Positions 1 to 30,970 of a stretch of 30,970 nucleotides of DNA are shown here, piece after piece. The notes beneath the pieces are model-generated. The model was not told the origin of the DNA, did no database searches, and saw only the letters and a program-made list of their open reading frames with translations. Made by a program: the position numbers and the translations under genes. Numbering within the stretch: the stretch's first letter is position 1; the number at the start of each line of letters is the position of its first letter. Location: IMG/VR virus record IMGVR_UViG_3300043427_003765, positions 1 to 30,970 of that record; one strand, written 5' to 3'. Source of the stretch: a virus.

Positions 1-149
1 AATTGACGCATACCGTCTTGCCACTCGAAGAACAACTCGAGAGCAGCTTGACGCTGCGCCTCAAGTTCTTGGTCGATGCAAGGGGCATCTCTCCTGGCGA
101 GCAGACGAGCGTCTTGGGTCAGGAGATATTCAACAGCTTTAGGAGTCAT
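1..149 (-). CDS. Leftward small protein, N-terminal part (runs off window)
   Basis: The frame reads leftward from an ATG at 149 and stays open to the window edge (49 codons seen). The product starts MTPKAVEYLLTQDARLL and continues with a charged, probably helical stretch rich in Glu, Gln and Arg. I do not recognise it. The start has no Shine-Dalgarno sequence; it is preceded by AGGACTCAACC, the same core as in the hairpins upstream of the genes starting at 636 and 965. It is the last visible member of the leftward cluster and is separated from the gene at 242-445 by a two-hairpin leader. Its orientation, start context and spacing match its neighbours, which is the main support for calling it a gene. 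Confidence 0.55.
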   Translation of the reverse strand, partial: MTPKAVEYLLTQDARLLARRDAPCIDQELEAQRQAALELFFEWQDGMRQ

Positions 150-241
150 GGTTGAGTCCTGGTGGTGTCGTGTGGTGTATGCAGAGCTAAGCCCTGCAGA
201 AACCCATCACATCCAGTGGACATGATGGGAAAGTGCAGAGA
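150..241 (-). promoter_or_regulatory. Two-hairpin leader (A) before the gene starting at 149
   Basis: Read on the minus strand, 229-203 folds into a 12-bp hairpin (arms CCCATCATGTCC and GGATGTGATGGG, loop ACT). Two pairs are G-U, which become A-C mismatches on the plus strand, so the fold fits a leftward RNA better than the plus strand. A second hairpin at 197-181 has arms GCAGGG and CTCTGC (one G-U) and loop CTTAG. Blocks CTGCACTT and GGGTTTCTGCAGG are shared with the leader at 637-731. Confidence 0.6.
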
Positions 242-445
242 TCAGTTGACGTACTTACTGTTGATGCAGTAGTACGTATCGCCAAGGAATCCTTGGACGT
301 AGATCAGATTGTGTCCTGGTCGGTCATGGCACGTTGCTTGGTAGTGTCTGTTGAGAAGCTTCTGCGCTCCAACAGATAGCAGTAAACCCAAGCCAGAGCC
401 AAGAATAAGAGCGACACAGGAATCAGAGATGTAGTTGGTACGCAT
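242..445 (-). CDS. Small single-pass membrane protein, unknown function
   Basis: This 67-residue product starts MRTNYISDSC and has one hydrophobic stretch at about residues 10-28 (VALILGSGLGLLLSVGA), then a polar C-terminal part with two cysteines (C39, C60). It looks like an N-terminally anchored inner-membrane peptide with a short soluble tail. Its ATG at 445 lies two bases beyond the TGA of the upstream gene (448-636), so the two are probably translationally coupled. It is the only gene in the leftward cluster without a hairpin leader. The family is not recognised; small membrane peptides of this kind are common in phage early regions. Confidence 0.6.
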   Translation of the reverse strand: MRTNYISDSCVALILGSGLGLLLSVGAQKLLNRHYQATCHDRPGHNLIYVQGFLGDTYYCINSKYVN

Positions 446-447
446 GA

Positions 448-636
448 TCAGTTGCCTTGCTTAGGAGTGATGACGAATGCCATATCGTTAGGCATCATGA
501 GTGCCGCTGCACGCAGCCGATACTCATTCACCTTAGTACCGATGTCTTCCTTGGCAGGAAGCTTGGCATTCTCTACTGCAGCAGCAGTATTGACTAGCAG
601 TGCTGCAAGGTTCTTGCGGATGTGTAATGCAGTCAT
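448..636 (-). CDS. Small protein of unknown function
   Basis: I choose the ATG at 636, giving a 62-residue product beginning MTALHIRKNLAALL. The frame is open further, to an ATG at 708, but that extension would run through two strong hairpins (657-675 and 680-720) with homologues in the leaders of neighbouring genes, so it is more likely untranslated. The N-terminal half is Ala/Leu-rich and helical (residues 3-23), followed by KLPAKEDIGTKVNEYRLR, a possible second helix. There are no recognisable catalytic motifs. The stop lies two bases before the start of the 242-445 gene, suggesting one transcript. Confidence 0.6.
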   Translation of the reverse strand: MTALHIRKNLAALLVNTAAAVENAKLPAKEDIGTKVNEYRLRAAALMMPNDMAFVITPKQGN

Positions 637-731
637 GAGCTGAGTTGAATTGAATGGCAGGATGTTGAGTCCTGCAGAAAACCCACCGTCGTAGTACATA
701 CATACCACAACGGAAGGGTTAAGTGCAGGAG
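637..731 (-). promoter_or_regulatory. Two-hairpin leader (C) before the gene starting at 636
   Basis: On the minus strand 720-680 forms a long hairpin: outer arms AACCC and GGGTT, then an 11-bp stem with arms CCGTTGTGGTA and TACTACGACGG and loop TGTATG. Two of its pairs are G-U and would be A-C mismatches on the plus strand. A second hairpin follows at 675-657 with arms GCAGGA and TCCTGC and loop CTCAACA, ending 20 bases before the ATG. The second hairpin has a near copy at 988-1006. Confidence 0.65.
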
Positions 732-965
732 TCAGAATGCTACCGCATACATGATGTCTTGAATCATGGTCATGGAGTAGTTGTAGTACTCGCGCATCTC
801 GTCGTACAACTCCTTGGTACCCGTAGGTATCCCTGACATGAATGACATCGTGTCAAGGTACTTCCATTCGCCGTCCTTCAGTTTCTGGAAGTGAAGCATA
901 GAGCTTTCACCTCCGTTCCAAATGACGCGATGGAGTGTGTCGAACTCAGGCTGGTAGATCAGCAT
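732..965 (-). CDS. Small soluble protein of unknown function
   Basis: This 77-residue product starts MLIYQPEFDTLHRV at the ATG at 965. It is rich in aromatic residues and Met and contains the run DEMREYYNYSMTMIQDIMYA near the C-terminus, which looks helical. No signal peptide or membrane span is seen. The start is preceded by CTCAACACC and has no Shine-Dalgarno sequence; the same TCAACACC precedes the start at 1860 and a related CACAACC precedes 1228. It lies between two structured leaders (966-1039 upstream and 637-731 downstream). The family is not recognised. Confidence 0.6.
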   Translation of the reverse strand: MLIYQPEFDTLHRVIWNGGESSMLHFQKLKDGEWKYLDTMSFMSGIPTGTKELYDEMREYYNYSMTMIQDIMYAVAF

Positions 966-1039
966 GGTGTTGAGTTAACAATGGAATACAGGATGTTGAG
1001 TCCTGTTGAGGGGACTGTAGTCCCCAGAGCAAGAGTCAG
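966..1039 (-). promoter_or_regulatory. Two-hairpin leader (D) before the gene starting at 965
   Basis: On the minus strand, 1025-1010 is an inverted repeat (GGGGACT, two bases, AGTCCCC). It is followed by a hairpin at 1006-988 with arms ACAGGA and TCCTGT and loop CTCAACA. The second hairpin has the same loop as the one at 657-675, but its outer pair changes from G-C to A-T, so base pairing is kept. It ends 22 bases before the ATG, against 20 in leader C. Confidence 0.6.
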
Positions 1040-1228
1040 TTAGATCTTGTAGCCGTTAGTGACGCACCAATCACGGTGGATTTGATCGGCTTCCTTCGGC
1101 CAGTCATGGGTAATGCATTGCTTGGCAGTTGCCTTATCAATGAAGTAACCAGCGACTGGACCTACTAAGATGCCGAAGCCAAATGCCTGGATGATGATGA
1201 GTGCGTAGACGTTCTGTCCTTTGATCAT
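1040..1228 (-). CDS. Small membrane protein, unknown function
   Basis: I take the ATG at 1228, giving 62 residues that begin MIKGQNVYALIII. A hydrophobic segment at about residues 7-28 (VYALIIIQAFGFGILVGPVAGY) is followed by a soluble tail with Cys, Trp and His residues (KQCITHDWPKEADQIHRDWC). This fits an N-in or N-out anchored peptide with a short domain of about 30 residues. An upstream in-frame GTG at 1288 lies inside the loop and arm of a hairpin (1275-1293) that is duplicated before the next gene, so I reject it as the start. The context before the ATG is CACACAACC without a Shine-Dalgarno sequence. The family is not recognised. Confidence 0.6.
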   Translation of the reverse strand: MIKGQNVYALIIIQAFGFGILVGPVAGYFIDKATAKQCITHDWPKEADQIHRDWCVTNGYKI

Positions 1229-1311
1229 GGTTGTGTGGTATAGGTAGATGCCACTGACTTGTGGCAATACTGAAGGCAGGGTTTGCACCTGCCAATGCCG
1301 CTTATACGGAC
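1229..1311 (-). promoter_or_regulatory. Structured leader (E), paralogous to 1594-1677
   Basis: The 83-base leader begins directly after the upstream stop codon with TCCGTATAAGCGG, then a hairpin at 1293-1275 (arms GGCAGG and CCTGCC, loop TGCAAAC), then AGTATTGCC and a second hairpin (arms GCCAC and GTGGC, loop AAGTCA), then CCACACAACC before the ATG. Leader F has the same blocks in the same order and almost the same length (84 bases). Confidence 0.65.
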
Positions 1312-1593
1312 TCAGTCTTCATCTTGCCAAGCAAGGCGCTCCTGCTCACGCTGACGCATGAACTTGATGATGCCTTGCAGTTCGGCAAGTGTTAGATAAC
1401 CCGTTGGGTCACACATACCTGGAAACCACGCTTCATAGGTGGTCTCTGCGCCTGGATCGTTAGCTGCCATCAGTCCTGAACCCTTGGGTCCAGTGACGAT
1501 AGAGATTTCGCCAACAAGGCTGTCAATGTACACAAGGTGGAAACCACCAGGTACAGCAGGGTGTTGTACCCAACCAGTAGTCAGGTCAATCAC
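1312..1593 (-). CDS. Protein of unknown function (about 93 aa)
   Basis: I prefer a GTG start at 1593: it is preceded by AGGAG with a six-base spacer, and it leaves an upstream leader of 84 bases that matches the leader of the next gene block by block. The product then starts (M)IDLTTGWVQHPAVPGG, has a beta-type core (FHLVYIDSLVGEISIV), an acidic loop and a helical C-terminus (LTLAELQGIIKFMRQREQER). The frame is open to a GTG at 1656, which would add 21 residues encoded across the hairpin. No motif or family is recognised. It lies in the leftward cluster, one base before leader E. Confidence 0.55.
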   Translation of the reverse strand: MIDLTTGWVQHPAVPGGFHLVYIDSLVGEISIVTGPKGSGLMAANDPGAETTYEAWFPGMCDPTGYLTLAELQGIIKFMRQREQERLAWQDED

Positions 1594-1677
1594 AGGAATC
1601 TCCTGTTGTGCGGTGCCTATCTCCGCTGGAGGCAATAACTGGGCTAGGGTTTGCACCTAGCCTCCCGCTTCAACGGA
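1594..1677 (-). promoter_or_regulatory. Structured leader (F), paralogous to 1229-1311
   Basis: Directly after the upstream stop come TCCGTTGAAGCGG, a 7-bp hairpin at 1662-1642 (arms GGCTAGG and CCTAGCC, loop TGCAAAC), AGTTATTGCC, a small hairpin (CTCC, AGC, GGAG), and CCGCACAAC. The main hairpin keeps the loop of leader E but swaps a C-G pair for T-A. A further hairpin at 1606-1592 (arms ACAGGA and TCCTGT, loop GAT) covers the Shine-Dalgarno sequence and the start of the GTG. Confidence 0.65.
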
Positions 1678-1860
1678 TCAGCCTTTAGCTTGAAGCTGCT
1701 TGATAAACTTCCGTGCTTGATCAACAGACATCGTGGTGCTACAGTCGTAACCCTTCTGGCTCTTACGAACCAGCTTGGTGATACGAGCTAAGCCCACTTC
1801 CTTGTTGACAACGAAGTAATAAACAGCTTGCTTGGTGTTGACGACGCAATGAATGTCCAT
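1678..1860 (-). CDS. Small basic protein of unknown function
   Basis: This 60-residue protein starts MDIHCVVNTKQAVYYFVVNKEVG at the ATG at 1860. The first 30 residues look like two or three beta strands and the last 25 (VDQARKFIKQLQAKG) like an amphipathic helix; the protein is rich in Lys. The overall look (short beta hairpin plus helix) is common among phage early proteins that bind host proteins or nucleic acid, but nothing specific is recognised. It is the first gene of the leftward cluster: upstream lies the non-coding stretch 1861-2340, so a promoter for the cluster should be there. TCAACACC precedes the start. Confidence 0.6.
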   Translation of the reverse strand: MDIHCVVNTKQAVYYFVVNKEVGLARITKLVRKSQKGYDCSTTMSVDQARKFIKQLQAKG

Positions 1861-1930
1861 GGTGTTGAATAAGATTGAACGCTGCTACGTTTAACGTCCA
1901 GCTTGACGTGAATCATTGATTCAACTGCTC
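1861..1930 (-). promoter_or_regulatory. Leader/operator region of the leftward cluster (G)
   Basis: Two inverted repeats lie before the ATG at 1860. TGAATCA-T-TGATTCA at 1909-1923 is a 15-base palindrome with one central base. ACGTC / GACGT at 1894-1909 has a six-base loop. They could be hairpins of a leader RNA, as in the five other leaders, or binding sites for a repressor at the first promoter of the cluster. No clear -35/-10 pair is seen. Confidence 0.4.
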
Positions 1931-2340
1931 TCTATCTTCTGTCATTCCTTGAGATCCCTTGTGCGAGAACTGTTCTTGGCAAAGCAGTCTGTCGGGTAGC
2001 CTAAATTCCGCGCGCGCGATGTCATGAAATCCTGACAATTGTTGCCGAAAAACCCAGGATATGATCAATAACTTATGCTTTGATGTCTTAGCGAACGAAG
2101 TGAGCGCTCTCTTCGTGAACGCAGTGAACTCTTACTCGCACATAACATAACCTAACCTAAGTTACCCTCCCCACCCTTTCTTTTTTTCTATACGCAAATC
2201 GCTACGCGGAGGGGTATGGAGAAGCGTCAGGAAATTTTTTATCCTTTTTCGACCCTATACGGACCCTCTTTTGTATCGCAACGTACCAAAACTTAAAAAG
2301 TGTCGCCTTATTTAAAGGTTTACCCTAGTTTTTACACAAA
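1931..2340. other. Non-coding stretch with palindromes and pentamer repeats
   Basis: No convincing gene is present. Visible elements are an alternating CG run near 2009-2018, an inverted repeat at 2020-2037 (TGTCA / TGACA), a 20-base near-palindrome at 2096-2115 (CGAAG, T, GAGCGCTC, T, CTTCG), an imperfect direct repeat (GAACGAAGTGAGCGCTCT at 2093-2110, GAACGCAGTGAACTCT at 2117-2132), a run of four pentamers at 2141-2160 (CATAA twice, CCTAA twice) and an AT-rich stretch from 2220. Such a mix is compatible with a replication origin or a control region, but there is no direct evidence for either. Confidence 0.4.
2141..2160. repeat. Tandem pentamer repeat (CATAA)2(CCTAA)2
   Basis: Four pentamers follow without a gap between the palindrome at 2096-2115 and a pyrimidine-rich tract (2161-2190). 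Short iterated units next to an AT-rich segment are typical of initiator-binding sites, but four units are too few to be sure. Confidence 0.45.
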
Positions 2341-2364
2341 AAAGCCGGGGTGTTTGCCCCGGCT
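2335..2364 (-). terminator. Intrinsic terminator for the leftward gene 2390-2605
   Basis: Arms AGCCGGGG (2343-2350) and CCCCGGCT (2357-2364) pair perfectly around a six-base loop. On the minus strand the stem is followed by a run of T (bases 2342-2336). It lies 25 bases after the stop codon of the leftward gene. No T run follows on the plus strand, so the direction is clear. Confidence 0.9.
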
Positions 2365-2389
2365 GTGTCATGAATTTATCTTTACGTTA

Positions 2390-2605
2390 TCAAAAACCGT
2401 ACATTTTGCTTTGCGCTGTTTCGGCTGCGCTTAAAGCTTTGGCGTATGACTGCCAATCAGGCTTTTGTCGGGCTAATTCCCCCCTGGCACCCTGAATAAA
2501 AGTACGTACTTCGAGGGGATCAGACCCTTGATCCGCCATTTCCTCTGCTTTTGCTTTAATTGCTTCGAGTGCAACAACCCTTTGCGCTCTATCTTTTACG
2601 TCCAT
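2390..2605 (-). CDS. Small helical protein of unknown function
   Basis: This 71-residue product starts MDVKDRAQRVVALEAIKAKAEEMADQG at the ATG at 2605. It is rich in Ala, Glu, Lys and Gln and looks almost entirely helical, with a conserved-looking tail (KPDWQSYAKALSAAETAQSK). The start is preceded by TTATAGAATTTTTGGAAC, which offers both a -10-like TAGAAT and a weak GGAA ribosome site. A strong terminator closes the gene (2335-2364), so it is a transcription unit of its own, divergent from the long rightward block that begins at 2735. No family is recognised; it could be a small regulator or a virion-associated peptide. Confidence 0.7.
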   Translation of the reverse strand: MDVKDRAQRVVALEAIKAKAEEMADQGSDPLEVRTFIQGARGELARQKPDWQSYAKALSAAETAQSKMYGF

Positions 2606-2734
2606 GTTCCAAAAATTCTATAAAACCCTAAATGGGGCTTAAAACTTTTCTTGATAATAGTCTAACGTAGCTATTTTTCCAAATTTCTACCTTTAAAATA
2701 CAAATAACAAGGTCAATAGACAAAATATTTACCC
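2606..2734. promoter_or_regulatory. Divergent promoter region
   Basis: This 129-base AT-rich gap separates the leftward gene (start 2605) from the rightward virion block (start 2735). It carries TAGAAT on the minus strand close to the leftward ATG, and TAAAAT at 2694-2699 on the plus strand, 35 bases before the rightward ATG. The plus-strand box is of the same type as those before many genes further right. No -35 element is obvious. Confidence 0.5.
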
Positions 2735-4597
2735 ATGGTACTCGCGCCGTCCGATTTTTACGCTTATAGCCGCGCAACCGGAGTGCCGGTACCAGAAAAC
2801 CCAGAAGAAAGAGCGGCTTTAACTCCAGAAGTCCTTGAATTCCGCCGTAATCAGTTACGTGCCCCACAACAGGAGTCAAATCCACTTGCTGCCCTTGGTG
2901 CTGCAGCGTTAGGAGTTGGCGCTTTAGCTGGTAGTGTGGCACTTGCTCGCCGCCTTGGCTTTGGTGCACCCAAAGTTGCAGCATCTAAAAAACCTGCATT
3001 TACACAAGAAGCGCTTCAAAACGTTAATGCATTAGGTCGTCAAGAATCTTTAGAACAAGTCATTCGTCAAGCAAGGCAAGAGCGTCCAACCGGCATTGTT
3101 CAGACTGATCTTGCGGCAGTAAACAAAATCCTGGAAGATCCTGAACTCAAAAAACTTGTTCAACGGCAAACTGCGGAAGAAGAGGCTGAGCTTCGCAGTG
3201 AAATGGCGCGTCAACAGGCACGTGTTCAAGCACAAAAACGCGAAGACCTCTGGAGCCTAGTCAAAGAAATTCAAGCAGAAGCGCCTGTTGTTAACCAAGC
3301 GATTGGAGCCCTGGAGTCTGGTGAAGATCAGATGACAAGTCGTGTTATGCGTGGCGTACTACGCAACGAAGATCTTGATGCCTCTCAAGTTAATCAAATT
3401 GCACGTCAAACAGGCAGTGTAAAAGTAGCTGCTTCGATGACACCTGATGGTGTACCTGTTGATCAAACTGATGTTTGGGGTGGAGCAACACTTCCTACTT
3501 TGACGCAAGAAGGTCAACAATATGGGCCAGAGCCTCTTCGGTTACTGCCTGCTGCAACCCAAGGCCGCCAACAGCAAGCACAGTCGTTCCTAGCGCAAAA
3601 ACGTCAAGAACTTTCTGGTCGATTTGGCCCAACACGTACCGAAAGAATCCTAAGCGAGAATCCTGAACTTCTTGAGGCAGCAGAGCTTTATGCAACCACT
3701 GGCGATCCTAACGTTCTTTCTCGTTTTTCTACAGCACCTTCTACTCCAATCACTGTAAAACCTACAGTACAGATGGGCATTAATGCAGAAGAATTTCCAA
3801 CCGGACAATTTTACAAAAAAACCGGTTATCCGGAGAACACGGGAGATCTACTGGAGCGTGACATTGAACTTACCAATGAAATTTCTTCCATTGGTCTGCA
3901 GCAACAACAGTTAGCGGCTAAAGCACAAGAGCTTGGTGAGCAAGAGTTAATGCTTCGTGTAGCCATGGATCGTGATCCGGAAGGTGGCGGTGCGTACACC
4001 AAAATGTTTGGCCGGGTTAAATATGAGCAGCAAAACTTACCGGATCCTGCGTCTCTTAACGTTGATTTGGGTGATGTACTTGAAGAAAGAAATTTTTTAC
4101 GGCGCTACATGGACTCATTAGAGTCTCTGGGATCTACTTATAAATTAGGTGATTTTCAAGAAGGTGTACGTCCTTTTTATGAATATGATCCTCAAGGCAA
4201 TATTATTCCTCAGACTCTTGAGTTACGTGGTGGCCGACGTTCTGTTGATCTTGAGCCTAAAACCGGTGGTGGTCGTTTAGTTGCCGAATACGATCCCGAA
4301 GGGCAAACTGGGAGTACACGTGGAATTTATGGCGTAGAACAAACGTCTCGTCGCACCGGAGAATCAACCCGACCCACTCAAATGACAATGAACGAGTTAG
4401 TACGTGAAGGTCTAGAACAAGCTGTTGCTTCTCCGGAAGGCGACGTACCTATGCCTCCAGCTTTAACGGCAATGACCGAACGTCGTCCCACTTCTGCTGC
4501 ACGGCGCAGTATTGATGCAAGTCAAATTGTGCGTCAAGCTATAATTGAGGGGCGCGACCCGCAGGTGGTATTACGTCAACGCGGTTTTAATGTGTAA
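2735..4597 (+). CDS. Large virion-type protein, probably internal/ejection protein
   Basis: This 620-residue protein starts MVLAPSDFYAYSRATGV at the ATG at 2735. A short Ala/Gly-rich hydrophobic segment (about residues 49-70, NPLAALGAAALGVGALAG) is followed by long charged helical stretches rich in Gln, Glu and Arg (about 85-215) and a second coiled-coil-like region (about 370-410, with LQQQQLAAKAQELGEQELML). The C-terminal third is rich in Gly, Arg and Thr, and the protein ends DPQVVLRQRGFNV. Hydrophobic patch plus long helices is the usual make-up of podovirus internal proteins that are ejected with the DNA and cross the envelope, but no homologue is recognised. It leads a run of ten similar genes and starts the rightward block. 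Confidence 0.7.
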   Translation: MVLAPSDFYAYSRATGVPVPENPEERAALTPEVLEFRRNQLRAPQQESNPLAALGAAALGVGALAGSVALARRLGFGAPKVAASKKPAFTQEALQNVNALGRQESLEQVIRQARQERPTGIVQTDLAAVNKILEDPELKKLVQRQTAEEEAELRSEMARQQARVQAQKREDLWSLVKEIQAEAPVVNQAIGALESGEDQMTSRVMRGVLRNEDLDASQVNQIARQTGSVKVAASMTPDGVPVDQTDVWGGATLPTLTQEGQQYGPEPLRLLPAATQGRQQQAQSFLAQKRQELSGRFGPTRTERILSENPELLEAAELYATTGDPNVLSRFSTAPSTPITVKPTVQMGINAEEFPTGQFYKKTGYPENTGDLLERDIELTNEISSIGLQQQQLAAKAQELGEQELMLRVAMDRDPEGGGAYTKMFGRVKYEQQNLPDPASLNVDLGDVLEERNFLRRYMDSLESLGSTYKLGDFQEGVRPFYEYDPQGNIIPQTLELRGGRRSVDLEPKTGGGRLVAEYDPEGQTGSTRGIYGVEQTSRRTGESTRPTQMTMNELVREGLEQAVASPEGDVPMPPALTAMTERRPTSAARRSIDASQIVRQAIIEGRDPQVVLRQRGFNV

Positions 4598-4599
4598 CT

Positions 4600-4824
4600 A
4601 TGGCTGAAAAGAAAAAGAAAAAAGACAAGAAGTGGATCCAAAGTATGGAGATGAAGGAAGGCGCCTTCACAGCCAAAGCCAAGCGCAAAGGCATTACCTC
4701 TGCTCAACTCCAAGAAAACGTACTCTCTAATCCAGATGAGTACGATGAAAAAACCGTAAAACAAGCACGGCTTCGTCAAACTTTGGTAGGATTACATAAG
4801 AAGAAAAAAGAGTCCACAAAATAA
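4600..4824 (+). CDS. Small Lys-rich conserved phage protein
   Basis: This 74-residue product starts MAEKKKKKDKKWIQSMEMKEG, has a run of Lys at both ends, and carries the core WIQSMEMKEGAFTAKAKRKG followed by KQARLRQTLVGLHKKKK. Small basic proteins of this layout (a Trp-Ile-x-x-Met-x-Met-Lys-x-Gly-Ala motif and a Leu-Arg-Gln-Thr-Leu tail) occur in many phages and are encoded next to virion genes. Their role is not settled; nucleic-acid binding within the head is a reasonable guess. It starts two bases after the stop of the preceding gene, and the next gene begins directly after its stop, so the three are co-transcribed. Confidence 0.75.
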   Translation: MAEKKKKKDKKWIQSMEMKEGAFTAKAKRKGITSAQLQENVLSNPDEYDEKTVKQARLRQTLVGLHKKKKESTK

Positions 4825-5421
4825 ATGGCTAAAGATCATCGCCTTGCCTTAGATCGTTACATCAGAGATGATGCATTTGTAAAGAAAAAAGTTCTTAATT
4901 TTGACGAACTTTTTCTAAGCCCATCAAGCACTGGGCAGTATCCCTGGAACCCATCGCGTTTTACGCAGGCCGACTTACTGCGTAAGATGATGACGCGTAA
5001 GTTATCGCTTAACCCACGCCTTAATTTCGTAGGTGATAACGCAGAGCAGTATGAAGTTTTTGCGGGTCTTCCCAACTTTAATCGTGTTGAGCAGTATGAC
5101 TTTTCTAATGGCAGGGCATTAACGCCACAAAGGCCAGAGGAGCAACCTGGTTACAACCCACTTTGGCCAGATTCCTATCGCTTGAGTCCTACCATACCAC
5201 CAGATAAAAAGATCAAGAATCCGATGCCGCGAGCAGCTAACCCTGATCCCCGTGGGTTCTTGATGGCAGCAGCGGAAAGTCGCGTCAATTCTGAAATTAA
5301 AGGCAAAGCATCTGTCGCTGAGTTACTCTCCAAAAAAGGAAGTACTGGTGCACCACTCTCTTCTACTAGCAACAACGATAAAAAAGAAACGTTTAAAAAG
5401 AATAATGAAAAGGTCGGTTAA
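4825..5421 (+). CDS. Virion-region protein of unknown function
   Basis: This 198-residue protein starts MAKDHRLALDRYIRDDAF. The first 130 residues are rich in aromatic residues and Pro, with FDELFLSPSSTGQYPWNPSRF and LNPRLNFVGDNAEQYEVF, and look folded. The last 50 residues are polar and Lys/Ser/Asn-rich, probably disordered. No signal peptide, membrane span or catalytic motif is seen. The ATG follows the preceding stop without a gap. Its place between a basic small protein and two hydrophobic ejection-type proteins suggests a minor virion component. The family is not recognised. Confidence 0.65.
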   Translation: MAKDHRLALDRYIRDDAFVKKKVLNFDELFLSPSSTGQYPWNPSRFTQADLLRKMMTRKLSLNPRLNFVGDNAEQYEVFAGLPNFNRVEQYDFSNGRALTPQRPEEQPGYNPLWPDSYRLSPTIPPDKKIKNPMPRAANPDPRGFLMAAAESRVNSEIKGKASVAELLSKKGSTGAPLSSTSNNDKKETFKKNNEKVG

Positions 5422-5444
5422 ACTAGTAAAAAAGAAATAAGAAA

Positions 5445-6020
5445 GTGAAGTTAGCGGGGCGCAGCAAGATTCCAGCCGATGCAACTAGCGTTGCAGGTAA
5501 TGTTGGCATGGGTAGTGCCCTAGCCGGTGTTCTCGGTTTGCTCGGTGGCGGTCCTATCGCCGGCCTTGGATCTGCAGCCATCGATTTTGCTGTGACTTAC
5601 CCCCTGGTCAAAGGTGCCAGGAAACTACGTCCTCCTGTCAGACCATCTGCTGCAACAGCAAAGAATTTTGTTCGTGATGAATCCGGCAACCTTGTTCCGG
5701 CGCTTGAATACTCCAAGCTGGAAACGGGCGCAAATATTGGAGGTTCTCTGTTGTCCGCTGGTCTTGGCGTTGGCTTAATGGCGCCTGAACCAACGGTCAT
5801 GTCGCAAGATCAAACGATCATGCACGAGATGATGCAACGGCAAGCCGTTAATAATTTGCAAGCGCCTCAAGCGGTATCCCCTGGTACTCAATTTCAAATG
5901 GCAGGGCTTGAGTTCTTGAACCAATATATCCGACCAGATCTCAATACAACTGATCTCAACATGCCGATGCCTGCGCGTGTACAGGCATTACTTCAGCAAA
6001 CCGGCATGGAGCTGTTCTAA
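5445..6020 (+). CDS. Ala/Gly-rich membrane-active virion protein (candidate ejection protein)
   Basis: A GTG start at 5445 gives 191 residues. Two hydrophobic Gly/Ala-rich segments are seen: about residues 16-55 (VAGNVGMGSALAGVLGLLGGG, then AGLGSAAIDFAVTYPLV) and about 93-113 (ANIGGSLLSAGLGVGLM). The rest is helical and ends NMPMPARVQALLQQTGMELF. The segments look more like glycine-zipper membrane-inserting helices than a signal peptide, as expected for a protein that forms part of a conduit through the host envelope. Its stop codon overlaps the next start (TAATG at 6018-6022), so the two are translationally coupled. No homologue is recognised. Confidence 0.7.
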   Translation: MKLAGRSKIPADATSVAGNVGMGSALAGVLGLLGGGPIAGLGSAAIDFAVTYPLVKGARKLRPPVRPSAATAKNFVRDESGNLVPALEYSKLETGANIGGSLLSAGLGVGLMAPEPTVMSQDQTIMHEMMQRQAVNNLQAPQAVSPGTQFQMAGLEFLNQYIRPDLNTTDLNMPMPARVQALLQQTGMELF

Positions 6021-6955
6021 TGAATCCACTGGAGTTCCTGGGACAGCAAGCCAAAGAAGTCAAGCGTGGCTTTAAAAAAGGCGATATTGCTCAAATTCGC
6101 ATGGCCCGGCAGGGTCTTGGCTATGGCGAAAGTGTACTTGATCCTCGTTTCAAAGCAGCTATTGCATCTAAAGGTATCTCTGCGCGTGAGACACCAAGTC
6201 AATTCTTAGGTGCTTATGCATCGCGTATGTTGATTGATGTTGCAAATGATGGCACACGTACATATTGGTGGCGCTGGAACCATCCTCTTGCCATTGCCCA
6301 ACGTGTGACTGAACTTGGTGTTCAACAGATTGATACTCCAACCGGACGTGCGGTTGCGGCATTGGGTGTTGCGATACCGGCCGTTGCTGCTGCTGGTACA
6401 TACGACATTACCAATCCAGAAGAATACGGTCGTCCCAAGGGGTTTGCTCAGCGTTACTCACCTGTTGGCGCAGATGATCGCAGGCAAACGGCTCAGCCGG
6501 GGCAAGAAATATTTGAGCGTTTCTTCCTGCAACGTACGGGAGATCCTTTGAAGTATGAAACAGCAAAGCAAGATATTCCTTCATTAACACCACAGCGTTA
6601 CGCAAACTACATGAACTTTTTGTACCAGGACAAAGGTCTTCTTGGTCTTGGTATTATCAAAGGTACAGGAGAGAATTTGCAAGGCTATCCTGAAGCTCGT
6701 GTCCTTGGGTTCCCCGTGTCAATTCCGATGACAACAGGTTTTGTCGCTGGTGCAGCCGGCGCAAATCTTGCCGCAGCCACTGCAAGTAAAGGCACACCAA
6801 AACAACGTGCAGTTCGTGGTGCTATTGGCGCACTTACGGGGTCTCTTGCCGGTGTTGCAGCAGGTAATATGACTAATGAAGCAATCGCTTCTGCGGGACG
6901 TTCTACACTACCAACCACTGCAGAATATGATGCATTGAGTACTGGTAGAATCTAA
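6020..6955 (+). CDS. Ala/Gly-rich membrane-active virion protein (candidate ejection protein)
   Basis: This 311-residue protein starts MNPLEFLGQQAKEVKRGFKKG. The N-terminal 100 residues are soluble and basic with a Trp-rich piece (TRTYWWRWNHPLAIAQRV). Hydrophobic segments lie at about 108-130, 232-255 and 267-283, the last two Gly/Ala-rich. It is coupled to the preceding gene by a one-base overlap, and both have glycine-zipper-like segments, so the products may act together. The C-terminal codons contain TAGAAT (6946-6951), which lies 23 bases before the next start and may be its promoter. The function is inferred only from composition and place. Confidence 0.7.
   Translation: MNPLEFLGQQAKEVKRGFKKGDIAQIRMARQGLGYGESVLDPRFKAAIASKGISARETPSQFLGAYASRMLIDVANDGTRTYWWRWNHPLAIAQRVTELGVQQIDTPTGRAVAALGVAIPAVAAAGTYDITNPEEYGRPKGFAQRYSPVGADDRRQTAQPGQEIFERFFLQRTGDPLKYETAKQDIPSLTPQRYANYMNFLYQDKGLLGLGIIKGTGENLQGYPEARVLGFPVSIPMTTGFVAGAAGANLAAATASKGTPKQRAVRGAIGALTGSLAGVAAGNMTNEAIASAGRSTLPTTAEYDALSTGRI
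6946..6951 (+). promoter_or_regulatory. TAGAAT box before 6975
   Basis: A TANNAT hexamer ends 23 bases before the ATG at 6975. It overlaps the last codons of the preceding gene. No -35 is seen. Confidence 0.4.
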
Positions 6956-6974
6956 AAATAAAAGCGTTTTAATA

Positions 6975-7826
6975 ATGGCATACCCGGATCCCTGGTCTTC
7001 TCCAGTTCAGCCCTTATCAAGTCCTTTATACACGAATCCTGTTGCCGGGGCGCAGACCCTTGCTGATGAAACATTGCGGCAACAGATTGAAAGAAGGCTG
7101 GCTGCTGGTAAAAATAAAGGTAGGGAAGTTTTTAATCAAGCAAGCTCGACTGTTGCTGAATTAGGGCAACAAGCCGCAACTGCCTTGGGCAAAGTTCCCA
7201 AACGTGCCATTGTTGGTGGTGGTGCCGTTTTGGCTGGTGTGCCTGCGTTGATGCAAGGCGATGTCGCTGGCGCAGCCGGAAGCACTGTTGGCGGCTTGCT
7301 CGGAGGCGCTATTGGCACGCTTGGCGGCCCAGTAGGGGCTGCTGTTGGTACCACACTTGGCTCGATGGTCGGAGGCGGCCTGGTCGGCGCCACAAAAGCT
7401 GCCCTAGAAAAAACTCCGCAGGCAGTTAGTATTCCTACACCTTTTGGTGATCTTCCTTTAAACGCTTCTGCTCAACAGCTGAAATACATGCAACAGCTCG
7501 GTGAGCTGGGTGAAACACAATATCGTAATGCTCTTGGCACTCGCACCAGTGCTCTTATTGATCTGAACAAGCAGATTAGCGATCAAGATTACCTGAATCG
7601 TCAACGCGACTTCCCTCTTGTGCAAGCTGAGCAAAACGCTGATCTTGCACGCAGCCAAGCATTGATCAATACCCAGAACAATGCTTACATGCAGCAGATG
7701 GTTCTTGGTACTGCCGGCAACTTGATGCTAGATGCCCAGCGTGAACGCGGTGCCTTGATGCGCCAGGCTATCGCTACCAATCCTTATGTAACCGCTCTTG
7801 CGGCTCCTAGTGTTTCTATCGGTTAA
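6975..7826 (+). CDS. Glycine-zipper virion protein (candidate ejection protein)
   Basis: This 283-residue protein starts MAYPDPWSSPVQPLSSPL. After a charged helix (residues 27-75) comes an unusually long Gly/Ala hydrophobic block at 78-140, with repeated G-x3-G spacing (GSTVGGLLGGAIGTLGGPVG). The C-terminal half is helical, with QYRNALGTRTSALIDLNKQ and many Gln and Asn. Glycine-zipper blocks of this length form tightly packed membrane helices or amyloid-like sheets; in phage proteins they are typical of DNA-ejection proteins. The gene starts after a short gap with a TAGAAT box and is followed two bases later by the next gene. Confidence 0.7.
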   Translation: MAYPDPWSSPVQPLSSPLYTNPVAGAQTLADETLRQQIERRLAAGKNKGREVFNQASSTVAELGQQAATALGKVPKRAIVGGGAVLAGVPALMQGDVAGAAGSTVGGLLGGAIGTLGGPVGAAVGTTLGSMVGGGLVGATKAALEKTPQAVSIPTPFGDLPLNASAQQLKYMQQLGELGETQYRNALGTRTSALIDLNKQISDQDYLNRQRDFPLVQAEQNADLARSQALINTQNNAYMQQMVLGTAGNLMLDAQRERGALMRQAIATNPYVTALAAPSVSIG

Positions 7827-7828
7827 TC

Positions 7829-8284
7829 ATGGCAAGTCAAGTAGCAGGTCAAAATCCACCAGGTTCTACTGGAGCAGGAATCAATCCTTTCCAGAACACC
7901 CTCAACCAAACCATGACGCCTGGATATACAGGTGGTTTTGGTACTTCTAACGTATATGGAGATCTCCTTGGGTCTGAAGATCCAAATGTCCGGATGTTTG
8001 GCGCACTAGGCCAAATCCAGCAGTTTGCAAACCAACAGTCTTACGAAAGAGAAGAAAATCTTTTTAACCGTATTCAAGAAATGCGCAAGCGGGAAGCGCA
8101 AGAAGCTTATCGAATGAACCTGCCTTTTAAAACTGGTGCAATGGTAGGCGAGGTTTTTAAAAATATTGTTGCGGCTCAGCAACCAGGCATCCAAGCTGAG
8201 CTTCAAATTAGAAGCAATACCGCTCCACTATTGGCTCAGGCCTACAGCAATAATCCATTTGCTGGCCGTAAATGGCTTCGATAA
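7829..8284 (+). CDS. Virion-region protein of unknown function
   Basis: This 151-residue product starts MASQVAGQNPPGSTGAGINPF. The first 50 residues are Gly/Pro/Asn-rich and look flexible. Residues 60-115 form a charged helix (QQSYEREENLFNRIQEMRKR), followed by a short Ala-rich tail. There is no membrane span. It starts two bases after the preceding stop, so it is probably translated together with the glycine-zipper protein. Gly-rich N-terminus plus one long helix is seen in several neighbours, suggesting a set of co-packaged proteins. No family is recognised. Confidence 0.65.
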   Translation: MASQVAGQNPPGSTGAGINPFQNTLNQTMTPGYTGGFGTSNVYGDLLGSEDPNVRMFGALGQIQQFANQQSYEREENLFNRIQEMRKREAQEAYRMNLPFKTGAMVGEVFKNIVAAQQPGIQAELQIRSNTAPLLAQAYSNNPFAGRKWLR

Positions 8285-8299
8285 AAGAGGTGTAGAATA

Positions 8300-8818
8300 A
8301 TGGCAAGCGCATTTAGCTTTGGCTCGTCGCCAAGCTCGTTGCCAAATACGAGTTATTTAAATATCAGTGATCCCGTTTCATCAGGCGGTTTCTCTGGGGC
8401 ACCTTTAGGAGGCAGTGGCATGATTGATCCCGGAACAGCTACCCTAATCGGCACTGGCGTTTCTGCTTTAGGCTCAGCAGTGGGCGGTGCCGCATCTGGT
8501 AAAGGTGCCAAAAGTGCTGCAGATCAAGCAAGAGAAGCTGCTGCGGAACAAGCCAAAATGGTTGTCCAAGCAAACCGCGAAAATCTTCTTGGTGGGTTTG
8601 GTTTAGAAGATCTTAGTCAAAAACAAGAATTAGCTTTTGGTGGTCCCAGGGAACGCGCAGAAGAGTTTGCAAATCAACAGTTTTCTTCTGCCATGGATGC
8701 AGGCCCTGGTTCATACCAGCGTGGCATTGTGACTATGGCGCGTAATCTTGCAGCGCGTCAAGCAGAGACAGAGCCCTTCCGGCGCACTGGTTTTACGCCG
8801 ATGTCCAGGTACACCTGA
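8300..8818 (+). CDS. Gly/Ala-rich virion protein, T7 gp14-like in composition
   Basis: This 172-residue protein starts MASAFSFGSSPSSLPNTSYL. A hydrophobic Gly/Ala segment at about 40-72 (MIDPGTATLIGTGVSALGSA) leads into a helical Ala/Gln stretch (SAADQAREAAAEQAKMVVQA) and a charged C-terminal half. A single Gly-rich hydrophobic helix followed by an Ala/Gln-rich coil is the layout of small podovirus internal core proteins such as T7 gp14. That is a similarity of composition only, not a sequence match. The ATG is preceded by AGAGGTG, a fair ribosome site. Confidence 0.65.
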   Translation: MASAFSFGSSPSSLPNTSYLNISDPVSSGGFSGAPLGGSGMIDPGTATLIGTGVSALGSAVGGAASGKGAKSAADQAREAAAEQAKMVVQANRENLLGGFGLEDLSQKQELAFGGPRERAEEFANQQFSSAMDAGPGSYQRGIVTMARNLAARQAETEPFRRTGFTPMSRYT

Positions 8819-8820
8819 TT

Positions 8821-8826
8821 TAGGAT
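8821..8826 (+). promoter_or_regulatory. TAGGAT box before 8849
   Basis: A TANNAT hexamer ends 22 bases before the ATG at 8849 and lies just after the preceding stop codon. Confidence 0.35.
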
Positions 8827-8848
8827 CAACATATAAGAGCGGCAAGCA

Positions 8849-9490
8849 ATGGCAGGCAGTTATCCTTTTAGAGAAGCCAGCGGTAGCAAAAGCGCTACTT
8901 CTGAAGATTTTTCGCAACTATCTTCTAAATTTGATTCACTGCTTAATTATTTGCAGGGCGGTGATATTGGCGGCGTGTCTGGCAGCCCAATTCAAATTGG
9001 ACGAAAGTCCATTAAAGATATTCAAAAAGCAGAAAAAGCAGGCAGAAAAGAATTGCCTGACTATTTTCAATCACTCCTCGAAGACGTACAATATGGTGCT
9101 CTATCCCCAAGCCAAGCTGCCTCCGCTTATGAGTCACGTGCACGCGGCCTCGGGGAGGTAGAAGGAGTCTCCAAGGCTACATCTCAACTCAAACGTGCAT
9201 CCATTGGAGCGCCATCTCCCGAGCAGTACGCACGCTATACGCCTTTCTTCCAAACATCAGCCCAACAAACCCTTGGACGCACACTAAGTGATCCTGAACT
9301 TCAAAACTATGTTTCGACATTCAGAGGGCTTGGCGTTAAAGATCCTGCCGCCGTTACTGCAATGTTTGGCAAAATGCTTACAACCAGTGACGAATACCTA
9401 GATAGGCAATATCGTTTCAAACCAGAGATGCCAAAGCTTCAGCAGGATTCTCAAGCCTTTGCGCAGCTCCTCAATACTTCTTTTGGCTAA
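8849..9490 (+). CDS. Virion-region protein of unknown function
   Basis: This 213-residue protein starts MAGSYPFREASGSKSATSED. It is soluble and mostly helical, with basic and Ser-rich stretches (IGRKSIKDIQKAEKAGRKEL) and the run LSPSQAASAYESRARGLG. No membrane segment is visible, unlike in its neighbours. The stop codon TAA (9488-9490) is the first half of a TAAAAT box that precedes the next gene. It is probably a minor virion or assembly protein from its position in the block; nothing in the sequence names its function. Confidence 0.65.
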   Translation: MAGSYPFREASGSKSATSEDFSQLSSKFDSLLNYLQGGDIGGVSGSPIQIGRKSIKDIQKAEKAGRKELPDYFQSLLEDVQYGALSPSQAASAYESRARGLGEVEGVSKATSQLKRASIGAPSPEQYARYTPFFQTSAQQTLGRTLSDPELQNYVSTFRGLGVKDPAAVTAMFGKMLTTSDEYLDRQYRFKPEMPKLQQDSQAFAQLLNTSFG

Positions 9491-9493
9491 AAT
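9488..9493 (+). promoter_or_regulatory. TAAAAT box fused to the stop codon of 8849-9490
   Basis: TAAAATAAA begins with the stop codon and ends 31 bases before the ATG at 9525. The same nonamer recurs at 11473, 13882 and 26238. Confidence 0.45.
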
Positions 9494-9524
9494 AAAAGCA
9501 TCAACGTAGACAATACATAGAGCA

Positions 9525-10229
9525 ATGTCTAAATTAAAACTTGCGGGAAAAACATATAGCCCAGGGAAAACCCTTGGTGCAAATGATTTTAAGGACATGC
9601 TTGAAAGCGGTTATACCGCTGACTCTATTTTACGTCGGGCAAAAGAAGCTGGTATCAGTATTGGTGAAGGAGCACGTCAAGCTGCAAAGCAATCCAAAGC
9701 AGCTTCAATCGCACCAGCACCGGAAGTTTCTGTAACTCCTCCCGAGTTTACGTATAACATTACGCCGGGAGGAGGACTGGATCAATCTCCCGGCCTTACT
9801 CGTGAACAAGCATCTGATTTTGTATTTCAATCTGGTTTATTAACACTTCAAGGAAATATTGATCAAGAAAAGTTAAAAATACAAGGACTTACTACAACAA
9901 AAATAGCTGACATTGGTCGCCAAGCCAGTGATTTTGCGGCTACTGAAAGCAGAATGGCTCAGCAATATGTTGCCGACAGATCTAAAGAAGCAGCAGAAAA
10001 CGTTGAAACAATTCGCGGTACAAACGCTATTAATTTACAAGGAATTGTTAACGCTGGAATGAAAGACGTCGAAGAGATTCGCAAATCAGCCGGCAAAGAC
10101 ATTGAAACAATTCGCGGACAATTTGGTGTCGAGCAAGAGTCGACGCGCCAGAGAGGACAAAAAGATATCGCAAAAATAAGCGAGAGAGCAGGTTTAAATG
10201 CTGCCCTTGTTGGTGCATTCAATTTTTAA
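9525..10229 (+). CDS. Hendecad-repeat coiled-coil virion protein
   Basis: This 234-residue protein starts MSKLKLAGKTYSPGKTLG. A small N-terminal helical domain (about 1-60) and a Pro-rich linker (61-90) lead to a long helical tail. From about residue 157 to 223 the tail is built of roughly 11-residue units with a pattern like K-D-I/V-E-x-I-R-x-x-x-G (for example KDVEEIRKSAG and KDIETIRGQFG). Eleven-residue periodicity is the mark of a hendecad coiled coil, straighter than a heptad coil. A related but shorter pattern is seen in the product of 10694-10975. It is probably an internal or fibre-like virion component. Confidence 0.65.
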   Translation: MSKLKLAGKTYSPGKTLGANDFKDMLESGYTADSILRRAKEAGISIGEGARQAAKQSKAASIAPAPEVSVTPPEFTYNITPGGGLDQSPGLTREQASDFVFQSGLLTLQGNIDQEKLKIQGLTTTKIADIGRQASDFAATESRMAQQYVADRSKEAAENVETIRGTNAINLQGIVNAGMKDVEEIRKSAGKDIETIRGQFGVEQESTRQRGQKDIAKISERAGLNAALVGAFNF

Positions 10230-10240
10230 AAAGAATGTAC

Positions 10241-10246
10241 TAAAAT
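10241..10246 (+). promoter_or_regulatory. TAAAAT box before 10271
   Basis: TAAAATAAC ends 24 bases before the ATG at 10271, in a 41-base gap after the preceding stop. Confidence 0.45.
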
Positions 10247-10270
10247 AACCTTAGTGTTTATTAATTGACC

Positions 10271-10534
10271 ATGGCCCAACAAACTTATCAAGAGCGTATC
10301 AACGCCATTAACGCTGCGGCTAGCTCTGGCCAGATTGATGCAGACACTGCTGCACAGCTTAAAAAACAAGCAGCTGAGGGCGAGTTTGGCACCAAGTCGT
10401 TTGATATTGGCGAATTCCAAGATCTCCTGGGCCGCCTTGAAGGCTCCAAGATGCGTCAACAGCGCCAGAAGAGCGTAGAAAGTCGTCGTGACATCATGAG
10501 CCAAGGCCTGGCTTCCATGATGAGCAACTTCTGA
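10271..10534 (+). CDS. Small helical protein of unknown function
   Basis: I use the ATG at 10271 rather than a TTG two codons earlier. The 87-residue product starts MAQQTYQERINAINAAASSG and is fully helical, with an EF-hand-like or SHOCT-like short turn (SSGQIDADTAAQLKKQAAEG) near residues 17-37; no Ca-binding loop is complete. The C-terminus is Met/Gln-rich. The stop TGA overlaps the next start (ATGA at 10532-10536), which indicates translational coupling. The family is not known. Confidence 0.65.
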   Translation: MAQQTYQERINAINAAASSGQIDADTAAQLKKQAAEGEFGTKSFDIGEFQDLLGRLEGSKMRQQRQKSVESRRDIMSQGLASMMSNF

Positions 10535-10704
10535 TGCAGTCCTCTGTTGCCGACCAAAAAAACAAATCAGGCGAAGGTCAGGATCTTCGCCTGTATGAAA
10601 AGGCGGCAGAGGTTGCTTATCAATACGCAAAAAACAAGGCATCTAAAGAAGCAGAGACTTCTGAGAATAAAAACGAAATGATGGAACAAGACAATGACCA
10701 GTAG
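10534..10704 (+). CDS. Very small charged protein, coupled to both neighbours
   Basis: This is a 56-residue frame below the usual size cut-off. It starts MQSSVADQKNKSGEGQDLRL, continues with a helix (YEKAAEVAYQYAKNKASK) and ends in an acidic tail. The ATG overlaps the stop of the preceding gene (ATGA), and the stop lies eleven bases inside the next gene. These overlaps fill what would otherwise be an unexplained gap in a tightly packed block, which is the main argument that it is real. The function is unknown. Confidence 0.6.
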   Translation: MQSSVADQKNKSGEGQDLRLYEKAAEVAYQYAKNKASKEAETSENKNEMMEQDNDQ

Positions 10705-10975
10705 TTTTTTGGATGTTGCCGATACAGACGGCGATCCTTATTCGTTTTTATTTGATGAGGACAAAGCCCGGAAAGCAGCCAGTGCTGTTAAGATTTTCCA
10801 GGATGTCTCCGTTGGCTCCACTAAAGAAAAAATGAAGGAGCAGGGTTCTCAAGAACGTGAAACAATTGGCAAGGGCGCAACAGAACAACGTGCAACAGCA
10901 GAACAAGCGCAGCGCTTTGCTCAGTCCGACGAAGAAAGAGACTACAAGCAAGCCCAACGAGCGTATCAATATTGA
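10694..10975 (+). CDS. Acidic small protein with 11-residue repeat
   Basis: This 93-residue protein starts MTSSFLDVADTDGDPYSFLF. The first 30 residues are acidic, and the middle has two near-repeats of eleven residues (GSQERETIGKG then ATEQRATAEQA). Repeats of the type G-x-E-x-R-x-T are common in internal virion proteins of marine phages, from general knowledge. It overlaps the preceding 56-residue gene by eleven bases and ends one base before the TTG start of the next gene (TGAGTTG), so the set 10271-11462 looks like one coupled unit upstream of the terminase. Confidence 0.6.
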   Translation: MTSSFLDVADTDGDPYSFLFDEDKARKAASAVKIFQDVSVGSTKEKMKEQGSQERETIGKGATEQRATAEQAQRFAQSDEERDYKQAQRAYQY

Positions 10976-10976
10976 G

Positions 10977-11462
10977 TTGTTCGACCAGTGGGTTGACAAC
11001 TTAACATCTGCGGATCAAGAAGCTTTTACGGCTTTTGCATCAGATACGTTTTCGACGATTGAGTGCTACCTCTACGCTCGTTTCCTTGGGTACCAAGGGA
11101 GCATCACTTCGTGTGAAGCCTGGATTAAAGACAATTACCAGAAGCCTGATCACAGGAAAAAGCTTCTGTACGAAATTGAAGAGATGCAGGAAGATATTCG
11201 CAAATTACGTGCGGATGTTGATGAGGGGTTGGTTAAGCGTGATGCAGGCGTTGCGCGTATTGCAGGAATGCAAAAAGAATTACGCGGAACAATTGCACAG
11301 GTTGAGATGTTTACAGCTAATCGGGACCGTAAAGGTTTGTTAATGGCTGGTGCGGATCGTGCCATACGTGAGTTAATGGCTATTTTTAAAGACGACCCAA
11401 TTGAAGTCCCCCTGGAAGAAGCTTCAATGAGTGTGTGGGCTAAAATGCAATTAGACGAATAA
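10977..11462 (+). CDS. Candidate terminase small subunit
   Basis: I propose a TTG start at 10977, one base after the preceding TGA, giving 161 residues beginning (M)FDQWVDNLTSADQEAF. An open extension upstream to 10857 would overlap the preceding gene by 119 bases and is basic and unlike the rest. The N-terminal 60 residues look like a helix-turn-helix region (ECYLYARFLGYQGSITSCEAW). They are followed by a long charged helix (about 62-110, LLYEIEEMQEDIRKLRADVD) and a C-terminal helical piece. HTH plus central coiled coil plus short tail, just upstream of the large terminase, is the usual small-terminase layout: it recognises the packaging site and forms a ring. No direct sequence match is claimed. 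Confidence 0.5.
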   Translation: MFDQWVDNLTSADQEAFTAFASDTFSTIECYLYARFLGYQGSITSCEAWIKDNYQKPDHRKKLLYEIEEMQEDIRKLRADVDEGLVKRDAGVARIAGMQKELRGTIAQVEMFTANRDRKGLLMAGADRAIRELMAIFKDDPIEVPLEEASMSVWAKMQLDE

Positions 11463-11472
11463 CACTTGAAGT

Positions 11473-11478
11473 TAAAAT
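11473..11478 (+). promoter_or_regulatory. TAAAAT box before 11491
   Basis: TAAAATAAA ends only 12 bases before the ATG at 11491. If used as a -10 it would give an almost leaderless message for that start; it may instead serve the ATG at 11651. Confidence 0.35.
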
Positions 11479-11490
11479 AAAGTAATTGCA

Positions 11491-11820
11491 ATGGGTGCCA
11501 ACGTAAACGCTGCAGGTGTCGCGCAAAACATGCCTAATTTTGTTAGGCAGATTCAACGCGAAAGGATGGGACGTCAACAGATGGCGCCCTCTAATGAAGC
11601 ACCTGCAGATCCCATGCAGTTCCAAGCTTTATTAAACCAAGCAGCAACAAATGGCCAAGAACAAAATGCCGCCCCAACTTCTGGAGCACTTCAAAAAGAA
11701 GGAGGCCAAGAGGGAGGACGGCAGCGAAATGTCGGACAAGGAAAAGAGGAAGGCAGCCTTGGACAAAGCTCGCAAGTACAAAGAGCAAAAGAAAGACAGC
11801 AGGGACAGCGAATGAGGTAG
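11491..11820 (+). CDS. Gln-rich protein whose 3' half overlaps another gene
   Basis: This 109-residue frame starts MGANVNAAGVAQNMPNFVRQ. Up to about residue 54 it looks like a normal helical protein (QIQRERMGRQQMAPSNEAPA). After residue 54 it overlaps, in another frame, the more protein-like frame 11651-11815, and here it becomes low in complexity (Gln, Gly, Arg, Lys), as expected of an out-of-frame reading of a Lys/Glu-rich gene. Either the two genes truly overlap, or the N-terminal part is joined to the second frame by a frameshift, programmed or from a sequence error. The stop TAG (11818-11820) is also the start of a TAGTAT box before the terminase. Confidence 0.45.
   Translation: MGANVNAAGVAQNMPNFVRQIQRERMGRQQMAPSNEAPADPMQFQALLNQAATNGQEQNAAPTSGALQKEGGQEGGRQRNVGQGKEEGSLGQSSQVQRAKERQQGQRMR
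11651..11815 (+). CDS. Small Lys-rich conserved-type cyanophage protein (54 aa)
   Basis: This frame was too short for a usual gene list. It starts MAKNKMPPQLLEHFKKKEAK and goes on with MSDKEKRKAALDKARKYKEQ to a stop at 11815. The motif M-P-P-Q-L-L-E-H-F-K-K-K at the N-terminus resembles small basic proteins of cyanophages known to me from general knowledge. It lies wholly inside 11491-11820 in a different frame, directly before the large terminase, and has no clear Shine-Dalgarno sequence. That leaves open whether it is started independently or reached by frameshift. It may bind nucleic acid, given its charge. Confidence 0.6.
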   Translation: MAKNKMPPQLLEHFKKKEAKREDGSEMSDKEKRKAALDKARKYKEQKKDSRDSE

Positions 11821-11839
11821 TATTCAGTAATACACTGAA
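11818..11839 (+). promoter_or_regulatory. TAGTAT box and hairpin before the large terminase gene
   Basis: TAGTAT (11818-11823) begins with the stop codon of 11491-11820. It is followed at once by a perfect 6-bp hairpin, TTCAGT / ACTGAA, at 11823-11839 with loop AATAC. The GTG of the terminase is at 11851. Similar box-plus-hairpin pairs precede 18040, 20079 and 29985. Confidence 0.4.
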
Positions 11840-11850
11840 CAATACTTACC

Positions 11851-13377
11851 GTGCCTGCGTACCAACATCTTGCATACCGCCGTAACGCACAAGCGGCTGC
11901 TCGCAGGCAACAAATACGTGTCCCCCGAAATCTTGAATCCCTGGAGAAAGCACGGGAAGATTTCGGGTTTTTTTGTGAGTATGTAGCAGATAAACCTCCG
12001 GCTGACCACCACAAAGAATGGCATCGTCACTTTGTTACCAACGAAGACAGTAGCTGCCTGCGAAAAATTGCTGGACCCAATGTTGATCTCCTGGCGCCAC
12101 GGGGTTCTGCCAAATCAACAGTCTTGGGTCTGTTTACTGCCTGGGCCATCGGTGTTCATACAGCAGCCAAGTTACCGCTGCAGATTTTGTACTTGTCTTA
12201 CACAGTCGACATTGCACGTTCCAAGTCAGCAACCATTAAACGCATCATCGAAAGCAAGCGATATCAAGAAGTTTTCCCGACCGTACGTCTTCTAAAGAAC
12301 GTCACCAGCAATGAGTACTGGTCCATTGACCACAAGTTTGCAGGCATCGATACCACGGGTGAGGAACAATTCACACTCTGTGCCGCAGGCCTTAAAGGCT
12401 CAGTGACCTCCAAACGTTCACATCTAGTCATCATTGATGACGCCATCAAATCAGCCGCAGACATCTCCAACCCTGACATCCGGAAACAGATGCAGGACAA
12501 CTGGAATGCTGTGATTGCACCAACCATGTTTGAAGGCGGTCGAGCAATCTGCCTTGGCACACGTTTCAGACACGATGATATTCATGCCACAACATTCAAC
12601 CCGCAAAACAATTGGCTGCAAATTGTGCTTTCCGCCATCATCAATGATCCCAAAACGGGGGATGAAATGTCTTACTGGCCATCAATGTGGTCGTTGGATT
12701 ACTTGAAGGAAAAGAAACGACAAGCACCGATTGCTTTCTCGTTCCAGTACATGAATCAAGTCATCAGACAAAACGAGTTGTCGTTGGCGCCAGAGCTGAT
12801 TGTCAAGGCGGAGATTGCAACGGAGTTTGATACCCTTGGTATTGGGGTTGACCTTTCAGTTGGAACAAAAGAAAAGAATGATTACACCGTTATGGTTCTT
12901 GGTGGACGTATTGGTGATCAGATTCACATCATTGATTACAGGCGGCTACGCGTCATGGGTAACCTAGAAAAACTGGATGCCCTTAAGGAATTGCTCAACG
13001 ATTGGTCGATCCTTGGTAAAGATGAAGGCGGTCATTACTTTCCGACTTACTCCACGTGTGACATCTGGAGTGAAGCGGTTGCGTACCAGGCATCACTAGA
13101 AGCTGACTTCAAACGTGTATGCCTCACCAATGAAAGCTTGTATAACCTGAATTGGCATGCCGTCAAAGGATTCCGTGCCGATAAGTTGGCACGATTCCGT
13201 GGTTGCATGGGTATGTTCGAAGACCGCAAAATCATCTTCAATCGTTTCCGCAACTTTACGGCTATGTTTGAAGAGTTGACCAACTTTGGCGTCAGCAGTC
13301 ATGATGATTGCGTCGATGCCCTCGTATATTTGTTGACAGGATTAATGCGCAAAGGACAGCTGCAACTTGATTACTAA
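11851..13377 (+). CDS. terL: Terminase large subunit
   Basis: This is a 508-residue DNA-packaging motor with ATPase and nuclease halves; it drives DNA into the prohead through the portal and cuts the concatemer. The Walker A-type loop is LAPRGSAKST (about 81-90), Walker B is HLVIIDDA (191-198), and a GTRFR motif at 236-240 is the likely coupling motif. The RNase H-like nuclease is marked by GVDLSVGTKEKNDYT (332-346, first metal-binding Asp at about 334) and by HDDCVDAL close to the C-terminus. The GTG start at 11851 leaves room for the promoter and hairpin. Length and motif order are normal for the family. It is followed by small membrane and AbrB-like genes and then the portal. Confidence 0.93.
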   Translation: MPAYQHLAYRRNAQAAARRQQIRVPRNLESLEKAREDFGFFCEYVADKPPADHHKEWHRHFVTNEDSSCLRKIAGPNVDLLAPRGSAKSTVLGLFTAWAIGVHTAAKLPLQILYLSYTVDIARSKSATIKRIIESKRYQEVFPTVRLLKNVTSNEYWSIDHKFAGIDTTGEEQFTLCAAGLKGSVTSKRSHLVIIDDAIKSAADISNPDIRKQMQDNWNAVIAPTMFEGGRAICLGTRFRHDDIHATTFNPQNNWLQIVLSAIINDPKTGDEMSYWPSMWSLDYLKEKKRQAPIAFSFQYMNQVIRQNELSLAPELIVKAEIATEFDTLGIGVDLSVGTKEKNDYTVMVLGGRIGDQIHIIDYRRLRVMGNLEKLDALKELLNDWSILGKDEGGHYFPTYSTCDIWSEAVAYQASLEADFKRVCLTNESLYNLNWHAVKGFRADKLARFRGCMGMFEDRKIIFNRFRNFTAMFEELTNFGVSSHDDCVDALVYLLTGLMRKGQLQLDY

Positions 13378-13381
13378 ACTC

Positions 13382-13387
13382 TAGAAT
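13382..13387 (+). promoter_or_regulatory. TAGAAT box before 13409
   Basis: A TANNAT hexamer ends 21 bases before the GTG at 13409, a normal distance in this window. For the alternative TTG at 13400 the distance would be 12. Confidence 0.4.
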
Positions 13388-13408
13388 TAGAAAAAAGCAT
13401 TGTTTGCG

Positions 13409-13705
13409 GTGGGACCCGAATACTTAGCCATCGGCTTGACAGCCGTCATATCGGCTATCACAGGCGGTGGCTGGGCCGCATCTAAAATCTTGAATCGATA
13501 CAACGATCAAGTTCAACAGGCCTTCAATTACATTGGATCACAGAAACGGAGGATTGACGTGTTAGAGGAAGACCTCAAGCGCTTGCCTTTGGAATACGTC
13601 TTAAAAGTTGATTTCTTAAGAGAAATTCAAGATATGCGTGACAACTTTCGCGAAATTAATAATAAGCTTGATAAACTAATCGAGACAATGCTTTCCGCAA
13701 AATGA
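13409..13705 (+). CDS. Small membrane-anchored coiled-coil protein (holin- or spanin-like in layout)
   Basis: I choose a GTG at 13409 (98 residues, starting MGPEYLAIGLTAVISAITGG) because it sits 21 bases after a TAGAAT box. A TTG three codons upstream is the alternative. One hydrophobic segment at about 5-25 is followed by a charged helix with coiled-coil character (KRRIDVLEEDLKRL, then FLREIQDMRDNFREINNKLD). N-terminal anchor plus coiled coil is seen in holins, i-spanins and other phage envelope proteins. It lies between terminase and portal genes rather than next to the lysozyme, so a lysis role is uncertain. It overlaps the next gene by four bases (ATGA). Confidence 0.6.
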   Translation: MGPEYLAIGLTAVISAITGGGWAASKILNRYNDQVQQAFNYIGSQKRRIDVLEEDLKRLPLEYVLKVDFLREIQDMRDNFREINNKLDKLIETMLSAK

Positions 13706-13884
13706 GTTACATCCTCGAGGTCCAGGAGGACGAAAACGGTGATCAGTACATTACCCTGCCTGACGAGGTGATCGAAGAACTAGGTTGGCAAGAAGGCGAT
13801 GTGCTTAATTGGGATGTACGTAGTAACGGCATTGTCCTCAGTAAAGTAAATGACGCCGCTGGCTACGAGGTTATAGAAGAGTAA
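13702..13884 (+). CDS. AbrB/SpoVT-type small DNA-binding protein
   Basis: This 60-residue protein starts MSYILEVQEDENGDQYITLP. The pattern V-x-E-D-x-x-G-D-x-x-I-x-L-P-x-E-V followed by LGWQEGDVLNWDVRSNGIVL is that of the swapped-hairpin AbrB/MazE domain: two beta hairpins that dimerise and usually bind DNA. The domain fills the whole protein. In cells such domains are transition-state regulators or antitoxins; no partner toxin gene is seen next to it. In a late operon it may be a regulator or a chromatin-like DNA binder. It starts within the last codon of the preceding gene, and its stop TAA is part of a TAAAAT box. Confidence 0.7.
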   Translation: MSYILEVQEDENGDQYITLPDEVIEELGWQEGDVLNWDVRSNGIVLSKVNDAAGYEVIEE

Positions 13885-13887
13885 AAT
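13882..13887 (+). promoter_or_regulatory. TAAAAT box fused to the stop codon of 13702-13884
   Basis: TAAAATAAA begins with the stop codon and ends 22 bases before the ATG at 13910. Confidence 0.45.
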
Positions 13888-13909
13888 AAAAAGATCGATG
13901 TGTAGTTAG

Positions 13910-14527
13910 ATGGCTTACGGCGGCATAACTTACGGCGGAATGACCAATGTTCCTGGAGCGCCAGGCAATTTTGTGGCTGGCGGACTTAGTTTTCCGATTG
14001 GCCCTGGGAAGCCTGACGCCGAAGAGGAGAAGCAATTTAAAGAAATGTTCAAAGCTCCAGGGAGCTGGCGTCAATACATTCAAGATTATCAACGCAACAA
14101 TCCTTTACAAAGGGAAATGCCTTCCGCTGGTATCGGCAATGTTGGGGGCTTGCTCGCACAAGCGCAGCCAGCAGGTGCAAATATTGGCGCTGCAGCCCTG
14201 GGAGGCGGCATGAACATGAATATGCAACAAATGCAGGAATACATGCAACAACAGTCAGGTGGCCCTTCCGGGCCTCCTATTACATTAGGTGTTGATATTG
14301 AAAACGAAAAAGTCAAAAATCTCCGTGGAAATTTAAATGCACAATTAGATGCAAATCAATCGGTTAATCTAGGAGGCAACTACAACGTACAAGACCAGAG
14401 TGGGCAACTTGGAATCGGTTACCGTACGCCGATGTTTGGTTTTGACGTGAATGTGACACGCACTCCTCGCACCTTTAATGCTTCCCCTGGGTACGGTGTT
14501 CAAGGTAATGTGACGGGCCGTTTTTAA
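13910..14527 (+). CDS. Gly-rich protein with beta-strand C-terminus, unknown function
   Basis: This 205-residue protein starts MAYGGITYGGMTNVPGAPGN. The N-terminal 40 residues are Gly/Pro-rich, the middle has a short charged helix and a Met/Gln-rich run (GGGMNMNMQQMQEYMQQQSG), and the last 70 residues alternate hydrophobic and polar residues (LNAQLDANQSVNLGGNYNV, then GQLGIGYRTPMFGFDVNV), ending in Phe. Such an alternation with a C-terminal aromatic resembles strands of an outer-membrane barrel or a beta-fibre. It is placed between terminase and portal and preceded by a TAAAAT box at the usual distance. Virion decoration or an outer-membrane-facing role are possible; neither is shown. Confidence 0.65.
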   Translation: MAYGGITYGGMTNVPGAPGNFVAGGLSFPIGPGKPDAEEEKQFKEMFKAPGSWRQYIQDYQRNNPLQREMPSAGIGNVGGLLAQAQPAGANIGAAALGGGMNMNMQQMQEYMQQQSGGPSGPPITLGVDIENEKVKNLRGNLNAQLDANQSVNLGGNYNVQDQSGQLGIGYRTPMFGFDVNVTRTPRTFNASPGYGVQGNVTGRF

Positions 14528-14532
14528 TCTGT

Positions 14533-14538
14533 TAGTAT
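14533..14538 (+). promoter_or_regulatory. TAGTAT box before the portal gene
   Basis: A TANNAT hexamer ends 20 bases before the ATG at 14559. Confidence 0.4.
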
Positions 14539-14558
14539 TTAGTTAAACGAGTTCAATA

Positions 14559-16886
14559 ATGGCAGACGCTAAGGCCCGGCTTCAGGAAATTATCAATGCC
14601 TATCTTGAAAAAGATAGCGACATTGTTGTTGATACCGGCATTGTCGCGTCTCATATTGCACAGATGAAACTCTTTGGCATTCGCCAGGGAGTTGAATTTT
14701 TCCCATCTCAAGATAACTTTGGCAACCAGCGCAAAGATTTTATCGACCGCGTGCTGAAGTACAACAAGATGGATACACGCCTAGATTCCATCTGGGAGTA
14801 TTTCCTCTGTGACGGCAAGGGTCTTTTTTACATTCGTCCTACCAAGTTCAGCTATCGTCTTTATTATTTCCGCGAACACGAATATCGCGCTTTCTATAAC
14901 GTAGATGGCGAGTTAGATGAAGTTGTAATTATCTACAGCTATAAGGTCAAAAAGGGATTTGGCCTTAATGAAAATATTAATATCAGCACTCTTACCGGTG
15001 CCACCAATACTGGTAATCAAGGGGCCAAGCGATACATCAGGCTTTCTATTAAAAACGACTCAATCGAAGAAACACATTCAGAAGGCGAAATGTCTTTTGA
15101 CATGCCTAGCTATGCAACCCCTGGTAAAACTAAAACATTTACCAACAGCTTAGGCTTTATTCCTTGCGTTGAGATTCTCAATAATCCGAAGGGATTTTCC
15201 AACGAAGGCGTCGGAGAGTTTGACGCCATGGCAAACCACATTTGCACTCATGACGATTTAATGCGCACAATGCGCAAAAACATTACTTTCTTTGGTAATC
15301 CGACACTTCTTTCTTCCAGGCCTAAGACCGACCTTATGGAAGCAGGTGGAGAAGCCACAATTCAACGTCCCTCCATTGCTGCAAACTCGGGATTCACAAG
15401 CCCTGCTCCATTGAGTCGCTCAATGTTTAAGGCTGATCCAGTCAGTCGTGGCGTTGACGGTCAGCTTCGTGTCCCTCGCATCATCGCAAACCTGGAGCCA
15501 AACGACCGTGTTGGTTACATTGTTCCAGATGCCATCACTGGAGACCAAAACGCATTTGCTCGTCAATATCGAGAAGAGATTCGCACAGCACTGGGCGGTG
15601 TAGATGAGCTTTCCATTTCAGCAGGCGTTACCGCAACCGAATACAAATCTTTGTTTGGTCGGGTGTCTGCAACTTCAAAGAAAAAAGCTAATGCTATTTA
15701 CACACATGGTATCGCGCGGTGTCTTGAGCTAATTGTTTATCAAGAAGAGCAGCTATTTAAATCAACACTTGCTCAGGCGGCAAAGATTGAAAAGCCAATC
15801 AGGCCATCTTCTGATGCGCCAGAGGAAGAAGTTTCTGCCTACGAAGAGGCAATGAAACAATTTAATGCTCAAGTTAAAAATCTAATGGTTGCTTGTGTTG
15901 AAGCACAGCAGATTCCACCCGGAGTTATGGGCCTTATTCCGGATGGTGATGTCACGGTTCTTTGGCGATGGCTGGGACCTGTTTACGAAGACTCAACGCA
16001 AGACACGCTGAACAACTCCATTGTGGTGCGCAACTTACAAGAGTTAGGTGTTGATAGCATTGAAGCATTGAAATACCTCTTTCCGTCTAAGACGGATGAG
16101 GAACGGGCCGAGATGTTATCTGGGTTCCCTTTCAGGATGGTGAATGAATTGCAGGGTGCATACTCTCAATTCGCTAAACTAGTGGGGGGCATGATGCAGA
16201 CTCCCCACCCGCAAGCACCGGATCTTCCGATGGCTGCGGATCCAAGATTGGATTTAACGCCATATCTGTATCGAACATTAGAAGCTCTACAAAAGGAGAT
16301 GAGTTATGCAGGACGCTACCGTCCAATCGATCCCACAGACGAGCCAGGCACCAGTGGCGGTGGCTCCAAGCAGCTACGTGGTACCGGCCCAAGCTCCGGC
16401 ACCTCAAGCTCCAGTGGCGGCTCCGATTCAGTATCAAGTGGGTACCAGCTACCCCCAAGCGGTCCCTCAGCCGAATATCAGCTACCAATCCGCCCCGTCT
16501 CAGTACGCCCCCCAATTCCAGCCGGATTCGGGCAGCAACAGCAATCCGTGGGAATCGGCGTTCAACAAGGTGGTGAACCTGCTGAGCGCACCAGTTCAAT
16601 CCCCGTTCCAGGCGCAACCATCACAAGCGACGACTCCGTATACCCCGGCGAATTACGGACAGTACAGCAACCAGGCTATGCCCAACTCGGCAGCGCCGAC
16701 CTTATCAACCAGCCGGGCCTCATTGCCCAGCTCTTCCCAAATCTCCTCGGCTCTTTACTCAACGCTGGACGGACTGGATCCGACACCGGACGTACAGAAC
16801 GCAATCGCGGACTACCTGGGTCTGAACCAGGAAAGCCGGATGGTGATCGACGCGTACGGGGTAAACGCACCGGCAGTTCTAAATAA
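14559..16886 (+). CDS. Portal protein (N4-type size), C-terminus overlapping the next gene
   Basis: This 775-residue product starts MADAKARLQEIINAYLEKDS. The dodecameric portal would sit at one capsid vertex, dock the terminase and let DNA in and out. Support is its place (after terminase, before scaffold-like and capsid genes), its length near that of N4-type portals, and portal-like content: a mixed alpha/beta N-terminal part (YFLCDGKGLFYIRPTKFSY), a central helical stem region, and a 440-560 region with TVLWRWLGPVYEDS. From about residue 583 on, the frame is Ser/Gly/Pro-rich and overlaps 16306-17310 in another frame for 581 bases. The last 190 residues are therefore either a genuine disordered tail or a chance open frame. 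Confidence 0.75.
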   Translation: MADAKARLQEIINAYLEKDSDIVVDTGIVASHIAQMKLFGIRQGVEFFPSQDNFGNQRKDFIDRVLKYNKMDTRLDSIWEYFLCDGKGLFYIRPTKFSYRLYYFREHEYRAFYNVDGELDEVVIIYSYKVKKGFGLNENINISTLTGATNTGNQGAKRYIRLSIKNDSIEETHSEGEMSFDMPSYATPGKTKTFTNSLGFIPCVEILNNPKGFSNEGVGEFDAMANHICTHDDLMRTMRKNITFFGNPTLLSSRPKTDLMEAGGEATIQRPSIAANSGFTSPAPLSRSMFKADPVSRGVDGQLRVPRIIANLEPNDRVGYIVPDAITGDQNAFARQYREEIRTALGGVDELSISAGVTATEYKSLFGRVSATSKKKANAIYTHGIARCLELIVYQEEQLFKSTLAQAAKIEKPIRPSSDAPEEEVSAYEEAMKQFNAQVKNLMVACVEAQQIPPGVMGLIPDGDVTVLWRWLGPVYEDSTQDTLNNSIVVRNLQELGVDSIEALKYLFPSKTDEERAEMLSGFPFRMVNELQGAYSQFAKLVGGMMQTPHPQAPDLPMAADPRLDLTPYLYRTLEALQKEMSYAGRYRPIDPTDEPGTSGGGSKQLRGTGPSSGTSSSSGGSDSVSSGYQLPPSGPSAEYQLPIRPVSVRPPIPAGFGQQQQSVGIGVQQGGEPAERTSSIPVPGATITSDDSVYPGELRTVQQPGYAQLGSADLINQPGLIAQLFPNLLGSLLNAGRTGSDTGRTERNRGLPGSEPGKPDGDRRVRGKRTGSSK

Positions 16887-17310
16887 TTATGCCCTTCAGC
16901 TTGAAGGAATGCTGGACAGCGCCGTTGCCTGGGGCAATCAAGCCAAGGATCTGATTCAGGGCTACGCCAATTTTGCTGTTAACGAGCACACCGAAAATCT
17001 GGCGTACAACGAAATTCTCACCAACCCAGATGTGCTCAGCGATTACACGCTGAAGTTCTTTGGTCCCGAAGGTCCTTATCCCGTGTACGAAAACGAAGCG
17101 CAACTGGAGACCCGTGGTTACCCCACTGCTCCTATTAACGCAGCAATGGGTCAATTCCCTGCTCCTCCCGCTGCAGCCGCTCCTCAGCAACCTGAAAACT
17201 TCTGGGGTTCTTTCAAGCAACAGATGGATCACGATCCAAGCCAAGCCTGGCGCATCCTGAACCAAGCTCAGCCTCAAGTTGTTGCAAACAAACTGTTTGT
17301 GATGGAGTGA
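16306..17310 (+). CDS. Candidate scaffolding protein, overlapping the portal gene
   Basis: This 334-residue protein starts MQDATVQSIPQTSQAPVAVA. The start is well supported by AAGGAG seven bases before the ATG. The first 150 residues are Pro/Gln/Ala/Ser-rich and disordered apart from NPWESAFNKVVNLLSAPV. Residues 150-250 are helical (LNQESRMVIDAYGVNAPAVL and DSAVAWGNQAKDLIQGYANF), and the C-terminus ends in a Gln-rich helix (SQAWRILNQAQPQVVANKLF). Placement between portal and capsid, low complexity and helical content fit a capsid scaffold, as in N4-type phages where one or two genes lie between portal and capsid. The first 581 bases are shared with the portal frame and are clearly richer in GC than the genes around them. 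Confidence 0.7.
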   Translation: MQDATVQSIPQTSQAPVAVAPSSYVVPAQAPAPQAPVAAPIQYQVGTSYPQAVPQPNISYQSAPSQYAPQFQPDSGSNSNPWESAFNKVVNLLSAPVQSPFQAQPSQATTPYTPANYGQYSNQAMPNSAAPTLSTSRASLPSSSQISSALYSTLDGLDPTPDVQNAIADYLGLNQESRMVIDAYGVNAPAVLNNYALQLEGMLDSAVAWGNQAKDLIQGYANFAVNEHTENLAYNEILTNPDVLSDYTLKFFGPEGPYPVYENEAQLETRGYPTAPINAAMGQFPAPPAAAAPQQPENFWGSFKQQMDHDPSQAWRILNQAQPQVVANKLFVME

Positions 17311-17314
17311 TGCC

Positions 17315-17935
17315 ATGCGTGGCATTCTTAAATACGGTGTACCTGCTGCCGCCGCCTTAGGTGTTGGCGGGTATGCCCTTTCTCAAGGTGAAGATCCAGG
17401 CTCTGCTGCACTTGCCGCAGGTGCCGGTGCTCTTGGCGGTGCAGCAGGTTTATTAGGTGGTCGTGCGCTTGCCGGTAAATTTGCAGGTCCTCTTGCAAAT
17501 GCCTTGAATACAGGGAAGAAAGCAGCGATCCAAGGGCTGACATCTGCCTCTCAAAATATCTACGCTCCTATCAAGACTTCTGTACGAGAAGTTAGCGCCG
17601 CTGAAGCCGCCCAGGCGGAAGCAATTAACAAATTGCGTGCCCAACGTGCAGGTGAAAGCAAGAGAGCCGCAGCACTTGGCGGAATTGCTGGAGCACTTCA
17701 AGGACTCCCTCAAGCCACCGAAGCAGGTATTTATTCAGGTCTTAAAACAGGCTTAGGTGCAGTTGCAGTTCCTGCCGCCGCACTTACCGCTGGTCTCGGC
17801 GGTGTAGCACTTGGCGCTATTCCGGGTGCCATGGGTCTACCTGGTTTCCAGCAAGGTGGAGGTCTTGATCCCGAATCTCCTTACGTTTCCCAGAATCCCC
17901 GTGGACTTGGGATGACAACTATGCAGTACGTGTAA
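17315..17935 (+). CDS. Gly/Ala-rich membrane-active virion protein
   Basis: This 206-residue protein starts MRGILKYGVPAAAALGVGGY. Two long Gly/Ala hydrophobic blocks, at about 8-58 (with SAALAAGAGALGGAAGLLGG) and 118-180 (with TAGLGGVALGAIPGAMGLPG), flank a charged helix (SAAEAAQAEAINKLRAQRAG). This is the same build as the proteins of 5445, 6020 and 6975, although it lies 9 kb away between scaffold-like and capsid genes, so it may be a further ejection protein or a capsid-inner component. It starts four bases after the preceding stop. No homologue is recognised. Confidence 0.7.
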   Translation: MRGILKYGVPAAAALGVGGYALSQGEDPGSAALAAGAGALGGAAGLLGGRALAGKFAGPLANALNTGKKAAIQGLTSASQNIYAPIKTSVREVSAAEAAQAEAINKLRAQRAGESKRAAALGGIAGALQGLPQATEAGIYSGLKTGLGAVAVPAAALTAGLGGVALGAIPGAMGLPGFQQGGGLDPESPYVSQNPRGLGMTTMQYV

Positions 17936-17954
17936 TAAATAAATTACCGGCTGC

Positions 17955-17988
17955 TAAAATTTGTGATAGATAAGACATATCAATGTCT
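17955..17988 (+). promoter_or_regulatory. TAAAAT box and hairpin in the capsid gene leader
   Basis: TAAAAT (17955-17960) is followed 12 bases later by a perfect hairpin, AGACAT / ATGTCT, at 17973-17988 with loop ATCA. A transcript begun from this box would carry the hairpin near its 5' end, a place where hairpins often slow mRNA decay. The capsid start lies 51 bases further on. Confidence 0.45.
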
Positions 17989-18039
17989 GAATCTTTCACC
18001 CGATAAAACACTTCCTGCGACACTGGAGGATAAAACAAA

Positions 18040-19203
18040 GTGTTCATTGATAACGACTTTCCAAAGATTCTGGGTGCGGAACTTTACCGTCCTCACCCTG
18101 CTTACATTGCCGAAATGGCAGTGGAGCCCGTGGTGGTCCATGACTTCACCCGTCAGCCCGGTCAAACCGTTCAGTTAGACCGCTATAAGTTCTGGGGTAC
18201 CCCTGGTACGAAGGACAGCCGTGAGCGTATTGCCGACCAAACTATCGGTACCGCTAACAGCCGTAACATCACCAAGGAGAAAGTCCTGGTGGTGCTTAAG
18301 GAATACACTGGTCCTGCCGACCCGGGCGATCCGACCCAACCCAGCACCTTCAAAATTGCTCGGGAAACCCTGATTACCGCCCAGCGTCTTCTGCTGGACA
18401 CCGGTAACCTCAACATGTTCCACCAGTCGATCGGCAGCCTGACTCTGCTTGACGACTATCGCCGTTGGCGTGACCGCGTCTTCATTGACGAACTTGCCAA
18501 AGCAGAAGCTAACGGTGTTGCTTCTACTACCCAAGGTGGTTACTACTTCGCTGGTGGTAAGACCAAAGATTCTCAGGGTCGTGTGTCCTACACCTCCACT
18601 GAGTATGGCAATGAGGTGCAGCAGTTCCAGGTGCGTACCGACCTTCTGACCGTTGTTAAGGACCTGCGTAAGCGCAATACTCCTACCTTCGCTGATGGTT
18701 TGTATCGCTGCATCTGTGATCCTACCTTCATGATGCACCTGCGTCGTGATCCTGACTTCCGTGAGATCGCACGTTATAGCGGCAATCCTGGCCAAGGCAT
18801 GTACATGGGCAACCCCATGATGCCTAACAACGCCAGCTTCTACATGGGTCCACAAGCTGGTCAGGGCTACTTCCTGGCTGGTGAGCCTGTGATGCCGACT
18901 GGTGTGCAGTTTGAAGGCGTCAAGTTCTTCGAGTCGACCAACTTCCCGACCAAGAGCGTGTCCGCTTCCTTCGACAACGGCTCTAGCTATGCCTCCAAGG
19001 AAGTTGCTCAAGGTTACTTCTTCGGTCCTCAGTCTGTTGGTGTTGGTATCGGCGGTCCTAACGCTCAGGTGCTCATCAACAACAACGATGACTTCAGCCG
19101 TTTCATCATCCTGATCTGGCAACTGTACGCTGGCTTCGAGATCCTGAACAAGGACTTCGTGACCACTGCTTACAGCTTCGTCCAGGACGACGGCACTGTT
19201 TGA
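18040..19203 (+). CDS. Major capsid protein, N4 gp56-like
   Basis: This 387-residue protein starts (GTG) MFIDNDFPKILGAELYRPHP. The pattern DFTRQPGQTVQLDRYKFWG near residues 32-50, then RETLITAQRLLLDT, CDPTFMMHLRRDPDFREIARY and GVQFEGVKFFES, is the succession seen in the N4 gp56-type capsid family with HK97 fold. Codons are strongly biased to GC-ending and common forms, unlike most neighbours, as expected for the most abundant protein. GGAGGA is well placed before the GTG. The leader has a TAAAAT box, a hairpin and an inverted repeat (18007-18013 with 18038-18044) that could mask the start. The long antisense frame over this gene is a shadow of its codon bias. Confidence 0.88.
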   Translation: MFIDNDFPKILGAELYRPHPAYIAEMAVEPVVVHDFTRQPGQTVQLDRYKFWGTPGTKDSRERIADQTIGTANSRNITKEKVLVVLKEYTGPADPGDPTQPSTFKIARETLITAQRLLLDTGNLNMFHQSIGSLTLLDDYRRWRDRVFIDELAKAEANGVASTTQGGYYFAGGKTKDSQGRVSYTSTEYGNEVQQFQVRTDLLTVVKDLRKRNTPTFADGLYRCICDPTFMMHLRRDPDFREIARYSGNPGQGMYMGNPMMPNNASFYMGPQAGQGYFLAGEPVMPTGVQFEGVKFFESTNFPTKSVSASFDNGSSYASKEVAQGYFFGPQSVGVGIGGPNAQVLINNNDDFSRFIILIWQLYAGFEILNKDFVTTAYSFVQDDGTV

Positions 19204-19239
19204 TAATTACGCATAAACAATCAACATAGGAAAAGATAA

Positions 19240-20043
19240 ATGACCTATTTGTCCGCTAAGAAAATCTACCCAGGCAACTGGGCAGAACCCCTGAACGGTT
19301 GGTACAAGAACATTGATACCAACGATGATGGCTCTAATAACGCCTCCAAGGGCGGCCCCACTTCGGTGCTGGCTATCCCTGGTTATCGTTACTTCCAGCA
19401 GCGTGGTTACGTCCCTGTGACTGCCACCTCTGGCGCTGGCGCTGTTGCCGCTGCCGATGTGATCGTCCCCTCGCCTTACCGCCAGGACGACACCCGTCCC
19501 GACATCACCGGCATGGTGATCTCTGGTAGCAGCACCCTGCCTGCTTATGTGTATCGCGCTACCATCTCCGTTGCCTCTGGCTGGGGTGACGGCCGCGTTG
19601 CCTCCGGTGTGTATGCCGCAACCGGTAACGTCATCTCCTTTGGCCGCAGCAATGCCGGTAGCCCTACCGCTGCCTCCGGTATTGGCGAAGCTGTTATCCA
19701 GGCAAACCTGACCTCCACCGTGTCTGGTTCTCAGGTTGGCGAAATCTTCTTCGCCGCTGGTTCCGCTGCTTACAGCGCTAACCCCTTCCTGATCGCCTCT
19801 GGCGCCGCTGGTGTGACCGCCGGTAACGTGTACTACTCCGCTACCGCTTCCACCACTCTGAAAGTGTTTGCGAAAGAAACTGCAAACAGCACTGCAACCT
19901 CTGGTGGCTTCTATATCTCCAGTGGTGATTCCAGCGGTGGCCGCACTGGTTACCTCGTCGTCGAAGCCTGCTACATCCAACCCGATGAAGCCCCTGGCTA
20001 CGAAGACATTGATGGTTACCTCCTGGGCCGCACCGTTAGCTGA
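19240..20043 (+). CDS. Abundant virion protein, possibly capsid decoration or second head protein
   Basis: This 267-residue protein starts MTYLSAKKIYPGNWAEPLNG. It is rich in Ala, Ser, Thr and Gly with many short beta strands (LPAYVYRATISVASGWGDGR, EAVIQANLTSTVSGSQVGEI), like a beta-sandwich decoration or cement protein. Codon choice matches the capsid gene before it (GC-ending, biased), which suggests high expression. AGGA precedes the ATG by eight bases. It follows the capsid gene by 36 bases, so both are probably on one message. It could also be a head-tail joining protein; the sequence alone does not settle this. Confidence 0.7.
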   Translation: MTYLSAKKIYPGNWAEPLNGWYKNIDTNDDGSNNASKGGPTSVLAIPGYRYFQQRGYVPVTATSGAGAVAAADVIVPSPYRQDDTRPDITGMVISGSSTLPAYVYRATISVASGWGDGRVASGVYAATGNVISFGRSNAGSPTAASGIGEAVIQANLTSTVSGSQVGEIFFAAGSAAYSANPFLIASGAAGVTAGNVYYSATASTTLKVFAKETANSTATSGGFYISSGDSSGGRTGYLVVEACYIQPDEAPGYEDIDGYLLGRTVS

Positions 20044-20049
20044 TTGAGT

Positions 20050-20079
20050 TAAACTAAGACCAGTTAATCACTGGTCTTA
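20050..20079 (+). promoter_or_regulatory. TAAACT box and 10-bp hairpin reaching the start codon at 20079
   Basis: TAAGACCAGT (20055-20064) and ACTGGTCTTA (20070-20079) pair perfectly around loop TAATC. The last base of the stem is the A of the ATG at 20079. A TAAACT box (20050-20055) overlaps the left arm. No T run follows, so this is not a normal intrinsic terminator. It may hold down translation of the downstream gene. Confidence 0.55.
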
Positions 20080-20507
20080 TGTCAACCACGGCAGCAATGC
20101 TTTATCAGCACAAAAAAACTGGCGCTCGAGTCAAAGTCATTAGCGAATGGGATCAAGGCGATTGGTTCATGGTCGAAGATCAGGATGGTCGCCTTTTTAC
20201 CGTTTACAGAACTGAGATTGAGCCCGACGAAGAGGCTACTAAAAAGGTAAAGACTCTTCAAGTAAAAGATAAGGCAGCGCAAGAAGAACCACGTACCTTT
20301 CCTCCGGACGCACGTTTAAACATCAATGGCGCTACCGCTCAAATGATCGCTGATCATATTAAGGGTATCGGCTTGAAGACAGCGCGAGAGATTAAAGATC
20401 TTCAGATGTCCTTATCGGGTGAAAGGTTTAACAATCTCGAACAGCTAAAACAGATCAAAAGGGTTGATTGGGACGCGGTCTTTGCCGCTGACTTGATCCG
20501 TGTATAA
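20079..20507 (+). CDS. Helix-hairpin-helix protein
   Basis: This 142-residue protein starts MSTTAAMLYQHKKTGARVKV. The first 50 residues look like a small beta barrel (TGARVKVISEWDQGDWFMVE), a charged linker follows, and residues 80-142 hold the pattern LNINGATAQMIADHIKGIGL with a GIG hairpin at 96-98, as in ComEA-like HhH domains that grip the DNA backbone. Since it lies right after the head genes it could bind packaged DNA or belong to the head-tail joint. A hairpin covers its start codon and an intrinsic terminator follows its stop, so it closes the capsid transcription unit. Confidence 0.75.
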   Translation: MSTTAAMLYQHKKTGARVKVISEWDQGDWFMVEDQDGRLFTVYRTEIEPDEEATKKVKTLQVKDKAAQEEPRTFPPDARLNINGATAQMIADHIKGIGLKTAREIKDLQMSLSGERFNNLEQLKQIKRVDWDAVFAADLIRV

Positions 20508-20528
20508 CTACCTCCTTCTGTAGACACG

Positions 20529-20552
20529 CCCCCTGGGAAACCGGGGGTTTTT
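20529..20552 (+). terminator. Intrinsic terminator after the HhH gene
   Basis: CCCCC (20529-20533) pairs with GGGGG (20543-20547), with inner GG/CC around a GAAA loop and one bulged T. TTTTT follows at 20548-20552. It lies 21 bases after the stop codon and ends the unit that holds the capsid gene. Confidence 0.85.
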
Positions 20553-20556
20553 ATTT

Positions 20557-20562
20557 TAGAAT
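20557..20562 (+). promoter_or_regulatory. TAGAAT box before 20579
   Basis: A TANNAT hexamer directly after the terminator ends 16 bases before the ATG at 20579, as would be expected if transcription restarts here. Confidence 0.4.
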
Positions 20563-20578
20563 GAGAAATAAAACAGAT

Positions 20579-21205
20579 ATGGCTGAACGTACTATCGTTG
20601 ATATTGGCAAATACTTACAAAGGTTTGGCCTAAATATCGGAGAGCATCCTCAGTTTGGAGGCGTAGGTAAAGGTCACTCTCCTACTGGATACCATCCAAC
20701 AGGAGAAGCTATTGATGTACGTGATTGGCGCCCTGACGTTGCTCCTGCTTACGAAGGAGGTAAGCCAATTCCTTGGAAGCAGAGAACAGGAGAGCTTTCT
20801 TGGAGAGCCAAACAGCTTGGCTTATTTAATGAAGCCTTGGGACCCGGGGACAAAGGTCACGATACACACGTGCACTTAGCTTTGGCAGGTAAGAAATACA
20901 TCCCCGAAAATCAACTTGAATGGCTTGCTACAGGACGCTGGAAAACACCAGAAGGTAAGTTGTCAGACGTAATGCCCACCGTCAGTCAACCCGTGTCGTC
21001 AGAAAATGCAGGATCAGTGTCAGAAGCCACTGCGCTTGCCGGTTTATTTGGTGGACTGCTAAATATGATGCCAAAGCAAAAAACATTGCAAGAGCAGTTA
21101 ATGGAAACCGCAATATCAAGTGCACTGTCGCCAAAAAAATCAAATACGTCTTCCTTGCTGGACCTAGCTCGTTCTGGTCCGCTTGATGAAATTATCTACG
21201 GATAA
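20579..21205 (+). CDS. M15-type peptidase (D-Ala-D-Ala carboxypeptidase/endopeptidase-like)
   Basis: I take the ATG at 20579 (208 residues, starting MAERTIVDIGKYLQRFGLNI); an ATG at 20561 overlaps the TAGAAT box. Metal-ligand patterns of the M15/VanY-like fold are visible: GYHPTGEAIDV with His at about 39 and Asp at 46, and DTHVHLAL with His at 97 and 99. Such enzymes cut peptide crosslinks of peptidoglycan. The catalytic part fills about residues 1-125; the remaining 80 residues are linker and helices. No signal peptide is present. It lies among virion genes and far from the lysozyme gene, so it is probably a virion-borne enzyme that opens the wall at entry. Confidence 0.75.
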   Translation: MAERTIVDIGKYLQRFGLNIGEHPQFGGVGKGHSPTGYHPTGEAIDVRDWRPDVAPAYEGGKPIPWKQRTGELSWRAKQLGLFNEALGPGDKGHDTHVHLALAGKKYIPENQLEWLATGRWKTPEGKLSDVMPTVSQPVSSENAGSVSEATALAGLFGGLLNMMPKQKTLQEQLMETAISSALSPKKSNTSSLLDLARSGPLDEIIYG

Positions 21206-21213
21206 CTAGCGTT

Positions 21214-21219
21214 TATAAT
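21214..21219 (+). promoter_or_regulatory. TATAAT box before 21242
   Basis: A perfect TATAAT ends 22 bases before the GTG at 21242. No good -35 is seen at 17 bases. Confidence 0.5.
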
Positions 21220-21241
21220 TAAAAACATACGGAAGTAAGCT

Positions 21242-21703
21242 GTGCAACTCAGCGATTTTGATAAGAGTAGGGTCCGGTATCATCTGGGCTACTTCACGGT
21301 TTCCGTGCCAGCGGGCGACTATGCTCGCTTGGAAGAAGCAATGAATACCGTTCCGGATTCATACTTCTACGACAAGATCGTCATTCAGATTGGTCGTTGC
21401 GATACGGCCGAGAAGAAAACAGAAGTTGCAACATCGCCTTCCACTCGGTTAGAAAGCATCGTTGGGGATGTGGACCGTACAATTCGGTCTAGTAATGCCA
21501 AGGAAGCTCTCAAGGTTTGGGATGAGATTTATCTCTACGAGACCAACCGTTTAGCCGGTATCCTTTACGTACCTAACTACAAGGATCCGTTCCAAGCTCG
21601 TTACCGTTACGAGCGCTCTGGCGCTGAGTTTATTCAGGCGCTACCAGGCCCGGCTGATACGGCTGTGGGTTCTCGCATCTATTTACATGAGGTTTGGAGG
21701 TAA
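21242..21703 (+). CDS. Candidate head-tail connector/adaptor protein
   Basis: This 153-residue protein starts (GTG) MQLSDFDKSRVRYHLGYFTV. It reads as a compact alpha/beta domain: DYARLEEAMNTVPDSYFYDK, then a helix with RLESIVGDVDRTIRSSNAKE, and a C-terminal YKDPFQARYRYERSGAEFIQ. Small proteins of 130-160 residues placed after head genes and before tail genes are usually connectors, and the N-terminal D-K-S-R-V-R-Y-H-L-G pattern is one I associate with conserved cyanophage structural proteins. No exact family is claimed. Its last codons hold GGAGG, the ribosome site of the next gene, so the two are coupled. Confidence 0.6.
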   Translation: MQLSDFDKSRVRYHLGYFTVSVPAGDYARLEEAMNTVPDSYFYDKIVIQIGRCDTAEKKTEVATSPSTRLESIVGDVDRTIRSSNAKEALKVWDEIYLYETNRLAGILYVPNYKDPFQARYRYERSGAEFIQALPGPADTAVGSRIYLHEVWR

Positions 21704-21705
21704 TC

Positions 21706-22641
21706 ATGAACCGTAAGCCAAATACAAGCGTCGCTGCTCAGCAACGTGCAAGAGAACAACAGGCTGTTCTTGATAGGCTCCGTTCAGGTGGATCAATTGC
21801 GGGTGCAAAACCTGCCAATCCACTTATTGGCGGAATCCAATCTCTTTTCGGCGGCGCAGGTGCAGGTACCATCCCTACGCTCAATGCAGCACAGCTTGGA
21901 GGGCAAGAAGTTTTAATGAATAGAGGCGGCTGGAGCACAAATGTTGCAGGCAGTGGCCCTATTAATGTTGGTGGACAAACTTGGTATCCAGCACAAAGCG
22001 GACAAGATTTAGTTTACAAACGTGCCCCTGGTGCAGTTGGCGGTCAATACGGAAGCATTTTCTCAAAAGATCAGTCTTCCCCTCCGGAGACTGCAGTCCC
22101 CCCAGGTTCTGTCAATCCCCCTGGCGCACAACCCCCCGCCACCTCTCCTGCCCCTAAGTTATCCCCAGAAGAACAGGCCTACAACCAAGAGCGCTCTCGT
22201 ATTGCTCAGTTAACCGCACAAAATCCTGAATTCCAGAGTATTGGTCAACTTCGCAATGATCTGCGTGACCAAGGCATGGCTATTTGGGCTCAGAAAAATC
22301 GAGCATTAGCCGAGAAAGTGAAACCTGGTCAATCTGGTTACGACGCTATTCAAAAAGCTTTGTATCCAGGCGGCACACCACTCCCCGCACTTCCCGCTGA
22401 ATCGGAAGCGATGCTTAATGCAATCGCTCCAGTGGACGCAACAGGTATTCGTCCAAATGTCACGCCGATGCCAGGACAACTTCCTGCATTCGGTACTGCA
22501 TCTGACTTGATGTATCAAGCTGTCATTGGCAATGGCTCTGCTTTTACACCTATGTCACAACAGCCGGCAACTCCTCAAGACAAAGCTCAGGATCTTGCCG
22601 AAGCTTTTAGGCAGGCTATGCTTGCACGTATTACTAAATAA
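21706..22641 (+). CDS. Pro/Gly-rich virion-region protein
   Basis: The ATG at 21706 follows GGAGG by six bases, a strong ribosome site, and is preferred over a TTG four codons upstream. The 311-residue product starts MNRKPNTSVAAQQRAREQQA. It has a basic helical N-terminus, a Gly-rich segment (about 45-75), a beta-like piece (INVGGQTWYPAQSGQDLVYK), a Pro-rich linker (about 125-160) and a helical C-terminal third (YNQERSRIAQLTAQNPEFQS). The modular layout suggests a structural linker or tail component. It has no recognised family. A 215-base non-coding stretch follows. Confidence 0.65.
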   Translation: MNRKPNTSVAAQQRAREQQAVLDRLRSGGSIAGAKPANPLIGGIQSLFGGAGAGTIPTLNAAQLGGQEVLMNRGGWSTNVAGSGPINVGGQTWYPAQSGQDLVYKRAPGAVGGQYGSIFSKDQSSPPETAVPPGSVNPPGAQPPATSPAPKLSPEEQAYNQERSRIAQLTAQNPEFQSIGQLRNDLRDQGMAIWAQKNRALAEKVKPGQSGYDAIQKALYPGGTPLPALPAESEAMLNAIAPVDATGIRPNVTPMPGQLPAFGTASDLMYQAVIGNGSAFTPMSQQPATPQDKAQDLAEAFRQAMLARITK

Positions 22642-22856
22642 TCCCTTGGCATTGCTTTGCATGTAAGTCCAACCAGCTGGATACGAATCGTCGATTCACG
22701 GAGGCCAGCGTTGTTGCTTTAGACCCATGATTCTTTGCCCTAAGTTTGTCAAACAAATCCTTCTGTATTTAGCCACGACCCTGGCGCTGCAGACAGTATT
22801 TATTCCTGGTCTTAGGGCAAGTTCAAACTGGGTAGGAGAATAAGACAGACAAGAAG
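22642..22856 (+). other. Non-coding stretch with a candidate structured RNA (22735-22820)
   Basis: This is the longest gap in the rightward block, and no frame in it looks coding. A perfect 10-bp inverted repeat, TTGCCCTAAG (22735-22744) and CTTAGGGCAA (22811-22820), closes a 66-base interior. The interior contains a small hairpin, TTTGT / ACAAA (22745-22757), and a second arm with outer pairs CTGT / ACAG (22763-22766, 22793-22796) and inner pairs GCCA / TGGC (22772-22775, 22782-22785). Further left are a palindrome, CCAGCTGG, and GAATCG-T-CGATTC. The fold is multi-branched but does not match a tRNA cloverleaf. Confidence 0.45.
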
Positions 22857-23522
22857 ATGTCACTTGATCCCAACGCTCTTATTATTGCCAAGCGCATGCA
22901 GGCCGCTGGGTACACGCGCGGCCAGATTGCTGGTGCCCTTGGTAATTTTCAGCTTGAGTCTGGCTTTAATCCTCGCATCAACGAAGGTGGCAAGGTTGGC
23001 GCACCTTTAGGCGTTGGCGGGTTTGGTCTTGCTCAATGGACGGGTGGGAGACAAAGTGCTTTGGTTAATTTTGCCAAGCAGAAAGGATTGGATCCCGGCA
23101 GCATCGAAGCACAGGCTGATTTTCTTATTCATGAATTACAGGGTCCCGAGAAAAAAGCGGGCGAATATTTAAGAGGTGCTGTCTCGCCGGAAGAATCAGC
23201 GCGTCGCTTCTTAACAGAATATGAACGTGCAGGGATTCCCAAGACGGAACAACGCCAAAAAGCAGCTAGAGAAATCTATGAAAAATTAGGTTCTTTAGAA
23301 GGTCAACCTGTACAGCAACAAGGTTCGCCTTTGGTTGACCCACAGAAATTGTTAGCCGCTTTTGCGGGAGAGCTTCTAACAAATACAGGTGCTTCACGAA
23401 CAGATGTACTCGGTTTATTGAAGCAATTGCCTCCTGTCAGTCAAAATGTTTTTGATGCAGGACAATTGACTCCACAATCTCCTTACCTTAGTCAGCTAAC
23501 GAGACCATTGATCGGTTTATAA
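22857..23522 (+). CDS. Phage tail lysozyme-like protein
   Basis: This 221-residue protein starts MSLDPNALIIAKRMQAAGYT. Residues 8-140 match the build of the phage tail lysozyme domain (lysozyme-like superfamily): QIAGALGNFQLESGFNPRIN with the probable catalytic Glu at 34, then GGFGLAQWTGGRQSALVNFA and ADFLIHELQ. This domain hydrolyses peptidoglycan strands and is usually carried on the tail to let the tube through the wall. The C-terminal 80 residues are helical and probably dock it to the virion. It lies in the tail gene region, after a structured gap. Its stop codon is inside a TATAAT box. Confidence 0.8.
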   Translation: MSLDPNALIIAKRMQAAGYTRGQIAGALGNFQLESGFNPRINEGGKVGAPLGVGGFGLAQWTGGRQSALVNFAKQKGLDPGSIEAQADFLIHELQGPEKKAGEYLRGAVSPEESARRFLTEYERAGIPKTEQRQKAAREIYEKLGSLEGQPVQQQGSPLVDPQKLLAAFAGELLTNTGASRTDVLGLLKQLPPVSQNVFDAGQLTPQSPYLSQLTRPLIGL

Positions 23523-23523
23523 T
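23518..23523 (+). promoter_or_regulatory. TATAAT box overlapping the stop of 22857-23522
   Basis: A perfect TATAAT contains the stop TAA at 23520-23522 and ends 23 bases before the TTG at 23547. Confidence 0.5.
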
Positions 23524-23546
23524 AAACATAACTAGGAAGTAGAACA

Positions 23547-24329
23547 TTGTCTTCATCTGCAACAAACAAGCAGCCCTTGTTAATCGATCGTCCGTTATTC
23601 GATTCAGTTCGAGTAACCACACAGACGGTTGGCAGCTCTACTGCTAATACCCTCTTTGTTCAAGGTGGACAAGCACCGTCGATCTTGGTCGATATGGATG
23701 CTGCTGTACAGGAAGATAACAACAATGGTGGCGTTGTTGATTCGATTACCATTAGTCGCAACGACTTTTATCGTTCTCCTGACTACACGATCAATGCCTC
23801 TACTTCAGGTACCGTAATCTCCCTGGTTAGTGGACAAATTGTTCACGTAACAACCACAGGTGTTATTACTGCAACTACCCCGGCCAGTGGCGTTGGTTAC
23901 TACACATATACCGGTGCAACGACACTGACAGGCGTCAATACTGCCCTGCACTACTCAGGTGGTACATCGAGTGGATTTACGTACAACGGTGTCGCTTACG
24001 GCTATCAGCCTGCTGTTACCTTCGTGTTCTATCACACCCGTGGAACAACGGTACCTGTCCCTGCGTCAGGTGACTACCGCGTGCTGTTTGCAAAGACTCT
24101 CCCCGCCAACAGTGGCACAGTCGATTGCTCTGACCTGATGCCTCAATTAGCAGCCCCCGTGGCACAAGCAGGTAATACCACTGGTCTAGGCTCTACAGCT
24201 CCTTTACGCAACAAGGGCATCTACCTGGAACGAGGCGACCGTATTTACGTTGGTGTATTCCCAGATGGACCCAACATCTCTGGTTACACCCCTGGCGCAC
24301 ACATTGTCGCTCAAGGCGGTTTCTTCTAA
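23547..24329 (+). CDS. Beta-rich virion protein (tail or decoration type)
   Basis: A TTG start at 23547 gives 260 residues beginning (M)SSSATNKQPLLIDRPLFDSV. The protein is Thr/Gly/Ser/Val-rich with many predicted beta strands (SGTVISLVSGQIVHVTTTGV, YYTYTGATTLTGVNTAL) and ends with a conserved-looking segment (GIYLERGDRIYVGVFPDG). Composition and the C-terminal pattern fit a beta-sandwich virion protein, such as a tail or head surface protein. GGAAG lies nine bases before the start. It is followed two bases after its stop by the next tail-type gene, so the two are co-transcribed. Confidence 0.65.
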   Translation: MSSSATNKQPLLIDRPLFDSVRVTTQTVGSSTANTLFVQGGQAPSILVDMDAAVQEDNNNGGVVDSITISRNDFYRSPDYTINASTSGTVISLVSGQIVHVTTTGVITATTPASGVGYYTYTGATTLTGVNTALHYSGGTSSGFTYNGVAYGYQPAVTFVFYHTRGTTVPVPASGDYRVLFAKTLPANSGTVDCSDLMPQLAAPVAQAGNTTGLGSTAPLRNKGIYLERGDRIYVGVFPDGPNISGYTPGAHIVAQGGFF

Positions 24330-24331
24330 TC

Positions 24332-25861
24332 ATGGCCAAAAAGAGTGGAAACTCTTTTGGTAATTTCACTCAGTCAGTGGTTAGCTCTCCCAATGGGATA
24401 AAGCCGATCACGACTGAGTTTTCTCGTGGCTCAGTGCCGGACTCTATTTACGCAGCAAATAGGGAGTCAGCCTGGTCCAGATGGCGCCGTGGATATGAGT
24501 TAGCAACAGCTACTTTCTACGACAACAGCTATGAATATCCTTTCCAATACCAAATTCCCGTTCCATCAGGCACGCCAAGTTCTGTTGCAAATCCTGCACC
24601 TATTATTTCGGGGACGTTTGTAGGGTTTCCGACTAAGAATAAAGAGATGGGTATGCACTGGGCTGGCTGGCGTTACGCCGGTTCTATGCGTAGTGATCGA
24701 CTTGTTGATCCCATCACAACAAGTGGTCTTTACATTGAGTCAGTTACAGAAGATACTGAGAATTGGTATGTAAAGCTTGCGGGATCTTGGAGTACAGCGA
24801 ACCCGCTTCCTCCGCCTTTTTATGTTGCTGTTCCAGGAGTGCCAGGTGGTCTCACTCCGCTGAACAGTGAAATTATCGAAGATCGCGTCATTACTCCAGG
24901 TGGTCAAATTATTGACAAAGACACGATTGACCCTACAACACAAAAGCGGTATGGATATGTACAGGCCGTACTAACAGCCACAAATCCAACAACGGGCATC
25001 CTTACCTTACGCAAGGCTGGGTCCGTGCAGGTTACACCTGATCAAGAGTATTTAACTCCGTCCCCTATTGGCTTTACGCCTGGTCGATACATCATTACAG
25101 GAGCACGTTTTTGTTGTTCTTGCCAGGACTTTACGCACCGTGATTACGCATTTATGCGGGATATCACGAAGAGTATTAAGACGCGCTTCCCAAGAAGTGG
25201 CTTATCTTCTGTAAAACCAGGACGCTTTGAATTAACTAGGAGAGGTGGGGAGATTGATAACAGTGCCATGACACCTGGCAATGTCAATCGTCAAATGGAA
25301 GTTTATGCACCTTCTGGTTTCCAGCTTCCATACAATGTTGCTGACAGTGTCGTCAACAATAAAGCCACACGAGATAACCCAGGAATCTACGCTGATTTTG
25401 GTGCAACTTATATCAGGAGTACCGTGAATCCAGGCATAACAGGTGCCAGGGCAGAAGGCTTGCCTGGATACAATGATTACTCTGCTGAGCAAGGTGAGAT
25501 TACCTCATTGACAGACAACTGGGAACCACTGCTTGATGAGATGCGTTACTGCAAGCATATCTATGCACTTAAGTTTGCAGATAATACTTTTCCGCCAGAG
25601 CCTTCTGATTTTCCTGTCGGAAGGGAAAGTATGACAGCATGGGAGCAACGCCTTGTCGATCAAACCGAAAGTGAACAGCAATCAATTAAATCATCTCTGC
25701 TGAATAACTTTTCCCTGGCGCAGATGGATGTACCTCCTTACAACTGTCAGTCCGTGATGATGATGCCGATGATGCAGAAGCTATTTAATGTCCCACCAGA
25801 GTTTATCTTGATGCAAGGCTTTACGATGTTCGATAAAGACGGTAGGCCATACAAGCCATAA
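24332..25861 (+). CDS. Large virion protein with Cys-rich motif, tail type
   Basis: This 509-residue protein starts MAKKSGNSFGNFTQSVVSSP. It is mixed beta with many aromatic residues (YELATATFYDNSYEYPFQYQ, MGMHWAGWRYAGSM). At about 259-270 it has RFCCSCQDFTHRDYAF: the C-x-C-x-D-F-x-x-R arrangement resembles the N-terminal half of a SWIM-type zinc site, and a third Cys and a His may follow further on (CKHIYAL). The C-terminus is rich in Met (CQSVMMMPMMQKL). It is the last gene before a terminator, after a beta-rich virion protein; a tail tube, nozzle or adsorption component is plausible. The function is not established from sequence. Confidence 0.65.
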   Translation: MAKKSGNSFGNFTQSVVSSPNGIKPITTEFSRGSVPDSIYAANRESAWSRWRRGYELATATFYDNSYEYPFQYQIPVPSGTPSSVANPAPIISGTFVGFPTKNKEMGMHWAGWRYAGSMRSDRLVDPITTSGLYIESVTEDTENWYVKLAGSWSTANPLPPPFYVAVPGVPGGLTPLNSEIIEDRVITPGGQIIDKDTIDPTTQKRYGYVQAVLTATNPTTGILTLRKAGSVQVTPDQEYLTPSPIGFTPGRYIITGARFCCSCQDFTHRDYAFMRDITKSIKTRFPRSGLSSVKPGRFELTRRGGEIDNSAMTPGNVNRQMEVYAPSGFQLPYNVADSVVNNKATRDNPGIYADFGATYIRSTVNPGITGARAEGLPGYNDYSAEQGEITSLTDNWEPLLDEMRYCKHIYALKFADNTFPPEPSDFPVGRESMTAWEQRLVDQTESEQQSIKSSLLNNFSLAQMDVPPYNCQSVMMMPMMQKLFNVPPEFILMQGFTMFDKDGRPYKP

Positions 25862-25862
25862 A

Positions 25863-25891
25863 AAACGGCCCCATCACTGACAGGACCGTTT
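25863..25891 (+). terminator. Terminator-like hairpin between converging genes
   Basis: AAACGG (25863-25868) pairs with CCGTTT (25886-25891), with inner CC/GG after one mismatch and an 11-base loop. It lies directly after the stop at 25861. Read leftward it has a T run, so it may end the leftward HTH gene at least as well as the rightward unit. Confidence 0.6.
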
Positions 25892-25911
25892 CTGTATCCC
25901 CAGGCCGTCCC

Positions 25912-26130
25912 CTAGGCGGCCACTGGCATCATACCAGCTTTCGTGAGTTGCTTGCGTACTGCGGCTACGTTCCAGCGGTAGCTATCCCTGGAACGGGTCT
26001 CCGGAAATGCTGCGTAGTGCGGACCGAGCTTTAGGGTTCCGTCATCGCGGAATTTGAAGAGTGTCTTGCGGTCAATGCCAAGAAGTTCTTCGATCTTTTG
26101 GGCAGAGACCCAACCAGGATGCGAGGCCAT
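25912..26130 (-). CDS. Small helix-turn-helix DNA-binding protein (excisionase/MerR-like)
   Basis: This 72-residue leftward gene has its ATG at 26130 and starts MASHPGWVSAQKIEELLGID. The segment WVSAQKIEELLGIDRKTLFK is a winged HTH of the excisionase/MerR type, and the wing is probably in the piece DGTLKLGPHYAAF. A Trp near the end (SYRWNVAAVRKQLTKAG) is typical of such domains. It is the only leftward gene to the right of 2605. Upstream on the minus strand is TTGACT (about 26176-26181), a possible -35 element. It may repress a phage promoter or be a relic of an integrating element; no integrase gene is in the window. Confidence 0.7.
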   Translation of the reverse strand: MASHPGWVSAQKIEELLGIDRKTLFKFRDDGTLKLGPHYAAFPETRSRDSYRWNVAAVRKQLTKAGMMPVAA

Positions 26131-26265
26131 GAAGGCAGTAGTAGCAACTCTCTTACCTTACACAGAATCCCTCTGAAGTCAAGAGTCTTAATTGAAATTT
26201 CATCTTTATACCAAGAGCTGTAACAGTGTGGACAACTTAAAATAAATTAACGGCAATTGAAGAGC
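26131..26265. promoter_or_regulatory. Divergent promoter region between HTH and HNH genes
   Basis: This gap of 135 bases is AT-rich. The plus strand has TAAAATAAA at 26238-26246, ending the TANNAT hexamer 22 bases before the ATG at 26266. The minus strand has TTGACT as a possible -35 for the HTH gene. No inverted repeat long enough for an obvious operator is seen. Confidence 0.45.
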
Positions 26266-26604
26266 ATGTTTTGCAACGAGCACGAGCCCCTTGCCCTGCT
26301 AGTTGAATTAACGCCAAAACTTGCTAAGAAACGTTTTAGAGAAAGTATTTATCAAGCCTGGAACCATAAGTGTGGATACTGTGGTGAAACTGCTACCAGC
26401 CTTGATCACATTGTGCCTAGATTTAAGTCTGGTTCTTCCAATCGCCATAATTTACTTCCTTGTTGCCGGCGCTGCAATGCGCATAAAGGATCGGAAGATA
26501 TGAAGAGTTGGTTTGAAAAACAAACCTTTTTTTCTACAGAAACTCTTGATAGGATTGAAAGCTGGATCAAACAGGAATCTGTTTTTATTTTTGGTGAGTG
26601 CTAA
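26266..26604 (+). CDS. HNH endonuclease
   Basis: This 112-residue protein starts MFCNEHEPLALLVELTPKLA from the ATG at 26266; a TTG three codons upstream is possible. The HNH core is complete: C36-G-Y-C39, LDHIVPRFKSG with Asp47 and His48, HNLLPCCRRC with Asn62 and the second Cys pair C67/C70, and H73. Two Cys pairs bind a structural zinc, and His48 with Asn and His73 make the metal-dependent nick or cut. Free-standing HNH genes in phages are often homing endonucleases, or packaging helpers when next to terminase; this one is 13 kb away from the terminase, next to the only reversed gene of the right arm, which favours a mobile origin. The stop overlaps the next start (TAATG). Confidence 0.85.
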   Translation: MFCNEHEPLALLVELTPKLAKKRFRESIYQAWNHKCGYCGETATSLDHIVPRFKSGSSNRHNLLPCCRRCNAHKGSEDMKSWFEKQTFFSTETLDRIESWIKQESVFIFGEC

Positions 26605-29525
26605 TGGGTATTTATGCTGATTACGTAGACAGCTACAATGATCTTTTAAGCGCATACGAAAAGAGTGGCAATCCAGACTATGCAGCCTATGTAAATAGTC
26701 AGCCTGATTTGTTGGCCGCATGGGAAGCCACGGGAGCGCCTGATTACGCTGCTTATGTTAATTCTTACCCAGATTTAAAAGCCGCCGCCAGCAAAAGTGG
26801 TTGGAACATTGCGAAATGGGGTGCCGACCACTGGTTGAAAAATGGCAGCAAAGAGGGGCGCACTTTACCCAAGACCTACCCTCAAACAAAAAGTGATTGG
26901 GGAGCCAATCATTGGGTTAATCATGGACAGAAAGAAAACAGGAACTTGCCTACAGTTAAGACACAAACAAAAGATGAATGGGGGAAATCACATTGGGATG
27001 GAGCCGGAAAAAACGAAACCCGAATTCTTCCTGGGCCAAAAATACAGTACAAGGATGGTCAGCTACAGCTTATCGCCAGCACCATAGGAGCGGGTTCGGT
27101 ACAACGTTATCAAGATATCGTCAATCGGTTTAACAGTGCTCCAGGAGGCGATTATTTGCAACGCCTTTCAGATAGTTACAACGCATTGGATGCGCCAGGT
27201 AAAAACGAATTTACCAGCGCCGTAAGAAATGCGGTCGATACGTTTTATTTAGACAAAAAAGTTTCCCCCTGGGACGCAACCACTCTTATGAAATATTCGC
27301 CAACAGGCGAATTTGATGTAAATTATTACGCAAAAATTAAACCTTCAGCTGTTTCAGAGTACTGGGACAAGGTTTCGTTGGGCGATCTAGATTTTATCGG
27401 CAGATACGGCGCTAGTTCTCCAGATTTATATCTACGGCAGGATTATACAAACGTGGGGAGGCACCAAGGTCTGCGTGGGAATCCTGCACAAAAAGCAGAA
27501 GGAGTAACTGGTTTTGTTGAGGCTTTAACTGATGACGAACGCTCTCGTTATCGAGACCAGGTTCTTGGTGTTGTTACAGATGAAGCAACGGGTAAGCAGT
27601 CTTTAGTTTTAGCTACGCCTCAGTACGACGAAGAAGGTAAATTAAAAAATCCAGAGGAGATTGATACTCTCTTGGAAGGAGAATTTGCAAAAGTCCTAAG
27701 CTCTACCGATGCGCAGAAAGAACGTCAACTTGGAGCTTTGGCCCAAGACGTTTTAAAAGAAAGTATCAATGCATTAAAAGAAGCAAAAGCCAAAGAAGCA
27801 AACCTAGGCTTCATAAACAATCTCCCTGGATACTCTGAAATTTTAGATATCAATACTACGCTTGCTAATTCAATCCTTGGCGATACAGGACTTGGTGGCA
27901 TTCTTTCGATCACAGGAAAATCCAAAGAAACTAAAAACGAACTTGAGAAGAGTATTGAACAGATTACTGGCGTTAGCTCTAACTCAACTGTATATAACTG
28001 GCAGCGTTGGTTTGAAGATACATTGATGAAACGATACGAAGATTACGAATATGAGACTCAAGAATACACAAATGAAGAGTTAAAAGTGCAGCAGAAACAA
28101 GCAGAAGAGGAAATAAAAGATTACGAAGAAAGAGTCAAGGCCGGCGAAACGGATGCACAAAAGCCCGTATACCTAGATGTTATTGAAACGTTTAAGGAAC
28201 AGGGTCAACCCTTATCAATAAGCAATATTGACGACTTTAAAAAAATCATGTTTGAGGTCAATTTAAAATCTCAAAAAGATTTTGTATCCAGCTTTATCAA
28301 CGGTTACCTTAAGCCAAGGTTTGACCAATCTAAATCCATGGATGAATTCATTAGCTATTTAGACGTAAAGGAAGATGAACAAAATATTTTCCAATCGCAA
28401 ACTACTGTTAATAAATTAAAACAAATTGCAGAACTTCGTTCGCAAAACTTCCTCGATTTAATTAATCAAGCCGAAAAAACAAAGCAGAACTTTAACGCTG
28501 CTTTTTATTTTGATCCTGTTTCAAACAACACACGTGAAATTGGAGCCGAAAAGCTTGCGCAATATCAAGTTCAGAAGGACACAGTTGCAAAAGATTTTCA
28601 AGAGGCAAGTGATCCCGAAAATCCAAATGCATCTTTCTGGGCAACTGAAGCCTATCGCTATGGATTTGAACCTGATTACAGAACAAATCCAGAAACGTTT
28701 GCAAAATTACATTACCAAGTCAAAGGCCGCTTTTTACAAACTGATGCAGAAGGCAAGCCGTTTAATTTTGACCCAGCCGAAGATATACTTCCGGTACAAG
28801 AACTTCAAAAGAAAATTCAAGAATTTGGCAAAGAGCTTGCATTACGCAAAGAGCTTTATGGAGATGCCTCTTTTATGGAGTTTGTAACTCCAGAGGAGTA
28901 CGCCGACTCGTTATTGGAATCAATTGATCCAGCGCAAAATAAAGAGGAATGGAAAAAAATCTTAGATCAATTAGGACTCGATTACACTGAAAATCTCCAA
29001 CAAGTCAAAGATTACCTGATTGAATCTTTTAGAACAGAAGAAGCAAAAACAATACGTGAAAACATTAAGTATTTAAATGAAGCAAAAGAAAAGCTGACAC
29101 AGAAAACGCTTGGCGTTAGTTACATTGAAAGAGAAGAAGACGCAAAAAAAATCGATTCAGGCGAAACCGCTCTTTATAATATTTTCAAAAGCGCGGGATA
29201 CGGGGGAACCGAAGACGAATTTTATACTGATTTCATGCCAGATGTAGACAGATCTGAGCAAGATTTAATAGCTAAAACAATGTCAGACAAAGGGCTCAGC
29301 TTTGCTGGATTTAATGGAGAAGATCCTTTCGCCGCCCTTTCAAACGTATCTAGCTTCCTTGGAGATGATAGTCAAATATTTGAAGATGATGAGGAAAAAC
29401 AGGAATCTTCTGAGCCGTCCTATTTTAATATATTTGGAGAAGACGAAGAAGATGTGCCCCAAAAATCAAAGGCGGCACAATCTTTTATTAGTGATTTCAC
29501 TTCTTTATTCGCTGGGTTTAAATAG
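26604..29525 (+). CDS. 973-residue repeat-bearing virion protein (fibre, adhesin or internal)
   Basis: The ATG at 26604 overlaps the stop of the HNH gene. The protein starts MGIYADYVDSYNDLLSAYEK. Residues 4-69 are three tandem 22-residue units of the type Y-A-x-Y-V-x-S-x-x-D-L-x-x-A, and residues 72-143 are three tandem 27-residue units of the type W-G-x-x-H-W-x-x-x-G-x-K-E-x-R-x-L-P. Related Tyr-Pro-Asp-Leu and His-Trp-Gly-Glu-Gly-Arg units occur in bacterial surface proteins and phage fibres, from general knowledge. The rest is acidic, long-helical (about 330-360 and 460-900), and ends in an Asp/Glu-rich tail followed by FISDFTSLFAGFK. It may be a host-contact fibre or a large internal protein; the sequence does not decide. 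Confidence 0.7.
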   Translation: MGIYADYVDSYNDLLSAYEKSGNPDYAAYVNSQPDLLAAWEATGAPDYAAYVNSYPDLKAAASKSGWNIAKWGADHWLKNGSKEGRTLPKTYPQTKSDWGANHWVNHGQKENRNLPTVKTQTKDEWGKSHWDGAGKNETRILPGPKIQYKDGQLQLIASTIGAGSVQRYQDIVNRFNSAPGGDYLQRLSDSYNALDAPGKNEFTSAVRNAVDTFYLDKKVSPWDATTLMKYSPTGEFDVNYYAKIKPSAVSEYWDKVSLGDLDFIGRYGASSPDLYLRQDYTNVGRHQGLRGNPAQKAEGVTGFVEALTDDERSRYRDQVLGVVTDEATGKQSLVLATPQYDEEGKLKNPEEIDTLLEGEFAKVLSSTDAQKERQLGALAQDVLKESINALKEAKAKEANLGFINNLPGYSEILDINTTLANSILGDTGLGGILSITGKSKETKNELEKSIEQITGVSSNSTVYNWQRWFEDTLMKRYEDYEYETQEYTNEELKVQQKQAEEEIKDYEERVKAGETDAQKPVYLDVIETFKEQGQPLSISNIDDFKKIMFEVNLKSQKDFVSSFINGYLKPRFDQSKSMDEFISYLDVKEDEQNIFQSQTTVNKLKQIAELRSQNFLDLINQAEKTKQNFNAAFYFDPVSNNTREIGAEKLAQYQVQKDTVAKDFQEASDPENPNASFWATEAYRYGFEPDYRTNPETFAKLHYQVKGRFLQTDAEGKPFNFDPAEDILPVQELQKKIQEFGKELALRKELYGDASFMEFVTPEEYADSLLESIDPAQNKEEWKKILDQLGLDYTENLQQVKDYLIESFRTEEAKTIRENIKYLNEAKEKLTQKTLGVSYIEREEDAKKIDSGETALYNIFKSAGYGGTEDEFYTDFMPDVDRSEQDLIAKTMSDKGLSFAGFNGEDPFAALSNVSSFLGDDSQIFEDDEEKQESSEPSYFNIFGEDEEDVPQKSKAAQSFISDFTSLFAGFK

Positions 29526-29797
29526 TGGCAGAACAACATAAAAAAGCAGCCAAGGCCGCAAAGATTGCCAAAGATTCAATGCCTTGCAACAAGCCCAGGC
29601 GGGACGTACAAGGCGGCAAAAAGTCTGTTGTGAAAGCTTGCGAAAACGGCCAGGAAAAAATTGTCCGTTTTGGTGATGCCAATATGGAAATCAAACGAGA
29701 TAACCCAGAACGACGCAAGAACTTCCGCGCCCGTCATAATTGTGACGAACCTAAAAGCAAGCTTACGGCTGGGTACTGGTCCTGTAAAGCCTGGTAG
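29525..29797 (+). CDS. Small conserved phage protein with RFGDANM...YWSCK motif
   Basis: The GTG at 29525 shares its G with the stop of the preceding gene. The 90-residue product starts (M)AEQHKKAAKAAKIAKDSMPC and contains KIVRFGDANMEIKRDNPERR, then KNFRARHNCDEPKSKLTAGY and WSCKAW at the end. This pattern (RFGDxNM, then FRARHxC and YWSCKxW) belongs to a well-spread family of small phage and large-virus proteins, recalled from general knowledge; the conserved Cys and His suggest a metal site. The function is not known to me; it is found near virion genes. Its stop TAG starts a TAGGAT box before the next gene. Confidence 0.8.
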   Translation: MAEQHKKAAKAAKIAKDSMPCNKPRRDVQGGKKSVVKACENGQEKIVRFGDANMEIKRDNPERRKNFRARHNCDEPKSKLTAGYWSCKAW

Positions 29798-29800
29798 GAT
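29795..29800 (+). promoter_or_regulatory. TAGGAT box fused to the stop codon of 29525-29797
   Basis: The hexamer begins with the stop codon and ends 23 bases before the ATG at 29824. Confidence 0.4.
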
Positions 29801-29823
29801 CTATTTGCTGCTTCGTTACCAGC

Positions 29824-29949
29824 ATGGCAAAACCCAAGTCCAACACACTTCACATTGAAGGAAAGCCCAAGACCACTTCCATCGGTCAAGGTCAGAACAG
29901 TCGTCCTCAACGCCGAGGCAAGAAAAAACTAAGGGGCCAAGGTAAGTAA
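29824..29949 (+). CDS. Tiny basic conserved phage protein (41 aa)
   Basis: This short frame is below the usual gene-finder limit: MAKPKSNTLHIEGKPKTTSI, then GQGQNSRPQRRGKKKLRGQG and Lys, stop at 29949. The run of L-x-I-E-G-x-P-K-x-T-S-I-G-x-G and a C-terminal K-x-R-G-Q-G-K is a pattern I recognise from tiny basic proteins of cyanophages and related marine phages. It is extremely basic and probably disordered until bound, so a nucleic-acid or virion partner is likely. The TAGGAT box 23 bases upstream and the overlap of its stop with the next TAAAAT box support it as a gene. Confidence 0.75.
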   Translation: MAKPKSNTLHIEGKPKTTSIGQGQNSRPQRRGKKKLRGQGK

Positions 29950-29984
29950 AATTTATGTATATTAGGAGTACTTGTTGTACTCCT
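29947..29984 (+). promoter_or_regulatory. TAAAAT box and 8-bp hairpin before the lysozyme gene
   Basis: TAAAAT (29947-29952) starts with the preceding stop codon. AGGAGTAC (29964-29971) and GTACTCCT (29977-29984) pair perfectly around loop TTGTT, ending exactly before the ATG at 29985. The left arm contains AGGAG, the only ribosome-site-like sequence near the start, so the hairpin could hide it and delay lysozyme synthesis. Confidence 0.55.
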
Positions 29985-30644
29985 ATGTCGGATCTTTCGC
30001 ATGCGGTTAATTTAATCCGCAAATACGAAGGGTATAGCGAAAAAGCGTACCCAGATCCGGTAACAGGTGGAGATCCCTATACCATCGGGTTTGGAACTCA
30101 GTTCTATCCCGATGGTTCTCCCGTTAAGCGTGGCCAATGTTGCACTCGTGAGAAAGCCCTGGAATACCTCTTCCACGAGATCAATGTCATTGACAACCAG
30201 CTAGCCAAGCTCAACCTTGGCCTGGACAACAGCATGCGCCAGGCCTTAATCTCATTCATCCATTCCGTTGGCTGGGATCCTTTTCTGTACAGCCACGTAA
30301 TTGACCGCATCGAAGCTGAGGACTTCTGTGGTGCCACACAAGAGATAGGGCACTGGATCTTTGATGAAGACCATAACGTCATCGGTGGCCTCCTGGACCG
30401 CCGCAGGGAAGAGATCAACCTTTTCCTGCAAGAGATTGATGCCAATCCTTGGTCGTCCACTGAAATTTTGTTGACCGCTTTCCGTAATTACAGCGCTGCT
30501 CCCCACGAAGTACGTGCGGTTCGTGAACTGGAAGAACGCATCAGTCCTTATATCCTGTCAGAGTTTGCCAACTCTTTTCGTGTTAACGAAAACAAGTGGG
30601 ACGATTTCTTGGATCAGGAACTTGACTTGCTATTCACTAGCTAG
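29985..30644 (+). CDS. GH24 (T4-type) lysozyme, probable endolysin
   Basis: I take the ATG at 29985 (219 residues, starting MSDLSHAVNLIRKYEGYSEK); an ATG at 29955 would read through the hairpin. The catalytic Glu is at about 15 in KYEGYSEKAYPD, the second acid, Asp, at about 24, and YTIGFGT follows at 32-38, the usual E...D...T order with a small insertion. ALISFIHSVGWDPF corresponds to the conserved C-terminal-lobe helix. It hydrolyses the glycan chain of peptidoglycan at lysis. About 60 residues after the core (ILLTAFRNYSAAPHEVRAV onward) are extra. No signal peptide is seen, so a holin would be needed. Confidence 0.9.
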   Translation: MSDLSHAVNLIRKYEGYSEKAYPDPVTGGDPYTIGFGTQFYPDGSPVKRGQCCTREKALEYLFHEINVIDNQLAKLNLGLDNSMRQALISFIHSVGWDPFLYSHVIDRIEAEDFCGATQEIGHWIFDEDHNVIGGLLDRRREEINLFLQEIDANPWSSTEILLTAFRNYSAAPHEVRAVRELEERISPYILSEFANSFRVNENKWDDFLDQELDLLFTS

Positions 30645-30653
30645 GATTAGAAT
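30642..30653 (+). promoter_or_regulatory. TAGGAT and TAGAAT boxes before the NblA-like gene
   Basis: Two TANNAT hexamers in tandem; the first begins with the lysozyme stop codon and ends 21 bases before the ATG at 30669, the second ends 15 bases before it. Confidence 0.4.
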
Positions 30654-30668
30654 AATTGCAACGAGCAA

Positions 30669-30970
30669 ATGCAGAGCGGAATGGAGCGTTCAGTTGAGCC
30701 ACGGGAATTTGAACTCCCCCTGGAACTCCAGTTTTCCATGCGTAAAGCAGAGCTTCAATCTCAAGAGATGACTTGGGATGAACTGCGCTACGCTCTGCTT
30801 AGTCTTTATCACCAACGCATGATGGAGTGGTGTGCCATTAAAGATTTAATGGCAAGCGAAAATATTGAACTGGATTGGGATGCTCCGACAGATTTAGAAT
30901 TGGCTGAACTCGCCGCCGCTTGCATGGACGACAGCGAGCTTGAAGAAGATGACGAGGATTACTTGCAACC
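30669..30970 (+). CDS. nblA: NblA-like phycobilisome-degradation protein with acidic extension (3' end outside window)
   Basis: The frame starts at the ATG at 30669 and is open to the window end (100 codons). Residues 13-61 read EFELPLELQFSMRKAELQSQ, then EMTWDELRYALLSLYHQRMM and a last helix ending KDLM. This follows the NblA pattern (L-x-x-E-x-Q-F, a helix, M/I-S/T-x-E-x-L, a long helix with Q-x-M, then K-x-L), as remembered from cyanobacterial NblA of about 60 residues. NblA tags phycobilisomes for Clp-dependent breakdown; phage copies are known from Microcystis and Planktothrix phages. Unlike NblA, it continues with at least 35 acidic residues (DDSELEEDDEDY). It follows the lysozyme gene by 24 bases. 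A similar but unrelated helical protein is the alternative. Confidence 0.6.
   Translation, partial: MQSGMERSVEPREFELPLELQFSMRKAELQSQEMTWDELRYALLSLYHQRMMEWCAIKDLMASENIELDWDAPTDLELAELAAACMDDSELEEDDEDYLQ

Follow-up and report, generated by a model that had tools for sequence, protein, structure and literature searches.

Small leftward genes at the start of this viral DNA (the window, the whole 30,970-nucleotide stretch of IMG/VR record IMGVR_UViG_3300043427_003765) are preceded by structured leaders, which raises the question of whether these leaders form one family and what they do in the leftward transcript. The earlier note had grouped the leaders of genes 149, 636, 965, 1228, 1593 and 1860 as one two-hairpin family. 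That they are structured has held up; the single family is rejected because their architectures differ. The leaders of 1228 and 1593 carry a tRNA-like element (class A), those of 149, 636 and 965 are of a second kind (class B), and that of 1860 has a small pseudoknot-like fold, so that the proposed family mixes at least two unrelated architectures. The hairpins themselves lie where they had been described: on the minus strand, those with the loop CTCAACA occur at 675-657 (GCAGGA/TCCTGC) and 1006-988 (ACAGGA/TCCTGT) and the TGCAAAC loops at 1287-1281 and 1655-1649, with the reported distances to the starts (20 and 22; 46 and 48). The TGCAAAC hairpin, however, forms a single arm within a three-way junction. 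The features of the two class A leaders are:

1634-1683, minus strand: tRNA-like core of subtype A1 before gene 1593 (from sequence, covariance model and 138 relatives)
1683-1679 with 1641-1637, minus strand: acceptor strands of this core
1676-1665, minus strand: its D-arm-like hairpin
1662-1642, minus strand: its T-arm, loop TGCAAAC at 1655-1649
1636-1634, minus strand: its N-UU
1678-1680, minus strand: TGA stop of gene 1860-1678, two of its three bases in the acceptor 5' strand (from the ORF list)
1610-1633, minus strand: H-type pseudoknot after the core, S1 1633-1631 with 1617-1615
1626-1623 (GCGG) with 1613-1610 (CCGC), minus strand: pseudoknot S2 before gene 1593
1591-1606, minus strand: hairpin ACAGGA/UCCUGU, seen by eye in the sequence
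1266-1316, minus strand: tRNA-like core of subtype A1 with a longer junction, before gene 1228
1316-1312 with 1273-1269, minus strand: acceptor strands of this core
1309-1298, minus strand: its D-arm-like hairpin
1294-1274, minus strand: its T-arm, loop TGCAAAC at 1287-1281, with one U-U mismatch at the base
1268-1266, minus strand: its N-UU
1312-1314, minus strand: TGA stop of gene 1593-1312, inside the acceptor 5' strand (from the ORF list)
1250-1265, minus strand: hairpin GCCAC/GUGGC of the predicted fold, after N-UU and before the ATG of 1228

The class A core consists of an acceptor-like stem, one small hairpin resembling a D-arm, and a T-arm; acceptor and T-stem form a continuous stack of 12 (sometimes 13) positions. 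Its T-loops are of the tRNA type, some of them fully canonical, with G often at position 55 in A1 cores, and the insert between acceptor and T-stem usually spans 14-17 nt, with no anticodon arm. With regard to a possible D-loop/T-loop contact, GGT is present in 14 of 19 unique inserts accompanying TTC T-loops, and in 43 of 94 accompanying TGC T-loops, where it comes from stem bases. We are highly confident that this is a tRNA-like fold. The covariance model matches the leaders of 1593 and 1228 with E values of 2.6e-16 and 8.2e-14, respectively, both being part of its training alignment, and the three-way junction of the latter is present in the predicted centroid fold. The core is followed by a nearly invariant N-UU, a hairpin or pseudoknot and then the start codon, at narrow distances from the element. 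As a score that permitted stacks of 11, 12 and 13 is biased to longer ones, the 12-position rule was taken from counts made without any 3' anchor: NUU comes directly after a 3' strand of 12 nt in 165 of 168 A1 cores; among A2 cores it lies 12-14 nt along in 69 of 71. Conservation of the 5' flank is not comparable. The stop codon of the upstream gene usually falls within the acceptor strand, a placement shared by the relatives. The 12-position acceptor/T-arm stack, the T-loop and the N-UU junction had gone unnoticed in the earlier note, as had the embedded stop codon.

This fold could belong to an RNA family already described. Searches of Rfam 15 to E 10 with positions 1-2735 of the window, with 16 loci and with 5 loci returned one, four and two matches, respectively; as all were far below gathering scores, identity with a known Rfam family was rejected. 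The tRNA model RF00005, the yjdF model RF01764 and the models of manA, wcaG and PhotoRC-II, named as cyanophage motifs in passages of PMC2864571, were unmatched in these same three sets, and ARAGORN found zero tRNAs in the window. The element shares with RF00005 an acceptor plus T-stem of 12 bp with a T-loop, but lacks an anticodon arm. The yjdF riboswitch is likewise a tRNA-like mRNA leader with two loops acting as D- and T-loop (passages of PMC9142559); however, it occurs as single copies in Firmicutes leaders and is cloverleaf-like and ligand dependent with an anticodon-like loop, whereas class A lacks the anticodon arm and is repeated between phage genes.

Is the structure selected, and on which strand? 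In 138 sequences from relatives, 97.4% of the 2070 pair cells of A1 are paired, as against at most 50.4% with slid partners, and 471 cells have changed on both sides compared to a shuffled mean of 132. Such changes affect 12 of the 15 A1 pairs, which bears out the paired changes of the earlier note; in A2 11 of 15 pairs have changed on both sides and 94.6% of cells are paired. The acceptor is unpaired in two copies from a cyanobacterial MAG. Read on the leftward strand, class A pairs include 77 G-U and 8 A-C cells, an excess from which the leftward RNA is the functional strand; a similar remark made earlier from G-U pairs is thereby borne out on larger numbers. These data bear on the proposal that the elements are conserved DNA junctions at which gene cassettes recombine. 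The element is indeed conserved at the DNA level where the genes are not, and its cores are exchanged before orthologous genes, but compensatory changes and a one-strand G-U excess signify selection on RNA structure, and the exchange may be a by-product. Covariation thus largely refutes such a linker as the main function, and we regard it as very improbable.

The element is frequent in S-EIVl-like cyanophages, and several copies may precede neighbouring genes of one genome. S-EIVl itself provided the only megablast match to the first 5 kb of the window, a 54-base stretch over the 1593 element (90.7%). Further copies with compensatory changes lie before leftward genes of relatives, which the earlier note had named as support. 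At least 119 stretches were recovered in the A1 scan of viral sequences and at least 119 in that of genome contigs, so copy numbers are lower bounds. The contig matches listed include at least 11 sites with a T-stem of at least four pairs, of which we judged eight, in six contigs, plausible and three chance. The variant pattern TATCCG was found in two viral stretches only. Loci L004-L010, from the first pattern, have no T-arm site of the form sought and were treated as chance; a clustering of upstream proteins was dropped since stop-to-stop frames gave a spurious family of 161 members.

Orthologous genes are preceded by different core subtypes, between which the sequences of P2 and the T-loop differ, and so the shape of the core rather than its sequence seems to matter. 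This weakens the idea that the leaders are bound by a protein, of phage or host origin, or by a small ligand, and that the cluster is controlled jointly in this way. Several copies before neighbouring genes of one genome and the strong conservation of P2 and T-loop inside A1 fit such a site or riboswitch; variation of these same parts before orthologous genes does not fit a sequence-specific site or ligand pocket, for which reason a metabolite riboswitch in particular is ranked low, and we consider the whole proposal improbable.

What remains to be explained is the junction with its near-invariant NUU and the stop codon in the acceptor. RNase processing, one of three roles suggested in the earlier note, is the reading we prefer: class A is probably a processing site for some nuclease, although we hold this with reserve. 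The more specific proposal of a tRNA-like intercistronic element cut by a host tRNA-processing nuclease, leaving protected 5' ends, has in our estimate an even chance, and RNase Z, the most likely cutter, is named tentatively, at slightly less than that. We infer the enzyme, the cut, the 5'-end protection and the coupling to translation as follows. To the host tRNA-processing machinery the element would look like a pre-tRNA lacking CCA; RNase Z would measure from the elbow and cut after the discriminator-like N, ahead of UU, punctuating the leftward polycistronic transcript into separate messages. A compact tRNA-like fold would close the upstream message, and the downstream one would start with UU and a hairpin or pseudoknot shielding its 5' end. 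A ribosome terminating at the stop codon within the acceptor strand would melt the acceptor, so that translation of the upstream gene could govern whether the cut takes place.

In favor of this proposal, CCA is absent after the discriminator position. Passages of the papers on RNase Z have it cutting after the discriminator with use of the elbow, and the bacterial enzyme inhibited by CCA, chiefly by C74; tRNase Z is also reported to cut a herpesvirus tRNA-like element that has hairpins directly behind it. In a cyanobacterial MAG, 28 of 28 judgeable host-like tRNA genes lack CCA. Just 9 of these 28 have UU at N74-N75 and 8 have CU; the near-invariant UU of the element exceeds this pattern and may thus have another cause. 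One such cause would be RNase E cutting the single-stranded NUU between helices, or else RNase P could cut 5' of the acceptor, the tRNA-like fold in either case positioning the cut or guarding the end. Synechocystis RNase E reportedly prefers U at +2 together with A at -3/-4, and its cuts fall directly behind hairpins; many CAGUU|AUU junctions fit this, but the enzyme has no need of a T-loop or a 12-position stack. RNase P is known to act on hairpins made of acceptor plus T-arm, and reportedly accepts some phage RNAs as well; its cut, however, would fall on the 5' side, which is poorly conserved, and would take away the stop codon of the upstream gene. We consider these nucleases unlikely as the main answer.

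Yet another proposed role involves the 3' part of the leader. Among 94 unique pseudoknots of relatives, S2 is completely paired in 93 and shows compensatory changes, and relatives also carry the hairpin family of GCCAC/GUGGC. In the 1591-1606 hairpin AGGAG lies on the 5' side and part of the GTG start (1593-1591) on the 3' side, and by eye S-EIVl, L092 and L105 have a similar arrangement. A tRNA-like leader kept in the message might raise translation of the downstream gene, with initiation tuned by the start-codon hairpin together with the hairpin or pseudoknot. Placed upstream of a Shine-Dalgarno sequence, tRNA-like structures increased in vitro translation 2- to 6.3-fold with no need of cutting (passages of PMC9142559), and both the narrow start-codon distances and the linkage of the 3' part to the downstream gene in some families (17/17; 13/13 pseudoknot) agree with it. 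As this leaves the NUU and the stop codon's embedding unexplained, we find it rather improbable. GTG-start open frames extend into three leaders (708, 1288, 1656), but start distances among relatives differ by non-multiples of three, which speaks against their being translated.

Under the preferred reading of a cut between genes, the element has partial analogs elsewhere. In mitochondrial tRNA punctuation and in plant mitochondrial t-elements, intergenic tRNA or tRNA-like units are excised by tRNA-processing enzymes; these are organellar and mostly full tRNAs, whereas the phage cutting is putative. The early transcript of T7 carries structured intercistronic RNase III sites, which are long hairpins, unlike the short arms with a T-loop of class A. 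The TMERs (tRNA-miRNA-encoded RNAs) of murine gammaherpesvirus 68 also have a viral tRNA-like element directly followed by hairpins and are processed by tRNase Z (passages of PMC4838037), but these are noncoding RNAs that Pol III transcribes from a eukaryotic virus rather than elements between the genes of phage messages. Plant-virus tRNA-like structures of the TYMV type share elbow mimicry and pseudoknots and are cut by RNase P (passages of PMC4810234 and PMC11143913); they lie at the 3' end of an RNA genome with a pseudoknotted acceptor, whereas class A has an ordinary acceptor helix in DNA-phage operons. The start-associated sequences of cluster K mycobacteriophages, as described in parts of PMC3203893, are repeated before many non-structural genes as a 13-bp GGGATAGGAGCCC that lies 3-7 bp upstream of the start and may or may not be accompanied by 17-bp inverted repeats. 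They have no tRNA-like junction, and this consensus is absent from all six leaders, in agreement with the difference noted earlier.

Plant RNA viruses and a herpesvirus are already known to mimic tRNAs, but repeated tRNA-like elements between DNA-phage genes were not found in the main text of open-access papers. Elements between the small genes of this cyanobacterial virus probably let host enzymes split one long messenger. If true, this offers a testable route for phage use of host RNase Z, E or P in mRNA processing and, for work in cyanobacteria, a compact part with which synthetic operons could be split. It is conceivable, though doubtful, that this amounts to a phage tRNA punctuation, in which a hitherto undescribed class of anticodon-less tRNA mimics over stop codons, in unrelated phages, splits the early transcript into 5'-protected messages via host tRNA maturation enzymes, the cut being decided by upstream translation.

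The remaining leaders have other structures:

657-730, minus strand: class B leader of 636, TCCTGC 730-725, GCAGGA 675-670, TCCTGC 662-657
181-240, minus strand: class B leader of 149, CTCTGC 240-235, GCAGGG 197-192, CTCTGC 186-181
229-203, minus strand: hairpin in the leader of 149
988-1034, minus strand: class B-like leader of 965, hairpin 1025-1010 and ACAGGA/TCCTGT 1006-988
1884-1908, minus strand: pseudoknot-like small fold in the leader of 1860, CGUC/GACG with loop GCU facing a downstream AGC (by eye)

Class B is a second family with three competing strands, a rule also found in relatives. The best predicted fold of the 636 leader pairs the middle strand with its 5' partner, a long hairpin lying between the two (z -5.8), and that of 149 pairs it with the 3' partner (z -3.5). 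In 965 the 5' strand matches the middle strand at 5 of 6 positions only, and the best predicted fold is unlike the two hairpins (z -2.8). Dinucleotide-shuffle z values of 1228, 1593 and 1860 are -1.8, -1.2 and -1.6; the folding of all six leaders, as had been proposed, is by predicted energy alone convincing for just three. Those of 1228 and 1593 are settled by their relatives, through the covariance model that finds both leaders. In the eight leftward proteins Pfam gave no match for six and weak ones below cut-off for two, and a scan of 1-2735 found two promoter-like sites against 3.0 expected. A sequence like the 1860 leader precedes the first genes in L091, L092, L094 and L105.

Terminase, portal-like virion and major head protein genes stand on the right side of the window, and small leftward genes cluster at ~1-2000. 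Among the 50,697 phage records searched, the window's sole relative by a 509-aa protein (54% identity) is the Synechococcus phage S-EIVl, whose DNA-level match to the first 5 kb of the window is 54 bases only, on the leader of the gene starting at 1593. An earlier note had described hairpins before six leftward genes and grouped them as one leader family. The hairpins are found in the window sequence as described, with folding energies that are by themselves modest for half of the six leaders. The single family has to be given up: comparison with S-EIVl and 21 viral loci, retrieved via the first rightward protein, separates distinct kinds, with tRNA-like (class A) leaders before the genes starting at 1228 and 1593, and a second kind (class B) before those at 149, 636 and 965.

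Class A leaders display, from 5' to 3', an acceptor-like strand, a small D-arm-like hairpin, a T-arm whose loop has seven bases and, abutting the T-arm directly, the acceptor 3' strand. Pattern scans of viral contigs recovered at least 119 stretches of core subtype A1 and 72 of A2. The small hairpin is CCG-UNNAAG-CGG in A1, GGC-GUGA(U)-GCC in A2, and, for example, GCU-GGUGCGC-AGC in others. The T-loops include UGCAAAC, UGCAAUC, UGCAAUG and AUCRAAU, as well as the fully canonical UUCGAUU, UUCGACU and UUCAAUU. A scan allowing any loop returned 589 sites in 284 sequences, 291 of them with the T-loop signature [TA][GT]C[AG]AN[CT], a share biased by the many loci picked by T-loop patterns; in reversed sequences it returned 160 sites, none with the signature. 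In searches without an NUU anchor, 165 of 168 A1 cores have NUU directly after the 12-nt 3' strand (N: 141 A, 21 C, 2 G, 1 U), and 69 of 71 A2 cores have it after 12-14 nt of 3' strand. Beyond N-UU lies a hairpin or an H-type pseudoknot, whose stem S2 is fully paired in 93 of 94 unique pseudoknots (GCGG/CCGC 62, GCAG/CTGC 11, GTGG/CCAC 10, AGGG/CCCT 3, plus rarer pairs), with 375 of 376 cells paired; random reassignment of the partners gives no more than 334. Some A2 copies (L094 ~8088, L098 ~8132 and L105 ~7425, all minus strand; also L142, L256, L272, L275 and L278) have an extra hairpin, GGUC-AUYU-GACC, ahead of the D-arm-like one, and by eye their acceptor strand extends into the upstream gene.

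The paired stem changes and the function in leftward RNA suggested by the earlier note are both borne out across relatives. The A1 alignment of 138 different sequences has 97.4% of its 2070 cells paired, and 12 of 15 pairs have changed on both sides; double-sided cells number 471, where shuffling gives 132 on average, and pairing drops to at most 50.4% with slid partners. The corresponding figures for A2 (54 rows listed, 53 aligned, L129:3938-3999 being left out as a likely chance site) are 94.6% paired, 11 of 15 pairs, 33 cells against 8.4, and at most 55.8%. The acceptor co-varies as a unit (GCUAAG/CUUAGC in L101, AGUUG/CAACU in L106, GACA/UGUC in L226), its outermost pair being weak (unpaired in 27 of 138 A1 sequences). 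G-U cells exceed A-C cells by 77 to 8 in A1 and 22 to 10 in A2, which marks the leftward RNA as the selected strand. In a test that takes no stems for granted, 147 of the 153 sites matching the A1 pattern show, by a lenient criterion, a formable acceptor and a T-stem with four or more contiguous pairs; the six that fail comprise two apparently shifted homologues (both in L162) and four chance sites. The evidence is comparative sequence analysis throughout, and the choice of part of the loci by pattern biases loop frequencies more than it affects covariation, N-UU or gene placement.

These elements occupy a regular place between genes. We used 267 of 274 unique sites (7 lie too close to a contig end; a few of the 267 are chance). 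In 257, a reading frame of 30 codons or more ends no further than 45 nt before the T-loop, and a start codon follows downstream in 266. With the scan beginning at 28, most hairpin-type sites (120 of 134) have N 32-40 nt from the start codon, and most pseudoknot-type sites (95 of 122) have it 41-48 nt away. Of 332 sites (copies not collapsed), 202 have a stop codon at exactly 25 nt ahead of the T-loop, overlapping the acceptor strand; 174 of these stops terminate frames 40 codons or longer, versus 66 of 404 in neighbouring frames. Further copies before leftward genes were likewise recovered: the covariance model R1 has 32 matches at E<=0.1 in 22 sources, most of them its training sequences, all on the minus strand and all upstream of rightward genes. 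When whole records were searched, 8 of 9 phage records had 1-4 R1 matches (19 in total), in one cluster per record; the remaining one, that of L109, had no R1 match and contains an A2 copy.

Grouping 243 sites by downstream gene gave 61 families, 33 of them singletons. The largest (41) combines 16 A1, 9 A2, 5 A4, 5 canonical-T-loop and 6 other cores, and the second (31) 21 A1, 9 A2 and 1 other. The 3' part is constant in some families (pseudoknot in 17/17 and 13/13, hairpin in 14/15 and 8/9) and mixed in others (6 and 6; 29 and 12). As different cores precede the same gene family while the 3' part can be family-bound, we read this as a core probably recognised by shape and a 3' part belonging to the downstream gene.

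The 3' side of class A is conserved far better than the 5' side, and N-UU resembles a tRNA precursor that lacks CCA. A cyanobacterial MAG gave 35 tRNA matches, of which 30 genes were read and 28 could be assessed; none of the 28 encodes CCA. Position N74 holds U in 18 of them and C in the other 10, position N75 holds U in 17, and just 9 have U at both, so the UU of the element is stricter than the host pattern. Site choice by the Synechocystis RNase Z was reportedly treated by Ceballos-Chavez and Vioque in 2005. We infer a cut at N|UU, which would leave a message with its 5' end two bases ahead of the hairpin or pseudoknot. Bacterial RNase Z recognises the elbow and cleaves 3' of the discriminator, and CCA hinders it (PMC7479834, PMC3161902, PMC4810234); cyanobacteria possess the RNases Z, P, E and J (PMC10989914). 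RNase E is another candidate cutter, and would also accept many class A sites (PMC10989929). Alternatively, the tRNA-like leader could influence translation while staying uncut (PMC9142559). As regards the elements themselves, our searches of an open-access library, with passages of the candidate-RNA catalogues PMC2864571 and PMC8040213, gave no earlier account.

Class A also appears to extend beyond cyanophages. A scan of bacterial and archaeal genome contigs gave mostly chance matches, with 8 plausible sites in 6 contigs among the matches listed, and R1 detects ten sites in the fetched regions (E 1.2e-10 to 1.7e-4); host names here follow record titles, and the binning of MAGs may be in error. 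Four A1 cores occupy 1.8 kb of a horse-faeces contig assigned to an archaeal bin (L417 9757-8022, minus strand); a ThiF-family gene lies nearby and a U run follows each acceptor. A phi29-like phage contig in a Clostridia bin, with genes for a type B DNA polymerase and for packaging of the phi29 type, has one A1 core right after a stop codon (L418 11125-11063, minus strand). Prochlorococcus sp. AG-409-P19 has one copy, and N-UU follows the core by eye in the horse-faeces, Clostridia and Prochlorococcus copies. In a Ktedonobacteraceae MAG, two A1-like cores (L420 1478-1419, minus; L421 605-663, plus) lie upstream of IS605 OrfB-like (TnpB-like) genes, an assignment with a Pfam match for one of the two. 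One cyanobacterial MAG contains two copies with an unpaired acceptor, and a second has one further copy at a contig end.

The class B leaders of the window are composed of three competing strands:

Class B leaders in the window
657-730, minus strand, class B leader, middle strand able to pair with the 5' or 3' strand
181-240, minus strand, class B leader, middle strand able to pair with the 5' or 3' strand
988-1034, minus strand, class B-like leader, middle strand able to pair with the 3' strand and, at 5 of 6 positions, with the 5' strand

Two-hairpin sites with a GCAGNN middle strand number 125, versus 19 in reversed sequences. A 5' strand is complementary to that same middle strand in 73 of the 125 and in 0 of the 19 reversed sites; reshuffling the middle strands among the 125 gives 32.5 on average and never more than 47. 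With both outer strands complementary to it, the middle strand can, judging from these complementarities, pair with either neighbour, the three strands changing together. For the leader of 636 the top-ranked fold prediction pairs the middle strand with its 5' partner, and for that of 149 with its 3' partner. Class B may be a bistable switch, or a precursor that refolds after a cut.

A terminator-like hairpin with a T run (2343-2364, minus strand), downstream of the leftward gene 2605-2390, suggests that a separate promoter, lying between ~1900 and 2340, may serve the cluster of small genes, a region in which no match to a promoter consensus was found. The leader of the gene starting at 1860 (1884-1908, minus strand) has a small H-type pseudoknot-like fold, which inspection by eye also shows in L091, L092, L094 and L105; leaders of this kind, whose third loop contains UUAAA (an example is GUCCUGAGUAUGAC-CUUAAAAGA-CUCA), occur at this position and at L001 ~8085 and ~7364 (minus strand). 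In a further kind, a stem such as CCUGGG/CCCAGG surrounds a conserved asymmetric internal loop with GURUAAGU (L001 ~10030-9990 and 9345-9280, minus strand; L105 before 5134; the first genes of L092 and L105, minus strand).

Follow-up and report, generated by a model that had tools for sequence, protein, structure and literature searches.

Evidence for a long double-coded overlap between the portal gene and a putative scaffold gene in S-EIV1-like cyanophages

When the portal frame of a phage continues for some 190 codons into the gene that follows it, does the shared DNA really encode two proteins, or is one of the frames open by accident? This question is raised by a virus record of 30,970 bases, called the window here and analysed at its full length, in which the head-gene region was read from open reading frames and profile searches (Table 1). 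The genes are arranged in the order terminase large subunit, three small genes, portal, ORF2, a gene for a 206-aa protein and the major capsid gene; between terminase and portal, positions 13702-13884 encode a 60-aa MazE/AbrB-like protein (PF04014, 2.6e-9). Both the portal frame and ORF2 are present where an original prediction, made from the letters alone, had placed them, and they share positions 16306-16886, a same-strand overlap of 581 nt in which the ORF2 frame lies one base ahead of that of the portal. Double coding beyond a few bases is rare in tailed phages. Across annotated virus genomes the median +1 overlap measures 14 nt (interquartile range 8-26; PMC8903798), and a long same-strand overlap of two structural genes is as unusual as had been supposed. 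A literature search, outside whose coverage many journals lie, brought up no earlier description of portal and scaffold-position genes that overlap out of frame over a long distance. Our analysis indicates that the S-EIV1 lineage of cyanophages very probably has a genuine pair of overlapping genes here, with a double-coded portal tail. If so, about 580 bases encode both the C-terminal end of the portal and the beginning of the head gene that follows, a double coding that existing annotation has missed.

Table 1. Features of the head-gene region of the window.
Feature	Position	Strand	Basis or remark
Terminase large subunit	11851..13377	+	phrog_38 2.2e-75; Terminase_6C 1.5e-8; 508 aa
Portal frame, whole	14559-16886	+	ORF, 775 aa
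Portal core, codons 1-583, predicted canonical T7-type portal	14559..16307	+	profile and Foldseek matches
Leader with suppressed synonymous variation, about 260 nt	16044..16305	+	third-position divergence
Nearly invariant 24-nt block TTAGGTGTTGATAGCATTGAAGCA, inside portal gene	16044..16067	+	sharp upstream edge of constrained stretch
Shine-Dalgarno AAGGAG of ORF2	16293..16298	+	7 nt before ATG
ORF2, putative scaffold	16306..17310	+	334 aa, ATG start, +1 frame relative to portal
Selected part of overprinted portal tail, residues about 584-735	16308..16762	+	omega_P; pairwise identity 73%
Last 40 portal codons and stop	16763..16886	+	no portal-frame selection; 44% identity
Gly/Ala-rich hydrophobic 206-aa protein, between ORF2 and capsid gene	17315..17935	+	ORF
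Major capsid protein	18040..19203	+	phrog_1357 1.3e-16

Several hundred related loci were obtained from IMG/VR, and 425 in the pooled set cover the end of the portal core. Those complete in both frames (379 loci, representing 224 distinct sequences and including the isolate Synechococcus phage S-EIV1) all keep the overlap, at lengths of 497-662 nt, as does the deepest member examined (L381; portal 71% and ORF2 58% identity). ORF2 starts with ATG in 425 of 425 loci, and the strong ribosome site noted earlier ahead of it is near-invariant among the relatives, with CAAAAGGAGATGAGTT in 217 of the 224 distinct sequences and near variants in the others. Because an in-frame TGA closes the frame 6 nt before this ATG (153 of 153 loci checked), ORF2 begins exactly there and cannot come from upstream. 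Homologous portals ending near residue 590, which the original prediction had named as evidence against a long portal, were looked for and none was found; in every homologue complete in both frames the portal frame runs well past codon 583, by 172-209 residues in one set of loci. An assembly error, such as the indel near 16300 that had also been a concern, can be rejected, since the same arrangement recurs in hundreds of loci from many metagenomes, including all 379 complete ones, and in the isolate S-EIV1. The sole exceptions are L247, which is visibly frameshifted, and one contig (L176/L289). On this contig a portal-frame stop lies 185 nt into the overlap, near the contig end, and may reflect either an error in sequencing or loss of the tail in that lineage.

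S-EIV1 (KJ410740) is the only annotated relative, with a portal 72.7% and an ORF2 66.6% identical to those of the window and with the same portal-ORF2 overlap. S-EIV1-like genomes and six marine environmental genomes constitute a genus-level group (PMC5332604). The GenBank record of S-EIV1 differs from the window in that ORF2, whose match starts at 59287, is listed in truncated form at 59863-60264, and the portal-length protein is annotated there as hypothetical. Since the record covers no more than the final 133 residues of ORF2, the overlap was missed. Gene callers usually reject long overlaps, and overlapping genes therefore get lost from annotation, the truncated ORF2 of S-EIV1 being an example. 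Elsewhere in the same genome, the major capsid gene (S-EIV1 60784-62010; L359 10885-12111) is wrongly annotated as a pair of hypothetical proteins, one of which lies on the minus strand; a tblastn search with the major capsid protein matches S-EIV1 at 60859-62007 on the plus strand (87.6%). The S-EIV1 terminase large subunit (54080-56620; L359 4181-6721) contains an inserted segment bearing an intein splicing domain (PF14890, 1.4e-11) that is missing from the 508-aa terminase of the window.

How far could the openness of the two frames be due to chance? When the synonymous codons of ORF2 were shuffled, the portal frame stayed open in 1.5% of trials, and ORF2 stayed open in 0.4% when those of the portal were shuffled. 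The excess over chance is modest for one sequence, but it holds in 224 distinct sequences. The overlap is also GC-rich relative to its flanks, as had been noticed (0.58-0.60 in 300-nt windows versus 0.45-0.48 upstream and about 0.53 downstream), but this alone is weak evidence because other genes of the window (19300-19800) likewise reach 0.60.

A codon-level selection analysis had been proposed as a check of the original prediction, and it revealed purifying selection in both frames. We applied an OLGenie-like count, implemented in our own script (kappa 2, Jukes-Cantor correction), to 69 independent nearest-neighbour pairs, sorting every possible change by whether it is silent in each of the two frames. 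Over the whole overlap, divergence (d) was 0.56 for changes silent in both frames, 0.196 for those altering only the portal, 0.093 for those altering only ORF2 and 0.067 for those altering both; over 16320-16760 the corresponding values were 0.63, 0.165, 0.101 and 0.052. Within the latter interval omega was, by background class, 0.26 (0.21-0.32) and 0.52 (0.45-0.60) for the portal and 0.16 (0.12-0.20) and 0.32 (0.28-0.36) for ORF2. The controls gave no such signal: in ORF2 beyond the portal stop the unread portal frame had omega values of 1.0 and about 1.7-2.0, and in the portal core the unread ORF2 frame had values of 0.93 and 0.73. Moreover, divergence at sites that are silent in the portal and change ORF2 is 7-fold lower in the overlap than in the core (d 0.093 versus 0.683), and the nonsynonymous rate of ORF2 is below that of the portal in 50 of the 69 pairs. 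Because omega is low in both frames and the controls lack this signal, we conclude that both proteins are under purifying selection in the overlap; these selection tests also reject the portal tail as a chance open frame. Taken from sequence comparison, the evidence points to a conserved and selected overlapping gene pair with its own internal start.

The entire 581 nt had been put forward as double-coding, and this is true of only part of the stretch. Portal-frame selection ends near residue 735, and the functional double-coding part is about 450 nt long. Over the last 40 portal codons, which occupy the remaining 120 nt or so, omega_P is 0.83 and 1.79 compared with 1.00 and 1.75 in the control, pairwise identity of the portal is 44% as against 73% in the selected tail, and the position of the stop varies. 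These codons are probably a neutral run-out to the next stop.

The core of the portal protein matches phrog_20475 (1.7e-281) and, over residues 57-247, the portal family phrog_64 (9.5e-5), which is matched by 15 of 32 members. Confidence is low for both structure models (pLDDT 49 and 38). A Foldseek search with the low-confidence portal model nevertheless returned portals as nearly all of its top matches (best E 9.2e-6), including T7 gp8 and that of cyanophage P-SCSP1u, and with VIA-align residues 107-521 of a T7 gp8 chain align to residues 51-551 of the same low-confidence model (Z 4.5-6). Because T7 gp8 up to residue 521 aligns as far as model residue 551, the 583-residue core would correspond to a whole T7-type portal and the tail would be an addition. 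The core thus shares its predicted fold with T7-type portals (T7 gp8 and the P-SCSP1u portal), whereas the alignment ends near residue 551 at most and the tail of about 190 residues in the window is additional. This tail is Gly/Ser/Pro-rich, is predicted with low confidence to be unstructured except for a helix at 719-736, and contains the conserved motifs QLPI, RPP.P, G.GVQQ and AQLFPN. The earlier suggestion that the portal gained a disordered tail by overprinting is therefore borne out as regards a selected tail that is predicted to be disordered but for one helix, but the direction of overprinting remains a matter of inference. For a globally distributed cyanophage group, the portal would acquire a previously unrecognised conserved tail whose role in head assembly can be tested.

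ORF2 is predicted, again by a low-confidence model, to be disordered in its N-terminal, overlapping half and helical in its C-terminal half (helices 188-239 and 299-333). Its N-terminus is near-invariant, with the conserved start MQDATVQSIPQ, its C-terminal end is conserved, and its composition is Pro/Gln/Ala-rich and charge-poor. The gene sits between those of the portal and the major capsid protein, together with the gene of the 206-aa protein, for which family searches gave no match. Searches of PHROGs, Pfam, PDB sequences and folds returned no family, sequence or fold match for ORF2, and no similarity to a known scaffold; scaffolds diverge strongly. ORF2 resembles T7 gp9 and its analogues, whose genes likewise lie between portal and capsid, in gene position and in its disordered-plus-helical build, but differs from them in lacking detectable sequence or fold similarity and in overlapping the portal gene. 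Judged from position and architecture alone, ORF2 is most likely a scaffold.

A further signal precedes the overlap. At about 16038-16040, roughly 260 nt ahead of it, third-position divergence in the portal gene falls 3- to 4-fold, from about 0.4 to about 0.1, and in 131 sequences the codons of the 24-nt block at this edge show little or no variation. A third, hidden ORF in 16044-16305 was considered and rejected, as stops interrupt the other frames in most or all sequences. The block was also rejected as a repeated phage promoter, given that each genome has a single copy. A scan for sigma-70 promoters upstream of ORF2 found none, an Rfam search of the upstream stretch yielded nothing above threshold, and RNAalifold gave compensatory changes in 4 of 73 pairs there, with no convincing element. 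The simplest reading of the sequence pattern is that 16044-16305 is probably a cis-acting element inside the portal gene that serves the expression of ORF2.

Could the shared stretch be explained if only ORF2 were functional in it, with the portal ending near residue 583 or its tail being a meaningless read-through kept open by the composition of ORF2? The low complexity of the tail, the lack of selection on its last 40 codons and the 1.5% probability that a single sequence stays open on codon shuffling would be compatible with such an explanation. It is nevertheless very improbable in view of omega_P, which is 0.26 and 0.52 over 16320-16760 versus 1.0 and 1.74 downstream, of the conservation of all four tail motifs and of the absence of any stop ahead of the tail. 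Alternatively, the overlap might evolve slowly owing to constraint on the nucleotides themselves, such as an RNA structure or a packaging signal, and constraint of this kind seems to act just upstream, at 16044-16305. Within the overlap, however, doubly silent sites show the full neutral divergence (d = 0.63), so general nucleotide constraint is excluded as the cause there, and the probability that we leave to this explanation is practically negligible. Programmed frameshifting, by which a portal-ORF2 fusion would be made, also usually occurs where two frames overlap on one strand, but selection on both frames over 450 nt is more than a frameshift site would need, and ORF2 has a near-invariant Shine-Dalgarno and ATG of its own; we find this reading hardly credible.

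If both frames are used, which of them came first? Among same-strand overlaps, 3′ extension is the commoner route (PMC3887535). This prevalence, together with the near-invariant N-terminus of ORF2, the neutral and variable portal end and the completeness of the core, favours growth of the portal into an older ORF2, and the tail probably arose by loss of a stop codon. The reverse order, in which a new start codon appeared inside an older portal tail and the C-terminal half of ORF2 was acquired later, is unlikely on the same grounds and because the nonsynonymous rate of ORF2 is the lower one (50 of 69 pairs), although codon usage favours neither frame as older and the constrained leader and Shine-Dalgarno lie within portal coding sequence, as this order would have it. 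What ORF2 does is a separate matter that leaves double coding unaffected. Some other internal head or ejection protein is quite possible, at a little under an even chance, and would suit both the lack of homology to scaffolds and the charge-poor composition, which is atypical of scaffolds. The predicted long helix and C-terminal helices speak for a scaffold instead, as does the placement of the gene between portal and capsid, like that of the uncharacterised 381-aa and 245-aa genes of Mae-Yong1326-1 and HTVC023P.

With an overlapping pair and an older ORF2 as the preferred reading, ribosomes on the portal gene would proceed about 190 codons beyond a complete T7-type portal and produce a mostly disordered C-terminal tail, and a second set would start at the internal Shine-Dalgarno and the ATG at 16306 to read ORF2 in the +1 frame. 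Selection would retain both proteins across about 450 nt, and the final 120 nt of the portal frame would just run to the next stop. The portal would have been lengthened over ORF2 by stop codon loss, and its tail may project from the portal barrel into the head, where the short motifs and the one helix could be binding sites for scaffold or internal head proteins. Expression of ORF2, and perhaps of the capsid genes, may be aided by the constrained 260 nt before the ATG. It is conceivable, if rather doubtful, that extension of the portal over a scaffold gene joined two head-assembly steps in the sequence itself: the disordered portal tail and the disordered half of the scaffold, being co-encoded and co-evolving, might bind each other or the same partner, and a cis element in the portal gene would set scaffold expression.

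The pair resembles overprinted viral gene pairs, such as those of phiX174, in that one stretch gives two selected proteins with biased composition and disorder, but here both members are head genes and the virus is a tailed dsDNA phage. A well-sampled clade, a clean overlap and internal controls make it well suited to studying the origin and persistence of overprinting in large DNA viruses. Scans for sister lineages without the overlap returned members of the clade and no such lineage, and a pattern designed to exclude the start site of the clade had no match. In HTVC023P and Mae-Yong1326-1, whose terminases are 25% identical, the order is portal-X-capsid with little or no overlap; these phages were rejected as polarising outgroups because their portals and X proteins have no detectable homology to those of the clade. 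One contig of this phage lineage (L159, RFNU01000069.1) is binned in a bacterial MAG (isolate LLD_282); among 398 genomes of its phylum this MAG alone matched, and the binning probably reflects contamination or an infected cell.
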